A stretch of 64,000 bases of DNA from Candidatus Zixiibacteriota bacterium (GTDB lineage Bacteria > Zixibacteria > MSB-5A5 > GN15 > FEB-12): positions 169,260-233,259 of the forward strand of contig JBFLZR010000003.1 of assembly GCA_040756055.1 (NCBI GenBank), read 5' to 3'. The position numbers were made by a program, and so were the translations under genes. Positions 1-64,000 of the stretch are shown here, one piece after another. The notes beneath the pieces are model-generated. The model was given only the letters and a program-made list of their open reading frames with translations, searched no databases and had not been told where the DNA came from. How positions within the stretch are numbered: position 1 is the stretch's first letter; each line of letters starts with the position of its first letter.

Positions 1-172
1 CAATCTGCCCGTAAGAGCATTTAATCGGGACCTTGACGACCTCGGTGGCCAGTTCAGTTCTGGGGGGGATGGGCAGAGACTGCTCAGCCTCAATTTCGAC
101 CGCTCCGCCGGCACCGTGTGACAGACCCAGCGCCATCAGGGCAATAGCGATATGTGGCAATTTTGGCAGCAT
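1..172 (-). CDS. Exported protein, N-terminal fragment (runs off window)
   Basis: Reading leftward from ATG at 172, 57 codons stay open to the window edge. A GGAGG lies at 180-184, seven bases before the ATG. The product begins with a short basic stretch, then a hydrophobic segment (IAIALMALGLSHGAGG), which looks like a Sec signal peptide; the mature part starts acidic and proline-rich. Only about 35 residues of the mature protein are visible, so no family can be assigned. It is transcribed divergently from the zinc-ribbon/helicase unit. Confidence 0.6.
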   Translation of the reverse strand, partial: MLPKLPHIAIALMALGLSHGAGGAVEIEAEQSLPIPPRTELATEVVKVPIKCSYGQI

Positions 173-334
173 ACAAAAGCCTCCATAAAAAACTACGCAT
201 CAGATATTGATTTGGTTCAAAAGTCCGTCGGCCGACACGCGCGACTTTCCATGCCGTAAGTCATTGTCGGAACGAGCATTAGTCTGGGGGGCGATTTTTT
301 CATGAAAAATTGGTGCGATTTTTTGAAAATGCAC

Positions 335-363
335 TTGACAACTGCACAAATGTGCAGTATTAT
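335..363 (+). promoter_or_regulatory. Sigma70-type promoter of the zinc-ribbon/helicase unit
   Basis: A perfect -35 (TTGACA, 335-340) is followed after exactly 17 bases by TATTAT (358-363). The start site would fall near 370, giving a leader of about 90 bases before the 70-codon gene at 458. The spacer is filled by a palindrome annotated separately, so the promoter is probably repressed when that site is bound. Confidence 0.7.
341..358. promoter_or_regulatory. Palindromic operator, LexA-like, inside the promoter spacer
   Basis: ACTGCACA and TGTGCAGT are exact reverse complements separated by AA, an 18-base dyad lying between the -35 and -10 hexamers. The core TGCACAAATGTGCA fits the pattern TGCNC-N4-GTGCA that I recall as the LexA box of Fibrobacter succinogenes. 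The downstream helicase would be a sensible SOS target. The dyad is seen directly; the LexA assignment is inference from recalled consensus and gene function. Confidence 0.5.
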
Positions 364-457
364 CGGTTCGCGTCGATAATTTGCCACAAAGCACCTTGAG
401 TTAACCCTCGCTGAATCAGTCGGGGGAGTTAAACCCCAGCGATGCAGGAGCTCGATC

Positions 458-670
458 ATGAACAAAGCACAATTGATAAATAGTTGTCTTTGCGCCGAGA
501 TAACAGAGGACTACGACCACCCGACCGGAGCTTTCGCGCCGGTTGTCAGTGTGGGTGATTACTATACCTATCTCAATGCGGGCACCTGCCCCGATTGCGG
601 GGCATCCATGTTTCGGCAGGGAAGGTGTTTTACGTGCATGTCGTGTGGTTTTACAAGCTGTGGCTGCTGA
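458..670 (+). CDS. Small cysteine-rich zinc-ribbon protein
   Basis: 70 residues, started by ATG at 458 with AGGAG seven bases upstream. The C-terminal part holds CPDCG, then CFTCMSCG and finally CGC, a zinc-ribbon layout. The pattern resembles the cysteine-rich tail of adenosylcobalamin-dependent (class II) ribonucleotide reductases, here as a free-standing protein without the catalytic domain. It is the first gene after the palindrome-bearing promoter and lies 42 bases before the helicase, so the two are probably co-transcribed. A DNA-binding or redox role in repair is possible but unproven. Confidence 0.6.
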   Translation: MNKAQLINSCLCAEITEDYDHPTGAFAPVVSVGDYYTYLNAGTCPDCGASMFRQGRCFTCMSCGFTSCGC

Positions 671-712
671 GCGACTTCGATTGACTACAACCAACAGGGG
701 AGGAAACAGGCT

Positions 713-3430
713 ATGCGTTTGGAAGATCTCGAAAAATACGGCATACCCGGACAGGTCATCTCAAGGCTGGCCCAAAGGCAGGGACAGAGCCTTCTTCCGG
801 TCCAGAGCCGGGCAATTCGGAAAGGGCTGATTGGCAATCCGGGCGAAGCTTTTGGCGCCAGGTGTGTCAGAATGCTTGTCTCGTCCCCAACGTCCTCAGG
901 AAAGTCATTTTGCGCTGAGATAGCCTCTATGAAGGCCCTGACGGCACGCCAGAAGACGGTTATGCTGTTTCCGCTAAAATCACTGGCCGAACAGAAATAC
1001 GAGCTTCTCTCGCAAACCTACGGTGATCTCGGCATACGCACTATAATCGTTACCGGCGATCACCCTGAAAACGACGAGCGCTTTTACAAAGGCGACTACC
1101 AGATCGCCGTGGCGATTTATGAGAAATTTGACCTTCTGCTGACAAGGTTGCTCGATTCTCTTAAGAACATCGGTCTGGTTGTTATCGACGAAATCCAGAC
1201 TATCACCGAACCGGGGCGGGGGGCGATTCTGGAAAGACTTCTGACCAAGATTCTGGCTTCGGGCTATAACCCGTCGCTGCTGGGTCTCTCGGCTGTTATT
1301 GGCGATGATTGCGGCTCGGCCGGCAAGCTGGCTGCCTGGCTGAGAGCGACTCTGATTGAAGAAACCACCCGGCCGGTCGAGTTGATGAGGGGAGTGGCGG
1401 CCGAAGGTTCCTTCCGGTACAGGCTTTTTAACGATGGTCTCGATGGCGTGGAGCCGTTTGAGGATTGCGATGCGGGCGATGAGCGCTTTGAACAGTTCGT
1501 CAGGCAAATCAAGAAGGCCGAAGGCTCGACGCTGGTATTTCTGAAATCACGGATGGAGACCGTTGACTGTGCCTTCAGGCTGGCGGCATCGGTTAACTGG
1601 CCCGAGGCGACAGCGGCTCTGGTTGAACTCGACGACGAGGAACCGTCGTTTCTGGTCCGCTCCCTTAAACAGGCGCTCACGCGGGGAGTGGCTTTTCATA
1701 GCTCTGACTTGTCGCCGCGTCAAAGAACAATAGTGGAACAAGCTTTTATAAATAAAGAGATTAAAGCCCTATTCTCAACTACTACTTTAGCAATGGGGGT
1801 CAACCTTTCGGCTGATACGGTCTATCTGGAAACCGTCAAATATTCATCGGGCAAATATGACCAGCGCCCGTCGCTGGTACCTGTATCCCGGTCGGATTTT
1901 GATAACATGAGCGGCCGGGCCGGTCGGCTGATACCTGATGCCAAAGCGGACCATCCTGGACGAGCCATCATTCTGGCGGAAACGGAGTTCGATCGTGAGA
2001 TTCTCTGGCAGAACTATATTGCCTGCGACTCCCCTCAAGCCATCCGCTCGGCTTTCGAGAGCGTGCCTGCCGAAGACTGGTTGCTGGACATGATTGCCTG
2101 CGGTTTAATCAGGCAGGGCACCGGCGAGGCTCTCGGCGAGCCGTTCAATTATACTTTTTTGAAAAGTCTTGATAAGGCATGTCCGGTGCCCGATTTCACG
2201 GCCTCGTTACAGCGGCTGATTCATTCCGGTCTTGTCGAGATGGATGCCTTGTCCGGCAAGCTTACCGCTACCGCTCTCGGGCAGGCAACAGCCCGGGGAG
2301 GGCTCAGTGTCGAAGAAACCGTTCACTACCGGCGTGCTCTCGACTCAGGCTATCCTGATACGCCGGCGGGATGGATTGCCCTCGCGCTCAGCGGCCACGG
2401 CTGGAGCCTGCCTCCGGCTATCCTGAGCCGCTTTGAGCAAACCCACAACCTGCCTCTCAAGATGCTCTACGCTGACTTTGACAACCTCGTTGATGAGGCT
2501 GTCCGCTACCTTGCGATCAACCGCAAATCGAGCCAACCCCTGCCATACCGTCAGGCGGCATCAATCAAGGCGCTCATGCTGCTCGAACAGTGGCGCCAAC
2601 TGACCCCGGTGGAAAAGCTCGAAGAGCGATTCCAGATGCACCTCGGGCAGATCATCGGCCTGGCCGAGTCAATAGCCCACCTGATGACTTCGCTCGGCGA
2701 GATTGTCCGCTCTACCGATGGGGGCTTGGCGATCACCGGTCGGCTGAAAGATTATGCTTTCAACATAAGATACGGCGTCCCGGTATCGATGCGGTCACTG
2801 CACGAACATTTCGGCAGGATACTCAACCGGTTTGATTTCGCGGCTCTCAGGCAGGCTAAAGTTGAATCGGTTGACGATCTTTTCAATGTCAGCCCGGACA
2901 ATCTTGGCGCGTTAATTAAGGGTAGTAGTAAGCTAAAGAAAATCAATGACATAATAGCTATACTTAAAGGAGAACTTGAAATGGAAGCAAGAACCTCCAT
3001 GACGGAAAACCGCTGCAGCTCGGCGGTGTCAGCATCGTTTGTTAAGCCGGAGTCAATCGAGATTGATGGCTCTTATGAACGGGAGAGGTATCTGGTGAAA
3101 ATAAACGGTTTCCCGGTCCGGTTGACGGGTAAGTCGTTCAAGTATTTCACCAAGCTGGCCTGGTCTCGCCTCAATCGGGATTCCGGGTGGATTTACAAAG
3201 AGGATATTGAGGTTGGTTTCAACCAGGCCCGGTATCTTTATCGCATGAAAGGGGAGATCAGCGCCGGGCTCAACAGTCCCTGGCCGGTGGTCGAAAACAA
3301 CCGATTGGGTTATTACCGGTTGAGCATCGACCCGTCCCGAATCCGCGTCAATGTCAACAACCTGAAAAACCACCCTGACTGGGAGGTCAGGTCGCTGGTG
3401 GCAGATAAAGACGCGGGCCGGGTCAACTAA
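713..3430 (+). CDS. Superfamily 2 DNA/RNA helicase, Ski2/Hel308-like
   Basis: 905 residues; ATG at 713 follows GGGGAGG. Visible motifs: a Q-motif-like segment near residue 31, Walker A PTSSGKS (K64), Walker B VVIDE (D159, E160), motif III GLSAVIG (191-197), the Ski2-type segment GVAFHSSDL (325-333), and motif VI NMSGRAGR (398-405). Residues around 700-755 look like the helix-hairpin-helix region of Hel308/HelQ repair helicases. Beyond about 775 there is an extra basic domain that looks like a winged helix. Hel308-type enzymes unwind stalled forks. The LexA-like operator upstream supports a DNA-damage role, but an RNA helicase cannot be excluded from sequence alone. Confidence 0.8.
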   Translation: MRLEDLEKYGIPGQVISRLAQRQGQSLLPVQSRAIRKGLIGNPGEAFGARCVRMLVSSPTSSGKSFCAEIASMKALTARQKTVMLFPLKSLAEQKYELLSQTYGDLGIRTIIVTGDHPENDERFYKGDYQIAVAIYEKFDLLLTRLLDSLKNIGLVVIDEIQTITEPGRGAILERLLTKILASGYNPSLLGLSAVIGDDCGSAGKLAAWLRATLIEETTRPVELMRGVAAEGSFRYRLFNDGLDGVEPFEDCDAGDERFEQFVRQIKKAEGSTLVFLKSRMETVDCAFRLAASVNWPEATAALVELDDEEPSFLVRSLKQALTRGVAFHSSDLSPRQRTIVEQAFINKEIKALFSTTTLAMGVNLSADTVYLETVKYSSGKYDQRPSLVPVSRSDFDNMSGRAGRLIPDAKADHPGRAIILAETEFDREILWQNYIACDSPQAIRSAFESVPAEDWLLDMIACGLIRQGTGEALGEPFNYTFLKSLDKACPVPDFTASLQRLIHSGLVEMDALSGKLTATALGQATARGGLSVEETVHYRRALDSGYPDTPAGWIALALSGHGWSLPPAILSRFEQTHNLPLKMLYADFDNLVDEAVRYLAINRKSSQPLPYRQAASIKALMLLEQWRQLTPVEKLEERFQMHLGQIIGLAESIAHLMTSLGEIVRSTDGGLAITGRLKDYAFNIRYGVPVSMRSLHEHFGRILNRFDFAALRQAKVESVDDLFNVSPDNLGALIKGSSKLKKINDIIAILKGELEMEARTSMTENRCSSAVSASFVKPESIEIDGSYERERYLVKINGFPVRLTGKSFKYFTKLAWSRLNRDSGWIYKEDIEVGFNQARYLYRMKGEISAGLNSPWPVVENNRLGYYRLSIDPSRIRVNVNNLKNHPDWEVRSLVADKDAGRVN

Positions 3431-3616
3431 ATCGACGGTATAGCCGTTTTGTGTATCCCGCTCGGTGGGTTCAGATCGGGTATAATATGTTGGAAAAGAG
3501 TCCGTAACGGGCGGCTTTTCAGTCGTTGAAATAAAAATTTGACAACGACTTATATTTCAAGTTGCTTGCGTTCAGGGATTAACAGAATAGCCGATTAATA
3601 TGCAAAACGGTGACCA

Positions 3617-6094
3617 ATGATTATAAACAGCAAAGAAAGACTCCCGATACTAGCCGCCGATAGGGAAGAAAAATACCCGATTCTCCCGTTGAGGACGGGC
3701 GTGCTTTTTCCAGGCATGATGCTGACTATTCAGGTCGGCCGTCCGGAGAATCTGGAGCTGCTCGAACAGAGTCGTTCGGGTAAGAAACAGTTCGTTGCCG
3801 CCTACTCACCATCGCGTTATGCCGAAGCTGAGGCGACGCCCTTCCATCAGGTTGGGGTGCTGGCCGAGGTACGCGATATCAAGGCCGGTTCAGGCAACTC
3901 TCAGGTGGTTACTATCGAAGGCCTCAAACGAGTCGCCATATCCAAAATTATTCAGAGCGAACCTTTTGTTATCGCCTCGGTCAACTACATGCAGCCGGCC
4001 ACGGACATGTCGAAGGAGTTGCCGGCGAAGCTCGATGAGGTTGTGGCTGTGGTGAGGGAAATCACGGCTCTTGACCCCACCTACTCGCCCGAGCAGATCA
4101 ACGTACTCCAGATGAATCGCGAAGATTTCTCGCTGGCAGCCGACACCGTGGCTGCCACCTATCATTTTCCCCTTGAAGCCAAGCAGGACCTTCTGGAGAC
4201 CGTTAACCTGGAACTGCGGTTCGACCGGTTGCTTAACTATCTCAACGCCGAACTCAGTCGCGTGGTTACCATACACAACATTAACACGAATGTCCAAAAG
4301 AGTCTCGAGGATGAGCAGCGCAAACACTTTTTGAGGCAGCAACTTCACGAAATCCGCAAGGCGCTCGGTGAGGACTTTGCCGAGGAAAAGGAAGCTGCCC
4401 GCATCCGCAATCTTATAAAGACCGCTCCGCACCTTCCGCCCGAGGTCGTCGCCCGGGCCACTATCGAGGCAGACCGTTTGACACACTTGTCGACCGCATC
4501 GGCCGAATATGGCGTGACCAAAAACTATCTCGACTGGCTTCTGGCGTTGCCGTGGGGGAGATGTAAGCCCGAGGATTACAAGATAACCGAAGTCGAAAAA
4601 GTTCTGTCGACCGAATACTATGGGCCGGTTAGTCTCAAAGAGCAGATTCTCCAGCGGCTGTCGGTCAGAAAACTTCTCGGCGGTGTCAACGAAGGCCCCA
4701 CCCTTTGTTTGATTGGCGCTCACGGTACCGGTAAGGCGGCAATCGCCAAAGCGATCGCCAAAGCTATGGGCAAAGACTTTATTCGGATGTCGGTGGGCGG
4801 AATCTCCGATGTGACCGAAATCAAAGGCACTTCGCGAACTTTCCTCGGAGCCATGCCCGGTAAAATCATGCGTGCCCTGAGAAATGCCGGCACCTGCGAT
4901 CCGGTCATGCTGATCGAAGATATCGATTATTTCAATATCGAAAACGACTCGTCTGTCAACATGGCTTTGCTTGAGGCTATAGATAATCGCATCAACTCGC
5001 GTTTTCTTGACAACTACATCGGCGTGCCCTTCGACCTGAGCAAGATAGTGTTCATTTGTTCCGTTCGTTCCTACGAAGAGATCCCGGAGCAGTTTATCCC
5101 GCGTTTTGAGATTATCGAGTTGCCCGGTTATATAGAGAGAGAGAAGATCGTCATAACAAAGAGATATATTGTCCCCAAGCTGCTCAAGAAACACGGCATC
5201 ACTAAGACCGAGTTGAAATTCCCGGACAAAATTCTCTCGCGCATAATCAACAACTACACTATGGAAGCCGGGCTTCTGGGGTTGTCACAGCAGCTCGAAA
5301 AGATCTGCCGCAAGGTGGCACTCGAAAAAGTGTCCAATAATAAAAAGTCCTGGCAGGTCACCGAGAAAAATCTGGAATCGTATATCGGCCAGCCTGTCTA
5401 TATACCGGAAAAAGCCGAAACTACGCCTGAAATAGGTATCGCAGCCGGTCTGGCCTGGACAGGCGCCGGCGGCGATCTGATGTTCATCGAGGGACTGAAA
5501 ATGAAAGGTGGTGGGGAAATCTTCACCACCGGCTCGCTGGGCGATGTTATGCGCGAGTCGATTCAGGCGGCTTTCTCTTACGTGCGCTCCAAAGCCGATA
5601 TGCTCGGCATCGACTCAGCCGACTTCAATGATTTCGATATCCATATCCATTTCCCATCGGGCGCTATTCCCAAGGATGGTCCCTCGGCCGGCGTCACGGT
5701 TTGTCTGGTAATCGCCTCGGTTATGGCCGAACGTCCTATCCGAAATGACATCGCCATGACCGGCGAAATTACGCTTCGCGGTAAAGTCCTTCCGGTGGGG
5801 GGAATTAAGGAAAAAGTCTCGGCGGCGTTCAGGGCCGGAATCTACAACGTGGCTATTCCCAAAGAGAACCAGAAAGACCTCAGGGAACTGCCAAAAGAAA
5901 TCCTGCGCAAAACCAAATTCACTTTGCTGGAAAGAGTCGATGAACTCTTCGAGACCTGTCTGCTGGATTTCACACCGTCTTCCTACACCCTCGAGAAGAT
6001 TTTCCAGGAGGAGATAAAGAAGGCGAAAAAGAAGACCCGCACCGGCAGGAAGAAATCGCGGGCGGCCAAGTCCAAATCGACATCGGGTAAATAA
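3617..6094 (+). CDS. Lon-family protease with degenerate ATPase motifs
   Basis: 825 residues with full Lon architecture: LON N-domain (about 20-215), AAA+ module and C-terminal Ser-Lys protease. The protease dyad is present: S690 in PKDGPSAG and K733 in GGIKEK. The ATPase centre departs from Lon consensus: Walker A is GAHGTGKA (367-374, Ala for Thr), Walker B is LIEDID (E434, D435) instead of LLDEID, the sensor-1 Asn of ATAN is R484, and the sensor-2 Arg of EAGVR is L554. The 25-30 C-terminal residues are a Lys/Arg-rich tail. It may hydrolyse ATP poorly or work as an ATP-independent protease or scaffold. A canonical Lon elsewhere in the genome is likely. Confidence 0.85.
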   Translation: MIINSKERLPILAADREEKYPILPLRTGVLFPGMMLTIQVGRPENLELLEQSRSGKKQFVAAYSPSRYAEAEATPFHQVGVLAEVRDIKAGSGNSQVVTIEGLKRVAISKIIQSEPFVIASVNYMQPATDMSKELPAKLDEVVAVVREITALDPTYSPEQINVLQMNREDFSLAADTVAATYHFPLEAKQDLLETVNLELRFDRLLNYLNAELSRVVTIHNINTNVQKSLEDEQRKHFLRQQLHEIRKALGEDFAEEKEAARIRNLIKTAPHLPPEVVARATIEADRLTHLSTASAEYGVTKNYLDWLLALPWGRCKPEDYKITEVEKVLSTEYYGPVSLKEQILQRLSVRKLLGGVNEGPTLCLIGAHGTGKAAIAKAIAKAMGKDFIRMSVGGISDVTEIKGTSRTFLGAMPGKIMRALRNAGTCDPVMLIEDIDYFNIENDSSVNMALLEAIDNRINSRFLDNYIGVPFDLSKIVFICSVRSYEEIPEQFIPRFEIIELPGYIEREKIVITKRYIVPKLLKKHGITKTELKFPDKILSRIINNYTMEAGLLGLSQQLEKICRKVALEKVSNNKKSWQVTEKNLESYIGQPVYIPEKAETTPEIGIAAGLAWTGAGGDLMFIEGLKMKGGGEIFTTGSLGDVMRESIQAAFSYVRSKADMLGIDSADFNDFDIHIHFPSGAIPKDGPSAGVTVCLVIASVMAERPIRNDIAMTGEITLRGKVLPVGGIKEKVSAAFRAGIYNVAIPKENQKDLRELPKEILRKTKFTLLERVDELFETCLLDFTPSSYTLEKIFQEEIKKAKKKTRTGRKKSRAAKSKSTSGK

Positions 6095-6125
6095 CCTCTC
6101 CGCTGTTATAACCTCCCTGTTTTCA

Positions 6126-6155
6126 AGGCGTTGATAACGCCTGTCAAAACTTTTT
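6126..6155 (+). terminator. Possible intrinsic terminator after the Lon-like gene
   Basis: AGGCGTT (6126-6132) and AACGCCT (6136-6142) form a perfect 7-bp stem with a GAT loop. A run of five T residues follows only after eight more bases (6151-6155), so termination may be weak. It lies 32 bases after the stop codon. Confidence 0.4.
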
Positions 6156-6234
6156 GTTTACAAACATATCCAATCAACGTATCATATTTCATCAATTATC
6201 GAACTTACTGCGACTTACTGCCGTTGGGACTGTT

Positions 6235-7554
6235 ATGTCGGGCCAAAAGAAAATAGAAACCTTTCATATCTCTACCTTCGGATGCCAGATGAATCTGGCC
6301 GATTCCTCGACATTGGTTGCAACAATGCACTCACGCGGTTATCGGCGGGTGGATGATGAAAAGGACGCTGACCTGATAATTCTCAACACCTGCTCGGTGC
6401 GTGAAAAAGCCGAGCAGAGAGTTATCGGCAGGCTCGGCGAGATATATAAATTCAAGCGAACGCGGCCCGCGCTCAAGGTGGCCGTGGTCGGGTGTATGGC
6501 TCAACGGATGGGGGAGAAGCTGCTCGAAAAGGTCCCTCACGTCGACTATGTTTTGGGAACCGACCGCATCTTTGAGCTCCCCGATGTTATCGAAGGCTCC
6601 GAGGGAACCAACCGCGTTATGACGGCATTCGGGCATGAGAATATCGATGTTATCACACCTACGAAAGAAACACCTTTCTCGGGTTTTGTTACTATCTCCC
6701 GCGGTTGTGACAACTACTGCACCTACTGCATCGTGCCTTATGTCCGTGGCAAGGAGCGTTCGCACTCGGCCGATTTCATTGTCGACTCTATCAAGAAACT
6801 GGCTGACGAAGGTGTGGTCGAGATTACGCTCCTCGGCCAGAACGTCAACAGCTATAACTGCGATGGTGTTGATTTCCCCGACCTGCTGGTAAGAACCGCC
6901 GAAGAGACTTCAGTGAAGCGTATTCGCTTTATGACCTCGCATCCCAAGGATTTTTCGTTCAAACTTGTTGATGTTATGGCCGCGCAGCCGAAGGTTGCGC
7001 CCCATATCCATCTGCCGCTCCAGTCCGGATCCGACAGGATACTCAAGAAGATGGGTCGCGTCTATACGGTCGAGCATTATCGGCGGGTGGTCGAGTATAT
7101 CCGGAGCAGATTGGACTATGTCTGTCTTACGACCGACCTTATTGTCGGTTTCCCGACCGAGACGGAGGATGAATACAGGGCGACGCTGGATATTGTCCGG
7201 GAGATTGGTTTTGACAGTGCCTTTATGTTTCGCTACTCGGTGCGTCCGGGAACCACCGCGGCGAGATTTCTCGATGATGTCCCTGAGAAACAGAAGATAG
7301 ACCGCCTCAAGAATTTGATTGCCCTGCAGCAGGAGATTTCGTTGAGCCGCAACCAGCGTGAGCTTGGCCAGGTCCGGTTCAGCCTTGTTGAAGGAAGCGC
7401 CCGGCGGGACAACCACCTGATGCGAGCCAGAACCGAAGGCAACAAGATAGTCTTATTCGAGGCTGACAATATCGAGCCCGGCAGCATGAGACCGATTCGA
7501 ATCACGCAGGCCGATGCTTTCACACTGCACGGTACGATCGAGGAGCCCAGCTGA
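6235..7554 (+). CDS. miaB: tRNA-2-methylthio-N6-dimethylallyladenosine synthase
   Basis: A radical-SAM methylthiotransferase that adds the 2-methylthio group to i6A37 of tRNAs reading UNN codons. From ATG 6235 the protein has 439 residues, the usual MiaB size. The N-terminal [4Fe-4S] ligands are C17 (FGCQMN), C53 (NTCSVRE) and C87 (GCMAQR); the radical-SAM cluster is C158, C162, C165 (RGCDNYCTYC). A TRAM-like domain closes the C terminus. An upstream in-frame TTG at 6154 would add a 27-residue extension unlike MiaB, so ATG 6235 is preferred, although its SD is weak. The stop overlaps the next ATG (TGATG), indicating translational coupling. Confidence 0.93.
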   Translation: MSGQKKIETFHISTFGCQMNLADSSTLVATMHSRGYRRVDDEKDADLIILNTCSVREKAEQRVIGRLGEIYKFKRTRPALKVAVVGCMAQRMGEKLLEKVPHVDYVLGTDRIFELPDVIEGSEGTNRVMTAFGHENIDVITPTKETPFSGFVTISRGCDNYCTYCIVPYVRGKERSHSADFIVDSIKKLADEGVVEITLLGQNVNSYNCDGVDFPDLLVRTAEETSVKRIRFMTSHPKDFSFKLVDVMAAQPKVAPHIHLPLQSGSDRILKKMGRVYTVEHYRRVVEYIRSRLDYVCLTTDLIVGFPTETEDEYRATLDIVREIGFDSAFMFRYSVRPGTTAARFLDDVPEKQKIDRLKNLIALQQEISLSRNQRELGQVRFSLVEGSARRDNHLMRARTEGNKIVLFEADNIEPGSMRPIRITQADAFTLHGTIEEPS

Positions 7555-10487
7555 TGTCGGCAGCATTTGCGATAGTCTCATCGATAATAGTGCTTGTCAC
7601 TGCTGTTTTCCTGGTCTACCGTCTTGGTTTTTTTGCGAGTGAGAAGTTGTCCGGCCGGTACGCCTTTCTCATCGGCGGATTTCTGCTGTTTGTCGCGTCC
7701 GCGTGGCAGGTAATCAGGTACACAACCGACTACAACTTATGGTTCATCGATGAAGCATACCCGATTCTCGACATCGGGCAGTTGTTGATCTTCGTGCTTG
7801 GCTCGCTGCTGATGGTTGTCGGTCTGGCGCTCTATGCCGATTTCTGGCAGACCCGTCGCGAAGAACTCTCCATCCGCGACCAGCACCTGTCCATTCTGAA
7901 CAATTTGCAGGATGATGCCCGTCAGCCATACCAGACAATGGAGCTGCTCGACATCGCGATAAAAGAGATCGTGAGTCATCTGCCGGAAACCTCCGGCGCG
8001 ATATTCCTTGCCAACCGGAGTCTTCGCCAGTTGGTGCTTACTTCGTCGGTCGGCTTCACCAAGCAGGAAACGGCTTTTCTCGAACGATACCCGTTCGGCC
8101 AGAATGTAGTCAGTCAGGCAATCGAGATGAGCGAGCCGATTATAACGGGCAATTTTGTGTTCGTAGATGCTTTGGGCAAGAGCATTGTTTCGCCTTACAA
8201 CTGCTGCCTCGTTCTGCCGTTGGCGGCGGGAACGGAGAAGATCGGGGCCATGCTGCTTCTATCGCAGCAAAGCAAGGCATTCGGCCGCGCCGAGATCAGG
8301 TATCTATCGCCTGTGGCCAACTGGCTGGCCGAAACCGTGAGATCATCGCGTCTGGCTAAAGAACTTGCCAGTGTCAAGGGGGAGTTGAGTTCCGCCTCGG
8401 CTCTTTATGATGATTTCAAGCACCGCATCGTTTCATCCGCCGATGCTTTTTCGGCTTCGGAAATACTCACGGCTTTCTGCCGCAGCCTGGTAGGACTGGC
8501 CGGTTCTCAATCGGTTCAGCTGCTTGGAATGAAAAACGGAATGCTGCACATTTTTGGCGGCAGCCAGCCGCTGATTGACCTCTCCGAGAACTACCGCACA
8601 GCTCTTATTGAAGCGCTCGACAGGAGAAAGCCGCTTATAATCAACCAGGAGGCGTCGGGCGACGAGGGCAGGACATATATCGCCCGTTCGACACTTCTTT
8701 ATCCAATGGGCGATCAGCCTGAAACAAGCGCCATAATGTTCATGAAGGATGGCTCTCCGTTCAGGGTGAGTGATGATGTTCTCAAGACAATGGAAGTTTT
8801 CACCAAACTGGCGCGTCTGACAATCCAGCAAAGCGAAATGCACCGTCTCGATATCACCCGTCGCAAAGGGCTCGATAAGATTGTCCGGCTCCTGCGCGTC
8901 GACCGGAGCGTGAATTTCCAGGCGGCCCCCGGCTTCTTTGTCAAACACCTGGCCGGTGTGTTGCCGGTTCGTTCGGTGGCGGTGACCTTCGCAAAACAGC
9001 GCAACGGTTCCTTTAAGGCGGTCGATGGAGTAAATGTTGCCGAAGATCAACTCGAAGGTATCGAGACTCTGCCGGGCGAAGGCGTGGTGGGTAGTGTTGC
9101 TGTCGATGCTCAAACGCACTTCATCTCCGGGCGGAACAACGTGATTCAGGCGCTGCGTTCTTTCGATGAAGTCAATCGCGACAACTTACAGAAGCTTTTC
9201 GGCGAGCAGGGACAACCCAATTTCATGGCGGCCTGTCCTATCGTAAAAGTGGATGAAATAGAAGGCGTGGCGCTGTTTTTCATGTTCGATGTTTCCGAAA
9301 ATGAGAAAAACGAGTGGCCGCGACTTTTGACCCTCGCGTCGGGACTCTTTTCACTACGGCTTACCATAACCGACCTCTACGAAAAACGTCTGCAACCGGA
9401 AACAGCCGACGCCGTGCCTGCCGGTAACCTCGGCGAAATAGTCAACCAGCTCAATAACCACCTGGCGGCAATTGTCGGCAACGCCGGATTGGCTGAGGTT
9501 CGTCAGGACCTGACAGGCGAGCTAAGACAACAGTTCCGGGGCATTATCGATGAAGCAGAGCGCGCTGCCGACCTTCTCAGAAGCGCTCTCGGGGAGAACA
9601 ACGCGGAAATATCTCCGGCAGAGGCCGTCGAACAACCTGCTACCTATCAGCTCAACGACATCGTTGATTCTGTTCTGACCGGGCACCGCATCTCGGACAA
9701 TCTGCACATGCTGGCCGGGCGCCCGCGCGAGATCAAACGGCAGCTTGGCAGTGTTCAGCAGGTCGCCTTTGGATCCGACGCTCTGCGGAGCCTCTTCGAA
9801 GAAGCGATTAGCCGCTTCGCCTCGGTTGCCGAAGACGACGATGTCATTACGGTCGCGACATATACCCGCGACGGGTATGTTTACCTTGATGTCTCCCGGC
9901 ACCATCGGGATTTTCCACCGGTGCAAAACGTAGCCGGCTTCGGGCATTATCAGCAGCCATCTCAAGCGCTCCAGCACCGACCGTCGGATACTTTCCTAAA
10001 GCATCTCGGCGATCGCCCGTCCTACTACTCGGTCGACCGGGTGTCATCCACACCATCCTATCTTTCTTTCAAGTTTCCCATTAAGAGTACACCGACGGTT
10101 GCTGCGACCGAAGGCCGCCGGCCGAGGATACTGGCTATCGACGATCAGGCTGTGATTCTGGACTTGATTTCGGCCATGTGCCAATCAACGGGCTATGATG
10201 TCAAGACGGCCGAGACGGGTCAGGGTGGCCTGGAGATGGCGTTGAGGGAGAAGTTCGATGTCATTTTGACCGACCTGGCCATGCCCGGTCTGTCCGGCGT
10301 CGAAATAGCCCACGAAATTCGCAAAAAACGACCGAATGTTCCCGTCGTGCTGGTCACCGGTTACGAGGTCAAAATCAGCGCGGAACGGCTTGAGGCGGCA
10401 GGAATAACCCGTGTGCTTCATAAGCCCTTCAGGATAGAGCAATTGACCGAAATTATAGAATCCCTCATAAAGCAGCCCACTGCCTGA
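7554..10487 (+). CDS. Membrane GAF-domain signalling protein with pseudokinase core and receiver domain
   Basis: 977 residues. Three hydrophobic helices lie in the first 105 residues, followed by two or three GAF-like sensor regions (about 130-275, 290-440, 450-615). A segment near 625-680 resembles a DHp helix pair of the type found in hybrid kinases, but the phosphoacceptor position is N631 (VNQLNNHL where AHDFNNLL is usual). The following region lacks recognisable N, G1 and G2 ATP-binding boxes. The C-terminal receiver is intact: IDDQ acid pair, D907 in LTDLAMPG, VTG and HKPF. It therefore probably receives phosphate from another kinase. It is coupled to miaB by a one-base overlap. Confidence 0.8.
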   Translation: MSAAFAIVSSIIVLVTAVFLVYRLGFFASEKLSGRYAFLIGGFLLFVASAWQVIRYTTDYNLWFIDEAYPILDIGQLLIFVLGSLLMVVGLALYADFWQTRREELSIRDQHLSILNNLQDDARQPYQTMELLDIAIKEIVSHLPETSGAIFLANRSLRQLVLTSSVGFTKQETAFLERYPFGQNVVSQAIEMSEPIITGNFVFVDALGKSIVSPYNCCLVLPLAAGTEKIGAMLLLSQQSKAFGRAEIRYLSPVANWLAETVRSSRLAKELASVKGELSSASALYDDFKHRIVSSADAFSASEILTAFCRSLVGLAGSQSVQLLGMKNGMLHIFGGSQPLIDLSENYRTALIEALDRRKPLIINQEASGDEGRTYIARSTLLYPMGDQPETSAIMFMKDGSPFRVSDDVLKTMEVFTKLARLTIQQSEMHRLDITRRKGLDKIVRLLRVDRSVNFQAAPGFFVKHLAGVLPVRSVAVTFAKQRNGSFKAVDGVNVAEDQLEGIETLPGEGVVGSVAVDAQTHFISGRNNVIQALRSFDEVNRDNLQKLFGEQGQPNFMAACPIVKVDEIEGVALFFMFDVSENEKNEWPRLLTLASGLFSLRLTITDLYEKRLQPETADAVPAGNLGEIVNQLNNHLAAIVGNAGLAEVRQDLTGELRQQFRGIIDEAERAADLLRSALGENNAEISPAEAVEQPATYQLNDIVDSVLTGHRISDNLHMLAGRPREIKRQLGSVQQVAFGSDALRSLFEEAISRFASVAEDDDVITVATYTRDGYVYLDVSRHHRDFPPVQNVAGFGHYQQPSQALQHRPSDTFLKHLGDRPSYYSVDRVSSTPSYLSFKFPIKSTPTVAATEGRRPRILAIDDQAVILDLISAMCQSTGYDVKTAETGQGGLEMALREKFDVILTDLAMPGLSGVEIAHEIRKKRPNVPVVLVTGYEVKISAERLEAAGITRVLHKPFRIEQLTEIIESLIKQPTA

Positions 10488-10551
10488 TTTTTCCGCTCCC
10501 GTCAGCATAAACCATTACATCTTTTGACCGATATTATCGATAAGGTGTAAG

Positions 10552-11874
10552 ATGAAGAAGATTTCGATAATCGATCAAATACGCCGGGATACGGATCTGC
10601 TGTCTTTGCCGCAGGTATTATCAGAAGTTCTCGGGGAGGTAGGCAAAGAGGATTTCTCCGCCAACAAACTGGCCGACATAATCCTCAAGGATCCATCCCT
10701 GACCAGCCGCGTGCTGCGCATGTCGAATTCTTCGTTTTACCAGAGGTTCGCTGAGATCAAAACAGTGCACCAGGCCATTTCCGTGCTTGGCGCAACCACC
10801 GTCAAGTGTCTCGCCCTGTCGACCTCCGTCTTTCACCCCGAAAAGATAGCTCGCGAAAGCGGTGTCGATGCCGCTGAGTATTTCATGTATGTTCTTTCAG
10901 TGGCTGCCGGATGCCAGAAGATTGCAAGGGCGGTTTCATATCCATCCACCGAGGAAGCTTTCATTGCCGGGCTTTTACACGATATCGGCGTGATGTTTTT
11001 CCTCCATAAGTACCCCCGTGAATACAAACAAATAATCGCCCACGAGTCACATGTCGATTCCTTGGCCGAGGCCGAGAAGAACATCTTCGGGACCGACCAT
11101 ACCGAGGTTGGATTGCACATGGCCGAGGTTTGGCGGATCCCGCGTGAAATTGTCGAGGCTATCGGCAACCACCATTCCTCGCCGGTAAAAGGCGAAGGCG
11201 GCAGTCTCTCGAATATCGTCCGCCTGGCGGTTCTTATGTCCCGCGACCGCTGGTCAGGATACGAAGTCGGGCTGGAAGACAGGCTGAACGAAATCAACGC
11301 CGCCGCCGGGACACTGTCTTTAAGCAAAGACCAGATCGACAGCATTTCGAGTTCGCTGCTGATCGATACCCTTGAGATCGCCGAGTACCTTGGCCTTGAT
11401 ATAGGCAACGTTGAGGCTATGCTGACCCAGGCTAACCAGGAAATCTGGAAGACCTACCTGATAGTTGAAAACCTCTTCAAAGAACGCCAGGAACTCAGCC
11501 AGAGTTTGCTCAGAGAAGAGCGCGCCAAAGGCGCGGTCGAATCAAAAAATATCGCCATGGCCACTCTCTCGCACTATCTGAACAATGCCGTGATGGCCAT
11601 ATACGGGCGGTCCCAGATTCTGCGCCTGATGTTGCAGAAAGGCCAGACCGAAAGAATCCTCGAGCAGCTCGAGGACAACCTTCAGAGAATAGACCAGTCG
11701 GTCAAGAGAATCGTCGCTGTCCTTGAAGAGATGAAGCAGGTCTCGCCAATCGACCAGAAGAAATTCGATTCCATGTCAAAGGCTATGAATATCGATGACC
11801 GTATCGCCAAGAGGCTTGCCAAGCTCAATGAGACCGCCAAATGGGATGAGGTTATTGCTCCTCCCGCCAAGTAA
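10552..11874 (+). CDS. HDOD-domain protein with C-terminal histidine phosphoacceptor (DHp) helices
   Basis: 440 residues. The N-terminal two thirds is an HDOD domain (LPQVLSEVL, the FIAGLLHDIGVMFFL segment, and AIGNHHSS). HDOD proteins are signalling outputs and scaffolds related to HD phosphohydrolases. After a coiled-coil stretch the C terminus has TLSHYLNNAVMAIYGRSQIL, matching a histidine kinase H-box with the His at residue 341, plus the second DHp helix, but the protein ends without any ATPase domain. H341 could be phosphorylated by another kinase and pass phosphate to the receiver encoded just upstream. The phosphotransfer proposal is inference. Confidence 0.8.
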   Translation: MKKISIIDQIRRDTDLLSLPQVLSEVLGEVGKEDFSANKLADIILKDPSLTSRVLRMSNSSFYQRFAEIKTVHQAISVLGATTVKCLALSTSVFHPEKIARESGVDAAEYFMYVLSVAAGCQKIARAVSYPSTEEAFIAGLLHDIGVMFFLHKYPREYKQIIAHESHVDSLAEAEKNIFGTDHTEVGLHMAEVWRIPREIVEAIGNHHSSPVKGEGGSLSNIVRLAVLMSRDRWSGYEVGLEDRLNEINAAAGTLSLSKDQIDSISSSLLIDTLEIAEYLGLDIGNVEAMLTQANQEIWKTYLIVENLFKERQELSQSLLREERAKGAVESKNIAMATLSHYLNNAVMAIYGRSQILRLMLQKGQTERILEQLEDNLQRIDQSVKRIVAVLEEMKQVSPIDQKKFDSMSKAMNIDDRIAKRLAKLNETAKWDEVIAPPAK

Positions 11875-11883
11875 TCACCACAG

Positions 11884-11912
11884 TTGACCACGACCCTTAT
11901 TTTTCTTATCAT
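11884..11912 (+). promoter_or_regulatory. Promoter immediately before aroC, likely leaderless start
   Basis: TTGACC (11884-11889) and TATCAT (11907-11912) are separated by 17 bases. The -10 box ends only five bases before the ATG at 11918, so the predicted start site falls on or next to the start codon. No Shine-Dalgarno sequence precedes this ATG, which fits a leaderless mRNA. Confidence 0.5.
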
Positions 11913-11917
11913 CTGCT

Positions 11918-13117
11918 ATGCTTAGATTTCTCACTTCGGGCGAATCTCACGGCCCGCAACTGACTGCCATAATCGATGGCTTCCCGGCCGGCTTCAAAGT
12001 CGACATCAAGAAGATAAATTCGGAACTTGCTCGCCGTCAGAAAGGCTTCGGCCGGGGGGGCAGGATGAAGATTGAAAATGATAAAGTCGATATAGTGTCC
12101 GGCCTGCGTGGCGGCGTGACGCTTGGTTCTCCCGTAACGCTGGTGATCGTCAATAAGGACTGGACCAACTGGCGCAATGTAATGCATCCCACACAGCCTG
12201 TCTCGGGCAAACTGTCCGCGAGAGAACAAGAGCTTGCCGGAGAAATTACCGGCCCAAGACCGGGACACGCCGACCTGCCCGGCGCGATCAAGTTTGCTCA
12301 CCGCGATATCAGAAATGTTCTGGAGAGAGCGTCAGCACGAGAGACTGCCGCGAGAACCGCCGTCGGCGCTTTGGCCCGTCAGTTCCTGGAGCATTTTAAT
12401 GTCCAGATTGTCTCACAGGTGACCCGGATCGGCGACGTCGTTATGCCCGGGATATCTTATCCGGAGAATCTTGAGGTTTGGCGCGAGCGCGTTGAAAAGT
12501 CACTGGTACGTTGCCCCGACTCCAAAATCGGCGCAAAGATGATCGAGGCTATAAAAGCGGCCAAGAAAGCAAAAGACTCTCTGGGCGGGGTTGTCGAAGT
12601 CATCACACGCGGTCTGCCGGTTGGACTGGGAAGTTACACCCAATGGGATCTTCGCATGGACAGCCGTCTGGCGGCAGCATTTATGTCCATTCCATCCGTT
12701 AAAGGCGTCGAAATCGGGCTGGGCTTCAAAGCGGCCGAAAAAAGAGGCAGTCAGGTACACGATGAGATAGAATTTCTGGAAAAAGTAAGACCTGCCTCGA
12801 AAGATTTCGTGCGTAAGTCAAATAACGCAGGTGGAATAGAAGGTGGCATTTCAAATGGAGAAGACATCATCGTGCGTGCCGCTGTAAAACCGGTTTCAAC
12901 CCTGTACCGTCCGCTGAATACGGTCGATACAGTCACCCGGAAGACTGTCAAGGCCAGGATCGAGCGGGCGGATACGTGTGTTGTTCCCGCCGTTGCCGTC
13001 ATAGGTGAGGCCGTGGCGGCGGTTGTCTTTATGGATACTTTCCTTGATAAATTCGGCCATGATAACATGGCTGAGATTGAGGCCAACTACCAGGGGTTCC
13101 TGGCAAGGGGGTTGTAG
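11918..13117 (+). CDS. aroC: Chorismate synthase
   Basis: 399 residues. Converts 5-enolpyruvylshikimate-3-phosphate to chorismate with reduced FMN, the last common step of aromatic amino acid synthesis. Family signatures are present in order: GESHGPQL near the N terminus, RPGHADLPGAIKF, SARETAARTAVGALARQ, GLGFKAAEKRGSQVHDE and NNAGGIEGGISNGEDI. Length is at the longer end of the family. ATG 11918 yields the standard N terminus MLRFLTSGESHG. There is no SD; the promoter arrangement suggests leaderless translation. Confidence 0.96.
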   Translation: MLRFLTSGESHGPQLTAIIDGFPAGFKVDIKKINSELARRQKGFGRGGRMKIENDKVDIVSGLRGGVTLGSPVTLVIVNKDWTNWRNVMHPTQPVSGKLSAREQELAGEITGPRPGHADLPGAIKFAHRDIRNVLERASARETAARTAVGALARQFLEHFNVQIVSQVTRIGDVVMPGISYPENLEVWRERVEKSLVRCPDSKIGAKMIEAIKAAKKAKDSLGGVVEVITRGLPVGLGSYTQWDLRMDSRLAAAFMSIPSVKGVEIGLGFKAAEKRGSQVHDEIEFLEKVRPASKDFVRKSNNAGGIEGGISNGEDIIVRAAVKPVSTLYRPLNTVDTVTRKTVKARIERADTCVVPAVAVIGEAVAAVVFMDTFLDKFGHDNMAEIEANYQGFLARGL

Positions 13118-13220
13118 CACGTTTTTTTTCTTCCCTTTTTCCACAAAATACCATAAAATGGGTAAGAGTAATAGATTATTATGGTGAAATAGACCCTCAA
13201 TATATACTTGGAGATTTTAG

Positions 13221-14714
13221 ATGACATACAAATATTCAGCCGGCCCGATCGAAGAATTTCATGGCGGAACTGCTGTCATTTTCCTGCCGCAATTCGAAAA
13301 AGTCTCCGACCGATTGCTTAAGAAACTCGATGAAGCTACTGCCGGTTCTGTTACGACCATGCTGGAGTCCGGTGAGTTTTGCGGCAAGGAGAAAGAGCTG
13401 GCTGTTATCTATCGAACCAGCGGTTTTAAGGCGGACAGAATAATCCTTGCCGGGTTGGGCGAATCAAAGAAAATAGACGCCGACAGCTATCGCAAAGCGG
13501 CCGGCATTGCCTCGCGTTCCAAGGCCCTCACCACCGCCCGAAAGGCTGCTTTCTATCTCGGCAAAGGTCGCAAGGAAGAGTTTTATCAGGCGGCAGTGGA
13601 AGGCTATCTGCTCGGATCACACAAGCTCCTTGAATTCAAGACGGGCAAAAGCAGCAAGGATGAAAATGTCTTGGACGAGATAACGTTCATCTCCGATGAT
13701 TCAAAGGACCTCAAAAAGATAGAGAAGGCTGTTGGCCGTGGCGTTATTTACGCCGAAAGCCAAAATCTCGTAAGAGTCCTGGCCAACACTCCCGGAAATC
13801 ATCTCACGCCACGGTTACTTGCGGCCAAAGCCCAGGAACTTGCCAAAGCGCATGGACTTCGATGCACAATCCTTGAAGAAAAGCAGATTGTGAGAGAGAA
13901 GATGGGCGCTCTCATGGCGGTTGCCAAAGGGGCCACCGAGCCGCCTCGCTTCATTGTCCTCGAACACCGCGGGGCTTCTGCCTCAAGCAAGCCGATAGTG
14001 CTGGTGGGAAAGGGTGTTACTTTTGACACCGGCGGCATTTCGCTCAAACCGGCTCTGAATATGCACGAAATGAAAAGCGACATGGCCGGAGCGGCGGCTG
14101 TTCTTGCGGCGGTTGTCGCGGCGGCCCGCTTAAAAATCCCCCAGAATGTTGTTGGACTTATGCCGGCCACTGAGAATGTCCCTTCCGCCACGGCAACCAA
14201 GCCCGGTGATATCGTCACCTCCCGCAAAGGCCTGACCATTGAGATTATCAATACCGATGCCGAAGGTCGGTTGATTCTCGCGGATGCTTTAGATTACGCG
14301 AACAAGTTCAAGCCGCAGGCAGTTGTCGATATAGCGACCCTGACCGGTTCGGCTCTCGTTGTTCTGGGATACGCCGGTATTCCCATATTGGGCAACAATC
14401 CGAAGCTGATTAAGGCTATCCAAGAAGCAGCCGAAGCTACCGCCGAGAGAGTATGGGAATTGCCTATCTGGGATGAACACCGTGAGAATATGAAATCTAC
14501 TATAGCCGATGTCGTCAATTCACATGGACGGCCGGGTGCCACTATCACCGCCGCGGCTTTTCTGGAGAACTTTATCGGCGACTATCCCTGGGCACATGTT
14601 GATATTGCTTCGGTCGATACCGAGCCGAGTGGACGCCCCTATATCCCCAAGGGCGTAACGGGTATTGGAGCCCGCCTGCTGATTGATTTGGTTCACAGGT
14701 GGAAAAGGCTCTGA
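13221..14714 (+). CDS. pepA: Leucyl aminopeptidase, M17 family
   Basis: 497 residues, a cytosolic di-metal aminopeptidase that removes N-terminal residues from peptides. The C-terminal catalytic domain shows GKGVTFDTGGISLKP and the signature NTDAEGRLILADAL; the variable N-terminal domain covers about the first 170 residues. ATG 13221 has GGAG about nine bases upstream. A strong terminator follows at 14736. Peptidases are frequent in this window (Lon-like, M17, M28, M50), which fits a proteolytic lifestyle. Confidence 0.95.
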   Translation: MTYKYSAGPIEEFHGGTAVIFLPQFEKVSDRLLKKLDEATAGSVTTMLESGEFCGKEKELAVIYRTSGFKADRIILAGLGESKKIDADSYRKAAGIASRSKALTTARKAAFYLGKGRKEEFYQAAVEGYLLGSHKLLEFKTGKSSKDENVLDEITFISDDSKDLKKIEKAVGRGVIYAESQNLVRVLANTPGNHLTPRLLAAKAQELAKAHGLRCTILEEKQIVREKMGALMAVAKGATEPPRFIVLEHRGASASSKPIVLVGKGVTFDTGGISLKPALNMHEMKSDMAGAAAVLAAVVAAARLKIPQNVVGLMPATENVPSATATKPGDIVTSRKGLTIEIINTDAEGRLILADALDYANKFKPQAVVDIATLTGSALVVLGYAGIPILGNNPKLIKAIQEAAEATAERVWELPIWDEHRENMKSTIADVVNSHGRPGATITAAAFLENFIGDYPWAHVDIASVDTEPSGRPYIPKGVTGIGARLLIDLVHRWKRL

Positions 14715-14735
14715 GCAAGACGGTCCTATGAGATA

Positions 14736-14763
14736 AAAGGCCGCCTTTTAGGCGGCCTTTCCC
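14736..14763. terminator. Intrinsic terminator shared by convergent pepA and the propeller gene
   Basis: AAAGGCCGCC (14736-14745) and GGCGGCCTTT (14751-14760) form a perfect 10-bp stem with a five-base TTTTA loop. The stem is symmetric and its ends are A-rich and T-rich, so it can act on both strands between the two converging genes. Confidence 0.85.
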
Positions 14764-14782
14764 AATTTGGTCAAAGGGCTGG

Positions 14783-15793
14783 TCAGCGCGACCAGCAAGG
14801 CGCTGTATCCTTTCCCGGGCGGGTCAACCGCCGCAGATTATTGCCTTCAATGTCACAGATCCAGATGGAACCATCATCGGTCGCGAACGTCAACCACTTC
14901 GCGTCCGGAGAAAACGAGGGAGGATACTGTGCCAGCGTCGTACGCGCCGGTGCCTTTACAATGAGACTCTTCTCCAGAAGGTCAGGGGAGAGTCTGTACA
15001 ACCCTGCTTCCGCCGAATCGACGCCAATGGCAGCCAACCACGCGCCATCGGGTGACCATCTCGGCGCCACCAGCCCCATATTCTTCGCGGCCAGAGTTCC
15101 AATCGAATCAAGCGATATCTTGATCTCGTCGGTGGACAGCACCACAATTCCGCCGGGCTGATACTCATCAAAGAAAACAAAAGCGATATCCCCCGAATCA
15201 TTCATCGTGGGCGTTACCAGAAACAACTCCTCCTCCTGCTTCCAGTCCGGGCGGAGCAACTCTATTTCACCGTCGGCGACATTTAGAAGGCACAGCTGAT
15301 AGCTGGGATGGTGGGCGCTGATTCGATCCGCGTTCATATCGTTCCATAACAGGATTTTCGCGCCGTCACCACTCCACTCGGGACCGCGTGCCCCGAGTTG
15401 TTCGGTCAGTCGGATCCAGTGTTTCATATTTCCGGTATCGGCTGAATCGAGATCGCATAGAAAAAGGTCGTACACTTTGTGACGGCCGCCCGTCATGTCC
15501 GGCGCCTTCAAATCGACAACTCCGGAACGCGTGAACACTATTTGGCGGTTGTCCGGCGACCAGGAGAGTCTTCCGTCAGCGTTGTGTACCTCGCAGACCA
15601 TTCGCTGATTGGTACCATCGGCATCCATAATCCAGATATTGCCTGCCCGGATGTAGGCAATTTGTCCCGACGGTGCTAAAAGTTGGGAGGCGGAATCAGA
15701 AGGCGGCGTCTGCGCCGACGCCGCCGTTATCATCACAACGACTAAAATTATATGCAGTGAGGCTATATGCATGACTCGATATGGAAACTTCAC
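14783..15793 (-). CDS. Exported TolB-like beta-propeller protein
   Basis: 336 residues. A GTG start at 15793 has AGGAG eight bases upstream. The N terminus carries a signal peptide (hydrophobic IILVVVMITAASAQ). The mature part contains repeated PD40/TolB-type blades: IAYIRAGNIWIMDADGTN, LSWSPDNRQIVFTR, and near the C terminus FSPDAKWLTFATDDGSIW. Such propellers are periplasmic or surface binding modules, often tied to peptidase or envelope functions. It is downstream of, and parallel to, the outer-membrane barrel gene. The specific ligand cannot be told. Confidence 0.85.
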   Translation of the reverse strand: MKFPYRVMHIASLHIILVVVMITAASAQTPPSDSASQLLAPSGQIAYIRAGNIWIMDADGTNQRMVCEVHNADGRLSWSPDNRQIVFTRSGVVDLKAPDMTGGRHKVYDLFLCDLDSADTGNMKHWIRLTEQLGARGPEWSGDGAKILLWNDMNADRISAHHPSYQLCLLNVADGEIELLRPDWKQEEELFLVTPTMNDSGDIAFVFFDEYQPGGIVVLSTDEIKISLDSIGTLAAKNMGLVAPRWSPDGAWLAAIGVDSAEAGLYRLSPDLLEKSLIVKAPARTTLAQYPPSFSPDAKWLTFATDDGSIWICDIEGNNLRRLTRPGKDTAPCWSR

Positions 15794-15882
15794 TTAAACC
15801 ACTCCTGTGAAACTCGACATCCTGCTTACCTAAAGAATGCGAGTCGCTCCGTACGAGTCAACAATATACTTTCCGGCTGTTT

Positions 15883-16728
15883 TTACCAGCTGAAGAAACG
15901 CTTCAACTCCAGCTTACCGGTGAAGCCGGACAGGCCAAGATCCACTCTACCGTCCGAATCTCCGGTATAAGAAGCGATAATCTCCTCATCCTGGTCGTTA
16001 TACCAGGCGACATTATCGAAATTCAAATACAAGTATTTGAAGTCTACGCCCAGTACCAGGCCGAAAACTCTTGTCGGGTAGTCAGCGCCCGCGCCAAACG
16101 AAAACCCGAGAGCCTGATCCTTGAACGTAGCGTTATCGGCGTCGCTGGTATTGGTCGCGAGATTCAAATTCTGATACTCCGACCATACATCCCACTGGGC
16201 TTGGTAAAAGCCGACACCGGCGTTAACTCTCAATGAGATGTTTTCCAGTTCTTGATCGACTTTGGGCGGATTGTAAAAATAGTACTGGATCATCGTCGAG
16301 GCGCCATAAACATGGACCTCCGACGACGGGTTCTCGATGTACGCGCCCACCGGCTCATAGAAATAACTGCCTTCGAGGCTCTCGCCGATCTTGAGCCAGT
16401 ATTCGACGCCAACCGACCAGGCGAAACGTTTGTTGAACATCATACCAAAGTCGAGTCCGAAAGTTTTCGCATCACCGAGCCAGGAAATGGTGGCGTCGGT
16501 GAAGTTCACGGTTTCATAGCTGGCGAACTTGTTGTAGTCGTTGTCGCGATTGATGCGATTCAACGCAAAATAGCCCGAAACCCACGTCAGCTTTTTGGTA
16601 TGTTTCTTCTCGATCTTGTTCATGTACTTCTGGATGAATTCATCTTCAGACGAGTCGCCGGCATTTACGATCACGGCCGACAAGAGTAAACATATCCCCG
16701 TCAGCGCAATAATGATTCTTGGACGCAT
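15883..16728 (-). CDS. Outer-membrane beta-barrel protein
   Basis: 281 residues with a signal peptide (IIIALTGICLLLSAVIVNAG). AGGAGG precedes the ATG at 16728. The mature protein alternates polar and aromatic residues (for example FGLDFGMMFNKRFAWSVGVEYWL and VFGLVLGVDFKYLYLNFDNV), as in transmembrane beta strands, and ends in an aromatic residue (LKRFFSW) as expected for BAM substrates. No OmpA-type peptidoglycan domain is present. Function beyond membrane localisation is unknown. Confidence 0.75.
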   Translation of the reverse strand: MRPRIIIALTGICLLLSAVIVNAGDSSEDEFIQKYMNKIEKKHTKKLTWVSGYFALNRINRDNDYNKFASYETVNFTDATISWLGDAKTFGLDFGMMFNKRFAWSVGVEYWLKIGESLEGSYFYEPVGAYIENPSSEVHVYGASTMIQYYFYNPPKVDQELENISLRVNAGVGFYQAQWDVWSEYQNLNLATNTSDADNATFKDQALGFSFGAGADYPTRVFGLVLGVDFKYLYLNFDNVAWYNDQDEEIIASYTGDSDGRVDLGLSGFTGKLELKRFFSW

Positions 16729-16820
16729 TTTTCCTCCTGCATTTCGAAAGTGCTTGGTTTTCTATTATGTATCGGAAAAAAGGTGTGTTTTCTTGACGGT
16801 ATTGATTTTGGGAATGGGGG

Positions 16821-16848
16821 AAACAAAAAGGCGGGTCAGCGACCCGCC
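16821..16848 (-). terminator. Intrinsic terminator of the PFOR gene
   Basis: GGCGGGTC (16830-16837) and GACCCGCC (16841-16848) pair perfectly around a three-base loop. Read on the minus strand the stem is followed by CTTTTTGTTT. It lies 30 bases beyond the PFOR stop. Confidence 0.85.
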
Positions 16849-16877
16849 TTAGTTGTTGCCAGTAAATAAGTTATGTT

Positions 16878-19800
16878 CTACTTGCCAGACTTCGAATAAT
16901 CCAGGCCCGCAAGCTGAGAATACAGATTCCAGCGACGGTCACAGTCCCTCTGACCCAGCTCCAAAAGCATCTTGGCCCGCTGGGCATCCTGAGCCTTCAG
17001 AGTCCTGAATCGAATCTCAGCGTAAGCGTAATCCTCGAATGAGATCGAGGGAGCCTTGCAATCAAGCTGGAGGGGATTCTTACCCTGATCAATAAGATCC
17101 GGGTTGTAGCGGTAAAGCAGCCAGTGCCCGGACTTCACAGCCTTCTCTTCGGCTTCGAGTCCGTGCGCCATGTCGATACCGTGAGCGATACAGTGGCTGT
17201 AGCAAATTACGATCGACGGTCCGTTGTACTTTTCCGCTTCGACCATAGCCTTAACCGTCTGATTCTGGCTGGCGCCCATAGCAACCTGAGCCACGTAGAC
17301 CGAGCCATACGACATCATCATCAGGCCGAGGTCTTTCTTGGCCAGGGGTTTGCCGGCAGCGGCGAATTTGGCCGTGGAGCCGCGCGGTGTCGCCTTGGAC
17401 ATCTGACCACCGGTGTTCGAGTAAACCTCGGTATCGAGCACCAGGAGGTTCACGTTGCGGCCGGACGCCAAAACGTGGTCCAGACCGCCGAAACCGATGT
17501 CGTACGCCCATCCGTCACCGCCAATACCCCAAACCGACTTGCGAACGAGATAATTGGCCACATTCCGCAGCGCTTTGACTTTATCCTTGTTGGCGCCGTT
17601 CATGTTGTTCAGTTTGTCGAAAAGAGCCTTTACGCGTTCGCGCTGTTTTTCGATACCTTCCTGACTCAACTGATCGGCGTTGGCGAGTCCATCGTACATC
17701 TCAGGAGTCAGGTCCTTGACCAACTCCAGAGCGTACGTGTTGAGCTTGTCCACTGTCAGACGCATACCGAGCGCGAACTCGGCGTTGTCCTCAAACAGTG
17801 AATTCGACCACGCCGGACCGAGGCCATCGGCTCTCTTGCAGTAAGGAGTCGTTGGCAGGTTGCCGCCGTATATCGAACTACAGCCCGTGGCGTTGCCGCA
17901 CAGAGCGCGATCACCGAATAACTGTGTCATGAGCTTCACATAAGGGGTCTCGCCGCAGCCACCGCAGGCGCCGGAGAATTCAAACAACGGCTGAACGAAC
18001 TGTGAACCCTTCACGGTCTCGATATTGAACAACGACTGATCCGGATCGGGCAGTTCGTTCATGAAAAACTCCCAGTTCTTCTTTTCGCGCTCGCGAATCG
18101 GAGCCTGAAGAGTCATGTTAATTGCCTTGCGACCGGTCTTGTTGCCTTCGGCATCCTTCACCTCGACCGGGCAGGCGTTAACGCAGACCACGCAGCCGGT
18201 GCAGTCTTCCGGAGCGACCTGAAGCGAATAATACAGACCTTCATACTGTTTGGTCCTGGCATCGGCATACAAAAAGTCCGCCGGAGCTTTCGCGATATAC
18301 TTCTTATCGTATACCTTTGGTCTGATAGCGGCATGCGGGCAGACGATAGAACAGATATTACACTGAATACAGGCTTCCTTGTCCCACTGGGGAATGTCCA
18401 CGGCGATATTGCGCTTTTCGTATTGCGTCGTGCCGGTGGGATACGTTCCGTCAATAGGGAACGCCGAAACCGGAAGGTCGTCGCCGCGACCGGCGATAAT
18501 CTCAGCCGTGACAGTCTTGACGAATTCGGGCGCGAAATCCGGTACGATCGGCGGACGATGCGCCTTGCTGGTGACCTTCTGCGGGTACTTGACCTCCTTG
18601 ACAGCGTCAGCAGAGGCGTCTACCGCTTCGTGATTCATCTTGACGACCTTTTCGCCCTTGGCGCCATAGGTCTTGACGATGGAATCTTTGATAGCCTTAA
18701 TGGCCTCATCCGGAGGAAGAATTCCGGAGATGAGGAAGAAGGCGGTTTGCATGATCATGTTGATGCGAGCGCCCAGCCCCAGCTTTTTCGCTACCGCGAT
18801 AGCATCGATTACATAAAACTTGGCCCTGCGATCGATTATCTGCTTTTGGACCTCGATAGGCATCTGGTCCCAGATTTCATCCGGACCGAATGGTGAGTTC
18901 AATAGAAACGTGCCGCCTTCAATCAGCTTGTCGACCATGTCATATTTCTCGAGGAAAGAGAAATTGTGGCAGGCAACGAACTGTCCTCTGGTGATCAGAT
19001 ATGGCTTGCGGATAAGGTTTTTTCCGAAGCGGACGTGTGACACGGTTACCGCGCCGGCTTTCTTGGAGTCGTAAACGAAATATCCCTGGGCGTAGTTGTC
19101 CGTGTACTCACCGATGATCTTGATGGAGTTTTTGTTGGCCCCCACGGTACCATCGGCTCCGAGTCCGTAAAACAGGCCGCGGAAGTTGGCGCCCTCGAGA
19201 TCGAATGACAGGTCGGGGTCGAGCGATGTCATTGTCACGTCGTCTTTGATACCTACGGTAAAGTGATTTTTCGGCTCTTTCTGTTTCAGATTGTCGAAAA
19301 TCGCTTTCGCCATCGGCGGGTTGAACTCTTTCGAACCCAGACCATAGCGGCCGCCGACAATCAACGGACGATTCTTGAACGGTGCGAAGCCGTTGTCAAG
19401 CGCTTCGTTCAGGGCGGTCTGAACATCGGCATAGAGCGGCTCACCAACAGAGCCCGGCTCCTTGGTGCGGTCCATGACGGCGATCTTCTTCACACTCGCC
19501 GGCAGGGCCTCGGCGAATGCCTTGACCGCAAACGGACGGTACAGACGGACTTTGATCAGGCCGACTTTTTCACCCTTGGCAACCAACTCGTCAACAGTCT
19601 CATGAACCACTTCGGCGCCCGTTCCCATGATTACCACGACATTCTCGGCATCGGGATGACCAAAGTAATCGAACAACTTGTACTGACGTCCTACTACTTT
19701 GGCATACTTGTTCATCGCCTGCTGGATGTGATCCGGGGCGGCGCTGTAGAACTTGTTAACCGTCTCGCGCGACTGGAAGAATACATCGGGGTTCTGCGAA

Positions 19801-20507
19801 GTTCCCTTGATGGTCGGGAAATCGGGGGAGAGGGCGCGTTTGCGATGTTGCGCCACGAGGTCCACATCCATCAGTTCTCTCATGTCGTCGAACGTCACTT
19901 CTTCGACCTTCTGTACCTCATGCGACGTGCGGAAACCGTCAAAGAAGTGAACGAACGGTACTCGGCTGGCGAGGGTGCCCATCTGGGCGATGAGAGCGAG
20001 GTCCATTACTTCCTGAACCGAACCCGAAGCAAGCAGGCCGAATCCGGTCGATCGGGTAGCCATAACGTCGGAATGGTCACCGAAGATCGACAGAGCATGA
20101 CTCGCTACCGCGCGCGCCGAAACATGGAACACTGTCGGTGTCAGCTCGCCGGCGATTTTGAACATGTTCGGAATCATCAGAAGCAGACCCTGCGAGGCCG
20201 TGAATGTGGTCGTCAAAGCTCCGCTGGTCAACGCTCCATGAACCGCACCCGAGGCGCCTCCCTCAGACTGCATCTCAACTACATCGGGGATAGTTCCCCA
20301 GATATTGGTTTCTCCCGCCGCCGACTTTTCATCGGCAATTTCACCCATATTCGATGAGGGTGTGATCGGATAAATCGCGATTACCTCGTTTGTGGCATGC
20401 GCCGCATAAGCGGCAGCAGTATTGCCATCAATAGTAACCATCCGACGTGCCTTCTTCGTACTTTTAGAATTCCTGGAATCTTTATTTTGTACGGCTTCTT
20501 TTGACAT
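16878..20507 (-). CDS. nifJ: Pyruvate:ferredoxin (flavodoxin) oxidoreductase, single-chain
   Basis: About 1,209 residues, full length for the homodimeric enzyme that oxidises pyruvate to acetyl-CoA and CO2 with reduced ferredoxin or flavodoxin. Visible elements: N-terminal TPP-pyrimidine domain (DGNTAAAYAAHATNEV, AIYPITPSSNMGE), two ferredoxin clusters (CIQCNICSIVCPHAAI; CTGCVVCVNACPVEV), the proximal cluster region ACGGCGETPY, and the TPP-binding GGDGWAYDIGFGGLDH with the Mg-binding loop DTEVYSNTGGQ. Two consecutive ATGs (20510, 20507) follow AGGAG; the second has a six-base spacing and is chosen. The oxygen-sensitive chemistry argues for anaerobic growth. Confidence 0.95.
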   Translation of the reverse strand: MSKEAVQNKDSRNSKSTKKARRMVTIDGNTAAAYAAHATNEVIAIYPITPSSNMGEIADEKSAAGETNIWGTIPDVVEMQSEGGASGAVHGALTSGALTTTFTASQGLLLMIPNMFKIAGELTPTVFHVSARAVASHALSIFGDHSDVMATRSTGFGLLASGSVQEVMDLALIAQMGTLASRVPFVHFFDGFRTSHEVQKVEEVTFDDMRELMDVDLVAQHRKRALSPDFPTIKGTSQNPDVFFQSRETVNKFYSAAPDHIQQAMNKYAKVVGRQYKLFDYFGHPDAENVVVIMGTGAEVVHETVDELVAKGEKVGLIKVRLYRPFAVKAFAEALPASVKKIAVMDRTKEPGSVGEPLYADVQTALNEALDNGFAPFKNRPLIVGGRYGLGSKEFNPPMAKAIFDNLKQKEPKNHFTVGIKDDVTMTSLDPDLSFDLEGANFRGLFYGLGADGTVGANKNSIKIIGEYTDNYAQGYFVYDSKKAGAVTVSHVRFGKNLIRKPYLITRGQFVACHNFSFLEKYDMVDKLIEGGTFLLNSPFGPDEIWDQMPIEVQKQIIDRRAKFYVIDAIAVAKKLGLGARINMIMQTAFFLISGILPPDEAIKAIKDSIVKTYGAKGEKVVKMNHEAVDASADAVKEVKYPQKVTSKAHRPPIVPDFAPEFVKTVTAEIIAGRGDDLPVSAFPIDGTYPTGTTQYEKRNIAVDIPQWDKEACIQCNICSIVCPHAAIRPKVYDKKYIAKAPADFLYADARTKQYEGLYYSLQVAPEDCTGCVVCVNACPVEVKDAEGNKTGRKAINMTLQAPIREREKKNWEFFMNELPDPDQSLFNIETVKGSQFVQPLFEFSGACGGCGETPYVKLMTQLFGDRALCGNATGCSSIYGGNLPTTPYCKRADGLGPAWSNSLFEDNAEFALGMRLTVDKLNTYALELVKDLTPEMYDGLANADQLSQEGIEKQRERVKALFDKLNNMNGANKDKVKALRNVANYLVRKSVWGIGGDGWAYDIGFGGLDHVLASGRNVNLLVLDTEVYSNTGGQMSKATPRGSTAKFAAAGKPLAKKDLGLMMMSYGSVYVAQVAMGASQNQTVKAMVEAEKYNGPSIVICYSHCIAHGIDMAHGLEAEEKAVKSGHWLLYRYNPDLIDQGKNPLQLDCKAPSISFEDYAYAEIRFRTLKAQDAQRAKMLLELGQRDCDRRWNLYSQLAGLDYSKSGK

Positions 20508-20571
20508 CATCAACTCCTGAATTACTCAATGACTAACAACCCGTAGGTCTTTAAAAAAATCCCCGGGATAC

Positions 20572-21126
20572 TCAGTCCGATTTGGACGTCGTTATCCCCT
20601 GTTGTCCTTGATATTTACCTTTTTTATCTCTATATGAATGACTACAAATCTCGTCTGCCTGAAGAAATATCAGCTGGGCGATTCCCTCGTTGGCGTACAC
20701 CCGGGCAGGTACCGGACCGGTGTTGGAGAGCGAAATAGTCGCATAGCCTTCCCACTCCGGTTCAAAAGGAGTGACATTTACAATCACACCCGACCGCGCG
20801 TAAGTCGACTTGCCGGTGCAGATGGTGATTATGTTACGGGGAATCTTGAAATATTCGCGGGTGCGTCCCAGCAGGAAGGAATTGGCCGGAATGAGCACCG
20901 ACTCCGCCCGCAGGTCCTTGAAATGCTCAAGCGGGCTGTTCTTTGGGTCAATTTCGGACAGTCCGGAGGGGTCGAAAACCTTGAACTCGTCAGACAGGCT
21001 TATATCGTAGCCGTAAGACGACACCCCAAAACTTATCCCAGCCCTGACCTGGGACTCGGAAAAGGGCTTGATCATCTCATGGTTTTTGGCCATTTCGATG
21101 ATCCAGCGATCGGACTTTACCGGCAT
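20572..21126 (-). CDS. dcd: dCTP deaminase
   Basis: 184 residues. Deaminates dCTP to dUTP for thymidylate synthesis. Signatures: [27 protein letters not shown]-like core, [23 protein letters not shown] with the catalytic Glu in the FEPEWEG segment, and [14 protein letters not shown] 21126 gives the family N terminus (SDRWI...MI.PF) although the SD is weak. Its own promoter is visible upstream (21165-21193). Confidence 0.93.
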
Positions 21127-21164
21127 AAACTAACCCAATCCTTCTCTTTTGCAAACGTCCAGAG

Positions 21165-21193
21165 AAGATAAGGTTTTTGATATGGGTTGTAAA
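21165..21193 (-). promoter_or_regulatory. Promoter for dcd
   Basis: On the minus strand TTTACA (plus positions 21188-21193) is followed after 17 bases by TATCTT (21165-21170). It lies between the Rrf2 terminator and dcd, 39 bases before the dcd ATG. Confidence 0.5.
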
Positions 21194-21206
21194 CCGGTTT
21201 AACAGG

Positions 21207-21229
21207 AAAAAAGTCAGAATTTCTTCTGA
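21207..21229 (-). terminator. Intrinsic terminator of the Rrf2 gene
   Basis: On the minus strand TCAGAA, a GAAA tetraloop and TTCTGA form a perfect 6-bp hairpin followed by C and six T residues. It starts directly after the Rrf2 stop codon, insulating dcd from it. Confidence 0.75.
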
Positions 21230-21655
21230 TTAGCCGGCGACAGTCTTGCTGGTCTGCCAGCGGGAAAGGTCCGCTAACGTATGGTCAGCAAATACAGAGA
21301 TCAACTTACTCTCAGCTATCACCAACAACTCTCTAAGTGAACAGAACCCCGCCTTGGTACAAAGCGTTGGTTCCGGTATGCACTTGAGTAGATGATAAGG
21401 TCCCTGGATAGACTCCAGAATCTCTTTTATGGAGATCTCTTCCGGACGTTTACCCAGCGTGAAACCGCCGCGTACCCCTCTGTGTGAGCGCACAAGACCA
21501 GATCTGGATAGCGACTGGAATATTTTCGCGAGGAATTTTTCCGGTATCTCCTGAGCCTCAGAAATCTCCGAAAGAGGAGTTATGACATTAGGTTCTTTTT
21601 CGGCAAGGTACAAGATCCCCAGTAGCCCGTACTCCTCAGCCTTCGTAAACTGCAC
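21230..21655 (-). CDS. Rrf2-family transcriptional regulator, probably Fe-S binding
   Basis: 141 residues. The start is GTG at 21655, preceded by AGGAGG at good spacing. The N-terminal winged helix matches Rrf2 (FTKAEEYGLLGILYLAE, then EKFLAKIFQSLSRSGLVRS and RGVRGGFTL). Three cysteines lie at spacing C-x6-C-x5-C (KCIPEPTLCTKAGFC), close to IscR and NsrR ligands, so it may sense Fe-S status, nitric oxide or oxygen. Targets are unknown; it is divergent from the corrinoid adenosyltransferase operon, which includes trxB. Confidence 0.88.
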   Translation of the reverse strand: MQFTKAEEYGLLGILYLAEKEPNVITPLSEISEAQEIPEKFLAKIFQSLSRSGLVRSHRGVRGGFTLGKRPEEISIKEILESIQGPYHLLKCIPEPTLCTKAGFCSLRELLVIAESKLISVFADHTLADLSRWQTSKTVAG

Positions 21656-21721
21656 CGCACCCTCCTTCCCAAAGAGCTTCGTATTTCAATTAGTGAATCA
21701 AAATCAATAATATCTTTATTT

Positions 21722-21732
21722 AAATATATCTT
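21722..21732. promoter_or_regulatory. Possible Rrf2/NsrR-type half-site in the divergent region
   Basis: AAATATATCTT matches ten of eleven positions of the NsrR half-site AAATRCATCTT as I recall it; the partner half on its left is degraded. It sits in the AT-rich gap between the Rrf2 gene and the cob operon, where an autoregulatory site would be expected. Weak evidence. Confidence 0.2.
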
Positions 21733-21878
21733 CGGGAAGCCGCATTGTCAACCGAATTTGGTCAGTATTCAAATAAATACCAATCGGCGGCAGGCAAACC
21801 TCAAACCATTTGGGCGGTTGCCTTTTTGACCGCGAAATTGTACATTTTCGGACACGGGCTAACTCTGAAAGGATCAAA

Positions 21879-22427
21879 ATGACAGAAAAAAAGGCCGATT
21901 CCAAGGGCCTTCTGTTGGTCTATACGGGCAACGGAAAAGGCAAAACTACGGCTGCCCTGGGCATGTGTGTGCGTGCGGTTGGTTATAACTGGAATATATG
22001 CGTTATCCAGTTCATCAAAGGAAGCTGGAAATACGGCGAACTCAAGGGCATCAAAAGACTCGAGCCCAATGTTGAACTTCACACCGTCGGCGAAGGTTTT
22101 GTAGGTATAATCGATGATGACAAGTCTTTTGAAGAACACCGGTTCGCCGCCCAGGAGGGAGTGAAGCTGGCGCTCGACAAAATATCCTCAGGCAAATACC
22201 AGTTGATTATCCTCGATGAACTCAATGTTGCCATTGATCTTGGCCTGGTCACCGAGGAGGAACTCGACTCAATTCTGGCTGCCCGTAATGAAAAGCAACA
22301 CTTGGTAATAACCGGACGAAATGCCCTGGACTCGTTACAGCAGAAAGCCGATTTGGTGACCGAGATGCGCGAAATTAAACACCCCTACCAGAAGGGCATT
22401 CTCGCTCAAAAGGGGATTGACTGGTGA
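21879..22427 (+). CDS. cobO: Cob(I)yrinic acid a,c-diamide adenosyltransferase (CobA/CobO type)
   Basis: 182 residues from ATG 21879, which has AAAGGAT upstream; an in-frame TTG at 21810 is less likely. Transfers the adenosyl group of ATP to cob(I)alamin or precursors. The P-loop GNGKGKTTAALG is near the N terminus, followed by VIQFIKGSWKYGE and the IILDELNVAIDLGL Walker B region, all typical of this family. It is translationally coupled to the next gene (GTGA overlap). Adenosylcobalamin would be needed by a class II ribonucleotide reductase, consistent with the RNR-tail-like protein at 458. Confidence 0.9.
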   Translation: MTEKKADSKGLLLVYTGNGKGKTTAALGMCVRAVGYNWNICVIQFIKGSWKYGELKGIKRLEPNVELHTVGEGFVGIIDDDKSFEEHRFAAQEGVKLALDKISSGKYQLIILDELNVAIDLGLVTEEELDSILAARNEKQHLVITGRNALDSLQQKADLVTEMREIKHPYQKGILAQKGIDW

Positions 22428-23320
22428 AAATCGCTGTCACCGGCGGAACAGGGTTCGTTGGTCACCATCTGGTGAACAAGCTGCTGAGCGCCGGACACGA
22501 AGTCACGGTAGTGACGCGAAGAGTACCGGCCCGCGATCGTTTTGTCAGCGAGGTGGTGTATCATGTAGGCTCGGTCGACGATACCGAGGCGCTTAAGTCG
22601 GCTTTTAAAAGCATCTTTGCGGTCTATCATCTGGTCGGGATTATCGCCGAGACAAAAACGAACTCCTTCGATAAAACCGTATCTCAAGGGACCGCCAACG
22701 TAGTGCAGGCCTGCCACGAGTCCTCTGTTGCAAGACTGATCTACCTATCGGCAATGGGCACCTCCATCAATGCTCCCACCAGATACCACCGGACGAAATA
22801 TCTCGCTGAGCAGGCAGTGATCGACTCGGGACTGGACTTTGTAATCTACAGGCCCTCGATCATCTACGGTCCGGGGGACGGATTTGTCTCCCTTCTGACC
22901 CGAATGATTAAGATGTATCCCGTCACACCGGTTATCGGATCCGGTAAATTCATGCTGCAGCCGGTCTATATCGATGACCTCGTGCAGGCGATGGCGGCCG
23001 CCCTGACCAACGACCGGGTCTTGTCTCAGATAATCGAAATTGGCGGTCCCGAAAAGCTTGAATATATTGAAATATTGAATATTATTAAGCGCGTGCTTGG
23101 CAAACGGAGGGTGAACTTTCACATCCCCATAGCGGTTATGTACGCAGTAGCATCGGCGCTGGAGAAAATTCTCACGCCGGCCCCGATAACGCGCGACCAA
23201 CTGAAGATGATGGAGATGGGCAACACCGGTGACATCACCAGAATGAAAGAACTTCTCTCGATTGAACCGATAGAATTGGAAAAAGGACTAAGAAAATATC
23301 TGAGGTATCCAAATGGCTGA
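22424..23320 (+). CDS. NAD(P)-binding epimerase/dehydratase-like protein (NDUFA9-like atypical SDR)
   Basis: 298 residues. The GTG start at 22424 overlaps the stop of the upstream gene by four bases. The Rossmann motif GGTGFVG opens the protein, and a YHRTK segment gives the SDR Tyr-x3-Lys pair; the sequence RLIYLSAMGTS before it matches atypical SDRs related to the NDUFA9 complex I subunit. Substrate is unknown; such proteins may act on quinones, lipids or nucleotide sugars. It overlaps trxB by eight bases, so the three genes form one operon. Confidence 0.8.
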   Translation: MKIAVTGGTGFVGHHLVNKLLSAGHEVTVVTRRVPARDRFVSEVVYHVGSVDDTEALKSAFKSIFAVYHLVGIIAETKTNSFDKTVSQGTANVVQACHESSVARLIYLSAMGTSINAPTRYHRTKYLAEQAVIDSGLDFVIYRPSIIYGPGDGFVSLLTRMIKMYPVTPVIGSGKFMLQPVYIDDLVQAMAAALTNDRVLSQIIEIGGPEKLEYIEILNIIKRVLGKRRVNFHIPIAVMYAVASALEKILTPAPITRDQLKMMEMGNTGDITRMKELLSIEPIELEKGLRKYLRYPNG

Positions 23321-24266
23321 AATAATCGAATATGATGTTGTAATTGTTGGCGGTGGACCCGGCGGTCTTTGCGCCGGACTTTATTCCGCCCGCGCCAATC
23401 GCAAAACAGTCTGTCTCGAAAAATATATTCCCGGCGGCCAGATTGCCAACACGGGCGAGGTCGAAGACTATATCGGATTCGAACACATCCAGGGCTCGGA
23501 ACTGGCCCAGAAGTTCGCTGACCACGCCACAAAATTCGGCCTTGAAATCAAAATGGAAGAAGTCGAAGAAGTTTACTCCGAAGGCGACTATCGTTTGGCA
23601 AAATGCGCTTCCGGCAAAGTATACAGAGGGAGAGCGGTTATTCTCTCCACCGGCGGCTCACCTGTGTTTCTTGACATCCCCGGAGAAAAGGAATATAGCG
23701 GCAGGGGCGTCTCTTATTGTGCCATATGCGACGGCGCTTTCTTCAAGGGCCAGGTTATCGCCGTCGTCGGTGGGGGAGATGCCGCCGTGGAAGAAGGCGG
23801 CTACCTGACAAAATACGCGTCGAAAGTCTATATCATCCACCGCCGCGACGAACTGCGCGCTCAGAAAATTATTCAGCAACGAGCTTTCGCCAACGACAAA
23901 ATTGAATTTATCTGGGATTCCGTCGTCGAGGAAATCGAGGGCGACGGTAAACGCGTCAGTAATCTCAAACTCAAAAATGTGAAAACCGGGGAAATGTCGG
24001 ATCTCGCCGTCGGCGCGGTTTTCCCCTATATCGGCTTCCATCCCAATTCAGATATAACCCGCGAAGAGATGAAAAAAGACGAGGGCGGCTATATTCTCAC
24101 CGATTACAAGATGGCGACCTCCATCCCCGGCGTATTCGCCTGTGGCGATGTTCGCTCCCAGCTCGTCAGACAGGTCACCAACGCTGTGGGCGACGGTACC
24201 ACCGCTGCTGTGGCCGCCGAGAAATATATCGAAGCACTTGAGGACAAGCACGCTAAGCGCGCCTAA
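23313..24266 (+). CDS. trxB: Thioredoxin reductase (NADPH)
   Basis: 317 residues, flavoprotein that reduces thioredoxin with NADPH. FAD-binding GGGPGGLCAGLYSA near the N terminus, redox-active C136-A-I-C139 followed by DGAFF, the NADPH motif GGGDAAVEEG with downstream HRRDELRA, and the C-terminal ACGDVRSQ FAD motif. Size and order are standard. It is the last gene of the adenosyltransferase operon. Links to the nearby Fe-S-type Rrf2 regulator are conceivable but not shown. Confidence 0.93.
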   Translation: MAEIIEYDVVIVGGGPGGLCAGLYSARANRKTVCLEKYIPGGQIANTGEVEDYIGFEHIQGSELAQKFADHATKFGLEIKMEEVEEVYSEGDYRLAKCASGKVYRGRAVILSTGGSPVFLDIPGEKEYSGRGVSYCAICDGAFFKGQVIAVVGGGDAAVEEGGYLTKYASKVYIIHRRDELRAQKIIQQRAFANDKIEFIWDSVVEEIEGDGKRVSNLKLKNVKTGEMSDLAVGAVFPYIGFHPNSDITREEMKKDEGGYILTDYKMATSIPGVFACGDVRSQLVRQVTNAVGDGTTAAVAAEKYIEALEDKHAKRA

Positions 24267-24380
24267 GATAATATCTTACGAATCAATATCAGCCGGTCCG
24301 ATGATGCTGACCACGCCATCCAGCCGGCTGTTGCGTCCTGTGCGGGTACTTGCCGCATCCTGATGCCATCAAAATTGTGA

Positions 24381-24398
24381 ATTTTGCTTCGGCAAAAT
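24381..24398 (+). terminator. UUCG-tetraloop hairpin downstream of trxB
   Basis: ATTTTGC (24381-24387), TTCG, GCAAAAT (24392-24398) make a 7-bp stem with the very stable UUCG loop. It lies 114 bases beyond the trxB stop; no T run follows directly, so it may be an RNA 3'-end stabiliser or processing signal rather than a true terminator. Confidence 0.4.
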
Positions 24399-24598
24399 AT
24401 TGCACTATTGCATACGATTTTTGAAGTAAATCACCAATATTCGTATCGGTTTTATCCATTTTGGGGTCTTTTTATTTCTTGCTACTTAATGGGTTATCCA
24501 TTATCATGAGTGTAAGGCCGACGCAACATACCACTTTCGGTAATCGGCACGGGGCTTGCAACGTATAAAGTTTGCAGGACTTTAAAGGTTTGGAGAAA

Positions 24599-24668
24599 TG
24601 GGAGTGGTGTGTGCTGGACATCCAGCCACCTGACGTTAGAGTCGGGCATCCCCCCTCCACCACTCCCA
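24599..24668 (+). ncRNA. Candidate structured RNA with a three-way junction
   Basis: An 11-bp perfect helix joins TGGGAGTGGTG (24599-24609) to CACCACTCCCA (24658-24668). Inside it sit two hairpins: GCTGG-ACAT-CCAGC (24613-24626) and CCTGAC-GTTAGA-GTCGGG (24629-24646). Both inner stems pair fully (one U-G). It lies 58 bases before a histidine kinase gene. It does not match any riboswitch, tmRNA or SRP RNA that I recognise. It could be a cis leader or a small RNA; strand is assumed from the neighbouring genes. Confidence 0.4.
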
Positions 24669-24726
24669 CTTTGTATTTTCAGCCCAGGTCAACTTTCCCC
24701 CGAATCATCCGATATATCTTAAGGTT

Positions 24727-26694
24727 ATGAGCATAAAAAGGATAATGCGCGTTTTCCCGAACAAGCGGGCCGCTTTTCTTACCAGGCTGGGGAATATAAT
24801 ACTAATTCAGGTTGTTTTTGTTTTTACTGCCCTTGCCATTGTCATCTTCTATCCCGCCGAAAACGAGACGGTCGATTCAGAATACGTCTCGATGAGAAAT
24901 AAACTTCGCGAAGCTACATCAAGTATTGACCGGGCGGCCGACAGCTCCTATTCAGACATAGCCTCGCTCGTCGGTGACAAGGAATTCCGAAAGCAACTTG
25001 AGCATTCCCTGAAAATCAACAACGTGGTCCAGTCTTACCTCTACGCGGTGAGCGGTGACAGTAAAGCCGTGAGGCTGTTCGAACTCTACGAATTAACCGG
25101 ACCTTTCCCGGATGAAAAATACGCCGGCTTCGAGTCGCTGGTCGATCCCGACATAATCGTAAACGATGTTGGCTCTTCGGAAGAACTGCTTATCCCCATT
25201 ATTCACGGCGGACGCTTTTTCGTATACTACTATCACGCCGGGGTCGTGAACAATATGTCGCTGGTCCTTGTGGCGATTTCCGATCACACCAATCTTGGGA
25301 TGGGCGGGGAGCAGTTTCGGTACACTTTCCTGATGTTGTTTCTGGTGGCGGCCCTGGTGTCGCTGCTGACGGTTTATCTCATCAATAAAAGATTCCAGCA
25401 GCCTCTCGAAAGACTCATCCGGGGCTTCGAAAAAACCGTCAAGGGGGAACTGTACTCTCTGGTCGAGACGGACATGGATAACGAACTGTCGAAGCTTGCC
25501 GAAGCATACAACAACATGTCTCTCACCCTGTGGGAGAACAATAAGAAGATGACCGATTACAACGCCCGCCTTGAAGAGTCGAATGAGATGCTGATCGAAT
25601 CGCAGGAGTTTTTGCAGACGCTGATCGACTCTTCACCGGTTTGCATTATATCAACTTCCCCCGAAGGCGAGATAACGGTATTCAATCGCAAAGCCTCCGA
25701 GGTTTTCCGGATAGAACGGTCGAAAGCAATCGGCAGCGATGTCGGCAAGCTCTTTTCGCAAAAACGCCATAGTGAAACCGCCAAGCTTGTCCTCGGCGAC
25801 AACCAGGCTCAGGAAGTACTTTGCCGAAGAGGCGACGCCAGTTTGTTTCCAGCGTATCTCATATCCGCGGCGGTTCATACTCGTGAGGGCGAAGTATGGG
25901 CCCACTTGTACATAGTCAAGGACATTTCCGAGTCGAGGAATTTCCAGGAGATGATGGTGCGTCTGGACCGCTACTATACCCGCGGTGAAATGGCCGGCGA
26001 CATAGCCCACGAAATCAACAATTTCCTCGCCATTCTCTCGGGCAATGTTGAACTGATGCCCCTTCTAATGAAAAAAAATGATAACGAAAAAATTGCCAAG
26101 AAACTCGAGGTAATGAAGAATACCATCGACAGAATAGCCCACTTCACCGATGGTCTCATGGATCTCAACGAGGGCGACATCAGATTCGAACCGTCCGATT
26201 TGAATCAGCTGATAGAGAACGTGGTCGCTTTCCTCAAGCCACAAAACCGGTTTGACCACATCGAAATCGTCACTAACCTGTCCACCGACATCCCGCTGGT
26301 TGAATTGGACCCCGGACAAATCCAGCAGCTTTTGGTCAACCTGCTTCAAAACGCGGCCGAGGCTCTGGAGGAACGGCAATCCGACCGGCGCATCGTGATT
26401 GAATCACGCATAGTCGAAAGCGATAGTTCGCGAAGGGCGCTTCTGAAAATCTCCGACAACGGACCCGGCGTCCAGAATGACAAGGAAGACCTCGTTTTCC
26501 ACAAGCGCTTCACCACCAAGCGCAAGGGACACGGTATCGGCCTGATCACGTGCAAAAAGATAGTAGACACTCATCGGGCAAATATTTTGTACGAATACGA
26601 TAACGGCGCCTCTTTCACCGTTACCCTGCCCATAGAGCAGAACGTCGCAACCGTCGCCACTTCCTCTGCCGCAGAAGCGGCGACCCCGGCATAA
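24727..26694 (+). CDS. Membrane sensor histidine kinase (HAMP-PAS-HisKA-HATPase)
   Basis: 655 residues. One transmembrane helix near residues 20-45, an extracytoplasmic sensor region, a second helix near 198-220 (FLMLFLVAALVSLLTVYLI), a HAMP-like linker, a PAS domain (about 295-410), then the H-box with H428 (GDIAHEINNFLAILSGN), N-box LLVNLLQNAAEAL, G1 ISDNGPGV and G2 GHGIGLITCKKI. All kinase motifs are intact. A second kinase follows 42 bases later; no response regulator gene is adjacent, so its partner is elsewhere. Confidence 0.9.
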   Translation: MSIKRIMRVFPNKRAAFLTRLGNIILIQVVFVFTALAIVIFYPAENETVDSEYVSMRNKLREATSSIDRAADSSYSDIASLVGDKEFRKQLEHSLKINNVVQSYLYAVSGDSKAVRLFELYELTGPFPDEKYAGFESLVDPDIIVNDVGSSEELLIPIIHGGRFFVYYYHAGVVNNMSLVLVAISDHTNLGMGGEQFRYTFLMLFLVAALVSLLTVYLINKRFQQPLERLIRGFEKTVKGELYSLVETDMDNELSKLAEAYNNMSLTLWENNKKMTDYNARLEESNEMLIESQEFLQTLIDSSPVCIISTSPEGEITVFNRKASEVFRIERSKAIGSDVGKLFSQKRHSETAKLVLGDNQAQEVLCRRGDASLFPAYLISAAVHTREGEVWAHLYIVKDISESRNFQEMMVRLDRYYTRGEMAGDIAHEINNFLAILSGNVELMPLLMKKNDNEKIAKKLEVMKNTIDRIAHFTDGLMDLNEGDIRFEPSDLNQLIENVVAFLKPQNRFDHIEIVTNLSTDIPLVELDPGQIQQLLVNLLQNAAEALEERQSDRRIVIESRIVESDSSRRALLKISDNGPGVQNDKEDLVFHKRFTTKRKGHGIGLITCKKIVDTHRANILYEYDNGASFTVTLPIEQNVATVATSSAAEAATPA

Positions 26695-26696
26695 CT

Positions 26697-26725
26697 TTTA
26701 CTTGCCAGCAATCATCCAATAAAAT
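26697..26725 (+). promoter_or_regulatory. Possible promoter for the second histidine kinase
   Basis: TTTACT (26697-26702), 17 bases, TAAAAT (26720-26725). The predicted start near 26732 leaves about five bases before ATG 26737, and no SD is present, so the mRNA would be nearly leaderless. Confidence 0.35.
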
Positions 26726-26736
26726 AGCTTCAGCAT

Positions 26737-28758
26737 ATGTCCAGACGGGAAAAAACGGCTATTGCCGGGATTGAACAGCGATATATCGCCATCATTCTGA
26801 TAACCCTGGCGGTGGTCGTTTTTGTCATAACTTGGGTCAGCATAAAAGAAAGCCGTGAAGACAGCCTCCAACTTCTGGTGGCACAGGGCACGGCGTTTGT
26901 AGGGGCCCTCACCGAGGCGGCCGACAACGCAATCGAGTCCGAGCGTTTCTTCGATTATCTCGTCCACATGCGTTATGCCGAAATAGTCGTTGAACTGGCC
27001 CAGATGCCGCTCGATGCTTTTACTGACCGGGAATTGCTTCAGGTCGCGTCGGCCCACAATCTTTACGGCATTTACATCTATGGTGTGGATACCAACCTGA
27101 TCGCCGGAGGCGTCGCGCGCGGGTCAGTTGTCAAGCCTCCCGATTTTGTCGTCAACGAAATAGGCCAGCTCATTGCCAATCCGGAAAACAACTATATCCT
27201 TCTGCTTGATCAGGGGGACAGTCCCGATGAAACCGTCCATTACTATATCGAGATGACCAATAACCTCGACCGGATTGTCCTGATTGTCGCCGACGCTCAC
27301 TACTACGTCAATGCCCTCAGCCAGACACAGATTGGTTTTCTGGTGCAGAAGATGGGACAGGAAGCCGGCGTCGAGTATATAATTTACCAGTCGACCGACG
27401 GAATCATCTTTGCCTCCCGCAAAACCGGCAGCCTGCTTTCAATAGAATCAGACCCGTTTCTGTCGGAGTCGCTCGATAGTGATTCAACCCGGCATCGCCT
27501 CTATGATTTTCAGGGAAGCGAAGTCCTCGAGTTGGTTCATCCATTCGCTACCACTACTTATCCGTTCGGTCTTCTGAGAATAGGCCTGTCGCTGGATGCC
27601 TACGCCGCCATTTCGCGCGGTTACGACAGGCAGATGATCACGATTTCGGCCGTGCTGTTTGTGTTTGTGGTGGTGGTCGTGTTGTATCTGAACACCCGGC
27701 GTAAGAGAAAAGAAATCGCCCGCGAGTATCGTCGCATGAAATCAATCAGTGACAAGATATTCGATCAGATGCGAATAGGCGTGGCGGCGGTCGACCGTCG
27801 CGGACACATCATCCTTGCCAACGAGGCTTTCGAACGCACCCTGGGACTTAAAGACAGCGCCGGCGCGGTCTGGGACAGCGCCATCAAACTCGAGGAACTC
27901 GCCTTCAAGAGGATTGAGGACGGCGCTGAAATGTCGTTTGAGAAAGAACTCTCAGCCAGCGTCAATAACGAGCAGAAGCAACTCCTTGTGGCAATATCGA
28001 AGATGAAATCCGATGAAGGTCAGTTCGATGGTATCGTCAGCGTTCTCTATGATGTTACGGGGTACCGCGACTTACAACGCAAGTCGGCCCGCAAGGAGAG
28101 ACTCTCCGAAATGGGTAACCTCGCCGCCGGCGTCGCCCACGAAATTCGAAATCCGCTCAACACCATCTCAATAGCGGCTCAGCGTCTGGCCGCCGAATTC
28201 ACGCCTTCGGAGAATCAGCAGGAGTATCTGTCTTTCACGAAGCAGATTCGGGCCGAGACAAAACGTCTCAACGAAATCATCACCAAATTTCTTGCTCTGG
28301 CCCACGAAGCCAACGAACGCCGCAAAATCATTAATCTTAGCCAGGCCGCCGCCGATTTCCGCAAGCTTGTTGAAGCGGAAACTGACACGCTGTGTATCGA
28401 GTTATCGATCGATGTCGATCCTGCCCTCGAGATACAGGCCGATCCCGACAACCTCAAGCAAGTGCTGTCGAACCTCTTTAACAACGCTAAAGAAGCTCTC
28501 GGTGGTCGCCCCGGTGAGATTTCTATCTCGGCCAGAAAAGTCGAGTCTCTGGTTGAGATTCGGTTCGAAGACAGCGGGCCCGGTATATCGCCCGAGATTC
28601 GCGAAAAGATATTCACTCCTTACTACACTACCAAGGAAGCTGGAACCGGACTCGGATTGCCTACTGTCCACCGCATAATTTCGGACGCCGGGGGAGAGGT
28701 GAAAGTGGAAAGCAGCTCGCTGGGCGGAGCATGCTTTGTCATAACTCTACCCGCTTGA
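26737..28758 (+). CDS. Membrane sensor histidine kinase with PAS domain
   Basis: 673 residues. Transmembrane helix near 10-30, a long extracytoplasmic domain, a second helix near 304-326 (MITISAVLFVFVVVVVLYL), PAS (about 340-445), H-box with H468 (LAAGVAHEIRNPLNTIS), N-box LKQVLSNLFNNAKEAL, G1 EDSGPGI, F-box region FTPYYTTK and G2 GTGLGLPTVHRI. The NtrB/AtoS-like core usually pairs with sigma54-activating response regulators, but none is nearby. The topology parallels the upstream kinase, although the sensor domains share little obvious sequence. Confidence 0.9.
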   Translation: MSRREKTAIAGIEQRYIAIILITLAVVVFVITWVSIKESREDSLQLLVAQGTAFVGALTEAADNAIESERFFDYLVHMRYAEIVVELAQMPLDAFTDRELLQVASAHNLYGIYIYGVDTNLIAGGVARGSVVKPPDFVVNEIGQLIANPENNYILLLDQGDSPDETVHYYIEMTNNLDRIVLIVADAHYYVNALSQTQIGFLVQKMGQEAGVEYIIYQSTDGIIFASRKTGSLLSIESDPFLSESLDSDSTRHRLYDFQGSEVLELVHPFATTTYPFGLLRIGLSLDAYAAISRGYDRQMITISAVLFVFVVVVVLYLNTRRKRKEIAREYRRMKSISDKIFDQMRIGVAAVDRRGHIILANEAFERTLGLKDSAGAVWDSAIKLEELAFKRIEDGAEMSFEKELSASVNNEQKQLLVAISKMKSDEGQFDGIVSVLYDVTGYRDLQRKSARKERLSEMGNLAAGVAHEIRNPLNTISIAAQRLAAEFTPSENQQEYLSFTKQIRAETKRLNEIITKFLALAHEANERRKIINLSQAAADFRKLVEAETDTLCIELSIDVDPALEIQADPDNLKQVLSNLFNNAKEALGGRPGEISISARKVESLVEIRFEDSGPGISPEIREKIFTPYYTTKEAGTGLGLPTVHRIISDAGGEVKVESSSLGGACFVITLPA

Positions 28759-28780
28759 GCGAAACCGATCGTGAATAAAG

Positions 28781-28808
28781 AAAGCGGCTCGCAAGCGAGC
28801 CGCTTTTT
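28781..28808. terminator. Bidirectional intrinsic terminator between the kinase and citrate synthase genes
   Basis: AAGCGGCTCGC (28782-28792) and GCGAGCCGCTT (28795-28805) form an 11-bp stem with a two-base loop, followed by TTTTT on the plus strand and, on the minus strand, TTTCTTTATT. It serves two converging genes. Confidence 0.88.
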
Positions 28809-28829
28809 ATTCTACAATGCCCGAAACAA

Positions 28830-30110
28830 TTACTTGTTGATCTGAGCCTTGATCCAGGCCGTGCTGACTGATTTCGGACGAGTAATGGCCGTACCCAGGG
28901 CGCGGTTGAGCACCAGCTGAGCCAGCATACCCATCGAACGGGACACCGAGAACAGAACGGTGTAGTAATCGAATTCCTTAATTCCGGCTTCGTACAGAAG
29001 AGCGCCGGAACCGGCATCGACGTTCGGCCACGGGTTCTTGGCCTTGCCCTGAGCCTGAAGTACCTTCGGAACGACATTGAAGACACGGTCGACAGTCTGG
29101 AAGACCGGGTTGTTCTTGAGATACTTCTTGCCGAAGCCGTTGAAAGCGGTAAACCGCGGATCAGTGACACGCAATACGGCATGGCCGTATCCCGGGATGA
29201 CCTTACCACTGTTGAGGGTTTCCCATGCGTAATCTTCAATCTGCTTCTCACTCGGAGCGCCGCCGAATTTCTCCATCGTCTGGAGAATCCAGTTAAGACA
29301 TTCCTGATTGGCCAGACCATGCAGAGGGCCGGCCAGACCGTTCAAACCCGCTGACACAGCGTAATACGGATCCGAGAGGGCCGAACCAACGGTATGACAG
29401 GTAAACGCCGACACGTTACCACCCTCGTGGTCGGTGTGCAGCGTCAGATACAAACGCATCATTTCATAGTTCTGACCCTTGCGCGACGGCAAACCGAGCA
29501 TCTTGGCATAGTCCGCGCCCCAGTCGAGCTTGTTGGACGGCTCGATCAGGTCACCCTTCTTGTACTTGATGCGATAGACGCCGGCCGCGATGGTGTGGAT
29601 GGTTGCGATAATTTTGATGGCATCGGCCAGAGCCGGTTCCCAGTATTCCGTTTTCGCCATACCGGCGTCATACTGTTTGCGGAACTGTGACTCGTTCTCC
29701 ATAGCCAGAATTGCCGTGTCGAGCATAGCCATCGGATGCGAGGTCTTCGGCATCGCCTTGAGAACTTTCCAAACATAGTTCGGAACCTCACCGGCGGCCT
29801 TCAGTTCCTTTTGGAACAATTTGAGCTCTTCCTCGGAAGGGAGCTCACCGGTGATCAACAACCAGAAGATTTCTTCAGGAAGTTTATCCTGAATCTTGAG
29901 AATCGGCTTGCCACGAATAATCAAACCCTGATCCGGTTCTACGACGGACGTATCGCAAATCATCCCCTTAACGCCGCGCATGCCGCCGAACGCCTGAGCA
30001 ATAGTAACCTCGGAGATAACTTTATCACCGTGGTTCTTCAGAATATCAGCTCTCTCTTCGCGGAGTTTGGGAATAATACCGGCCAGTGTTTCTTTCAAAG
30101 TTTTGGCCAT
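28830..30110 (-). CDS. gltA: Citrate synthase, mitochondrial/eukaryotic type
   Basis: 426 residues. Condenses oxaloacetate and acetyl-CoA to citrate. The sequence follows the mitochondrial type rather than the common bacterial types: MICDTSVVEPDQGLIIRG, YLTLHTDHEGGNVSAFT (substrate His region), GPLHGLANQE (catalytic His), GYGHAVLRVTDPR, and NVDAGSGALL (catalytic Asp). AAGGAG lies just upstream of ATG 30110. A strong promoter with a CRP/FNR-type palindrome over the start site controls it. The direction (Si or Re, synthesis or cleavage) cannot be decided here. Confidence 0.93.
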   Translation of the reverse strand: MAKTLKETLAGIIPKLREERADILKNHGDKVISEVTIAQAFGGMRGVKGMICDTSVVEPDQGLIIRGKPILKIQDKLPEEIFWLLITGELPSEEELKLFQKELKAAGEVPNYVWKVLKAMPKTSHPMAMLDTAILAMENESQFRKQYDAGMAKTEYWEPALADAIKIIATIHTIAAGVYRIKYKKGDLIEPSNKLDWGADYAKMLGLPSRKGQNYEMMRLYLTLHTDHEGGNVSAFTCHTVGSALSDPYYAVSAGLNGLAGPLHGLANQECLNWILQTMEKFGGAPSEKQIEDYAWETLNSGKVIPGYGHAVLRVTDPRFTAFNGFGKKYLKNNPVFQTVDRVFNVVPKVLQAQGKAKNPWPNVDAGSGALLYEAGIKEFDYYTVLFSVSRSMGMLAQLVLNRALGTAITRPKSVSTAWIKAQINK

Positions 30111-30179
30111 GAGAGACTCCTTTATTTGGTTTTGAATCTTGGGTTAATTGGTTCTCGTATTCCGTTATGTAATAGTTAC

Positions 30180-30199
30180 AATGTGAAATGTTTCACATT
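30180..30199. promoter_or_regulatory. CRP/FNR-family operator over the gltA start site
   Basis: AATGTGAAA and TTTCACATT are exact reverse complements around TG, giving a perfect 20-base dyad that contains TGTGA-N6-TCACA. The predicted gltA transcription start lies near 30198, so bound protein would cover it and most likely repress. Confidence 0.6.
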
Positions 30200-30204
30200 C
30201 GCCT

Positions 30205-30233
30205 ATATTACATTCGCACTCTAACCTTGTCAA
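30205..30233 (-). promoter_or_regulatory. Promoter of gltA
   Basis: On the minus strand a perfect TTGACA (plus 30228-30233) is followed after exactly 17 bases by TAATAT (30205-30210). The leader to the ATG at 30110 would be close to 90 bases. Confidence 0.7.
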
Positions 30234-30267
30234 GAGGCACACGTCAATTTGCTCTAAGATTTTTCAA

Positions 30268-31629
30268 TTATACGAAGATTTTTCCGGGATTGAGCAGGCC
30301 ATCAGCGTCAAAAACGGATTTTATGCGCTTCATGTAATCCAGAGTCAAAGCGTCGAATTCAAGCGTCAAATAGTCCTGTTTTGCCAGACCGATCCCATGT
30401 TCGCCCGATAGAGTACCCCCCAGTTCGACTGCCTTTCTCAGAAGTACCCGTATTTGGTCTTCCATGACACCGTAATCGCCCGGGTCACCGGTCATCGACA
30501 GGAAATTGACATGAAGATTGCCGTCTCCGGCATGACCGAAGGCGTTAATTCTGAGCGGGCTTCGCCGGTTCATTTCGGCTACAAAGTCCACCAGCACAGG
30601 GAACTTTGAAATCGGTACCGCCACATCCTCGGAAATCCTTATCTCGGCTATTTCTTTGACCGCTTTGCTTAGATTGCGTCTTACCCGCCAGAGGGACTCC
30701 GCCCGGGAGGCATCGTTTTCCACCCTCAAATAGGAGCATCTGTTCTTTTCGCAAAAAGCCCTTATCACCCCGGTAATCTCCGGGCGTTTCTCTGCCGGCG
30801 TCTCGAAAAGCAGAATGGCGGCAGCGTTGTCGATTCCTTCGGTGCGCTCATATTGATTGGAGCAGGCCGCCGCGTCACCATCGAGATACTCCATCACCGT
30901 CAGAACGATTCCCGCACGGGTTATATCGCTGACAGTTTGAGCGGCGTTCTTCGGGTTTTCAAATGCCACAAGGATGGTATCCCCAACCGCAGGTGTTGGT
31001 ATCAGTCGAACGGCGATTTCGGTTATCACAGCAAGGGTACCCTCGCTGCCGATTATCACGTCAGCAAGCGCAAACCCGCGATTTTCGTTGTAGATACCGG
31101 TTTTTAGGATTCTGCCGTCAGCCGTCACAGCCCTAAGCCCGATTACATAGTCCTTAGTGACCCCGAAACGCTTACACCTCAGTCCACCGGCATTCTCAGC
31201 CACATTTCCACCTATCGTGGATTCATCATAGCTGGCCGGGTCCGGGGGATAGGTCAAACCGAACTCGGCCGCGGAATCCATGAGATGTTTCGTGATCACG
31301 CCGGGCCCGACCCGTGCCGTTTCAGTCTCAGCGTCGATTTGAAGCCCTGTCATTCGCTCTGTCGATAGCACCAGACTGCCATCCTTCGGAACGCATCCCC
31401 CCGATAGGCCCGTACCCGCTCCCCTCGGCACCACGGCAAGATTATTTTGCTTACAGAATCGCAGAGCGGCAATCACATCCGACTCGTTGGCGGCGAAGAC
31501 TATGGCCGAAGGTCGACCGATGGCTATGGTGGCATCGTGGAAATACTTTTCGTAGTCGGTGAGATCCGTGACCAGCAGGGAAGGGTCACTCAACTGCCCG
31601 GCCAGATCCGAAATAGAAAATGATGACAT
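30268..31629 (-). CDS. FAD-linked oxidase, glycolate oxidase GlcD / D-lactate dehydrogenase type
   Basis: 453 residues. N-terminal PCMH FAD-binding domain with VVPRGAGTGLSGGCVPKDGS and IGGNVAENAGGLRCKRFG; C-terminal FAD-oxidase domain with INAFGHAGDGNLHVNFL and GGTLSGEHGIGLAKQDYL. These are the signatures of the GlcD/DLD family that oxidises 2-hydroxy acids such as glycolate or D-lactate. No GlcE, GlcF or LutABC partners are adjacent, so the electron acceptor is unclear. It lies 20 bases after the FmdB gene. Confidence 0.88.
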   Translation of the reverse strand: MSSFSISDLAGQLSDPSLLVTDLTDYEKYFHDATIAIGRPSAIVFAANESDVIAALRFCKQNNLAVVPRGAGTGLSGGCVPKDGSLVLSTERMTGLQIDAETETARVGPGVITKHLMDSAAEFGLTYPPDPASYDESTIGGNVAENAGGLRCKRFGVTKDYVIGLRAVTADGRILKTGIYNENRGFALADVIIGSEGTLAVITEIAVRLIPTPAVGDTILVAFENPKNAAQTVSDITRAGIVLTVMEYLDGDAAACSNQYERTEGIDNAAAILLFETPAEKRPEITGVIRAFCEKNRCSYLRVENDASRAESLWRVRRNLSKAVKEIAEIRISEDVAVPISKFPVLVDFVAEMNRRSPLRINAFGHAGDGNLHVNFLSMTGDPGDYGVMEDQIRVLLRKAVELGGTLSGEHGIGLAKQDYLTLEFDALTLDYMKRIKSVFDADGLLNPGKIFV

Positions 31630-31649
31630 TTGCGCCCCGGTGATTTTGA

Positions 31650-31952
31650 CTACTTTGCGTTGCTTGCGGACGGTTTGCTGGAAGAAGACTCCGAGCCTGA
31701 CGTTGACTTGGCACCCGATGAACCGGTAACGCCCGCCGAACTGTCCTTGGTAGCATCAGCTTTGTATTTGCTGTTGCGGTAGTCGGTGATATAGAACCCC
31801 GACCCTTTGAAAATCAGTCCCGCGCCGCCACTGATAATACGTTGAGTCTTTCCCCCGCAGGAGGGGCAGATAGTGATGGGCGGGTCACTTATGGCCTGAA
31901 ATTCTTCGAACTCATGTCCGCACTCAGCACATCGATATTCATAAGTAGGCAT
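31650..31952 (-). CDS. FmdB-family zinc-ribbon protein
   Basis: 100 residues. Starts MPTYEYRCAECGHEFEEFQ, the hallmark of the FmdB/CxxC_CxxC_SSSS family, with a second pair CPSCGG; the GLIFKGSGFYITDY block follows. The last 35 residues are Ser-, Lys- and Ala-rich and probably disordered. The family is called a putative regulator, but its role is not established. It precedes the FAD oxidase and follows PEPCK by 89 bases. Confidence 0.88.
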   Translation of the reverse strand: MPTYEYRCAECGHEFEEFQAISDPPITICPSCGGKTQRIISGGAGLIFKGSGFYITDYRNSKYKADATKDSSAGVTGSSGAKSTSGSESSSSKPSASNAK

Positions 31953-32041
31953 TAGTCTTCCCAGTTGCTAATCAGTGCTTCAATCATCCATCCGGTAAGA
32001 CATTTAACAGATCGGACAGACATTAGTTCACTGATTGTTGA

Positions 32042-33895
32042 TCATCCATACCGCCAGCCCCGGTCGCGTGCCAACCGGGCGTTAGGTTTCCAGTCGGTCA
32101 GTTTGGCTGCCGGCTTGTCCTTGGGCGGCGGAGGTGTTGTCTTCTTCGTCGAAGCCATCGAGACCTTGGTTTCGGACTCTGGAGCTATGCTGTAGGAATC
32201 CTCGGCGGCGCGAATAATCTCCGCCATCAGACCCTCTTCGGCCACCTTCTCCGTGAAAGCCCGGCGACCGTTGACGAGATCGCGAAGATAGTAGTCTATC
32301 TGATCTTTTGAATAGTAATGTTCCGGCACATACTGGCTCAGGTCCGCGCCCTCCGCTGAGACAATCACCTCGGTTCCAAAAAGACTGGGGGCATACTGGT
32401 TGGTGCTGCGAAGGTCTCCGCGCTGGATAGCGGCCATGGTGTTTATGGGCACGCGTTCGGTTTTGCGCACCATCTTTTTGGCGCCGCTCTCGCTGAGCTC
32501 GATAATCTCGCCCATACCACCGGTGTTATACTGATAAAAAGAGACCTTGTCCGGATAATTGGAGACCAGTTCCATGACAATCCGGTAGAACAGGTTTACC
32601 TTGGCGGCTCGTGACCCGACAATAAACGGATCCGTCCCAACCGTGCGCACCGATTCTCCCGCCTTGGCCGGATTCGATGCGTAGCTGTGGCTCGACTCTC
32701 CCCACAGATAAGCCAGCACCGCCTGCATCGGCGTCAGACGTTGCGAGAACGACATAATCGTATTACGGCGGGTAATAAACGCAAACACCAAACCATCCAA
32801 CTCGTCCAGAGGCGGAAGGTCGTACGAGGGATACCAGATGTCCTTCATCGCGAACGGTCCCCAGCCGCGCTTGATCTTGAGCTGCTTTTTCATCACCACC
32901 GCGCGGCCGTTACCGCACAGGTTTTCATCGAGAAAATCAGGCGCTCCTCTGGAGTCGATCATGACATTCTCATAAAGCGCGCTCTTGTGAACAAGGGAGT
33001 TGTACATCGCTTCCTGAAGTTTGGAGTCCACATCGGTTTTGACGAAGAAGTTGGCCTCGGAACCGAAAGCCGCGCCGTCGTTCTTCAGAAAACAGATATC
33101 ATCCTGGCAAACCAGCGTCCGCTCGCCCTTGCTCCAGTCCAACCCGAGTTGGTGACATGACCAGGTGCTCTTACCCGTCGCGGAAAGCCCGAACAAAAAC
33201 ACTCCGTACTTCTTAAGCTTGTTAGTTTTCGGGTCCTTTATGATTACGACCTTCGTACCCGCGTGAAGCCCCAGCATTCCCAGTTTGTCGGCGCCGAACA
33301 TGCCGTTGCGTAAAAATCCCTTTTTGTCCTCGCCCATATAATCCGAGCCAAGAACCATGGTGAGATTATAGTCGGGAAGGACAAGCGCCTGCTGGCGAAT
33401 CTGATGTTCTTCGGGAATGTGTATCAGGGTGAACTCCGGCCCCGGGTCTTTCGTGATTGGCCCCATGGTGTGTCCCCACATATAAGCCAACCTGTGATTT
33501 TTTGGGTCGGCGATCGACATGTAAAGATTACACTTGGGATTGTACTCGGAATTCCGGCCCATCTGGCGACGAAGACGAACGAAAGGCATCGTCTCCATCA
33601 GGTGTAGCACCTTGTCCAGCTCGTCCGGCGCTTTGGATATGATCTGTTTCTTGCCGTCGGCAAGATGGTACTCGCGGACTTTCTCCGAGCCGAGCACGAC
33701 CGTCTTTTCGGCGATACGGCTGGAAACCATCGAGCGCCAGCCCCAGGAACCGTAAGTGGTTTGCCTGCCGGTTGCGACCGCCGGCTCACGCAACTCCTCG
33801 AGAGTTACGTCCTTTATGTTTGGCCCGTTCAGGCGCCGCTGAAGGTCACGATAAAAACGGGCGTAAATTTCAGTTTGATATATTGAATCTGACAT
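32042..33895 (-). CDS. Phosphoenolpyruvate carboxykinase-like protein, divergent ATP type
   Basis: 617 residues, longer than usual ATP-PEPCKs. The kinase-1a loop is FGLSATGKST (236-244 region), the metal-binding kinase-2 acids are D265 and D266 (CQDDICF where GDDEH is usual), and the segments FFVKTDVDS, ENVMIDS, QRLTPMQAVLAYLWG and YNTGGMGE follow the order of the ATP-PEPCK fold. The expected reaction is oxaloacetate plus nucleoside triphosphate to PEP and CO2. About 80 extra residues lie at the C terminus, partly Pro- and Lys-rich. It is the last gene of the flotillin/aminotransferase-fusion/ndk operon. Nucleotide preference is not certain. Confidence 0.78.
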   Translation of the reverse strand: MSDSIYQTEIYARFYRDLQRRLNGPNIKDVTLEELREPAVATGRQTTYGSWGWRSMVSSRIAEKTVVLGSEKVREYHLADGKKQIISKAPDELDKVLHLMETMPFVRLRRQMGRNSEYNPKCNLYMSIADPKNHRLAYMWGHTMGPITKDPGPEFTLIHIPEEHQIRQQALVLPDYNLTMVLGSDYMGEDKKGFLRNGMFGADKLGMLGLHAGTKVVIIKDPKTNKLKKYGVFLFGLSATGKSTWSCHQLGLDWSKGERTLVCQDDICFLKNDGAAFGSEANFFVKTDVDSKLQEAMYNSLVHKSALYENVMIDSRGAPDFLDENLCGNGRAVVMKKQLKIKRGWGPFAMKDIWYPSYDLPPLDELDGLVFAFITRRNTIMSFSQRLTPMQAVLAYLWGESSHSYASNPAKAGESVRTVGTDPFIVGSRAAKVNLFYRIVMELVSNYPDKVSFYQYNTGGMGEIIELSESGAKKMVRKTERVPINTMAAIQRGDLRSTNQYAPSLFGTEVIVSAEGADLSQYVPEHYYSKDQIDYYLRDLVNGRRAFTEKVAEEGLMAEIIRAAEDSYSIAPESETKVSMASTKKTTPPPPKDKPAAKLTDWKPNARLARDRGWRYG

Positions 33896-33901
33896 TTCGA
33901 T

Positions 33902-34324
33902 TTATTCCTTGGGCAATATGTCATCATCTTTAAAAAAGAACGCAACTTCAGTCTTGGCCGTTGCACTGCTATCCGAACCGTGGACAACGTTCTTCTCCAC
34001 AGAAGTGCCAAACTCGCGCCTAATGGTGCTATACTTGGCCTTGGCAGGGTCGGTAGCGCCCATCAATTCACGCCAGCGCTCAATAGAACCATGACCGCCC
34101 AGCACCATCACGACAATCGGGCCGGATGTCATGAACTCCACCAGCGATTTATAGAACGGCTTCGCCTCATGGACAGCATAAAACTGCTCAGCCTGAGCTT
34201 TACTCAGCTTGAGCACCCGCATGCCGCGAATAACCAGTCCGGCGCTTTCAATCTTGCTGATAATCTTACCCACCAGCTTACGTTTGACGCCGTCCGGCTT
34301 TATTATTCCGAGTGTGTTTGCCAT
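33902..34324 (-). CDS. ndk: Nucleoside diphosphate kinase
   Basis: 140 residues, complete. Equilibrates nucleoside triphosphate pools by phosphohistidine ping-pong. The catalytic His is H115 in NVVHGSDS; the N terminus LGIIKPDGVKR and the SGPIVVMVL core are typical. It lies six bases before the PEPCK start and nine bases after the fusion gene, so one transcript carries all three. That arrangement could match the nucleotide supply of the PEPCK-type enzymes. Confidence 0.96.
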   Translation of the reverse strand: MANTLGIIKPDGVKRKLVGKIISKIESAGLVIRGMRVLKLSKAQAEQFYAVHEAKPFYKSLVEFMTSGPIVVMVLGGHGSIERWRELMGATDPAKAKYSTIRREFGTSVEKNVVHGSDSSATAKTEVAFFFKDDDILPKE

Positions 34325-34333
34325 GTCAACCTC

Positions 34334-36679
34334 CTAGCCAACCAATTCTTTGATTCGTGACTTCAGAGCTTCCGGCGGAATCGCGGCGATATTAACCTTG
34401 AACGCCTTGGCCACTCGGAATAACTGATGGAAATTACGTCTTTGCAGATCGACCTGATCCACCGACGAACCGAGCATATACGGATTGAAGAAAGGCTGTG
34501 TCTTAAACGGAGTCATGCCGGCTCCCGAAGCAAGACGATACTTGCCCTCGGTGACGTACTCCAGCGCCGATGCTTCGTCCAGCTTTTGAATGGCCGGGGA
34601 ATTCGGCTCATAGCAAAGCATGGCTACCGCTTTAAGACGGCTGCGTTTCACATACCGTTCCGGTCCGCCGATCCACGACGGATCGACCAGCGCGCGGGAA
34701 ACATCCGAACCCCAGTAGCAATAAGGTTCGCCAAGGTCCAGAGGACACTCGTCTTCAAGCGCCTTCATGTTGGTCCAATCGGCCCGGTTTGTCACCACGT
34801 TCTCGCACTTGCTCCGGTCGAAGATTCTCCCGTAACGCGGGAATTTCTCGGTGATATCGGTCTTCAGATAGAACTTTCGCTCCGGAGCGTCAGCCACCGC
34901 CTCGTTGCCCCGGTAACGAACGAACACCCAGTCGTTGGTCAAAAAGCGGGCTTTGTCGTCCTCTAAGAGACGGAAAAACGTCGAACCGCGCTTGAGTCCT
35001 TTCGGGCCTATCAGCGCCAGTCCCTTTCCGTTGTAATCGACACAGGCAGCCCGGATACCGTGAACATCGAGAAGTCTCTCGCTGGCCTGAGCCACCATGC
35101 CCAGCGCCCAACTGCGAACCTGACCGTAATAACTGGTGTTGAACAGAATGGCCGTCCGCATATCCGGGTTGTAGTAACCAAAAGGCGTTCTACCCGGGAC
35201 ACCATCGACAGCATAGATGATACCGTGCGGTTCGAGGTCCGACTCGAGCTGCGCCGGATACCAGTTCTCCACCCAGAAATCGTACAAGTGCGGTACATTG
35301 GTGCGAAGCTGAATAATTATGCCGTTGATATTCGCGTTCCACTCGAAATAGCGATCATAAGGCAGGGAAGCCTCCGCTTCCTGCACCAGGGCATCGCGTT
35401 CCTCGACGGAAACATCATATTTCGCTTCGACATTGGCGCGCGGGTGAGTCATGACATTCTGAAGAGCCACACGCTTGTACTTGGGCGACTCCTTAAGTTT
35501 TGCCATGGCTTCGATAATCCGGTCGGTGCCTTCTTCGATCTTATCCATCGAGGTAGCGTACGACAAACGAATATTGTCTTCCGCCCCGAAAGCGCTTCCC
35601 GGTACGATCGCCACAGCGGCTTCTTTTAGAAGGTAGTATGAGAGGCCGTAGGAATTACGAATCTTCATGCCGCCGTACTCCGTGTTGTAGTAGGCCGAAG
35701 TGTTGGGGAAGAGGTAGAACGCTCCTTTTGGCTCGAAACACGAAATATCCGGTATCCGTCTCAACTTACTGAGCATGTAATTGCGGCGTGCGCTGAACTC
35801 GGCCACCATCTGATTTATTTCGCTCTGATGGCCGCTCAGCGCCTCGGCGGCTGCCTTCTGTGCGATCGAATTCGGGTTTGATGTCGCATGCGACTGAATT
35901 ATATCCATCGCGTTGATTATCTCTCGCGGTCCGGCGGCAAAACCAATGCGCCATCCGGTCATCGAATACGACTTCGAAACACCGTTGATAACAACAGTCT
36001 TCTCTTTGATTTTATCGCTCAAAGATGCGATCGAATGGAAACGGTATCCATCGTAAACAACCTTCTCGTAGATTTCATCCGCTACAATAAGCAGTCCTTC
36101 GGCGACCGCGACCTCGCACAGCTCCATAAGCTGGTCGCGAGTATAGGTAGCCCCGGTCGGGTTGGCCGGGTTGTTTATGATTACCGCTTTGGTATTGAAA
36201 TTTATATTGGCCTTGAGCTCTTCGGGCGTCAGCCTGAATCCATTGTCCTCGCGGGTGGGGACAATGACCGGTTTGCCTTTTACCATCAAAACCTGCTGAG
36301 GATACGATACCCAATACGGAGCCGGAATGATTACTTCCTCGTCCTTGTTGAGAATAGCCATCATCAGGTTGTAAAGGCTGTGCTTGGCGCCGCACGATAC
36401 GATAATCTCTTTCGGCTTATACTCCAGCCCGTGGTCTTCTTTCAAACGGGCGCGGATGGCTTCCTTAAGCTCCGGAATACCGTCATTGGGAGTATAGCCG
36501 GTAAAATTATCGTCAATCGCCTTCTTGCCGGCTTCTTTGATATCGGCCGGAGTAGGGAAGTCCGGTTCGCCGACAGAGAAGTCGATGACATCAATGCCCG
36601 ACGCTTTCATGGCCTTGGCTTTGGCATTGATGCGGAGAGTAGGAGAGAGCTCTAAACGGCCTATCCTGTTGGAAATCAT
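34334..36679 (-). CDS. Aspartate aminotransferase fused to a PEPCK/HprK-like domain
   Basis: 781 residues in one uninterrupted frame. Residues 1-395 are a complete class I aminotransferase: NPANPTG near 170-176, DEIY at 201-204 and the PLP lysine K236 in GVSKSYSMTGWR. Residues about 440-780 form a second domain with a P-loop-like GPKGLKRGST (558-567), acids near TND (581-583), and an FYLKTDITEK...ENV pattern that echoes FFVKTDVDSK...ENV in the PEPCK downstream. This suggests the HprK/PEPCK kinase superfamily, though key PEPCK residues differ. Aminotransferase product oxaloacetate is a PEPCK substrate, so channelling is attractive but inferred. The AAGGAA SD overlaps the flotillin stop. Confidence 0.8.
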   Translation of the reverse strand: MISNRIGRLELSPTLRINAKAKAMKASGIDVIDFSVGEPDFPTPADIKEAGKKAIDDNFTGYTPNDGIPELKEAIRARLKEDHGLEYKPKEIIVSCGAKHSLYNLMMAILNKDEEVIIPAPYWVSYPQQVLMVKGKPVIVPTREDNGFRLTPEELKANINFNTKAVIINNPANPTGATYTRDQLMELCEVAVAEGLLIVADEIYEKVVYDGYRFHSIASLSDKIKEKTVVINGVSKSYSMTGWRIGFAAGPREIINAMDIIQSHATSNPNSIAQKAAAEALSGHQSEINQMVAEFSARRNYMLSKLRRIPDISCFEPKGAFYLFPNTSAYYNTEYGGMKIRNSYGLSYYLLKEAAVAIVPGSAFGAEDNIRLSYATSMDKIEEGTDRIIEAMAKLKESPKYKRVALQNVMTHPRANVEAKYDVSVEERDALVQEAEASLPYDRYFEWNANINGIIIQLRTNVPHLYDFWVENWYPAQLESDLEPHGIIYAVDGVPGRTPFGYYNPDMRTAILFNTSYYGQVRSWALGMVAQASERLLDVHGIRAACVDYNGKGLALIGPKGLKRGSTFFRLLEDDKARFLTNDWVFVRYRGNEAVADAPERKFYLKTDITEKFPRYGRIFDRSKCENVVTNRADWTNMKALEDECPLDLGEPYCYWGSDVSRALVDPSWIGGPERYVKRSRLKAVAMLCYEPNSPAIQKLDEASALEYVTEGKYRLASGAGMTPFKTQPFFNPYMLGSSVDQVDLQRRNFHQLFRVAKAFKVNIAAIPPEALKSRIKELVG

Positions 36680-36682
36680 CTC

Positions 36683-38089
36683 TTATTCCTTATCCGGGCC
36701 GGTTTTCGTCTTGCGCGGTGATTCGCTCTTTTCCTCTGTTTGTTTGTCAGCCAGCTTCTTGATCCAGTCTTCCAGATCAAAACCCGACAGTGACTTTACT
36801 ACCGTAGGCAACTGGCTCATCATGGTCGCCAGTTCGCCGGTAATCTTCGATGTGCCCAGCTTGCCGTCGTTGGACACCATAACGATCTTCTCTATCTTGG
36901 ATATCGGGGCGGCCATCTCGCGGGCCAGATCAGGAAGCTTCTCGAACATCATTTGAAGCATCGCCGGCTGCGAATAAGAATTCCACGATTCAGCCTTCAT
37001 GCGCAGAGCTTCAGCTTCGGCATGGCCGACCTTCTCGACAAGCTCAGCTTCAATCAGGCCCTGCACCCGCTTGGCTTCCGCCATGCCTTTGGCTTCGGCC
37101 TCAAGACGGTACTGCTCTGCCGCGGCAGGCTTGCGAACTTTCGCTTCAAGCTCCTGCTCGACACGGGCGATCTCTCTTTTTTCCAGCTCGATAGCCGCGT
37201 CTTTTTCAATCAGCTTAACCTTGGCTTCCTCGGCCTTCAGTTCCTGGTTGAGTTTGTGTCTTTCCAACTCATAGGCGAAATCGGCATCGGCTTTTTTGCG
37301 ATTGAGTTCCTTTTGTAGGTCGGTTTTCTTCAGTTCAAAGTCCTGATTGGCCTTGGCGACCGCCGTGTCGGCGACCAACTTGGCAATGTCCCCTTCTTTC
37401 TTCGCTTCGGCCGACTTGATGATGGCGTCGCGAGCCGCTTCAGCCTCGGCGACTTCAGCGTCCCGGCGGGCCTGAACAATCCGCGGCTTACCGAGAGCTT
37501 CGAGGTAACCCGATGGATCGGTGATTTCTTTGAGGTTGTAAGACTGAAGTTTCAATCCCATGTTGGCGAAATAAGCGGATACATCCTCGAATATCTTGTT
37601 CGCGAAATCCTTGCGGCCCTTGTTGAGCGACTCCAGATTCATCGTACCTATCAACGCGCGAGTCGAACCTTCAAGAGTGCGAAGAGCTACATCGCGAATC
37701 TCCGATATCGGTCTTCCCAGAAATTGTTCGGCGGCCAGATGAATCGATGCTTCATCTCCGGCGATCTTTACCTCGGCCGTACCCTTAACAGTCGACCGGA
37801 TACCGTTGGTTGCTATCGCATCCTCGACGACAAAAGACATGGGAATGATCTCGAGCGGCAGTATCTGAGCCTGCTCGATGAACGGCTTGACAAAAGTACC
37901 GCCGCCGATGCGGATCCGGTAACCTACTTCCTTAGTGGTGCCATCGGCCAGCGTTACCTGACGCTTCTTGCCACCGGAAATTATCAGCACCTCATTGGGA
38001 CCGACTTTGCGGTAATTTTTCAGTACGATTATCAATACAGCCGCGATTACGACTACAACTGCGATTACTGTAATTATAAGGGGACTCAC
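36683..38089 (-). CDS. Flotillin-like SPFH/band 7 membrane protein
   Basis: 468 residues from a GTG at 38089, which has GAGGAG nine bases upstream. A more upstream TTG at 38137 would add 16 residues before the membrane helix and has no SD. One N-terminal transmembrane helix (ITVIAVVVVIAAVLIIVLKN), an SPFH domain (KVGPNEVLIISGG onward), then a long Ala/Glu/Lys coiled coil (about 215-370) as in flotillins, and a conserved C-terminal part (VMVSNDG, SQLPTVV). Flotillins scaffold membrane microdomains. It leads the operon with the aminotransferase fusion, ndk and PEPCK, an unexpected pairing. Confidence 0.88.
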   Translation of the reverse strand: MSPLIITVIAVVVVIAAVLIIVLKNYRKVGPNEVLIISGGKKRQVTLADGTTKEVGYRIRIGGGTFVKPFIEQAQILPLEIIPMSFVVEDAIATNGIRSTVKGTAEVKIAGDEASIHLAAEQFLGRPISEIRDVALRTLEGSTRALIGTMNLESLNKGRKDFANKIFEDVSAYFANMGLKLQSYNLKEITDPSGYLEALGKPRIVQARRDAEVAEAEAARDAIIKSAEAKKEGDIAKLVADTAVAKANQDFELKKTDLQKELNRKKADADFAYELERHKLNQELKAEEAKVKLIEKDAAIELEKREIARVEQELEAKVRKPAAAEQYRLEAEAKGMAEAKRVQGLIEAELVEKVGHAEAEALRMKAESWNSYSQPAMLQMMFEKLPDLAREMAAPISKIEKIVMVSNDGKLGTSKITGELATMMSQLPTVVKSLSGFDLEDWIKKLADKQTEEKSESPRKTKTGPDKE

Positions 38090-38154
38090 GATCACAATCT
38101 CCTCTGCAATGATTTCCGGACGGTAGCCTTCCGCCAAAATTTAGTGAAACTGAG

Positions 38155-38182
38155 AAAATAAGGACTCGCCCAAAATTGTCAA
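38155..38182 (-). promoter_or_regulatory. Promoter of the flotillin/aminotransferase/ndk/PEPCK operon
   Basis: Minus strand: perfect TTGACA (plus 38177-38182), 16-base spacer, TATTTT (38155-38160). The transcript would begin near 38148, about 60 bases before the GTG start. Confidence 0.5.
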
Positions 38183-38279
38183 CCGATATTTCTGACCAAG
38201 CTGTTTAAAATTAGCAGCTTAGCCAACTTATTAAAGATTTTTGCTTCCACTTTTGTATTGTTACAAAATCCAGCCGCTG

Positions 38280-39272
38280 CTATCCCTTCATCAGAACGGC
38301 AATTGCCGAAACATCAACAATATCGCCCGCCGAACAGCCGCGCGACAGGTCGTTGGCCGGTTTGGCCAATCCCTGGATAATCGGGCCTGTGGCCGTGGCT
38401 TTCGCCAGCCGCTGGGTCAGCTTGTACGCGATATTGCCCGCATCAAGGTCCGGGAAAATCAGCACATTGGCCTGACCGGCAATCTCACTGCCCGGAGCCT
38501 TACTCTTAGCGACTTCAGGCACGATAGCGGCGTCAACCTGAAGCTCACCGTCAACCTTCAACTCCGGATGTTCTTTCTTGAGAATCTCCAGAGCTGTTGT
38601 CACCTTCGTGACATCCGAATGCTGCGCCGACCCCTTGGTCGAGAACGATAGCATAGCGATCTTGGGCTCCATACCCAGTAGATTGCGCATCGACTCGGCT
38701 GTCGAAACGGCGATTGACGCCAGTTGTTCGGCTGTCGGGTTCGGAACCACCGCGCCATCGGCATAAAAGAATATCTTGTCCTTCTCACCGCGGTATTCCG
38801 GAACCGTCATCATAAAGAAACTGGAAACCGTGCTGATACCCGGCTTAAGGCCTATTACCTGTATTCCCGCTCTGAGAACATCACCGGTAGTGTTTACCGC
38901 GCCGGCCACCGAAGCGTCGACCTTGTCGTGCCTGACCATCATCGCCCCGAAATAGAGTGTGTTGGCCAAAGTCGCGCGGGCTTCTTGCGCCGAGACTTTG
39001 CGTTTCTTGCGCAGCTCCACAAAATCGGCAACATAGGTTTCAAAATCCGGTGATTCGACAGGATTGATGACTTCCACGGTGGCAAGATCCAACCCGTGCT
39101 CTTTGGCCAGCCCGGCGATCACTTTCGTGTCACCAAGAATCGTGACCTTGGCGATTTTCTCGGCCACGATTACTCTGGCCGCCTGTATCGTCCTTGGCTC
39201 TGTCCCTTCCGGAAGCACCACCCGACGATTCTTTTCTCTGGCTTTGTCCTTTATAATAGATAAGGCGTTCAT
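38280..39272 (-). CDS. pta: Phosphate acetyltransferase
   Basis: 330 residues, the short form lacking the N-terminal regulatory domains. Interconverts acetyl-CoA and acetyl phosphate. Signatures: VVLPEGTEPRTIQAARVIV at the N terminus, FSTKGSAQHSDVTKV, DGELQVDAAIVPEVAK, and ANVLIFPDLDAGNIAYKL near the C terminus. With PFOR it would allow acetate formation or assimilation; no acetate kinase gene is in the window. It lies 42 bases after prfB on the same strand. Confidence 0.93.
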   Translation of the reverse strand: MNALSIIKDKAREKNRRVVLPEGTEPRTIQAARVIVAEKIAKVTILGDTKVIAGLAKEHGLDLATVEVINPVESPDFETYVADFVELRKKRKVSAQEARATLANTLYFGAMMVRHDKVDASVAGAVNTTGDVLRAGIQVIGLKPGISTVSSFFMMTVPEYRGEKDKIFFYADGAVVPNPTAEQLASIAVSTAESMRNLLGMEPKIAMLSFSTKGSAQHSDVTKVTTALEILKKEHPELKVDGELQVDAAIVPEVAKSKAPGSEIAGQANVLIFPDLDAGNIAYKLTQRLAKATATGPIIQGLAKPANDLSRGCSAGDIVDVSAIAVLMKG

Positions 39273-39314
39273 GAACTGCTCCAGTTGTTTATATTATCAA
39301 CATCGCGTTGTGCG

Positions 39315-40437
39315 TTAGTTTGCGACATACTCTTCTTTGAATTCAGGATCACTCAAATAAGCCTCGATAAACTGGTCAATATCACCATCCATAACCGCTT
39401 GGACGTTCGATGTCTCCGACGAAGTCCGGTGGTCTTTGACCATATTGTAGGGATGAAAAACATATGACCGAATCTGCGAACCCCACTCGATCTTCTTTTT
39501 CGCCTTTTCGAACTTATCCATCTTCTTGGCGTCTTCCTCTCTCTTCAACTGGTAGAGGCGAGCCTTGAGCACGCTGAAAGCGGCATCCTTGTTCTTGTGC
39601 TGGCTGCGTTCGGTCTGGCAGGTAACCACAATACCGGTAGGAAAGTGGGTGATGCGAATGGCCGATGAGGTCTTGTTGACATGCTGCCCGCCCGCTCCGG
39701 AGGCGCGATACGTGTCCACCCGTATATCTTCTTCCTTGATTTCAATTTCAACACTGTCCTCGACAACCGGATAGACATGCACGGATACGAAGGAAGTATG
39801 CCGCCGCGAGTTGGCGTCGAAAGGCGATATCCTGACCAGCCGATGTACCCCTGATTCGGCTTTCAAAAATCCGTAGGCGAACTCGCCCTTGATTTTTAGC
39901 ATCGCCGATTTCAATCCGGCTTCCTCGCCCGGCTGGTAATCCATCAACTCCGCCGTAAAATCTTTACGTTCCGCCCACCGGTTGTACATCCGAAACAGCA
40001 TATCAGCCCAGTCCTGCGACTCCGTGCCGCCCGCTCCCGGATGAATGGTTAAAATAGCGTCGCGGTAGTCATCGGGGCCGGACAGCAGGGAAGAGAACTC
40101 GAATTTCTCGATTTCCGACTGCACGTCCGCAAACGCCTCGATTACATCACGAGCATCAGCGGAATTGTCAACCAGGTCCGGCATCTCCAACAACTCTTCA
40201 ACGGCAGCCAGATCAGACGCCAGCTTGGCATGGGCCTCGACCCATTTCTTGTGAGTGGAAATCTCTTTAAGCACGGCCTGGGCGGCCTGATTATCATCCC
40301 AGAATCCGGGGGAAGCGCTCCGGGCCTCCAACTTCGCTATTTTGTCGGTTCGCGTCGGAAGGTCAAAGATACCTCGCTAGTTTTTCGAGTTTTTCTTTGA
40401 GTTCCGTGAGTTGGCTCTTGGCTTCGGTAAGGTTCAT
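39315..40437 (-). CDS. prfB: Peptide chain release factor 2, programmed +1 frameshift
   Basis: The gene starts at ATG 40437 (AGGAG upstream) and reads 24 codons, ending LARYL, to an in-frame TGA at 40365-40363. The site is AGGTATCTTTGAC, the classical slippery CTT-TGA context. A +1 shift (skipping T40365) continues into a 349-codon frame to 39315, giving about 373 residues. RF2 markers are present: SPF anticodon-like tripeptide (RISPFDANSRR) and GGQ (SGAGGQHVNKT). RF2 recognises UAA and UGA, so the internal TGA gives autoregulation. Automated callers often truncate this gene to the downstream frame. Confidence 0.93.
40363..40375 (-). other. prfB recoding site
   Basis: Minus-strand AGGTATCTTTGA: an AGG that can act as an internal Shine-Dalgarno, the CTT slippery codon and the TGA stop. 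The internal SD is shorter than the E. coli AGGGGG. Confidence 0.85.
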
Positions 40438-40473
40438 AATCTCCTTTGTCTCCGGTTAAAAAAATTAAGCCTA

Positions 40474-40502
40474 AATATATGTCAGCACCCATTGCAGGTC
40501 AA
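40474..40502 (-). promoter_or_regulatory. Promoter of prfB
   Basis: Minus strand: TTGACC (plus 40497-40502), 17 bases, TATATT (40474-40479). The start site would be near 40467. Confidence 0.55.
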
Positions 40503-40520
40503 CGACAATCGGGCTGATAA

Positions 40521-40536
40521 TGTGATTTTTTTCACA
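40521..40536. promoter_or_regulatory. CRP/FNR-type site between prfB and the MBL gene
   Basis: TGTGA, six T residues, TCACA: an exact match to TGTGA-N6-TCACA. Its centre lies about 61 bases upstream of the predicted prfB start, the spacing known for class I CRP activation, and about 75 bases upstream of the predicted MBL gene start. Confidence 0.45.
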
Positions 40537-40568
40537 ATTTGAACTCGCCCGGCAACTTTCAAAAACTG

Positions 40569-40596
40569 TTGACTTTAACCCCGGGCCACCTATTTT
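40569..40596 (+). promoter_or_regulatory. Promoter of the MBL hydrolase gene, nearly leaderless
   Basis: TTGACT (40569-40574), 16 bases, TATTTT (40591-40596). The ATG at 40608 is 12 bases beyond the -10 box and has no SD, so the 5' leader would be only a few bases. Confidence 0.4.
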
Positions 40597-40607
40597 GACG
40601 ACATACT

Positions 40608-41249
40608 ATGACCTTGAAAACACTTGTGGTTGGCCCATTTCAGGTAAACTGTTACCTCTGGTGGCATGAAACCTCGGGCGATGGTGTGATTATCGATCCG
40701 GGGGCAGAACATTCCCTTATTATCAGCCAGATCCAAAAGGCCGATTTCTCGCCAAAGGCCATTTTGCTCACCCACGGTCACGGCGACCATATAGCCGCCG
40801 TTGCCGATGTGAAGAGCCACTTCGATATCCCGCTCTTTGTTGGGCGAGGGGAAGAGAAGCTTCTGGCCAATCCATCCGCCAATGTCTCAGCGCTTTTCGA
40901 CCAACCTATCGTGGCGCCACCGCCGGATAGTCTACTTGACGACGAGCAGCTGGTGACTTTCGGCAGCGTAAAACTCAAGGTCCTCAAAACCCCCGGTCAC
41001 TCTCCGGGCGGTGTGTGTTATCTCGACGAGTCCGCCGGTTACTTGTTCTGCGGCGACACCCTGTTTTACGGTTCAATCGGACGCACCGATTTCCCCGGCT
41101 GCTCCCACGAGACGCTGATTAAATCTATTAACGATAAAATCCTGAAACTACCGGACGACATTGTTTGTTATCCGGGACACGGCCCTCACACAACCGTGGG
41201 TGCCGAACGAAACAACAACCCTTTTTTGACTGGACGCTATTTTGTCTGA
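40608..41249 (+). CDS. MBL-fold metallo-hydrolase (glyoxalase II-like)
   Basis: 213 residues. Metallo-beta-lactamase fold with THGHGDHI (HxHxDH metal ligands), GTPGHSPGG-like segment (KTPGHSPGG), FCGDTLF and the C-terminal YPGHGPHTTVGAE. This resembles hydroxyacylglutathione-hydrolase-like proteins common in bacteria, where the true substrate is often unknown. The PHP-domain gene overlaps or follows closely, suggesting an operon. Confidence 0.88.
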   Translation: MTLKTLVVGPFQVNCYLWWHETSGDGVIIDPGAEHSLIISQIQKADFSPKAILLTHGHGDHIAAVADVKSHFDIPLFVGRGEEKLLANPSANVSALFDQPIVAPPPDSLLDDEQLVTFGSVKLKVLKTPGHSPGGVCYLDESAGYLFCGDTLFYGSIGRTDFPGCSHETLIKSINDKILKLPDDIVCYPGHGPHTTVGAERNNNPFLTGRYFV

Positions 41250-42093
41250 CCTGAATAAGATTCAACCGATTCACATTCAGGGGGCGATGGACTACCACGT
41301 TCACTGTGATTATTCGATCGATGCCGAAGGCACGATCGATGAATTCTGCGAGGCCGCCATCAAGCGCAACCTCGCTGAAATCTGTTTCACCACCCATTAC
41401 GACGCCAATCCTAACAGTGATGGCAACGTGGAGTATATCGTCGTGAAAGGACAGAAGCGACCTGTCAGTCCAGACAGCCTGGCTTATTATGTCGATGATG
41501 TCCGCCGCGCCGCCGAAGAATTTTACGCCAGGGGCCTGTCAGTTAAGCTGGGTGTCGAAATTGGCTGGTTTAAGGGTTGCGAGGAAATCGTCCAGCGTTT
41601 AAAAGAGCGCTTCAACTTCGACTACGTTCTGTGCGGTATCCACGAAATCGAAGATATCTGTTTCTGCTGCAGCCACAGCTACGAGAAATGCTTCAGGCGT
41701 TATCAGCCCGAACAGGTAGCCGAGAAGTATTTCGAAGATGTGATTCTGGCGGCCAAAAGCGGGCTGTTCGATTCCATAGCCCACCTGGTTTATTACCTGC
41801 GCTCAGGGCAGGACTACTACGGCGATAAGATCCTGCGGGTGCACGAACCATTCCTCGAAGATACCTTCAAAGCGCTTATAGCGAGCGACACTGGAATTGA
41901 GATCAACACTTCCGGAATCCGTCACGGATTCAAAGAGTACTATCCCCGGATGAATGTCATCAACGCCGCCAAAAAGGCCGGGGTTGAAGTTAATTTCCTC
42001 GGGTCCGACGCTCACAAGCCGGAGCAGATTGGGTATGATTTCGAGGCTGCTTTGGCGTTGGTTCCCGATTCGATTCGGGGTTGCGAGGACTGA
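41242..42093 (+). CDS. PHP-domain phosphoesterase, histidinol-phosphatase-like
   Basis: Up to 283 residues. PHP metal-binding motifs: DYHVHCDYS, FTTHYD, GVEIGW, CGIHEIED and FLGSDAHKPEQIG. Similar to HisK-type histidinol phosphatases and PHP hydrolases. The coordinate shown uses a TTG at 41242 that overlaps the upstream gene by eight bases; ATG 41287, which starts right at MDYHVHCDYS and follows AGGGGG, is an equally plausible start. A cysteine-rich stretch (CFCCSHSYEKC, about residues 147-157) is unusual for the family. Substrate cannot be told. Confidence 0.8.
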   Translation: MSDLNKIQPIHIQGAMDYHVHCDYSIDAEGTIDEFCEAAIKRNLAEICFTTHYDANPNSDGNVEYIVVKGQKRPVSPDSLAYYVDDVRRAAEEFYARGLSVKLGVEIGWFKGCEEIVQRLKERFNFDYVLCGIHEIEDICFCCSHSYEKCFRRYQPEQVAEKYFEDVILAAKSGLFDSIAHLVYYLRSGQDYYGDKILRVHEPFLEDTFKALIASDTGIEINTSGIRHGFKEYYPRMNVINAAKKAGVEVNFLGSDAHKPEQIGYDFEAALALVPDSIRGCED

Positions 42094-42121
42094 GGTTAAA
42101 CGCCATCAGGGCGAGATCCTC

Positions 42122-42712
42122 ATGGTTGCCAGAAAATCCAAAAAACTGCCGCGTTTATTTTATAACCGGCCGACTCTCGAGGTCGCCCGTGACTTGCTCG
42201 GAAAAGTCATCGTTTATAATTCCTCCGAAGGCCGACTTTCGGCAAGAATTGTCGAGGTAGAAGCCTACATAGGCCAGGACGATCCTGCCTGCCACGCCGC
42301 TCGTGGAAAAACCAAAAGAAATGCCGTGATGTTTGGGGAACCCGGACACACTTATGTCTATTTCATATACGGTATGTATTATTGCCTCAACTTTGTGACT
42401 GAACCGGAAAACCAGGCAGCAGCTGTTTTAATTCGCGCGGCCGAGCCTCTTGAGGGAATCGAGATCATGGAACAGAATTCTCCTCGAAGCACCGAGCAAC
42501 TCCTGCTGTCCGGCCCGGGAAAATTCTGCCGGTCGTTCGGACTGACCCGCGAGCACAACGGCCTCGATCTTACGGGAGATATTATCTACATCGAAGATCA
42601 TCCGGACAGACCTGCGAGAATCGTCACCACACCGCGCATTGGTATCAATAACGCCCGCGATAAAAAGTGGCGCTTCTGCGATGCTTCGTCGCCGGCGCTC
42701 TCAAGAAAATGA
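42122..42712 (+). CDS. mpg: 3-methyladenine (alkyladenine) DNA glycosylase, AAG/MPG type
   Basis: 196 residues from ATG 42122. Base-excision repair enzyme that removes alkylated purines. The sequence RLFYNRPTLEVARDLLGKV, VEVEAYIGQDDPACHA (with the catalytic Glu), the VYFIYGMYYCLNFVT segment and the LLSGPGKFCRSFGL block follow the AAG fold. Longer reading to 41954 would overlap the PHP gene and is rejected. The last residues (about 185-196) are Ser/Lys-rich. Confidence 0.9.
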   Translation: MVARKSKKLPRLFYNRPTLEVARDLLGKVIVYNSSEGRLSARIVEVEAYIGQDDPACHAARGKTKRNAVMFGEPGHTYVYFIYGMYYCLNFVTEPENQAAAVLIRAAEPLEGIEIMEQNSPRSTEQLLLSGPGKFCRSFGLTREHNGLDLTGDIIYIEDHPDRPARIVTTPRIGINNARDKKWRFCDASSPALSRK

Positions 42713-42747
42713 AAACAAAAAATATCACCATACAGAGGTGTTCAAAG

Positions 42748-44082
42748 ATGCCCAGGAAAACAACTACCACTAAAACCAGAAAAACGGCTCGGCCAACCGA
42801 ACACAGCAAGAGCGTCGTTTCCGTGAAAAACACCATGATACCGATTTCGGTGTTTGGCAACGTCCTCAAGCAGTTCGAAGCGGCCGCCCAAAAGCTCCAC
42901 CTGGATCCGTCCCTGAAGGAATTCATGAAGATACCCCGGCGGAGCACCATAGTAAATCTGCCGGTGCGCATGGACGATGGTACCTACAAAATGTTCACCG
43001 GCTACCGCGTTCAGCACTCAATAGCGAGGGGACCGGCCAAAGGCGGCATCAGGTATCATCCTGATGTTACCCTCGATGAAGTCCAGGCTCTTGCCGCCTG
43101 GATGACCTGGAAAAGCGCTGTCGTAAACATTCCCTTCGGCGGCGGCAAAGGCGGGATTGTCTGTGACCCGCAAAAACTCTCCGAGGGAGAACTCGAAAGA
43201 CTCACTCGCCGCTATGTGGCTGACCTGATGAAGATATTTGGCCCCGATGATGACATTCCGGCTCCCGATGTCGGCACCGGTCCGAGAGTGATGGCCTGGT
43301 TCATGGATACCTATTCCATGCGTGAAAACCACTCCGTGCCTGCTTCCGTTACCGGCAAGCCCACGGTGTTGGGCGGCTCGCTCGGACGCACTGAGGCCAC
43401 CGGCCGCGGTGTTATGCTCACTACCCGCGAGGCCGCAAAGCACTTGAAACTCGATCTCTCCAGGGCTACGGCCTCCGTACAGGGTTTCGGAAATGTCGGC
43501 TCTATCTCAGCCAAACTGCTTCACGAACACGGTGTGAAGTTTCTTTACGTTTCCGATGTAACCGGCGCGATTCACAATCCTGATGGTATCGATATTCCGG
43601 AAATGATTGCTTATGCGGCAAAGAAAAGGAGCATCCTTGGTTTTCCGGGAACCAAAAAGATCGATCCGGCAGAAGTTCTCAGCGCCAAAGTTGATATTCT
43701 CATCCCGGCAGCGCTCGAAAATCAAATAACCGCAGCCAACGCTCAGAAGGTCAACGCCCGGATCGTAGCCGAAGGCGCCAACGGTCCGGTCACGCCCGAG
43801 GCAGACGCCATTTTGGAGAAAAAGAAAATAATGGTCATACCCGACATACTCTGCAACGCCGGCGGTGTGACGGTTTCATATTTCGAATGGGTCCAGAATC
43901 GCATCGGCTACTCGTGGACGGAGGAAGAAGTCAACCGAAGGCTCGAAGAGAAAATGGTTGCGGCTTTCAAGGATGTGCTCACGATCTCACTCGAGCACAA
44001 GACCAGCCTAAGAATCGCGGCCTTTATGCTGGCTATCACCCGGGTTGCCGAGGTCATTCAACTGCGCGGTATCTACGCATAG
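42748..44082 (+). CDS. gdhA: Glu/Leu/Phe/Val dehydrogenase (glutamate dehydrogenase)
   Basis: 444 residues from ATG 42748, with AGAGGTG upstream; an earlier in-frame start would overlap the glycosylase gene. The first 30 residues are a Lys/Thr/Arg-rich extension. Catalytic region PAKGGIRYHPDVTLDEV and NIPFGGGKGGI (active-site Lys), dinucleotide-binding VQGFGNVGS, and CNAGGVTVSYFEWVQN follow the family. It interconverts glutamate and 2-oxoglutarate, complementing the aminotransferase. A strong terminator follows. Confidence 0.93.
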   Translation: MPRKTTTTKTRKTARPTEHSKSVVSVKNTMIPISVFGNVLKQFEAAAQKLHLDPSLKEFMKIPRRSTIVNLPVRMDDGTYKMFTGYRVQHSIARGPAKGGIRYHPDVTLDEVQALAAWMTWKSAVVNIPFGGGKGGIVCDPQKLSEGELERLTRRYVADLMKIFGPDDDIPAPDVGTGPRVMAWFMDTYSMRENHSVPASVTGKPTVLGGSLGRTEATGRGVMLTTREAAKHLKLDLSRATASVQGFGNVGSISAKLLHEHGVKFLYVSDVTGAIHNPDGIDIPEMIAYAAKKRSILGFPGTKKIDPAEVLSAKVDILIPAALENQITAANAQKVNARIVAEGANGPVTPEADAILEKKKIMVIPDILCNAGGVTVSYFEWVQNRIGYSWTEEEVNRRLEEKMVAAFKDVLTISLEHKTSLRIAAFMLAITRVAEVIQLRGIYA

Positions 44083-44112
44083 ATACACAGAGGAAAAAGA
44101 CCAAAACACGCT

Positions 44113-44146
44113 ACGGCCCGCCGACTGCGGGCCGTGTTCTTTTTCG
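44113..44146 (+). terminator. Intrinsic terminator after gdhA
   Basis: ACGGCCCGC (44113-44121) and GCGGGCCGT (44127-44135) pair around a five-base loop, extended by AACAC/GTT, and are followed by TTCTTTTT. Confidence 0.85.
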
Positions 44147-44213
44147 ATTTATTTGTTGTCAATGAGCGTATAATTGATAACATTATCGCAAACCAACACG
44201 ACGGGAGAGACCC

Positions 44214-44843
44214 ATGTTCAGCCAGGAATTCCTTCAACGTGCAATCATAGCGTTGCCGGCTATTCTGTTTGCACTCACCGTGCACGAGTTCTTTCACGCT
44301 TATCTTGCACTGAAATTCGGTGACCCCACCGCGCGCGATCAGGGAAGACTCACGCTGAACCCGCTTGCGCATTTGGACCTGATGGGAACGCTCATGATGT
44401 TTCTCTCGCAGTTTCGATTCGGCTGGGCCAAGCCGGTACCGGTGAATCCCTACAACCTGAGAAACCCCCGCGTCGCCGACTTCTGGATTTCCGCCGCCGG
44501 GCCGCTTTCGAACCTCGGCTTGGGATTCGTATTCGGGATGCTGTTTCGACTTGCCGCTACCACGCAAGTTCAGCTACCGGAACCGCTCTATATGTTCCTT
44601 TACTTCTCAGTTATGATCAATGTATCGCTGGCCTTTTTCAATCTTATTCCGATTTTTCCGCTCGATGGTTCGCATATTCTCAGAAGTGTATTGCCTCCCA
44701 GCTATGAGCCTACGCTCGATCAGTTCGACCGCATTGGCCCCATCCTGCTTCTTGTCCTGATCGTGGTGGGGGGCTTCTGGATAATTTTGGGACCGTTCAT
44801 TAGTTTTTTTGTGTACCTGTTCGCGGGGGTGAGGGTTGGCTAA
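44214..44843 (+). CDS. Site-2 protease family membrane metalloprotease (M50)
   Basis: 209 residues, GGGAGAG upstream of ATG 44214. The zinc motif HEFFH lies in the first hydrophobic segment; the family-specific GRLTLNPLAHLDLMG, FGWAKPVPVNP and FNLIPIFPLDGS follow between four or more membrane helices. It is the short form without PDZ domains, similar to the YwhC/RseP-related group, whose substrates are poorly known. The lipoprotein gene starts one base after its stop region. Confidence 0.9.
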   Translation: MFSQEFLQRAIIALPAILFALTVHEFFHAYLALKFGDPTARDQGRLTLNPLAHLDLMGTLMMFLSQFRFGWAKPVPVNPYNLRNPRVADFWISAAGPLSNLGLGFVFGMLFRLAATTQVQLPEPLYMFLYFSVMINVSLAFFNLIPIFPLDGSHILRSVLPPSYEPTLDQFDRIGPILLLVLIVVGGFWIILGPFISFFVYLFAGVRVG

Positions 44844-44844
44844 A

Positions 44845-45519
44845 ATGCGAGCGCAATTCTGTCGGTCGGAAGTGATCGCACTTATGCTGCTAACGGTCGG
44901 TTGCGGGGGACCGCAAAAGGGACTGTTGGTTGGTGATGAAGCCGAGTGGCAGGGAAACGTCCAGGTAGAAGCATATCTCTTCGATGCCAGGTTGCGTCGC
45001 GATAACAAACCAACCTCCGTTCGTCTCGAATTTTTTCACACCGACTCGGTAATTGCCGTCGCCGGCAGGGGATACTTCGGCAAGGGAGCTCTCAAGGGGA
45101 GGCTGACCCCTGACTCGCTGGAGATATATTTTCCGACCACCGATGAGTACGTCAGAGAAGCCACCTCAGACCTTATGGCTTCCTTCGATTGCGCGGGTAA
45201 TATCAAGTCGTTTGATATCATGGCCTTGTTTACAGACCTTCCCGAAAGAGTCCTGAAAGGATCCGGGACCTATATTGCAGCCGATACCACTGATAACCAG
45301 CACCCCGTTTACAAGATTACGACCCCCGGTTGCCCCTGGGAGATCGAACTGACCTATGCCCGCCAGCGCAAAGGCTGGCGAATTAAGTCTTTCAGCTTCT
45401 CCGATGGGGGCGATGTAACGCTGAAGGGGGACAGGCGCGAGTACAAAAGAGACGCTACTGTCAAAGCCGTCAAATTCTTCGTTCCCATACGCGAAAGCTC
45501 CATCCGCATAATCCCCTAA
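44845..45519 (+). CDS. Lipoprotein, possibly LolA-like (DUF4292-like)
   Basis: 224 residues from ATG 44845, which has GAGGG nine bases upstream. The N terminus is a lipoprotein signal with lipobox LTVGCGG, so Cys near residue 19 would be lipidated. The mature part looks all-beta with a central curved-sheet pattern (VRLEFFHTDSVIAVAGRGYFG, KGRLTPDSLEIYFPTTDEYV). This and the C-terminal ELTYARQRKGWRIKSFSFS resemble LolA-fold/DUF4292 proteins, but I cannot confirm the family. Position before msbA suits an envelope-lipid role. Confidence 0.7.
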   Translation: MRAQFCRSEVIALMLLTVGCGGPQKGLLVGDEAEWQGNVQVEAYLFDARLRRDNKPTSVRLEFFHTDSVIAVAGRGYFGKGALKGRLTPDSLEIYFPTTDEYVREATSDLMASFDCAGNIKSFDIMALFTDLPERVLKGSGTYIAADTTDNQHPVYKITTPGCPWEIELTYARQRKGWRIKSFSFSDGGDVTLKGDRREYKRDATVKAVKFFVPIRESSIRIIP

Positions 45520-45539
45520 TTTTCTTCAACTTATACGAG

Positions 45540-45568
45540 TTGACATGCCGGGTAAAATGTCAGATATT
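45540..45568 (+). promoter_or_regulatory. Promoter of the msbA/glycosyltransferase cluster
   Basis: Perfect TTGACA (45540-45545), 17 bases, GATATT (45563-45568). The spacer region holds an inverted repeat TGACAT-N10-ATGTCA (45541-45562), which may bind a regulator. Confidence 0.45.
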
Positions 45569-45598
45569 ATTTGTTTGTGCTTTAAATAGGAGCGTTTT

Positions 45599-47497
45599 CT
45601 GAGCCTTTACAGTCGTACCTTCTCGGTTCTAAAGCCGTATTGGAAGCAGTTGGTGACTGCCTCGCTATCGGCGGCTGTTCACGCGATTTTGTCCGGCGTG
45701 ATGGTCTGGATGTTCGGTCCGCTGCTTATGACCCTCTTTCAGATCCAGACAATTCCGGGCCTGGAGGGCATCGCCGCGCCCGTTCAGCAGCAGACTGTGA
45801 CAACCGAACAGACCGTCGCCGATGACCAGGGATTCTTTGCCTCAATTACCGCTTCAATCAACTCGGCCAAAGAGTCCATGAAGGGTTGGGTCGATTCACT
45901 GGTCGAAGCAGACACCAGGCAAAACCAGTTGATACGCTTCTGCTGGGTTATCTTCTTCGTCGTTTTAGCCCGCAACATATTTTTATATCTTCAGGGCTTT
46001 TTCATGGCCTACGTGCAGCAATCGGTCGTGAGATCATTTCGCGACCGCCTGTTCGACAAATATCAACGCCTCTCGCTGGACTATTTTCACAGTCGAAGAA
46101 CCGGCCAGATAATCTCGCGGGTGACCAACGATGTCATGGTGCTCAATGAGGCGGTCGATATCGGTTTCAATCGTCTGGTTACCGACTCAATCATGGTATT
46201 GGTCTATTTCGCCTTCCTGGTCATTCTTTCGTGGAAACTCACGCTGCTGGCGATGGTGATTCTTCCGGTAGTATTCGGCTTCATCTGGTTCGTCGGCAAG
46301 AAACTGCGCAAGTACTCCGAGCGCTCTCAAGAGAGGATGTCCGATGTTAACGCGGTGTTGGAAGAATCAGTCAACAATATCCGCATCGTTAAAGCCTTTT
46401 CGATGGAGAAGTTCGAGAGCGAGAAATTCTTCAAAGCCACCTACAACTATTTCCGCGCGCTGCTGCGCATGACGCGTATCAGGCATCTGGCTGCCCCGAT
46501 AAATGACATGCTCGCCACTATCGCCGGTATCATCATTCTGCTCTATGCCGGAAGCAGAATAATAAGCGGCACGGGGGATCTCGACGCCGGCGACTTTATG
46601 ACTTTCATCCTCGCCATGTTCGCCATGATCAAACCGGTCAAATCGCTCAGCCAGATTCATATCAAACTGCAGGAGGGCATGGCGGCCGCCGAACGCGTCT
46701 TCAAGGTCATCGATGCCAACGAAAAAGTCAAAGATATCCCCAACGCCCACGTTATCGAGCGTTTTAACGATAATATCGTCTATGACAAGGTGACCTTCAG
46801 CTACAACGGCACCGATACAGTTCTCAAGGATATTTCCTTCGAAGTCAAACTGGGCGAGGTAGTAGCCTTCGTGGGCCCATCAGGGGGCGGCAAGTCCACC
46901 CTGTTGGATCTCCTGCCGCGATTTTACGACCCTCAGAACGGACGGATCCTCGTCGATGGCCACGATATCAAGACAGTCTCGCTGCAGTCGCTGCGCTCGC
47001 TTCTGGGAATCGTCACCCAGGAAACGTATCTGTTCAACGATACTGTCTTCAACAATATCGCCTACGGACTAAATGGCGTTTCCCAGGAGAGAGTCATCGA
47101 AACCGCTCGGATGGCCAACGCTCACGACTTCATCGAGCACCTCGAATCCGGCTACGATACATTGGTCGGCAACAGGGGCGTTAAATTGTCCGGCGGCCAG
47201 CGTCAACGACTCGCCATCGCGAGAGCGCTTCTCAAAAATCCCCAGATTCTCATTTTTGATGAAGCCACTTCGGCGCTGGATACCGAAGCTGAAGTTCTGG
47301 TGCAGGAGGCTATAGACCGGCTCATGAAAAACCGCACGACTCTCGTCATAGCCCACCGCTTATCGACTATCAAACACGCCAACCGCATCCTCGTTGTTGA
47401 TGGCGGACGTATCGTTGAAAGCGGCTCGCACGAAGAACTTATCAAAATCAACGGTCTCTATCACCGCCTGTACTCCATGCAGTTTCGGGATATGTGA
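45599..47497 (+). CDS. msbA: MsbA-type lipid/LPS ABC exporter, probable CTG start
   Basis: About 632 residues. Fused half-transporter: N-terminal six-helix membrane domain, then an ATPase with Walker A GPSGGGKST, Q-loop VTQETYLF, signature LSGGQRQR and Walker B ILIFDEATSALD. Homology to MsbA (SLYSRTFSVLKPYWKQL opening, SRRTGQIISRVTNDV) extends upstream of the first GTG (45650). The only start-like codon with SD is CTG 45599, six bases after AGGAG and four codons after an in-frame stop. A periplasmic loop (about 50-105) is larger than in E. coli MsbA. It leads the glycosyltransferase operon, fitting lipid A-core export. Confidence 0.88.
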   Translation: MSLYSRTFSVLKPYWKQLVTASLSAAVHAILSGVMVWMFGPLLMTLFQIQTIPGLEGIAAPVQQQTVTTEQTVADDQGFFASITASINSAKESMKGWVDSLVEADTRQNQLIRFCWVIFFVVLARNIFLYLQGFFMAYVQQSVVRSFRDRLFDKYQRLSLDYFHSRRTGQIISRVTNDVMVLNEAVDIGFNRLVTDSIMVLVYFAFLVILSWKLTLLAMVILPVVFGFIWFVGKKLRKYSERSQERMSDVNAVLEESVNNIRIVKAFSMEKFESEKFFKATYNYFRALLRMTRIRHLAAPINDMLATIAGIIILLYAGSRIISGTGDLDAGDFMTFILAMFAMIKPVKSLSQIHIKLQEGMAAAERVFKVIDANEKVKDIPNAHVIERFNDNIVYDKVTFSYNGTDTVLKDISFEVKLGEVVAFVGPSGGGKSTLLDLLPRFYDPQNGRILVDGHDIKTVSLQSLRSLLGIVTQETYLFNDTVFNNIAYGLNGVSQERVIETARMANAHDFIEHLESGYDTLVGNRGVKLSGGQRQRLAIARALLKNPQILIFDEATSALDTEAEVLVQEAIDRLMKNRTTLVIAHRLSTIKHANRILVVDGGRIVESGSHEELIKINGLYHRLYSMQFRDM

Positions 47498-48669
47498 TGA
47501 ATATCGCCTTTCTCAACTCGATTGCGAAAGATACCTACGGCGGCATGGAAGAGTGGATTCGGCTGGTGTCGGCCGGTCTTGAAGCGCTCGGACACCGGGT
47601 GACCCTGATAGGAAGACCCGGTTCAAAGTATCTCCGGAGAATCAGCAAGGGCCATCCAGACACAGACATCGTCGAACTTGACATTTCCGGCGATTTCAAT
47701 CCTTTTACCATATCCAGACTACGGAAATTTCTGCGTGATAAGAAAATCGAAATCCTGCTGGTAAACTTCAACAAGGATGTTCGACTGGGGGGAATCGCCG
47801 CGCGATTGAACGGTGATGTCAAAGTCGTATGGTCGGTAGGAATCAATATTGCCGAAAACGGTTTTGTCCACCGCATATTGACTCCGAGGCTGGTTGACAA
47901 AATCATTGTGCCTTCCGAATCTCTGAAGCGGGAAATAGCATCGTGCAAACATATAGATGTCGGCAGCATCGAGGTGATTCCCATCGGCATTGGTGACAAT
48001 TCGTCGGTTCAGCCGAGGGATAAAGCGCGCCGCCGCCTCAGAAAAACTTATGGTCTGCCTGATGACGCCACCGTTGCCGTAACTGTCGGAAGATTCGTTT
48101 ACCAGAAGGGACATGAGTATCTGGTTGACGCCGCCGTTGAAATCACACGTCGTTTTCCGGATTTGTATTTCCTGCTGCTCGGCGACGGTCCCGGTGAGAA
48201 AAAACTCAGGACGCACATTGAAAAATTGGGCCTGACCGATCGCTTTATTTTTGCGGGGATGGTTGATGATGTCGACCGAGAACTTGCCGGGTGTGACCTG
48301 ATGATCCACCCATCCAAGGAAGAACCATTCGGAATCGCCCTTCTGGAAGGGATGCGAATGGGACTGCCGATTATTGCCAGTCGCGTCGGCGGGATTCCGG
48401 AGGTGGTTTCCGATGAGGAGTCGGCGCTGCTTTTCGAGCCGTGCAGCCCCTGGGCCATTGCTGAGGCGGCCTCGGAGGTTCTCGCAGACAGAGACCGCAT
48501 GAAAAGGATGGGGGAGGCCGGGCGACTGCGATGGCGGGAGAAGTTCAGCTACGAAAAGATGATAAGACGGGTCAGTCGCTGTCTTACGGAATTGTCGGGG
48601 GCACTCCGATCATCGACCCTCGCCGACAGTGGCGACGAATCCGCAGCGAAAAACATGCTGAGTACTTAA
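47497..48669 (+). CDS. Glycosyltransferase, GT4 family (first of a tandem pair)
   Basis: 390 residues; ATG 47497 overlaps the msbA stop (ATGA). GT-B fold with N-terminal MNIAFLNSIAKDTYGGMEEW, the C-domain signature TVGRFVYQKGHEYLVDAA and the donor-binding EEPFGIALLEGMRMGLPIIA. It likely adds a sugar to the LPS core from a nucleotide sugar in the cytoplasm. It shares clear sequence with the next gene along its length, indicating tandem duplication. The last 30 residues are Ser/Asp-rich. Confidence 0.88.
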   Translation: MNIAFLNSIAKDTYGGMEEWIRLVSAGLEALGHRVTLIGRPGSKYLRRISKGHPDTDIVELDISGDFNPFTISRLRKFLRDKKIEILLVNFNKDVRLGGIAARLNGDVKVVWSVGINIAENGFVHRILTPRLVDKIIVPSESLKREIASCKHIDVGSIEVIPIGIGDNSSVQPRDKARRRLRKTYGLPDDATVAVTVGRFVYQKGHEYLVDAAVEITRRFPDLYFLLLGDGPGEKKLRTHIEKLGLTDRFIFAGMVDDVDRELAGCDLMIHPSKEEPFGIALLEGMRMGLPIIASRVGGIPEVVSDEESALLFEPCSPWAIAEAASEVLADRDRMKRMGEAGRLRWREKFSYEKMIRRVSRCLTELSGALRSSTLADSGDESAAKNMLST

Positions 48670-49782
48670 ATGAATATTCTATTTTTCGATTCTATCGATA
48701 AAGATATCTTTGGAGGTCTGGAAAACTGGATCGGCATGGTAGCCAGTCGTTTTGTTCAGAAGGGACACGACATAACCGTGGCCGGCCGTCCCAATTCCGA
48801 GTTTCTGCGGCGTATCGCCGCTCTCGACCCCAACATCAAAGTCCTGCCCGTTCGTATCTCGGGTGATTTTGACCCGTTTGTGATACAGAAGATCAAGCGA
48901 TACCTCAAACAACAAGCGATTGACATCGTCTTCGTGAACTTCAATAAAGATATTCGCCTGGCGGGCCTGGCCGCGACGCTCTATGGCAAAGCAAAGGTCA
49001 TCTGGAGAGTCGGACTCAATATCACTAAAGACAGCCTCGTTCACAAAATGCTGACCCCGAGGCTCATTGATGGTGTCATCACGCCCTCACATTCGCTCAA
49101 AAAAGAAATCACGGCATTGGGTTATATAACCAACGACATAGTCGAGGTCATACATAACGGTACCCTCGTGAAAAACTTTCCTCGCCCCGACCAGGAGGCC
49201 CGCGCCGAACTTCGCCGGAAGTACAATCTACCCGGAAACAGCATAATAGCCGTGACCGTTGGAAGATTCGTCAACCACAAGGGACACGCGTATCTCATCG
49301 AGGCAGCTCCCGAAATCGTCAAGAAACACCCGGATGTGAGATTTCTGTTTTTGGGCGACGGCTATATGCAGGCGGATCACGAAAAACGGATTGCCGAATT
49401 GGGGCTGGAACAGCATTTTGTTTTTGCCGGCATGCTCGACAACCTTGACCTCGAACTCGGCGGCGCCGATTTCGTTGTCCACCCGTCAATCATCGAGCCG
49501 TTCTCAAACGCTGTCCTCGAATGCATGCGGGCCGGGCTGCCGACTGTCGCCACCCGCGTCGGAGGCACCGAGGAGGCGCTCATCGATGGCGAAACCTCGA
49601 TCATGGTCGACCCGGCAAACTCCGAACAGTTGTCGTCAGCCATCATCAAAATGCTCGACTCCCCGCCGTTGATGCTGGCGATGGGGAAGGCGTCGCAAAA
49701 AAGGTGGCGCGAACAGTTTACAATTGATATTATGCTGGACAAGGTGGAAAAATATTTGTCCCGTTTCACTACAAGAGCATAG
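48670..49782 (+). CDS. Glycosyltransferase, GT4 family (second of the tandem pair)
   Basis: 370 residues, starting immediately after the stop of its paralogue. The opening MNILFFDSIDKDIFGGLENW, the FVNFNKDIRLAGLAATLYG block (FNKDVRLGGIAARLNG in the paralogue), TVGRFVNHKGHAYLIEAA and the IEPFSNAVLECMRAGLP donor motif track the first copy. Divergence in the acceptor-side N domain suggests a different acceptor. It continues the LPS-core operon. Confidence 0.88.
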   Translation: MNILFFDSIDKDIFGGLENWIGMVASRFVQKGHDITVAGRPNSEFLRRIAALDPNIKVLPVRISGDFDPFVIQKIKRYLKQQAIDIVFVNFNKDIRLAGLAATLYGKAKVIWRVGLNITKDSLVHKMLTPRLIDGVITPSHSLKKEITALGYITNDIVEVIHNGTLVKNFPRPDQEARAELRRKYNLPGNSIIAVTVGRFVNHKGHAYLIEAAPEIVKKHPDVRFLFLGDGYMQADHEKRIAELGLEQHFVFAGMLDNLDLELGGADFVVHPSIIEPFSNAVLECMRAGLPTVATRVGGTEEALIDGETSIMVDPANSEQLSSAIIKMLDSPPLMLAMGKASQKRWREQFTIDIMLDKVEKYLSRFTTRA

Positions 49783-49786
49783 GAAA

Positions 49787-50902
49787 ATGAATCGACTCAA
49801 GCCACTGGAACACTGGTTCAAAGACTTCTTCTTCAACGTTTTTAAGCGCTTTCTGAAGAAGGGGCAGGCCGATTTTACGCCTCTTGACGGCGCCAAAATC
49901 AAAAAAGTGCTCTTTCTGCGCCCGGAGAAGATTGGCGATATGGTCATATCGTTTCCGGTGTTCGATGGACTCAAGAAGAATTTCCCGCATATAAAAATCG
50001 CCATCCTGGGCTCCCCGACCAACTACGCCATTATCAAGGATGACCCCCGCTTCGACACCATTTATATCTATAAGAAAAAACCGATACACGATATCAAGAC
50101 CCTCATGGCTATGCGTCGCGGCGGCTACGATTGTGTCGTCGATATGATCGGCAACGACTCGGTCACGGCTCTTTTCCTCTCGCAGCTCTGCGCCCCCGGC
50201 AAACCAAGAATCGGCGTTGGGAAAGTGAAATTTCGCGAATACTACGATTTCAACTACGACCACCGCCTCGGCAACACCGGTCACATTATCGAAAACACGC
50301 TAAAGCTGCTGAACGCTTTCGATATCAATAGCGAGAAAGTGCCGTGCTACGCCGAACCGTATATCGACGAATCCATCAACGAGATGGCGAAGTCCTATAT
50401 AAAAACCGTCACCAACGGTGATCACGGTCTGCTGAAAGTGGGCTACAACCTCTCCGCCGGCTCTCCCACGAGAGTCTGGGCCGAGGAAAAGTCCGCCGCC
50501 CTGCTGAAAAAGCTGCTGACGCACAACTGCGGCTGCCACGTCATTCTATTCACTGTCCCGTGGGAGCGCAAGCGAGCCCTCAGGCTGCAGCAGCAGGTTG
50601 GCGGCAGTATCGATATCGTACCGGATAGATTGAACCTGACCGAGGCCGCGGCCATAATTCGCCATCTCGATGTCTTCATCTCGCCCGACACTTCGCTCGT
50701 CCACATTGCCCGGTCGCTCAAAGTTCCGGTCGTGGGCCTCTACAGCCGCTATATGAAGAATTTCCTGCTCTGGAGACCATACGGTCAGCAGACGGGCGCG
50801 GTTGTTTCCGGCTGCGATGGAAATATATTTGATATCACGGTCGATCAGGTGTACGATACCTTTGTCGATGTCGTCAAACAGCAAAACCTGGGGAAACAAT
50901 GA
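49787..50902 (+). CDS. Glycosyltransferase family 9 (heptosyltransferase-like)
   Basis: 371 residues from ATG 49787 (AGGAAA just upstream, four bases after the previous stop). The N domain has VLFLRPEKIGDMVISFPVFDGLKKNFP, typical of WaaC/WaaF-like ADP-heptose transferases; the C domain has GYNLSAGSPTRVWAEE and FISPDTSLVHIARSLKVPVVGLYS. An N-terminal stretch of about 35 basic/aromatic residues precedes the fold and may contact the membrane. Its stop overlaps the next gene (ATGA). Confidence 0.88.
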   Translation: MNRLKPLEHWFKDFFFNVFKRFLKKGQADFTPLDGAKIKKVLFLRPEKIGDMVISFPVFDGLKKNFPHIKIAILGSPTNYAIIKDDPRFDTIYIYKKKPIHDIKTLMAMRRGGYDCVVDMIGNDSVTALFLSQLCAPGKPRIGVGKVKFREYYDFNYDHRLGNTGHIIENTLKLLNAFDINSEKVPCYAEPYIDESINEMAKSYIKTVTNGDHGLLKVGYNLSAGSPTRVWAEEKSAALLKKLLTHNCGCHVILFTVPWERKRALRLQQQVGGSIDIVPDRLNLTEAAAIIRHLDVFISPDTSLVHIARSLKVPVVGLYSRYMKNFLLWRPYGQQTGAVVSGCDGNIFDITVDQVYDTFVDVVKQQNLGKQ

Positions 50903-51660
50903 GTCCGCTTTCTGTGGTCATAATCTCCAAAAACGAGGAGCGCAACATCGCTCGCTGCCTCGCGTCGGTAAGCTGGGCCGATGAGATTATTCTGATCGAC
51001 AGCCAATCCCAGGATGAAACCGTGAATATCGCCCAGCAATACAAAGCAAAGGTCTATTCCCCCGAATGGAAAGGATACGGTGCCGCCAAGAAAGAAGGCG
51101 TCAAGAGAGCATCTTCGGATTGGATACTGTCTATCGATGCCGACGAGGAGGTTTCGCCTCAATTGCGCGATGAAATCAGAGAAGTCTTAAGCAGTGACGG
51201 CGCCGGATCGGGATACTATCTCAAGCGCAAGACACTCTTTCTCGGACGGTGGATCAAACACTGCGGATGGTACCCTGATTACGTCTTGAGGTTATTTCGG
51301 AAATCCAGGGGGGATTTCGATGGAGCCTTCGTTCACGAGAAAGTCGTCGTCGAGGGTGAGATTGGCCACTTGAATAATGAGCTGCTTCACTATAGCTATC
51401 CGACGCTCGAAGAGTATTTCCGGAAATTCGACTGGTACACCAGCCTCGGGGCCAGGGAGACCGTCCGCAAAGGAACTTCAGCGGGATGGTTCGACATCGT
51501 GGTAAAACCGCCACTCGCCTTTGTGAGCCGCTACGTGCTTCGCCAGGGGTTTCGTGACGGTCTGGAGGGTTTTTTGATCTCGGTGTTGTCGGCGCTGGCG
51601 GTCATGGTCAAGTATGCCAAGGCCCGCGAAATATACAGAAAAAAGGAAACGGTAGAATAA
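50899..51660 (+). CDS. Glycosyltransferase family 2, WaaE/KdtX-like
   Basis: 253 residues; ATG 50899 overlaps the preceding stop by four bases. GT-A fold: SVVIISKNEERNIARCLASV, DEIILIDSQSQDETV and the DxD-like SIDADEEVS, followed by HEKVVVEG and HYSYPTLEEYF, which match the LPS core beta-1,4-glucosyltransferase group. The C-terminal third is hydrophobic or amphipathic (FVSRYVLRQGFRDGLEGF). It acts on the inner leaflet in LPS core assembly by inference from the operon. Confidence 0.88.
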   Translation: MSPLSVVIISKNEERNIARCLASVSWADEIILIDSQSQDETVNIAQQYKAKVYSPEWKGYGAAKKEGVKRASSDWILSIDADEEVSPQLRDEIREVLSSDGAGSGYYLKRKTLFLGRWIKHCGWYPDYVLRLFRKSRGDFDGAFVHEKVVVEGEIGHLNNELLHYSYPTLEEYFRKFDWYTSLGARETVRKGTSAGWFDIVVKPPLAFVSRYVLRQGFRDGLEGFLISVLSALAVMVKYAKAREIYRKKETVE

Positions 51661-51664
51661 CCAT

Positions 51665-52714
51665 ATGTCTAAACAACTTGAATTTGAAAAGGGCGACGGC
51701 ATCCTCATCAGCCGGACCGACCGGCTCGGCGACCTGATACTCGCTTTGCCGTTCGTGGAGACTATCTCCGAACGATACCCCCAGTGCCGGGTCGATGTGA
51801 TCTCGTCGCTGTACGCTTCGCCCATCCTCGAAAACAACAAGCGCATCCATAAAATCCTGCGCGTCCAAAACGATCAGCTTCTCACCAACAAGCTTTACAA
51901 GAAAGACCTGCTGCAGAAGATCAAGAAAGAAAAATACAAAGCGGTAGTGGCTCTTTATCCCGAGCGCCAGATGTCGCGGCTGTTCTATAAAGCGGAGATT
52001 CCCTATCGTCTGGGCACGGCCGGGCGGTTTCACTCTGTCTTTTTCAACATGCGTCTCGTACACAGCCGCAAGAAGAACCTCAAACACGAATACGAATACA
52101 ATCTCGACTTCCTCAGATTCTTCCGGCGCGGCAAAACGGTCGATTTTCCCAACGTCTATCTGCGTCCGAAAGAAATAAACAACGCCCGCCGAATCTTAAA
52201 CGAGGCCGGCGTGAGCGACCATTTCGTTGTAATCCATCCCGGCTCGGGCGGGTCGGCCGAGAGATGGCCGCTGGAAAACTTTATCAGGCTCTACCGTCTT
52301 CTCAAGCAGCACGGAATCGAGCTGGTTGTTTCAGGCTCCGAGGAAGAAGGCGAGGTTATCGCCGAGGCCGAAAAGGCGCTTGGCATTCCCGTCCGCAAAA
52401 TCACCGGACAAACCGACCTGAGAACGCTGGCGGCCGTATTATCCCTGGCGAACCTCGTCGTGGCCAATTCCACCGGGCCGCTGCATCTCGCGGTCGCGGT
52501 CGGCACGCACGGCGTGGGCTTATATCCGAGCCGCAAGGCCATGTCGCCGCTCCGCTGGGGACCGCTCGGCGCGGGGGGCAGGGTCATCCAGCCGGTCGGC
52601 GTGGAGTGCAAGTGTCCGCCACGGCACTGCAAGTGCATGGAAACCATAACACCCGAACGAGTCATGAACGAAATTCTCGAGATGCTCCAAACCGCGCCGG
52701 AGGCAAAACGGTAG
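51665..52714 (+). CDS. Glycosyltransferase family 9 (heptosyltransferase-like), second copy
   Basis: 349 residues. N domain ILISRTDRLGDLILALPFVETI; C domain VIHPGSGGSAERWPLENF and VVANSTGPLHLAVAVGTHGVGLYP, standard for heptosyltransferases. Near the C terminus it has a cysteine cluster (ECKCPPRHCKCME) that could bind metal or form disulfides under some conditions. It is four bases after the GT2 gene and three bases before rel, so rel may be co-transcribed with LPS genes. Confidence 0.88.
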   Translation: MSKQLEFEKGDGILISRTDRLGDLILALPFVETISERYPQCRVDVISSLYASPILENNKRIHKILRVQNDQLLTNKLYKKDLLQKIKKEKYKAVVALYPERQMSRLFYKAEIPYRLGTAGRFHSVFFNMRLVHSRKKNLKHEYEYNLDFLRFFRRGKTVDFPNVYLRPKEINNARRILNEAGVSDHFVVIHPGSGGSAERWPLENFIRLYRLLKQHGIELVVSGSEEEGEVIAEAEKALGIPVRKITGQTDLRTLAAVLSLANLVVANSTGPLHLAVAVGTHGVGLYPSRKAMSPLRWGPLGAGGRVIQPVGVECKCPPRHCKCMETITPERVMNEILEMLQTAPEAKR

Positions 52715-52717
52715 AGT

Positions 52718-54859
52718 ATGAACCTGGCTGAATTCATAATCAGGATCGAGGCCTTCAACGCCAATGTCAATATTCCCCTGATTCGCAAGGCGTACGAGTT
52801 CTCGGATAAAGCCCACCAGGGGCAAAAGCGCCTCTCCGGTGAACCGTATGTCGAACACTGCCTCGAGGTCGCCTTCATCCTCGCCGAACAGCACATGGAT
52901 TCCGCCACGATAGCCGCCGGACTGGTTCACGATGTGGTCGAGGACACCGAGGTCAGCCTGGAGGAACTGCGGCAGGATTTCGGCGATGAAATAGCCGACC
53001 TTGTCGACGGCGTCACGAAGATCGGCGCGGTGCAGTACTCCTCGCGCGAGGAACAGCAGGTCGAATATTTCCGCAAGATGCTTCTCTCCATGGCGCAGGA
53101 TATCCGCGTTATCCTCATAAAACTCGCGGACCGGCTTCACAATATGCGTACTCTCGACCACATGGCCCCCGATAAACAGAAACTCATCGCACAGGAAACC
53201 CGCGATATCTACTGTTCGCTGGCGCATCGTTTCGGTATTAACAAAGTCAAAACCGAGCTCGAGGACCTCTCTCTCAAATATCTCGAGCCGGAAACCTATG
53301 TCGACCTGGCCCGCCGGGTCAAGGAAAGCAAGGAGCAGCGCGAGGAGTATATCACTTCCCTGGTCACGCCTATCAAAGAAGCGCTGAGCAAGGATGGTAT
53401 CAAGGCCGATGTTTACGGACGCGCCAAACATCTCGATTCCATCAATCGCAAGATGGTCGTGCGAAAAGTGCCGTTCGAAGAGATGTTTGACCTGTTTGCC
53501 ATCCGCGTTATTGTCAACACCGAACGCGACTGCTACCACGCTCTGGGTATCCTGCACTCCATCTGGAAACCGGTGGCGGATAGATTCCACGACTATATCG
53601 CCAATCCCAAACCCAACGGTTACCGCTCGCTGCACACCACCGTTTTCGGGCCGGACAACAAAATGGTCGAGATACAGATCCGGACCCACCAGATGCACCA
53701 TGTCGCGGAGAACGGTATCGCCGCGCACTGGCTGTATAAAGAAGGCAAGCACCAGATGAGCAAGTCGGACCGTCAGATGGTCTGGTTGCGCGATGTTCTC
53801 GAGTGGCAGAAAGACATGACCAATCCATCGGATTTCCTCGAATACCTCAAGATCGATTTGTATTCGGAGGATATTTTCGTATTCACGCCCAATCGCAAAC
53901 TGGTTCATCTGCCGAAAGGCTCCACGCCGCTCGATTTCGCTTTCCAGATTCATACCGATGTCGGTATCCACTGCGCCGGCGCCAAAATAAACAGCCGTCT
54001 GCAGCCGCTCTCGACAGAGCTTCAGTCGGGCGATATCGTTGAGATTATCACCAATCCCAACCGGACCCCATCGCACGACTGGCTCAAACTGGTCCGGACA
54101 TCATCGGCCCGCGCCAGAATCCGTCGGTGGCTCAAACAGGCCGGTTTTGAACAGTCGGTCGCCCTCGGCAAACAGGTGGTGGAGAGAAAACTCAAAGAGC
54201 AGCGCCTCAAGTTGCCGCCCGATGATGTTCTGCAGGGGTATGCCGAGCAGCTCAATCGCAAGTCGGTCGAGGAACTCTTCGCTGCTATCGGCAACGGCTC
54301 CATGACCGCCCGTCACCTCATCGAACTTATTAATCCCGAGCCGGAAGAGAAAACCGCCGGGTTTGTCAACAAAGTGATCGACCGTATCCGCGGCGCCAAG
54401 GGCATACGGGTGCACGGCATGGATGACATGATGTTCCGGTTCGCGGGATGTTGCCAGCCGGTTCCGGGTGAGGATATTGTCGGTTTTATCACCCGCGGGC
54501 GCGGAGTTACTATTCATCGCAGCGACTGCCCGAGCGCCACGCATCTTTTGAACGAGTTTCCGGAGCGACGCATCGATGTCAGCTGGGACACCGCCAAGGG
54601 GCAATCTTTCGTGGTGCAGCTCAAGCTGGTGGTCGAGGACCGCCGCAATATGCTTCGCGATATCACTCAGGCTATTGCCGATGTCGACACCAACGTGAGG
54701 GCTGCCGAGATGTACACGCAGGATTCGACAGCGATCGGGCGATTCGTGGTGGAGGTGTCGAGTTTGTCGCATTTGAATCGCATTCTCGACAAGGTTCGCA
54801 AAGTCAAGGGCGTCGTATCGGTCAACCGCGAGGCCGGGGGAGACACCGGCGCGGAGTGA
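52718..54859 (+). CDS. rel: RelA/SpoT-type bifunctional (p)ppGpp synthetase/hydrolase
   Basis: 713 residues, full-length long RSH. The HD hydrolase site is intact (H47, and HDVVED with H71, D72, E75, D76), as is the synthetase domain (YGRAKHLDSINRKM, RFHDYIANPKPNGYRSLHTTVFG). TGS domain (DIFVFTPNRKLVHLPKGSTPLDFAF), the conserved-cysteine domain (CCQPVPGEDIVGFITRGRGVTIH) and C-terminal ACT (EDRRNMLRDITQAIAD) follow. Intact catalytic sites in both halves point to a bifunctional Rel/SpoT enzyme that makes and degrades the stringent alarmone. A large repeat-rich non-coding island follows. Confidence 0.95.
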   Translation: MNLAEFIIRIEAFNANVNIPLIRKAYEFSDKAHQGQKRLSGEPYVEHCLEVAFILAEQHMDSATIAAGLVHDVVEDTEVSLEELRQDFGDEIADLVDGVTKIGAVQYSSREEQQVEYFRKMLLSMAQDIRVILIKLADRLHNMRTLDHMAPDKQKLIAQETRDIYCSLAHRFGINKVKTELEDLSLKYLEPETYVDLARRVKESKEQREEYITSLVTPIKEALSKDGIKADVYGRAKHLDSINRKMVVRKVPFEEMFDLFAIRVIVNTERDCYHALGILHSIWKPVADRFHDYIANPKPNGYRSLHTTVFGPDNKMVEIQIRTHQMHHVAENGIAAHWLYKEGKHQMSKSDRQMVWLRDVLEWQKDMTNPSDFLEYLKIDLYSEDIFVFTPNRKLVHLPKGSTPLDFAFQIHTDVGIHCAGAKINSRLQPLSTELQSGDIVEIITNPNRTPSHDWLKLVRTSSARARIRRWLKQAGFEQSVALGKQVVERKLKEQRLKLPPDDVLQGYAEQLNRKSVEELFAAIGNGSMTARHLIELINPEPEEKTAGFVNKVIDRIRGAKGIRVHGMDDMMFRFAGCCQPVPGEDIVGFITRGRGVTIHRSDCPSATHLLNEFPERRIDVSWDTAKGQSFVVQLKLVVEDRRNMLRDITQAIADVDTNVRAAEMYTQDSTAIGRFVVEVSSLSHLNRILDKVRKVKGVVSVNREAGGDTGAE

Positions 54860-54935
54860 AGTGGGGGGAAAATGGTCGCCGTAGGGAAGAACCCTCTTCC
54901 ACAAGAGACTATAATCGTGAGCGGTTCTGCCAGAT

Positions 54936-54988
54936 GCGATCGGCAAGATCGCGTCATTCCGTTGAAAAACGGAATCCAGTCTTCGATG
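54936..54988 (+). repeat. Double-hairpin repeat A, copy 1
   Basis: GCGATC-ggcaa-GATCGC (54936-54952) is followed by ATTCCGTT-gaaa-AACGGAAT (54956-54975) and the tail CCAGTCTTCGATG. Copy 2 at 55263 differs at one position. Confidence 0.85.
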
Positions 54989-55003
54989 CAGTGTTATCGT
55001 GCT

Positions 55004-55023
55004 GTCAGGTGTCCCCACCTGAC
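55004..55023. repeat. Hairpin GTCAGGTG/CACCTGAC
   Basis: A perfect 8-bp stem with a TCCC loop in the repeat island. The surrounding GTGCTGTC...CCCCAC context resembles the repeat pair at 55873-55950. Confidence 0.6.
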
Positions 55024-55054
55024 GGGCACAGGGAGAAAAAGGCGTGATGTCGCA

Positions 55055-55206
55055 TTTGATAAATCAAACGCCTACATCGCCGCGATCCCCGTAGGGCGGG
55101 TCCGTCTTCGAACCCGCCGCTGAACCAAAAAATCCCCCGCATTTTCTTCTCATTCATCCCGTCACACCGATTTGGCTTCGTTTCGTTATTTTGATTGGCC
55201 CCTCAC
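55055..55206 (+). repeat. Long direct repeat B, copy 1
   Basis: Begins with the palindrome TTTGATAAATCAAA, includes GGCGGGT...ACCCGCC hairpin (55095-55118) and continues through an AT-rich tail ending near CCCCTCAC. The first 64 bases are identical to copy 2; the rest carries small differences. Confidence 0.85.
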
Positions 55207-55262
55207 CCCGACCCTCTCCCGGAGGGCGAGGGGGGGAAGAGGCGTTTTCGGTTCGGGCAGTG

Positions 55263-55315
55263 GCGATCGGCAAGGTCGCGTCATTCCGTTGAAAAACGGA
55301 ATCCAGTCTTCGATG
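55263..55315 (+). repeat. Double-hairpin repeat A, copy 2
   Basis: Same 53-base unit as 54936-54988 with one A-to-G change that turns an A-U pair into a G-U pair in the first stem. Hairpin 2 is at 55283-55302. Confidence 0.85.
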
Positions 55316-55320
55316 GGTGG

Positions 55321-55345
55321 CAGGCTCAAACCCTGTTTGGGCCTG
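55321..55345. repeat. Hairpin CAGGCTCAAA/TTTGGGCCTG, copy 1
   Basis: A 10-bp stem with one G-U pair and a CCCTG loop. Copy 2 at 55621-55645 keeps the stem exactly but has the loop CTTGC. Confidence 0.75.
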
Positions 55346-55348
55346 ACC

Positions 55349-55378
55349 TGTAGGGGTTCAAAATTTTGAACCCCTACA
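55349..55378. repeat. Perfect 30-base palindrome C, copy 1
   Basis: Arms TGTAGGGGTTCAAAA and TTTTGAACCCCTACA are exact reverse complements with no spacer. Degenerate copies lie at 55651-55677 and 59626-59653. Confidence 0.85.
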
Positions 55379-55422
55379 ACGACGGGCGTCTCATCCGCCT
55401 GTGGCGAACCCTGGGGCTTGTG

Positions 55423-55448
55423 CCCGGTGAATCTTCAGATTCACCGGG
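55423..55448. repeat. Hairpin CCCGGTGAATC/GATTCACCGGG, copy 1
   Basis: Perfect 11-bp stem with TTCA loop. An identical copy is at 55722-55747. Confidence 0.85.
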
Positions 55449-55455
55449 TAGTACG

Positions 55456-55605
55456 TTTGATAAATCAAACGCCTACATCGCCGCGATCCCCGTAGGGCGG
55501 GTCCGTCTTCGAACCCGCCATTGAACCAAAAAATCCCCGCATTTTCTTCTCATTCATCCCGTTATATTGATTTGGGTTCGTTTCGTTATTTTATGTTACC
55601 CCTCA
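55456..55605 (+). repeat. Long direct repeat B, copy 2
   Basis: Starts 401 bases after copy 1; 55456-55519 is identical to 55055-55118. The following 85 bases match with scattered substitutions and one deleted C. Here the leading palindrome is extended to GTTTGATAAATCAAAC. Confidence 0.85.
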
Positions 55606-55620
55606 CGCAACAACGGGTGG

Positions 55621-55645
55621 CAGGCTCAAACTTGCTTTGGGCCTG
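55621..55645. repeat. Hairpin CAGGCTCAAA/TTTGGGCCTG, copy 2
   Basis: Stem identical to 55321-55345, loop different. It is again followed by a copy of palindrome C, so the two elements move or duplicate as a unit. Confidence 0.75.
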
Positions 55646-55650
55646 GACCT

Positions 55651-55677
55651 CAGGGTTCAAGATTTTGAACCCCTACA
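55651..55677. repeat. Palindrome C, degenerate copy 2
   Basis: CAGGGTTCAAG followed by ATTTTGAACCCCTACA; the left arm has decayed relative to 55349-55378. Confidence 0.65.
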
Positions 55678-55721
55678 AGACCGGATTTTCTGATTGGTTG
55701 TGTCACCTCTGCAAAATTGTG

Positions 55722-55747
55722 CCCGGTGAATCTTCAGATTCACCGGG
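55722..55747. repeat. Hairpin CCCGGTGAATC/GATTCACCGGG, copy 2
   Basis: Identical to 55423-55448. Confidence 0.85.
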
Positions 55748-55872
55748 AAATCCAAAATTGGCTTTGTTTCGTTATTTTTCAGGGATCCTAAAATCATGTT
55801 TTTTCTCCCTAACTGTTTGTTTCTGTTGATAGTTATGCCATTTTGCGAAGCCATTTTGGTGCACTAATTTTC

Positions 55873-55950
55873 GTGCTGTCCCGCCGATGGCGGGTCCCCA
55901 CTTGACAGTTTTCCGTGCTGTTCCGCCGGTGGCGGATCCCCACTTGACAG
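55873..55950 (+). repeat. Tandem 36-base hairpin repeat with compensatory change
   Basis: Units at 55873-55908 and 55915-55950 differ at three positions. Two of them form one base pair of the inner stem (C-G in CCCGCC/GGCGGG becomes T-A in TCCGCC/GGCGGA) and the third is in the loop. An outer CTGT/ACAG pairing encloses each unit. Confidence 0.8.
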
Positions 55951-56170
55951 CTACAACCCTATTGCTTTGTCCGGACATAATTCCACCTCATATATGACGA
56001 CCTCGCCTGTTTTTTTACACGGATGTTGTTGGGAAAATGCGGGGGGAATTGAGTCTTGACCAAACCGGTTAAAATGTTGATATTTGGCGGTATATTCCAT
56101 CATGAATCACGAAGAGGGAGGACACCTATTTCGCGGTATTCAATCAGCAAGGGGAGATACGAGATTTAGT

Positions 56171-56674
56171 ATGAAAAACGGTCTTATTCCTGTTAACAGA
56201 ATAGAGAACAAAATCTTCCTGCTCCGCTCTTGCAACATTATGCTGGACAGCGACCTGGCGAACCTTTACGGAGTAGAGACGAAGGCGCTTATACAGGCGG
56301 TCAAAAGAAACATCGACCGGTTCCCCGATGATTTTATGTTTCAGCTTACGAAAGAGGAGTTCGCCAACTTGAGGTCACAATTTGGTACCTCAAGTCAATG
56401 GGGCGGGCGACGGTACCCGCCGTATGCCTTCACCGAGCAGGGTGTCGCTATGCTTTCATCGGTGCTGAAAAGCAAGAGGGCGGTGCGGGTCAATATCGAA
56501 ATCATGCGGGCGTTCGTTAAACTGCGGGAGCTTCTGGCTACGAACGAGAAACTTGCCCGGAAACTGAATGAACTGGAAAAGAAATATGACGCTCAATTCA
56601 AAGTCGTTTTCGACGCCATCAGGCAGCTGATGCAGCCGCCGATGAAGAAAGCGCGGAAGATCGGGTTTGAATAG
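56171..56674 (+). CDS. ORF6N-domain protein
   Basis: 167 residues from ATG 56171; the homology begins at [43 protein letters not shown], and [14 protein letters not shown] and [18 protein letters not shown] complete an ORF6N domain (about 10-95). A coiled-coil tail follows (about 110-150). ORF6N/KilA-N-type domains are found in phage antirepressors and in many bacterial genomes as mobile single genes. No phage neighbours are present. It sits between blocks of hairpin repeats, suggesting acquisition or mobility. The SD is weak and distant (GGGGAG). Confidence 0.85.
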
Positions 56675-56694
56675 GAGACTAATACTCAGCAAAA

Positions 56695-56829
56695 GTAGGT
56701 CGAAACTCCTGCCCGTCAGGGTCCCCGCCTCGCGGGGAAGTTTCGACAACTAAGAAATTTGGAGAAAGATGTCGAAACCACGCTCATCCCCGCTGCACGC
56801 GGGTATGATGCTCAGGGGTTTCGACCTAC
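56695..56829. repeat. Inverted repeat block downstream of the ORF6N gene
   Basis: GTAGGTCGAAAC (56695-56706) is the exact reverse complement of GTTTCGACCTAC (56818-56829). Inside are a second inverted copy of GTTTCGAC/GTCGAAAC and hairpins CCCCGC-ctc-GCGGGG (56723-56737) and CCCGC-tgcac-GCGGG (56789-56803). Confidence 0.7.
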
Positions 56830-56830
56830 G

Positions 56831-56888
56831 AGGATTCAAAAGACTGGCGTAGGAGTCCAATCGCTTGAACTCCTACGTCCAGAATCCT
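56831..56888. repeat. Nested hairpin before the 831-residue gene
   Basis: Outer stem AGGATTC/GAATCCT (56831-56837, 56882-56888) encloses CGTAGGAGT/ACTCCTACG (56848-56856, 56869-56877). It lies just beyond the stop of the minus-strand gene and may act as its transcript end. Confidence 0.65.
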
Positions 56889-56911
56889 CCCCTGAAAAGC
56901 ACACGATATCT

Positions 56912-59407
56912 CTACAATGGAGGCGGAGTCGGCTGTTGTCCCAGCCGGGATGCTCTCTCCATTGCTTGTTGTTGTCGGCGTTTGTTGCGATAGTCTAAGG
57001 CTATGAATCCCACGCTCAGCCAGAATCCAAGGAAACACACCATCGCCAGACTGTATGAGAGGGGCCACACCACGAGGCCAAGTCCGATGAGGGCGAACGG
57101 TGTGATGGGCGACTGCGCCACCTTCCGAATCACTGACGCACGCGTCTTATACACCTCGATTGCTTTCGTGGTCCACTTTTTTATAGCACGAAGCGGCTTT
57201 ACTATCTGTCTGCGGTTGATCCACAGCAGAAGTGCCGCGAGTGCTATCAGCAACCACTTGACCACACCGGCCATCCAGTCGCGACTATAGACGACCTCTA
57301 CACTCAGCGGATCGCCCGGCTTGATGAAGGTCCGCGCGAAACGATACACCTGCCCGCCGGTCGGCACTTGAATCTGAATCGGCAAAATTCCACCGGCCAC
57401 TCCGCGGGCGTAGGAACTGAGGCGATTACTGAAATCGAACTCCTGCGTTACCTGGTATTTCAACTGCTCTTCCTGTTGCGGGATATTGCGAAATTCGCTG
57501 CGGAAATTACCTTCGTTGTAGGCCTTTTTGAGCTCGTCAGCGGGAAGAGCCGAGGGTTCCACCTCGCCGAGTTCGGTCAGGTAACTTACCACTTCACTGT
57601 CGAACACACGCTTGCGGTTAGACAATATGTTGATTCCGCGTATCATCTCTTCGATCTCCAGCGTGCTTTCGAAATGGTGGTACGAATAATCGTTAGGCAG
57701 ATAAACGGACCACATCACCCGGCTGATAAGCAGGTCCACGACCGGAAGGGTAGAAGTGCGCGAACCGTACCAGTCGAAGTTATTCTCAACCACGCAGTAG
57801 AGGATCTCAACAGGGAACGACTCGAGCGTGCTCCCGTTCATGCGCGAACGAATGAGCGGGACCATGAGCGTACCACTATCGTTAACCGATGATTCCACCG
57901 GCTGATTATCGACAAACACACTCCAGAGATCGGAGCCGTCCGGAATCTGTACTTCCAGAAACTGCTTGTCGCTGTTGACTACCTGATAAACCAGGCGGTG
58001 AACGATCTTACCGTCTTCGGTAAACAAAGTGACTACGTTCGCAGAATTTATGGCTGCCACCGGAACCGGAATTTTGTCGTGCTTTTTGATGTCGAGCACA
58101 AGGCTGTAAGGATGTTTCAGATATTTGAAACCGACAGTCAATGGCTTACTCGACTTGTTGACTATCTGGGGCGGCAGCTTGGACGCGGCCACCTGCTCAA
58201 GCCCTTTGTTCTCTGCTACTGTCACCTCGGCGCTGGTATTCAACACGATTCCGAGAAAGCCCGTCTCTCGCTCGGACTCAAGCACCCGCATCCCGGAAAA
58301 GACGTTGGCCATCCCGGATTCGGTCGTCGACAGTTCCGAACGAATTGTTATGGTCGTGTTGCCCTTTTTGTCGTAGGTGAACGGAACCAGGATCGTGCTA
58401 ACACCATTGAGTTCCTTTTCCTGCCACTCGCCGACGCCTTCGCCAGCGACACTCAGCACCCGAAGATCACGCGGGATGGCCACCCTGATGCCGTCGATTT
58501 CGCTGTAAAGGATGTTCAGGTTGATGTCGGTCGTAATGCTCAGGCTGCCGTCTTCAATTGAAAGCAGGTGGTACAACTCGGTGTAAAGCTTGGCCGGAAC
58601 TTTTTCGGTCGGGGCGACTTTCTTGCGCCAACGTACGCTAACAATGCCATCCGAGGCAATGGCAGCATTTACGATTGTCAGGTCGCCCTTCGTGGTCGTG
58701 AGCACCTGCTGAGCCTGCGGAATCTCGACATCGATATCGGCCAGAGGCATCTCCAGCGTGAGAAGACGGATCGGCGTGGGAATAATGCTCAGATCGAATT
58801 TGTTCGGCCCCTTGTCGAGCGACGATTTCACGGAGAACCGTACGACCACCTTGTGCTCGCCGTCTTTGTCCAGCACTACCCTGTGAAAGGCCGCATCGGT
58901 AGTTACCAATGCCTGTTTGCCATCGACCGTAATGTCTTCCAGAGCAATAACCACCGGAAGAAGCGGAACCTCCACATAGGCGTCTTTCTTCAGGACGTGC
59001 ACGGTGAATTCGCCAGTAAAGACTGTGCTGCCGGTTTTCATCTTGCCACTGTAGATCGCTTTCGTTATCAGAAAATCGACTGGTCTGCAATCGGTGATTT
59101 CAACCGGTGGTTTCATTTGCCTGACCAGTGAGTCGAATTCCGCCCGCGTGAGTACGACGTTGCCGCCGCTGATGATTTGGGCGCCGGTCGGTTTGACGCC
59201 GGTTTGGGCCAGCAATTTCTGGAATGTTTCGAGTGAGATGACTATCCGATCCTTATCGAGGTTCAGAAGATTGCTGAATTGATCCCAGGGGACGGTAGCC
59301 TCACCGCCCGGATTGACAGGGCGAAAGCTCTCATCGGCTCTTGCCCGATCCGCCAACCCGCCACAGGCGAGTATCGCGATACTGATTAGAACAAGTGACC
59401 ATTTCAT
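56912..59407 (-). CDS. Large exported protein of unknown function, C-terminally membrane anchored
   Basis: 831 residues; GAGGAGG lies six bases before ATG 59407. I do not recognise the family. It has a signal peptide (SLVLISIAILACGGLADRARA), then a long mainly beta-rich region (about 30-690) with many Val/Thr/Asp-rich strands such as VFTGEFTVHVLKKDAYVEVPL and LSITTDINLNILYSEIDGI. Near the C terminus are two or three hydrophobic helices (WMAGVVKWLLIALAALLLW and FALIGLGLVVWPLSYSLAMV) and a basic, Pro-ending tail. Topology suggests a large periplasmic part anchored in the inner membrane. It is flanked by repeat islands and followed upstream by an M28 peptidase gene on the same strand. Confidence 0.75.
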   Translation of the reverse strand: MKWSLVLISIAILACGGLADRARADESFRPVNPGGEATVPWDQFSNLLNLDKDRIVISLETFQKLLAQTGVKPTGAQIISGGNVVLTRAEFDSLVRQMKPPVEITDCRPVDFLITKAIYSGKMKTGSTVFTGEFTVHVLKKDAYVEVPLLPVVIALEDITVDGKQALVTTDAAFHRVVLDKDGEHKVVVRFSVKSSLDKGPNKFDLSIIPTPIRLLTLEMPLADIDVEIPQAQQVLTTTKGDLTIVNAAIASDGIVSVRWRKKVAPTEKVPAKLYTELYHLLSIEDGSLSITTDINLNILYSEIDGIRVAIPRDLRVLSVAGEGVGEWQEKELNGVSTILVPFTYDKKGNTTITIRSELSTTESGMANVFSGMRVLESERETGFLGIVLNTSAEVTVAENKGLEQVAASKLPPQIVNKSSKPLTVGFKYLKHPYSLVLDIKKHDKIPVPVAAINSANVVTLFTEDGKIVHRLVYQVVNSDKQFLEVQIPDGSDLWSVFVDNQPVESSVNDSGTLMVPLIRSRMNGSTLESFPVEILYCVVENNFDWYGSRTSTLPVVDLLISRVMWSVYLPNDYSYHHFESTLEIEEMIRGINILSNRKRVFDSEVVSYLTELGEVEPSALPADELKKAYNEGNFRSEFRNIPQQEEQLKYQVTQEFDFSNRLSSYARGVAGGILPIQIQVPTGGQVYRFARTFIKPGDPLSVEVVYSRDWMAGVVKWLLIALAALLLWINRRQIVKPLRAIKKWTTKAIEVYKTRASVIRKVAQSPITPFALIGLGLVVWPLSYSLAMVCFLGFWLSVGFIALDYRNKRRQQQAMERASRLGQQPTPPPL

Positions 59408-59625
59408 TTGGGCCTCCTCATCTTATTTTGGCTTCTTTCTGATTTACTGTTTGCCTAAGCAACCCCCGCGAAAGCAGGTCTCCAGAAGCTTCTGATGACG
59501 GTTGTCTCCGGCCATTATCCACTCTGGTTAATGAGATTACCGTTGAAGGTCTGTTTTCTTCCCGAGAATTTGACCGGAGGCGGTTTTCATACAAAAGCGA
59601 TAGTGATTGGTTGGGATGGAGCTTA

Positions 59626-59653
59626 TAGGGGTTCAGAATTTTGAACCGCTACA
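59626..59653. repeat. Palindrome C, degenerate copy 3
   Basis: TATAGGGGTTCAGAATT continues into TTGAACCGCTACA; it differs from the perfect palindrome at a few positions. Confidence 0.65.
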
Positions 59654-59664
59654 GAATACGAAGA

Positions 59665-59692
59665 CTGGATTCCGTCCTTCGACGGAATGACT
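59665..59692 (-). repeat. Hairpin A, inverted variant with compensatory base pair
   Basis: ATTCCGTC-cttc-GACGGAAT (59669-59688). Relative to the other copies the closing T-A pair of the stem is C-G, so both partners changed together. Confidence 0.75.
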
Positions 59693-59713
59693 TGGTCTGG
59701 TGACCGCGTCTCA

Positions 59714-59741
59714 CTGGATTCCGTTTTTCAACGGAATGACG
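59714..59741 (-). repeat. Hairpin A, inverted copy
   Basis: ATTCCGTT-tttc-AACGGAAT (59718-59737) with flanks CTGG and GACG: the exact reverse complement of the hairpin-2 part of repeat A at 54952-54979. Confidence 0.8.
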
Positions 59742-59773
59742 GAGGGTGGCGCAACGAAAGCGGGCAGATGAGA

Positions 59774-59830
59774 TCCCGCGAAGAGCGGGACCATGCACGG
59801 AATACAAAAATGATGAAACGAAGCCAAATC
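59774..59830 (-). repeat. TCCCGC hairpin and inverted fragment of repeat B
   Basis: TCCCGC-gaaga-GCGGGA (59774-59790), then AAAATGATGAAACGAAGCC at 59807 on, which is the near reverse complement of the GGCTTCGTTTCGTTATTTT tail of repeat B (55174-55192). Confidence 0.6.
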
Positions 59831-59878
59831 ACCGTATCTAATAACGAAGCAGCGGGTTATGGCGATATATGGGCTGGG

Positions 59879-61594
59879 CTAAAACACCAGATCGAGCGAG
59901 AGGGTGTCAACACCGCGCTCGACAACCACTACGGTCGAATCGCCGGGGGAAAATTTGCCCAGAGCGCTCATGTAATCATAGATGTCGCCAATGGCATTAT
60001 CACCGATCCGGATAATAACATCACCCTCGATAACACCCGCTTTCGCGCCCGGACGGTCCGGTATGACACCATCGACACGAACTCCCTTAACCTCGGCCAC
60101 GTGGTCCGGCATCACCCCCAGACTCACGGAAAATTGCGAGCGTCGTTTGCCCATGCCGCTGTCTTTCGTTTTCTGGAAGGTAAGCGGAGAATCGATAGCA
60201 TCGAAATGGTCAATTATATCACGGGCGAGCTGTGTCACGCGGACAATGCCGTGCGTATCGATTCGCTCGATATCATCGGTGGGCTTGTGATAATCACTGT
60301 GCGGGCCGGTGAAGAAGGTCATCGATGGAATCCCGCGGTTGTAAAACGGGGTGTGATCCGATGGTCCCACGCCGGACTCTTTGAGAGAGAGCTTGAGGTG
60401 ATCGTAAGAAACGCTGTCGAAGAACGTCTTGAACTCTTCGCAGGTTCCGGTGCCCATGATAGCCAGTCCATCCTGGTCGGCCAGTCGCCCGATCATATCG
60501 AGGTTGAGCATCATTCGGACTTTCGAGGAATCTATGGTCATGTTCTTGGCGAAGTGGGTCGAGCCGAGCACGCCGGCTTCTTCACCGGAGAAAGCGATGA
60601 AAAGCAGCGAATAATGAAGGCGATCGCGCTCAGATGAATAGTGGCGGGCCAGTTCGAGCATGACGGCTACGCCCGACGCGTTGTCATCGGCGCCGTTGTG
60701 AATCATCTTTTCTTCGCCTTTGTACATCGATGATGGTCCGCCCCAGCCCAGATGGTCATAGTGGGCGCCGATTATGACTGTCGTGTCGCTTCGCCCGGGG
60801 ATGAAACCAATGACGTTGTATGATGTATCGCGGACACGGATAAGCTCGGTCGCGCCGGTCACCGACGATATCAACGGCTCATCGATTGACAAGCCAAGTT
60901 TCTCCAGCCCGGCGCGTTTCAGCCAGAGAACGGGGATGTCTTTGGCATGGACGAAAGCGGCCGGTTCATCTTTGATGGCATCGTCTTTGTCCGAGGGTGT
61001 GATGAAGATAATCGCCGATGCTTCGTGCTCGACGGCGTTGTTGATCTTGTCGGTAATCGCGGAGTACTTGTCGAAGTCGATGCCCTCGTGTTGATCTTTG
61101 GGAGGGGAGAAGCGACGGACGAGTACCGCCTTGCCGGCGACATCTATGCCTTCGTAGTCATCGTAGTCGCCTTCATTTTCCGCGACCGTGATGCCATAGC
61201 CGGCATCGACAACGGATTCGAAGTCAAGAGCGGCGGCGGTGTCGGATTGAAGAAGCGGCTGGTAGTCATCGAAAAGCACAAGGGGTGTGCCGTTGATGCT
61301 GAGCTTGTTGCCGGGGCCGAGGTCGATGCGCTTTATGAAGTCATAGGCTTGAAGGTAGTCGTCATCATCCCCTGTCGGCGCCAGGCCCGCCCCGACAAAA
61401 ACATTCTGGATATACTGCCCGGCTTTCCATTCGCCGATTTCGCCGACCTCGCGGCCCTCAAGGGAGTCATCGGCGAGCACCGAAATATGGCGATAGACTG
61501 AATCAGCCGTGATAAGATATGGTGAACCGGCCGCACTTGAATTTGTTACAGCGAGTACGAGCAAACTAAACAGAGCGTATGTGAATGAGCGCAT
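59879..61594 (-). CDS. Exported M28-family aminopeptidase with PDZ domain
   Basis: 571 residues with signal peptide; GGAAAGGA precedes ATG 61594. Catalytic M28 domain: IIGAHYDHLGWGG, NGADDNASGVAVMLELARH, IAFSGEEAGVLGS, LNLDMIGRL and GPSDHTPFYNRGIPSMTFFTG give the metal ligands His, Asp, Glu, Asp and His. A PA-type insert lies before it (about 130-235). The C-terminal 85 residues (VKGVRVDGVIPDRPGAKAG, GDVIIRIGD) form a PDZ-like domain, probably for substrate or partner binding. Likely periplasmic or secreted peptide digestion. Its own promoter is visible. Confidence 0.92.
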   Translation of the reverse strand: MRSFTYALFSLLVLAVTNSSAAGSPYLITADSVYRHISVLADDSLEGREVGEIGEWKAGQYIQNVFVGAGLAPTGDDDDYLQAYDFIKRIDLGPGNKLSINGTPLVLFDDYQPLLQSDTAAALDFESVVDAGYGITVAENEGDYDDYEGIDVAGKAVLVRRFSPPKDQHEGIDFDKYSAITDKINNAVEHEASAIIFITPSDKDDAIKDEPAAFVHAKDIPVLWLKRAGLEKLGLSIDEPLISSVTGATELIRVRDTSYNVIGFIPGRSDTTVIIGAHYDHLGWGGPSSMYKGEEKMIHNGADDNASGVAVMLELARHYSSERDRLHYSLLFIAFSGEEAGVLGSTHFAKNMTIDSSKVRMMLNLDMIGRLADQDGLAIMGTGTCEEFKTFFDSVSYDHLKLSLKESGVGPSDHTPFYNRGIPSMTFFTGPHSDYHKPTDDIERIDTHGIVRVTQLARDIIDHFDAIDSPLTFQKTKDSGMGKRRSQFSVSLGVMPDHVAEVKGVRVDGVIPDRPGAKAGVIEGDVIIRIGDNAIGDIYDYMSALGKFSPGDSTVVVVERGVDTLSLDLVF

Positions 61595-61632
61595 TGGAAT
61601 CCTTTCCTTATTGGTAGTAAGACAACGGCCGG

Positions 61633-61661
61633 AATATACAGTGAATACCCGCGGTTGTCAT
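61633..61661 (-). promoter_or_regulatory. Promoter of the M28 peptidase gene
   Basis: Minus strand ATGACA (plus 61656-61661), 17 bases, TATATT (61633-61638), each five of six to consensus. The leader is about 30 bases. Confidence 0.55.
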
Positions 61662-61713
61662 GGATTTTGATTGCGCCGGGTTTATCGTCATACGTACCAT
61701 TGAGTAAAACATA

Positions 61714-61743
61714 TTGGACAATATCGGTTTTTGTTGTTATACT
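61714..61743 (+). promoter_or_regulatory. Promoter of the TPR protein gene
   Basis: TTGGAC (61714-61719), 18 bases, TATACT (61738-61743), facing away from the M28 promoter. Confidence 0.45.
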
Positions 61744-61793
61744 TACGGACTGATAAAGTGAAACGGAAAATGTTCTAAGACATAAGGGTACAG

Positions 61794-62342
61794 GTGCTTA
61801 AGATGAAGCGTTCCAGCAGAGATATTCTGGTGATTGTCGGTGTTCTGATTGTTGTGGCGGTTGGCTATTTTCTCTTCAAAGAGCCATCGCCGCTATCCAA
61901 ACAAGAGGCGGCTGTGGAGTTTGAACATCCCGATGTTGAGGGGATGGATAGAAACGCTATGCCATCGCTGGCGAACTTTCCGACTGATTATGAGTCACTG
62001 GTGCAGCTTGGTAATCAGTTGATGGATCAGGGGAATTTTCCGATCGCGGCCGAGGCCTACAAGCGGGCATTGGCGATCGACCCTCGTGATCCCAATGTCC
62101 GCACGGATTTCGGCGCCTGTCTTCACGGGATGGGCCTTCAGCGACGGGCTATCGAAGAGTTTCACCGGGTGCTTACGGAGCATCCCGAACACGCTATCGC
62201 CAATTTCAATCTGGGGATAGTTTTTTACAACACCAAGACTCTGGATTCAGCGCGCTATTACTGGAAGGAGTATCTGAGGATTGAACCCGACGGTCAGGCC
62301 GCAGCTCAGGCCAAACAATATTTGGAGACGATAGGCGGTTAG
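61794..62342 (+). CDS. Membrane-anchored TPR protein
   Basis: 182 residues; GTG 61794 has AAGGG six bases upstream (ATG 61803 is the alternative). One N-terminal transmembrane helix (ILVIVGVLIVVAVGYFLF) is followed by an Ala/Glu/Pro linker and about three TPR units (YESLVQLGNQLMDQGNFPIA, VRTDFGACLHGMGLQRRAIE, AIANFNLGIVFYNTKTLDSA). The TPR part faces the periplasm if the helix is in the usual N-in orientation. A scaffolding role is expected; partners are unknown. The permease gene follows. Confidence 0.85.
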   Translation: MLKMKRSSRDILVIVGVLIVVAVGYFLFKEPSPLSKQEAAVEFEHPDVEGMDRNAMPSLANFPTDYESLVQLGNQLMDQGNFPIAAEAYKRALAIDPRDPNVRTDFGACLHGMGLQRRAIEEFHRVLTEHPEHAIANFNLGIVFYNTKTLDSARYYWKEYLRIEPDGQAAAQAKQYLETIGG

Positions 62343-62376
62343 TATTCTTACGCTACTTCAAAATTTCGCCGGGTCA

Positions 62377-63405
62377 GTGTGGGCAATGCTCGTTGACTCG
62401 GCGTTTTTGCTCTTAGTCGGGATAGCCCTGGCCGGGCTGGTGCGGGTGCTGCTCAATGAGGCCAGTGTGCGCAGATTTCTGACCGGCTCGAAATCAGCGG
62501 TGGTGCTGAAATCGGCGCTGCTTGGGATTCCGCTGCCGTTGTGCTCGTGCTCGGTGGTGCCGGTTGCCTATGAACTCCGCAAGTCCGGCCTCAGCAGAGG
62601 CGGCACGACGGCATTTCTGGTGTCTACCCCGGAGACCGGTGTCGATTCCATTCTACTGACCTACTCGCTGACCGATCCGCTTATGACGGTTGCCAGACCG
62701 ATTACGGCGTTCGTAACGGCTATGGCGGCCGGGCTGGCGGTGGAACTGTCACCCTGGGTAGACGTCAGCGTTGAAGAGCCTGCCGGCGCATGCACAGACG
62801 ACTGCTGCAGCCCTGTCAGGGCGAATGCGAACACGGAATCCCGGTCTCTCGGGCAGAAGATTGTCGATGGTCTCAAGTATGCTTTTGGGGATTTGATGGA
62901 TGATCTCGCGCCATATTTATTTATCGGTTATCTGCTGGCGGGCGTGGCGGCACTTTTACTTGGCGACCAGTTTGGCGCGATACCCGAGACATTCCGAAGC
63001 GGGTGGGGCAGTTATGTGGGAGCGGTGGTAGTCGGGCTGCCGCTTTATATCTGCGCGACATCATCGACACCGCTCGCCGCGGTGCTGTTGACTTTCGGGT
63101 TTTCGCCGGGAGCGGTACTGGTGTTTCTGCTGGTCGGTCCGGCGACCAATGTGGCTTCGCTCACAGTAGTGAGGAAGATTCTCAAAGGGCGGGCAACGCT
63201 CGTTTATCTGGCGGCGATTGTCGTGATCTCGATTCTCTGTGGCCTGGTTTTTGACGCCGTGTACAGTTGGCTGGGCTACAGCCCGGTATACAGGTCCGGT
63301 GCGGAGAGCGATGCGGCTTCGGTGTGGGGGGTTGTGTCGGCTGTGGTTTTTTCGGTTTACGTGGTGTATCTCACCTTCCGCAAGTTGCTCCGGCGCGTTT
63401 TTTAG
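62377..63405 (+). CDS. SO_0444-type permease (putative metal efflux, UPF0718/DUF318)
   Basis: 342 residues. About eight membrane helices in two halves, each with a signature: PLPLCSCSVVPVAYELRKSG with TPETGVDS in the first half, and LPLYICATSSTPLAAVLL with VGPATNVASL in the second. The central hydrophilic loop contains CTDDCC, possibly a metal site. Related proteins are linked to copper/zinc efflux or arsenic resistance. Homology seems to begin upstream of the GTG chosen here (codons from 62335 continue the amphipathic N terminus), so an unusual start codon, perhaps ATT 62344 after AGGCGG, may be used. Confidence 0.85.
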   Translation: MWAMLVDSAFLLLVGIALAGLVRVLLNEASVRRFLTGSKSAVVLKSALLGIPLPLCSCSVVPVAYELRKSGLSRGGTTAFLVSTPETGVDSILLTYSLTDPLMTVARPITAFVTAMAAGLAVELSPWVDVSVEEPAGACTDDCCSPVRANANTESRSLGQKIVDGLKYAFGDLMDDLAPYLFIGYLLAGVAALLLGDQFGAIPETFRSGWGSYVGAVVVGLPLYICATSSTPLAAVLLTFGFSPGAVLVFLLVGPATNVASLTVVRKILKGRATLVYLAAIVVISILCGLVFDAVYSWLGYSPVYRSGAESDAASVWGVVSAVVFSVYVVYLTFRKLLRRVF

Positions 63406-63447
63406 TTTTATCTTGTCCGGCGGCCCGCTCCGATTTTCTTTTCTGCT

Positions 63448-64000
63448 ATGATGGCAGGCGTAAAGAAACCTCAGTGGCTGGAGGGGATGATTGACTTTTT
63501 CTTTCCGCCCCTGTGTCTGGGCTGCGGCGAGTACACTGAGAACGAAGGCTCTATCTGCGGGCGCTGCCTGAAAGCAATCGAGACATTCGACCGGCCGTTC
63601 TGTTTAAACTGTATGAGTATCATCCCGGCCGGCCACAAGTGCACTATCTGCAAAGGTGATTCACTGCCGCTTTTTGCCTATGGCAACTACACCAGTCCGC
63701 TGGAGGATATCGTCATTCAGTTCAAGTTCAAGGGTATCAAAACGCCGGCGAAGTACTTCGCCCGGCTGCTCCATGAGCAGTTCGCGCCGGTGGTGGAAGA
63801 ATTGGGCAGTATGACCCTGGCGCCGATTCCTCTTCATCCGTCGCGCGAAAGCCGTCGCGGTTACAATCAGGCAGAGTTGTTAGCGCGTGAATTGGCGCAA
63901 ATTTTTGGCTACGCCACGCAGGCCGACCTGCTGAGGCGAATCAAGTTGCGTAAAGAACAGGCGCGGCTCAACCACAAAGAGAGGGTGGCGAATATCAGGG
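63448..64000 (+). CDS. comF: ComF-family phosphoribosyltransferase-like protein (runs off window)
   Basis: 184 codons are visible from ATG 63448 to the window end. The N terminus has two cysteine pairs (CLGCGE, CGRC) and later CLNC and CTIC, the zinc-ribbon of ComF, then FAYGNYTSPLEDIVIQFKFKG and the signature PIPLHPSRESRRGYNQAELLA. ComF is needed for DNA uptake in competent bacteria but is also common in species not known to be competent. The C-terminal PRPP-loop region lies beyond the window. No SD is clear. Confidence 0.9.
   Translation, partial: MMAGVKKPQWLEGMIDFFFPPLCLGCGEYTENEGSICGRCLKAIETFDRPFCLNCMSIIPAGHKCTICKGDSLPLFAYGNYTSPLEDIVIQFKFKGIKTPAKYFARLLHEQFAPVVEELGSMTLAPIPLHPSRESRRGYNQAELLARELAQIFGYATQADLLRRIKLRKEQARLNHKERVANIR

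Follow-up and report, generated by a model that had tools for sequence, protein, structure and literature searches.

An aspartate aminotransferase fused to a PEPCK-fold domain in Zixibacteria and other bacteria: a candidate adaptor or sensor encoded beside flotillin and, usually, a separate PEPCK

Oxaloacetate is scarce and unstable, and its transfer between enzymes in bacteria is an old question. The solved class I aspartate aminotransferases (PF00155; 1j32, Thermus 1bjw, plant 5wmh) stop after the aminotransferase domain. The protein described here shares its N-terminal 395 residues with these enzymes, including all cofactor and substrate residues that were checked, but adds ~380 residues of PEPCK fold. 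Over 345 of its 383 residues this addition has the predicted fold of ATP-PEPCK (PF01293; 2pc9, 1aq2), with which it also shares the aspartate that follows the P-loop and an ENV motif. It differs from ATP-PEPCK in its low identity (14%), the lack of a Pfam match, the replacement of Lys213, which is a metal ligand in PEPCK, by serine and of the Walker lysine by arginine, a variable residue at the Arg333 position, and a shorter C-terminal end. The domain also resembles HPr kinase/phosphorylase (PF07475; 1ko7) in sequence around the P-loop, but that resemblance is local and weak, and the domain as a whole fits PEPCK. In the literature searched, which included few subscription papers or preprints, no description was found of the fusion architecture, of flotillin with PEPCK and aspartate aminotransferase, or of such PEPCK-like domains. 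The aminotransferase/PEPCK-fold fusion is widespread in bacteria and apparently undescribed.

The window, the whole 64,000-nucleotide stretch of DNA that was analyzed, derives from a 3.3 Mb Zixibacteria genome whose named close relatives are Candidatus Zixiibacteriota. The fusion and its parts are located as follows.

34334..36679, minus strand: fusion gene of 781 codons, aspartate aminotransferase plus PEPCK-fold domain (open reading frame, full-length same-genus homologues and 78 distinct full-length homologues)
35495..36679, minus strand: aspartate aminotransferase domain, residues 1-395 (PF00155, 261 bits; 1j32, E 6e-106)
35972..35974, minus strand: PLP lysine K236 (lysine in 78/78 homologues)
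34337..35485, minus strand: putative pseudo-PEPCK domain, residues 399-781 (AlphaFold2 pLDDT 90; VIA-align Z 29.6 to ATP-PEPCK; hhalign E 5e-10 to canonical PEPCK)
34979..35008, minus strand: degenerate P-loop GPKGLKRGST, residues 558-567, with R564 at the Walker lysine position (conservation count in 78 homologues)
35111..35113, minus strand: S523, aligned with Lys213, a metal ligand of PEPCK (profile alignment; serine in 61 and lysine in 3 of 78)

The original prediction of one continuous 781-codon frame that joins two domains was confirmed, and the frame, whose strand had not been given, lies on the minus strand. Three genomes of the same genus, each assembled as one contig, contain full-length homologues of the fusion that are 82-86% identical to it; in related genomes, including three single-contig assemblies, full-length identity is 79-86%. 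Other families of the same order carry it as well. This conservation is far beyond chance. An assembly error at the junction had been named as grounds for rejecting the fusion; its intact presence in single-contig genomes and in ~10 phyla or candidate phyla rules out such an artefact.

Relatives of the C-terminal domain were sought in one genome per species across 84,980 species, which yielded at least 145, of which the best 80 were analyzed. The titles of these 80 include Zixibacteria, Aminicenantes/Acidobacteria, Calditrichota, Ignavibacteria/Bacteroidetes, KSB1, Latescibacterota, Gemmatimonadota, TA06, Eisenbacteria and Fischerbacteria. The domain was fused to an aminotransferase in 79 of the 80 loci, and the remaining locus was truncated by a contig end. 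Residue conservation was counted over 78 distinct full-length fusion proteins from many phyla. Within Zixibacteria the fusion was present in 40/132 genomes, with frames of ~780 residues where the contig permits, and within Aminicenantia in 77/142. Stand-alone relatives of the C-terminal domain (574-578 residues) were met only in two Zixibacteria, at L052 4420-6144 (minus strand) and L053 4642-6378 (minus strand); these have an intact Walker A motif (APTGTGKST) and no Pfam match over the cut-off.

The aminotransferase half is complete, as had been predicted from the class I signature and its PLP lysine. The Aminotran_1_2 match spans residues 30-388 and model positions 2-361 of 361, and K236 sits in GVSKSYSMTGWR. 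All of the cofactor, substrate and carboxylate residues checked (K236, D201, Y204, N173, R244, R371 and K99) are invariant in the 78 fusions. Among solved structures the closest relatives are aspartate aminotransferases, with 1j32 as the cited match, and by analogy with these enzymes we infer that aspartate and oxaloacetate are the substrate pair of the domain.

Residues ~400-781 produced no Pfam or NCBIfam match. AlphaFold2 modeling of the C-terminal domain with an alignment of 66 sequences gave a mean pLDDT of 90.1 and a pTM of 0.90; a model built from nine near-identical sequences (pLDDT 38) was discarded. All 50 of the PDB matches listed for the predicted fold were PEPCKs, with Foldseek E-values of about 1e-17. 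In VIA-align the model superposed on the Thermus thermophilus ATP-PEPCK at 3.0 Å over the 345 aligned residues with 14% identity, and Z values against GTP-PEPCKs were 22-24. Independently of the model, the domain profile matched the canonical Zixibacteria PEPCK profile over 344 columns and the profile of the neighboring PEPCK type with E 2.5e-7. Thus, the C-terminal domain is predicted to have the complete ATP-PEPCK fold, and a fold unrelated to PEPCK or HPr kinase, which would have undermined the original prediction, was not obtained. That prediction had described the second domain as PEPCK/HprK-like: the PEPCK component stands, whereas resemblance to HprK in sequence is confined to the vicinity of the P-loop. 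A PDB profile search by sequence alone matched this region to HPr kinase with E about 0.006, which explains why the first reading hesitated between the two families. HprK was missing among the 50 structural matches listed, an absence that does not exclude an HprK fold, and Hpr_kinase_C gave no match in the window protein and at best 19.6 bits in a homologue against a cut-off of 33.3. A match to CIA30 in the PDB search with a shallow profile was attributed to chance, and weak Pfam matches of homologues, including Trefoil, PNPOx_N and AAA_33, to chance or to the P-loop only.

The motifs GPKGLKRGST and FYLKTD...CENV in the C-terminal domain have counterparts in GLSATGKST and FFVKTD...ENV of the PEPCK encoded two genes downstream, in agreement with the shared patterns reported at the outset. 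The Walker lysine position, that of the catalytic Lys254 in the PEPCK P-loop GxxGxGKT, is occupied by lysine in 53, arginine in 24 and serine in one of the 78 homologues, and the window protein is among those with arginine. Profile alignment sets NTSYYGQVRS over GTSYAGEIKK, and therefore S523 is equivalent to Lys213. The Arg333 position retains arginine in 33/78. The equivalent of the metal ligand His232 is H540 by profile alignment or R543 by PDB profile search, and that of the substrate residue Arg65 falls near an unaligned linker. Nearly all of the 78 proteins keep the aspartate after the P-loop and the ENV motif, and the surface-like motifs YFEWNxN, QLRTN and EPH are invariant in 78/78. 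Judged from these residues, the C-terminal domain of the window clade probably is without PEPCK activity. As the P-loop lysine is kept in most homologues, nucleotide binding may persist in those proteins. A correlation between decay of the P-loop and linkage to PEPCK was considered and set aside, since Aminicenantes with an adjacent PEPCK retain the lysine.

Around the fusion, the genes on the minus strand of the window are ordered flotillin, fusion, nucleoside diphosphate kinase and PEPCK.

36683..38137, minus strand: flotillin-like SPFH protein directly upstream of the fusion (PF01145, Band_7, and PF15975, Flot, over cut-off; the true start may lie downstream of the listed TTG)
33902..34324, minus strand: nucleoside diphosphate kinase (PF00334, 182 bits)
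32042..33895, minus strand: separate PEPCK of a divergent ATP type with active-site residues kept (PF01293, 86.9 bits; residues invariant in 29 homologues)

Among the best 80 of at least 145 relatives, a flotillin gene lay directly upstream of the fusion in 68/69 testable loci, with a median gap of 24 bp. In the same set a PEPCK gene was adjacent to the fusion in 59/71 testable loci (53 downstream and 6 divergent upstream), and nucleoside diphosphate kinase was present in 20 loci. K192, H211, K242, D265, D266 and R331 of the neighboring PEPCK correspond to K213, H232, K254, D268/D269 and R333, and by this sequence criterion the enzyme apparently is intact. In one MAG the fusion-adjacent PEPCK (L082 3272-5157) is split over two frames, either through an error in sequencing or because the gene is broken. 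The window also contains citrate synthase (28830-30110) and phosphotransacetylase (38280-39272) genes near the fusion, as well as a glutamate dehydrogenase gene (42667-44082, plus strand) ~6 kb away whose product could recycle the glutamate/2-oxoglutarate pair.

Strong matches to the window-type PEPCK were present in 37 of 132 Zixibacteria genomes, and the fusion was found in 37/37 of these; the 37 include cases in which the two genes are far apart or on different contigs. Fisher tests of this association treat related genomes as independent. The link to the aspartate-oxaloacetate-PEP step that had been proposed from one locus thus is seen in both gene order and co-occurrence. The window-type PEPCK was missing from 3/40 Zixibacteria fusion genomes, and GTP-PEPCK was detected in none of the 40. 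Neither the ATP nor the GTP type was found in two Zixibacteria fusion genomes, G117 (96% complete), which contains locus L071, and G118. Among the 142 Aminicenantia genomes the window-type PEPCK was present in 28, all of which are among the 77 with the fusion. GTP-PEPCK was present in 44 Aminicenantia fusion genomes, two of which have the ATP type too, and neither of the PEPCK types searched for was found in seven. The 44 genomes with GTP-PEPCK indicate that a fixed complex with ATP-type PEPCK is not general, and they weaken the idea of one fixed partner PEPCK for the fusion.

The explanation that we favor, although we put its chance at about even, is that the fusion is an aspartate aminotransferase whose pseudo-PEPCK part, an adaptor or sensor, couples transamination to the PEPCK reaction, with flotillin as the probable scaffold. 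A PEPCK paralogue would have become fused to the aminotransferase, subsequently lost its chemistry and been kept as a docking or sensing module. The N-terminal domain would interconvert aspartate and oxaloacetate, and the C-terminal domain would link the aminotransferase to the separate PEPCK, in the window the enzyme encoded two genes downstream, either by serving as an adaptor or by sensing nucleotides or metabolites. The upstream flotillin would provide a membrane scaffold and, in the window clade, nucleoside diphosphate kinase would manage nucleotides. The arrangement points to a tethered assembly of enzymes more than to a single enzyme with two functions, and flux may run in either direction, from aspartate to PEP or from PEP to aspartate. 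A more specific version, a conserved metabolon in which the dead PEPCK on the aminotransferase docks the live PEPCK, together with a nucleoside diphosphate kinase, on a flotillin platform, allowing oxaloacetate to move from one enzyme to the next at the membrane, is put forward tentatively and is less probable than not. An oxaloacetate-forming enzyme physically fused to a PEPCK-fold domain, beside flotillin and usually a real PEPCK across these phyla, offers a concrete system, open to testing, in which to study metabolite channeling, pseudoenzymes as adaptors in central metabolism and the role of bacterial flotillins as organizers.

One suggestion made initially was that both halves are active, and that aspartate and PEP are channeled within one polypeptide. 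The full PEPCK fold, the consecutive reactions and the P-loop lysine in 53/78 homologues are in keeping with such a bifunctional enzyme, but the metal ligand lysine survives in only three homologues, both it and the Walker lysine are replaced in the window protein, fewer than half of the homologues keep Arg333, and most fusion genomes encode an additional PEPCK that apparently is intact, in the window two genes from the fusion. That the fusion itself makes PEP is very unlikely, and this part of the original prediction found no support. A protein kinase/phosphorylase of the HPr kinase type that acts on flotillin or another partner would fit the P-loop match in the PDB and the weak Hpr_kinase_C matches of homologues; however, the listed structural matches are PEPCKs throughout, Hpr_kinase_C stays below its cut-off and the window clade no longer has the Walker lysine, which together make this activity most improbable.

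Readings without catalysis by the C-terminal domain deserve more weight. Decay of the P-loop in several lineages would be expected if the domain were a structural remnant without metabolic function, helping the aminotransferase only to fold, oligomerize or remain stable, but the long invariant motifs and the conserved flotillin and PEPCK neighbors argue against it, and we regard it as unlikely. An allosteric sensor that binds nucleotide or PEP and controls the aminotransferase without docking PEPCK is a serious minority possibility: the fold, the ENV motif and the aspartate after the P-loop are retained in nearly all homologues, and the fusion also occurs in genomes without ATP-type PEPCK and in a few in which no PEPCK was found. 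This proposal does not account for the close linkage of the fusion to a single PEPCK type in Zixibacteria or for their co-occurrence, and proteins of the window clade have a degenerate P-loop. Fusion genomes that have GTP-PEPCK, or in which no PEPCK was found, speak against one obligatory PEPCK partner and would allow for a sensing function.

Relatives that lack the fusion offer a comparison. In 22/31 non-fusion relatives and in 0/10 fusion genomes, a class I aminotransferase gene and a canonical ATP-PEPCK gene shared a strand and were less than 300 bp apart; the Fisher test of this difference is uncorrected for relatedness. The aminotransferase-PEPCK link thus takes two mutually exclusive forms in this sample. 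Like the fusion, the gene pair links the same two enzyme families genetically, but it specifies separate proteins with a canonical PEPCK, and no pseudo-PEPCK fusion was found in those genomes; the pair likely is an aspartate/PEP operon. The genes are side by side at L156 426-3301, L164 299-3183, L165 260-3142 and in 19 other Zixibacteria genomes, with about 160 bp between the matched stretches. Further divergent PEPCK types occur in fusion-free genomes of Aminicenantia (G245-G249 and G251) and Zixibacteria (G103-G109), with scores of about 400 bits and about 43-53 bits against the window-type profile.
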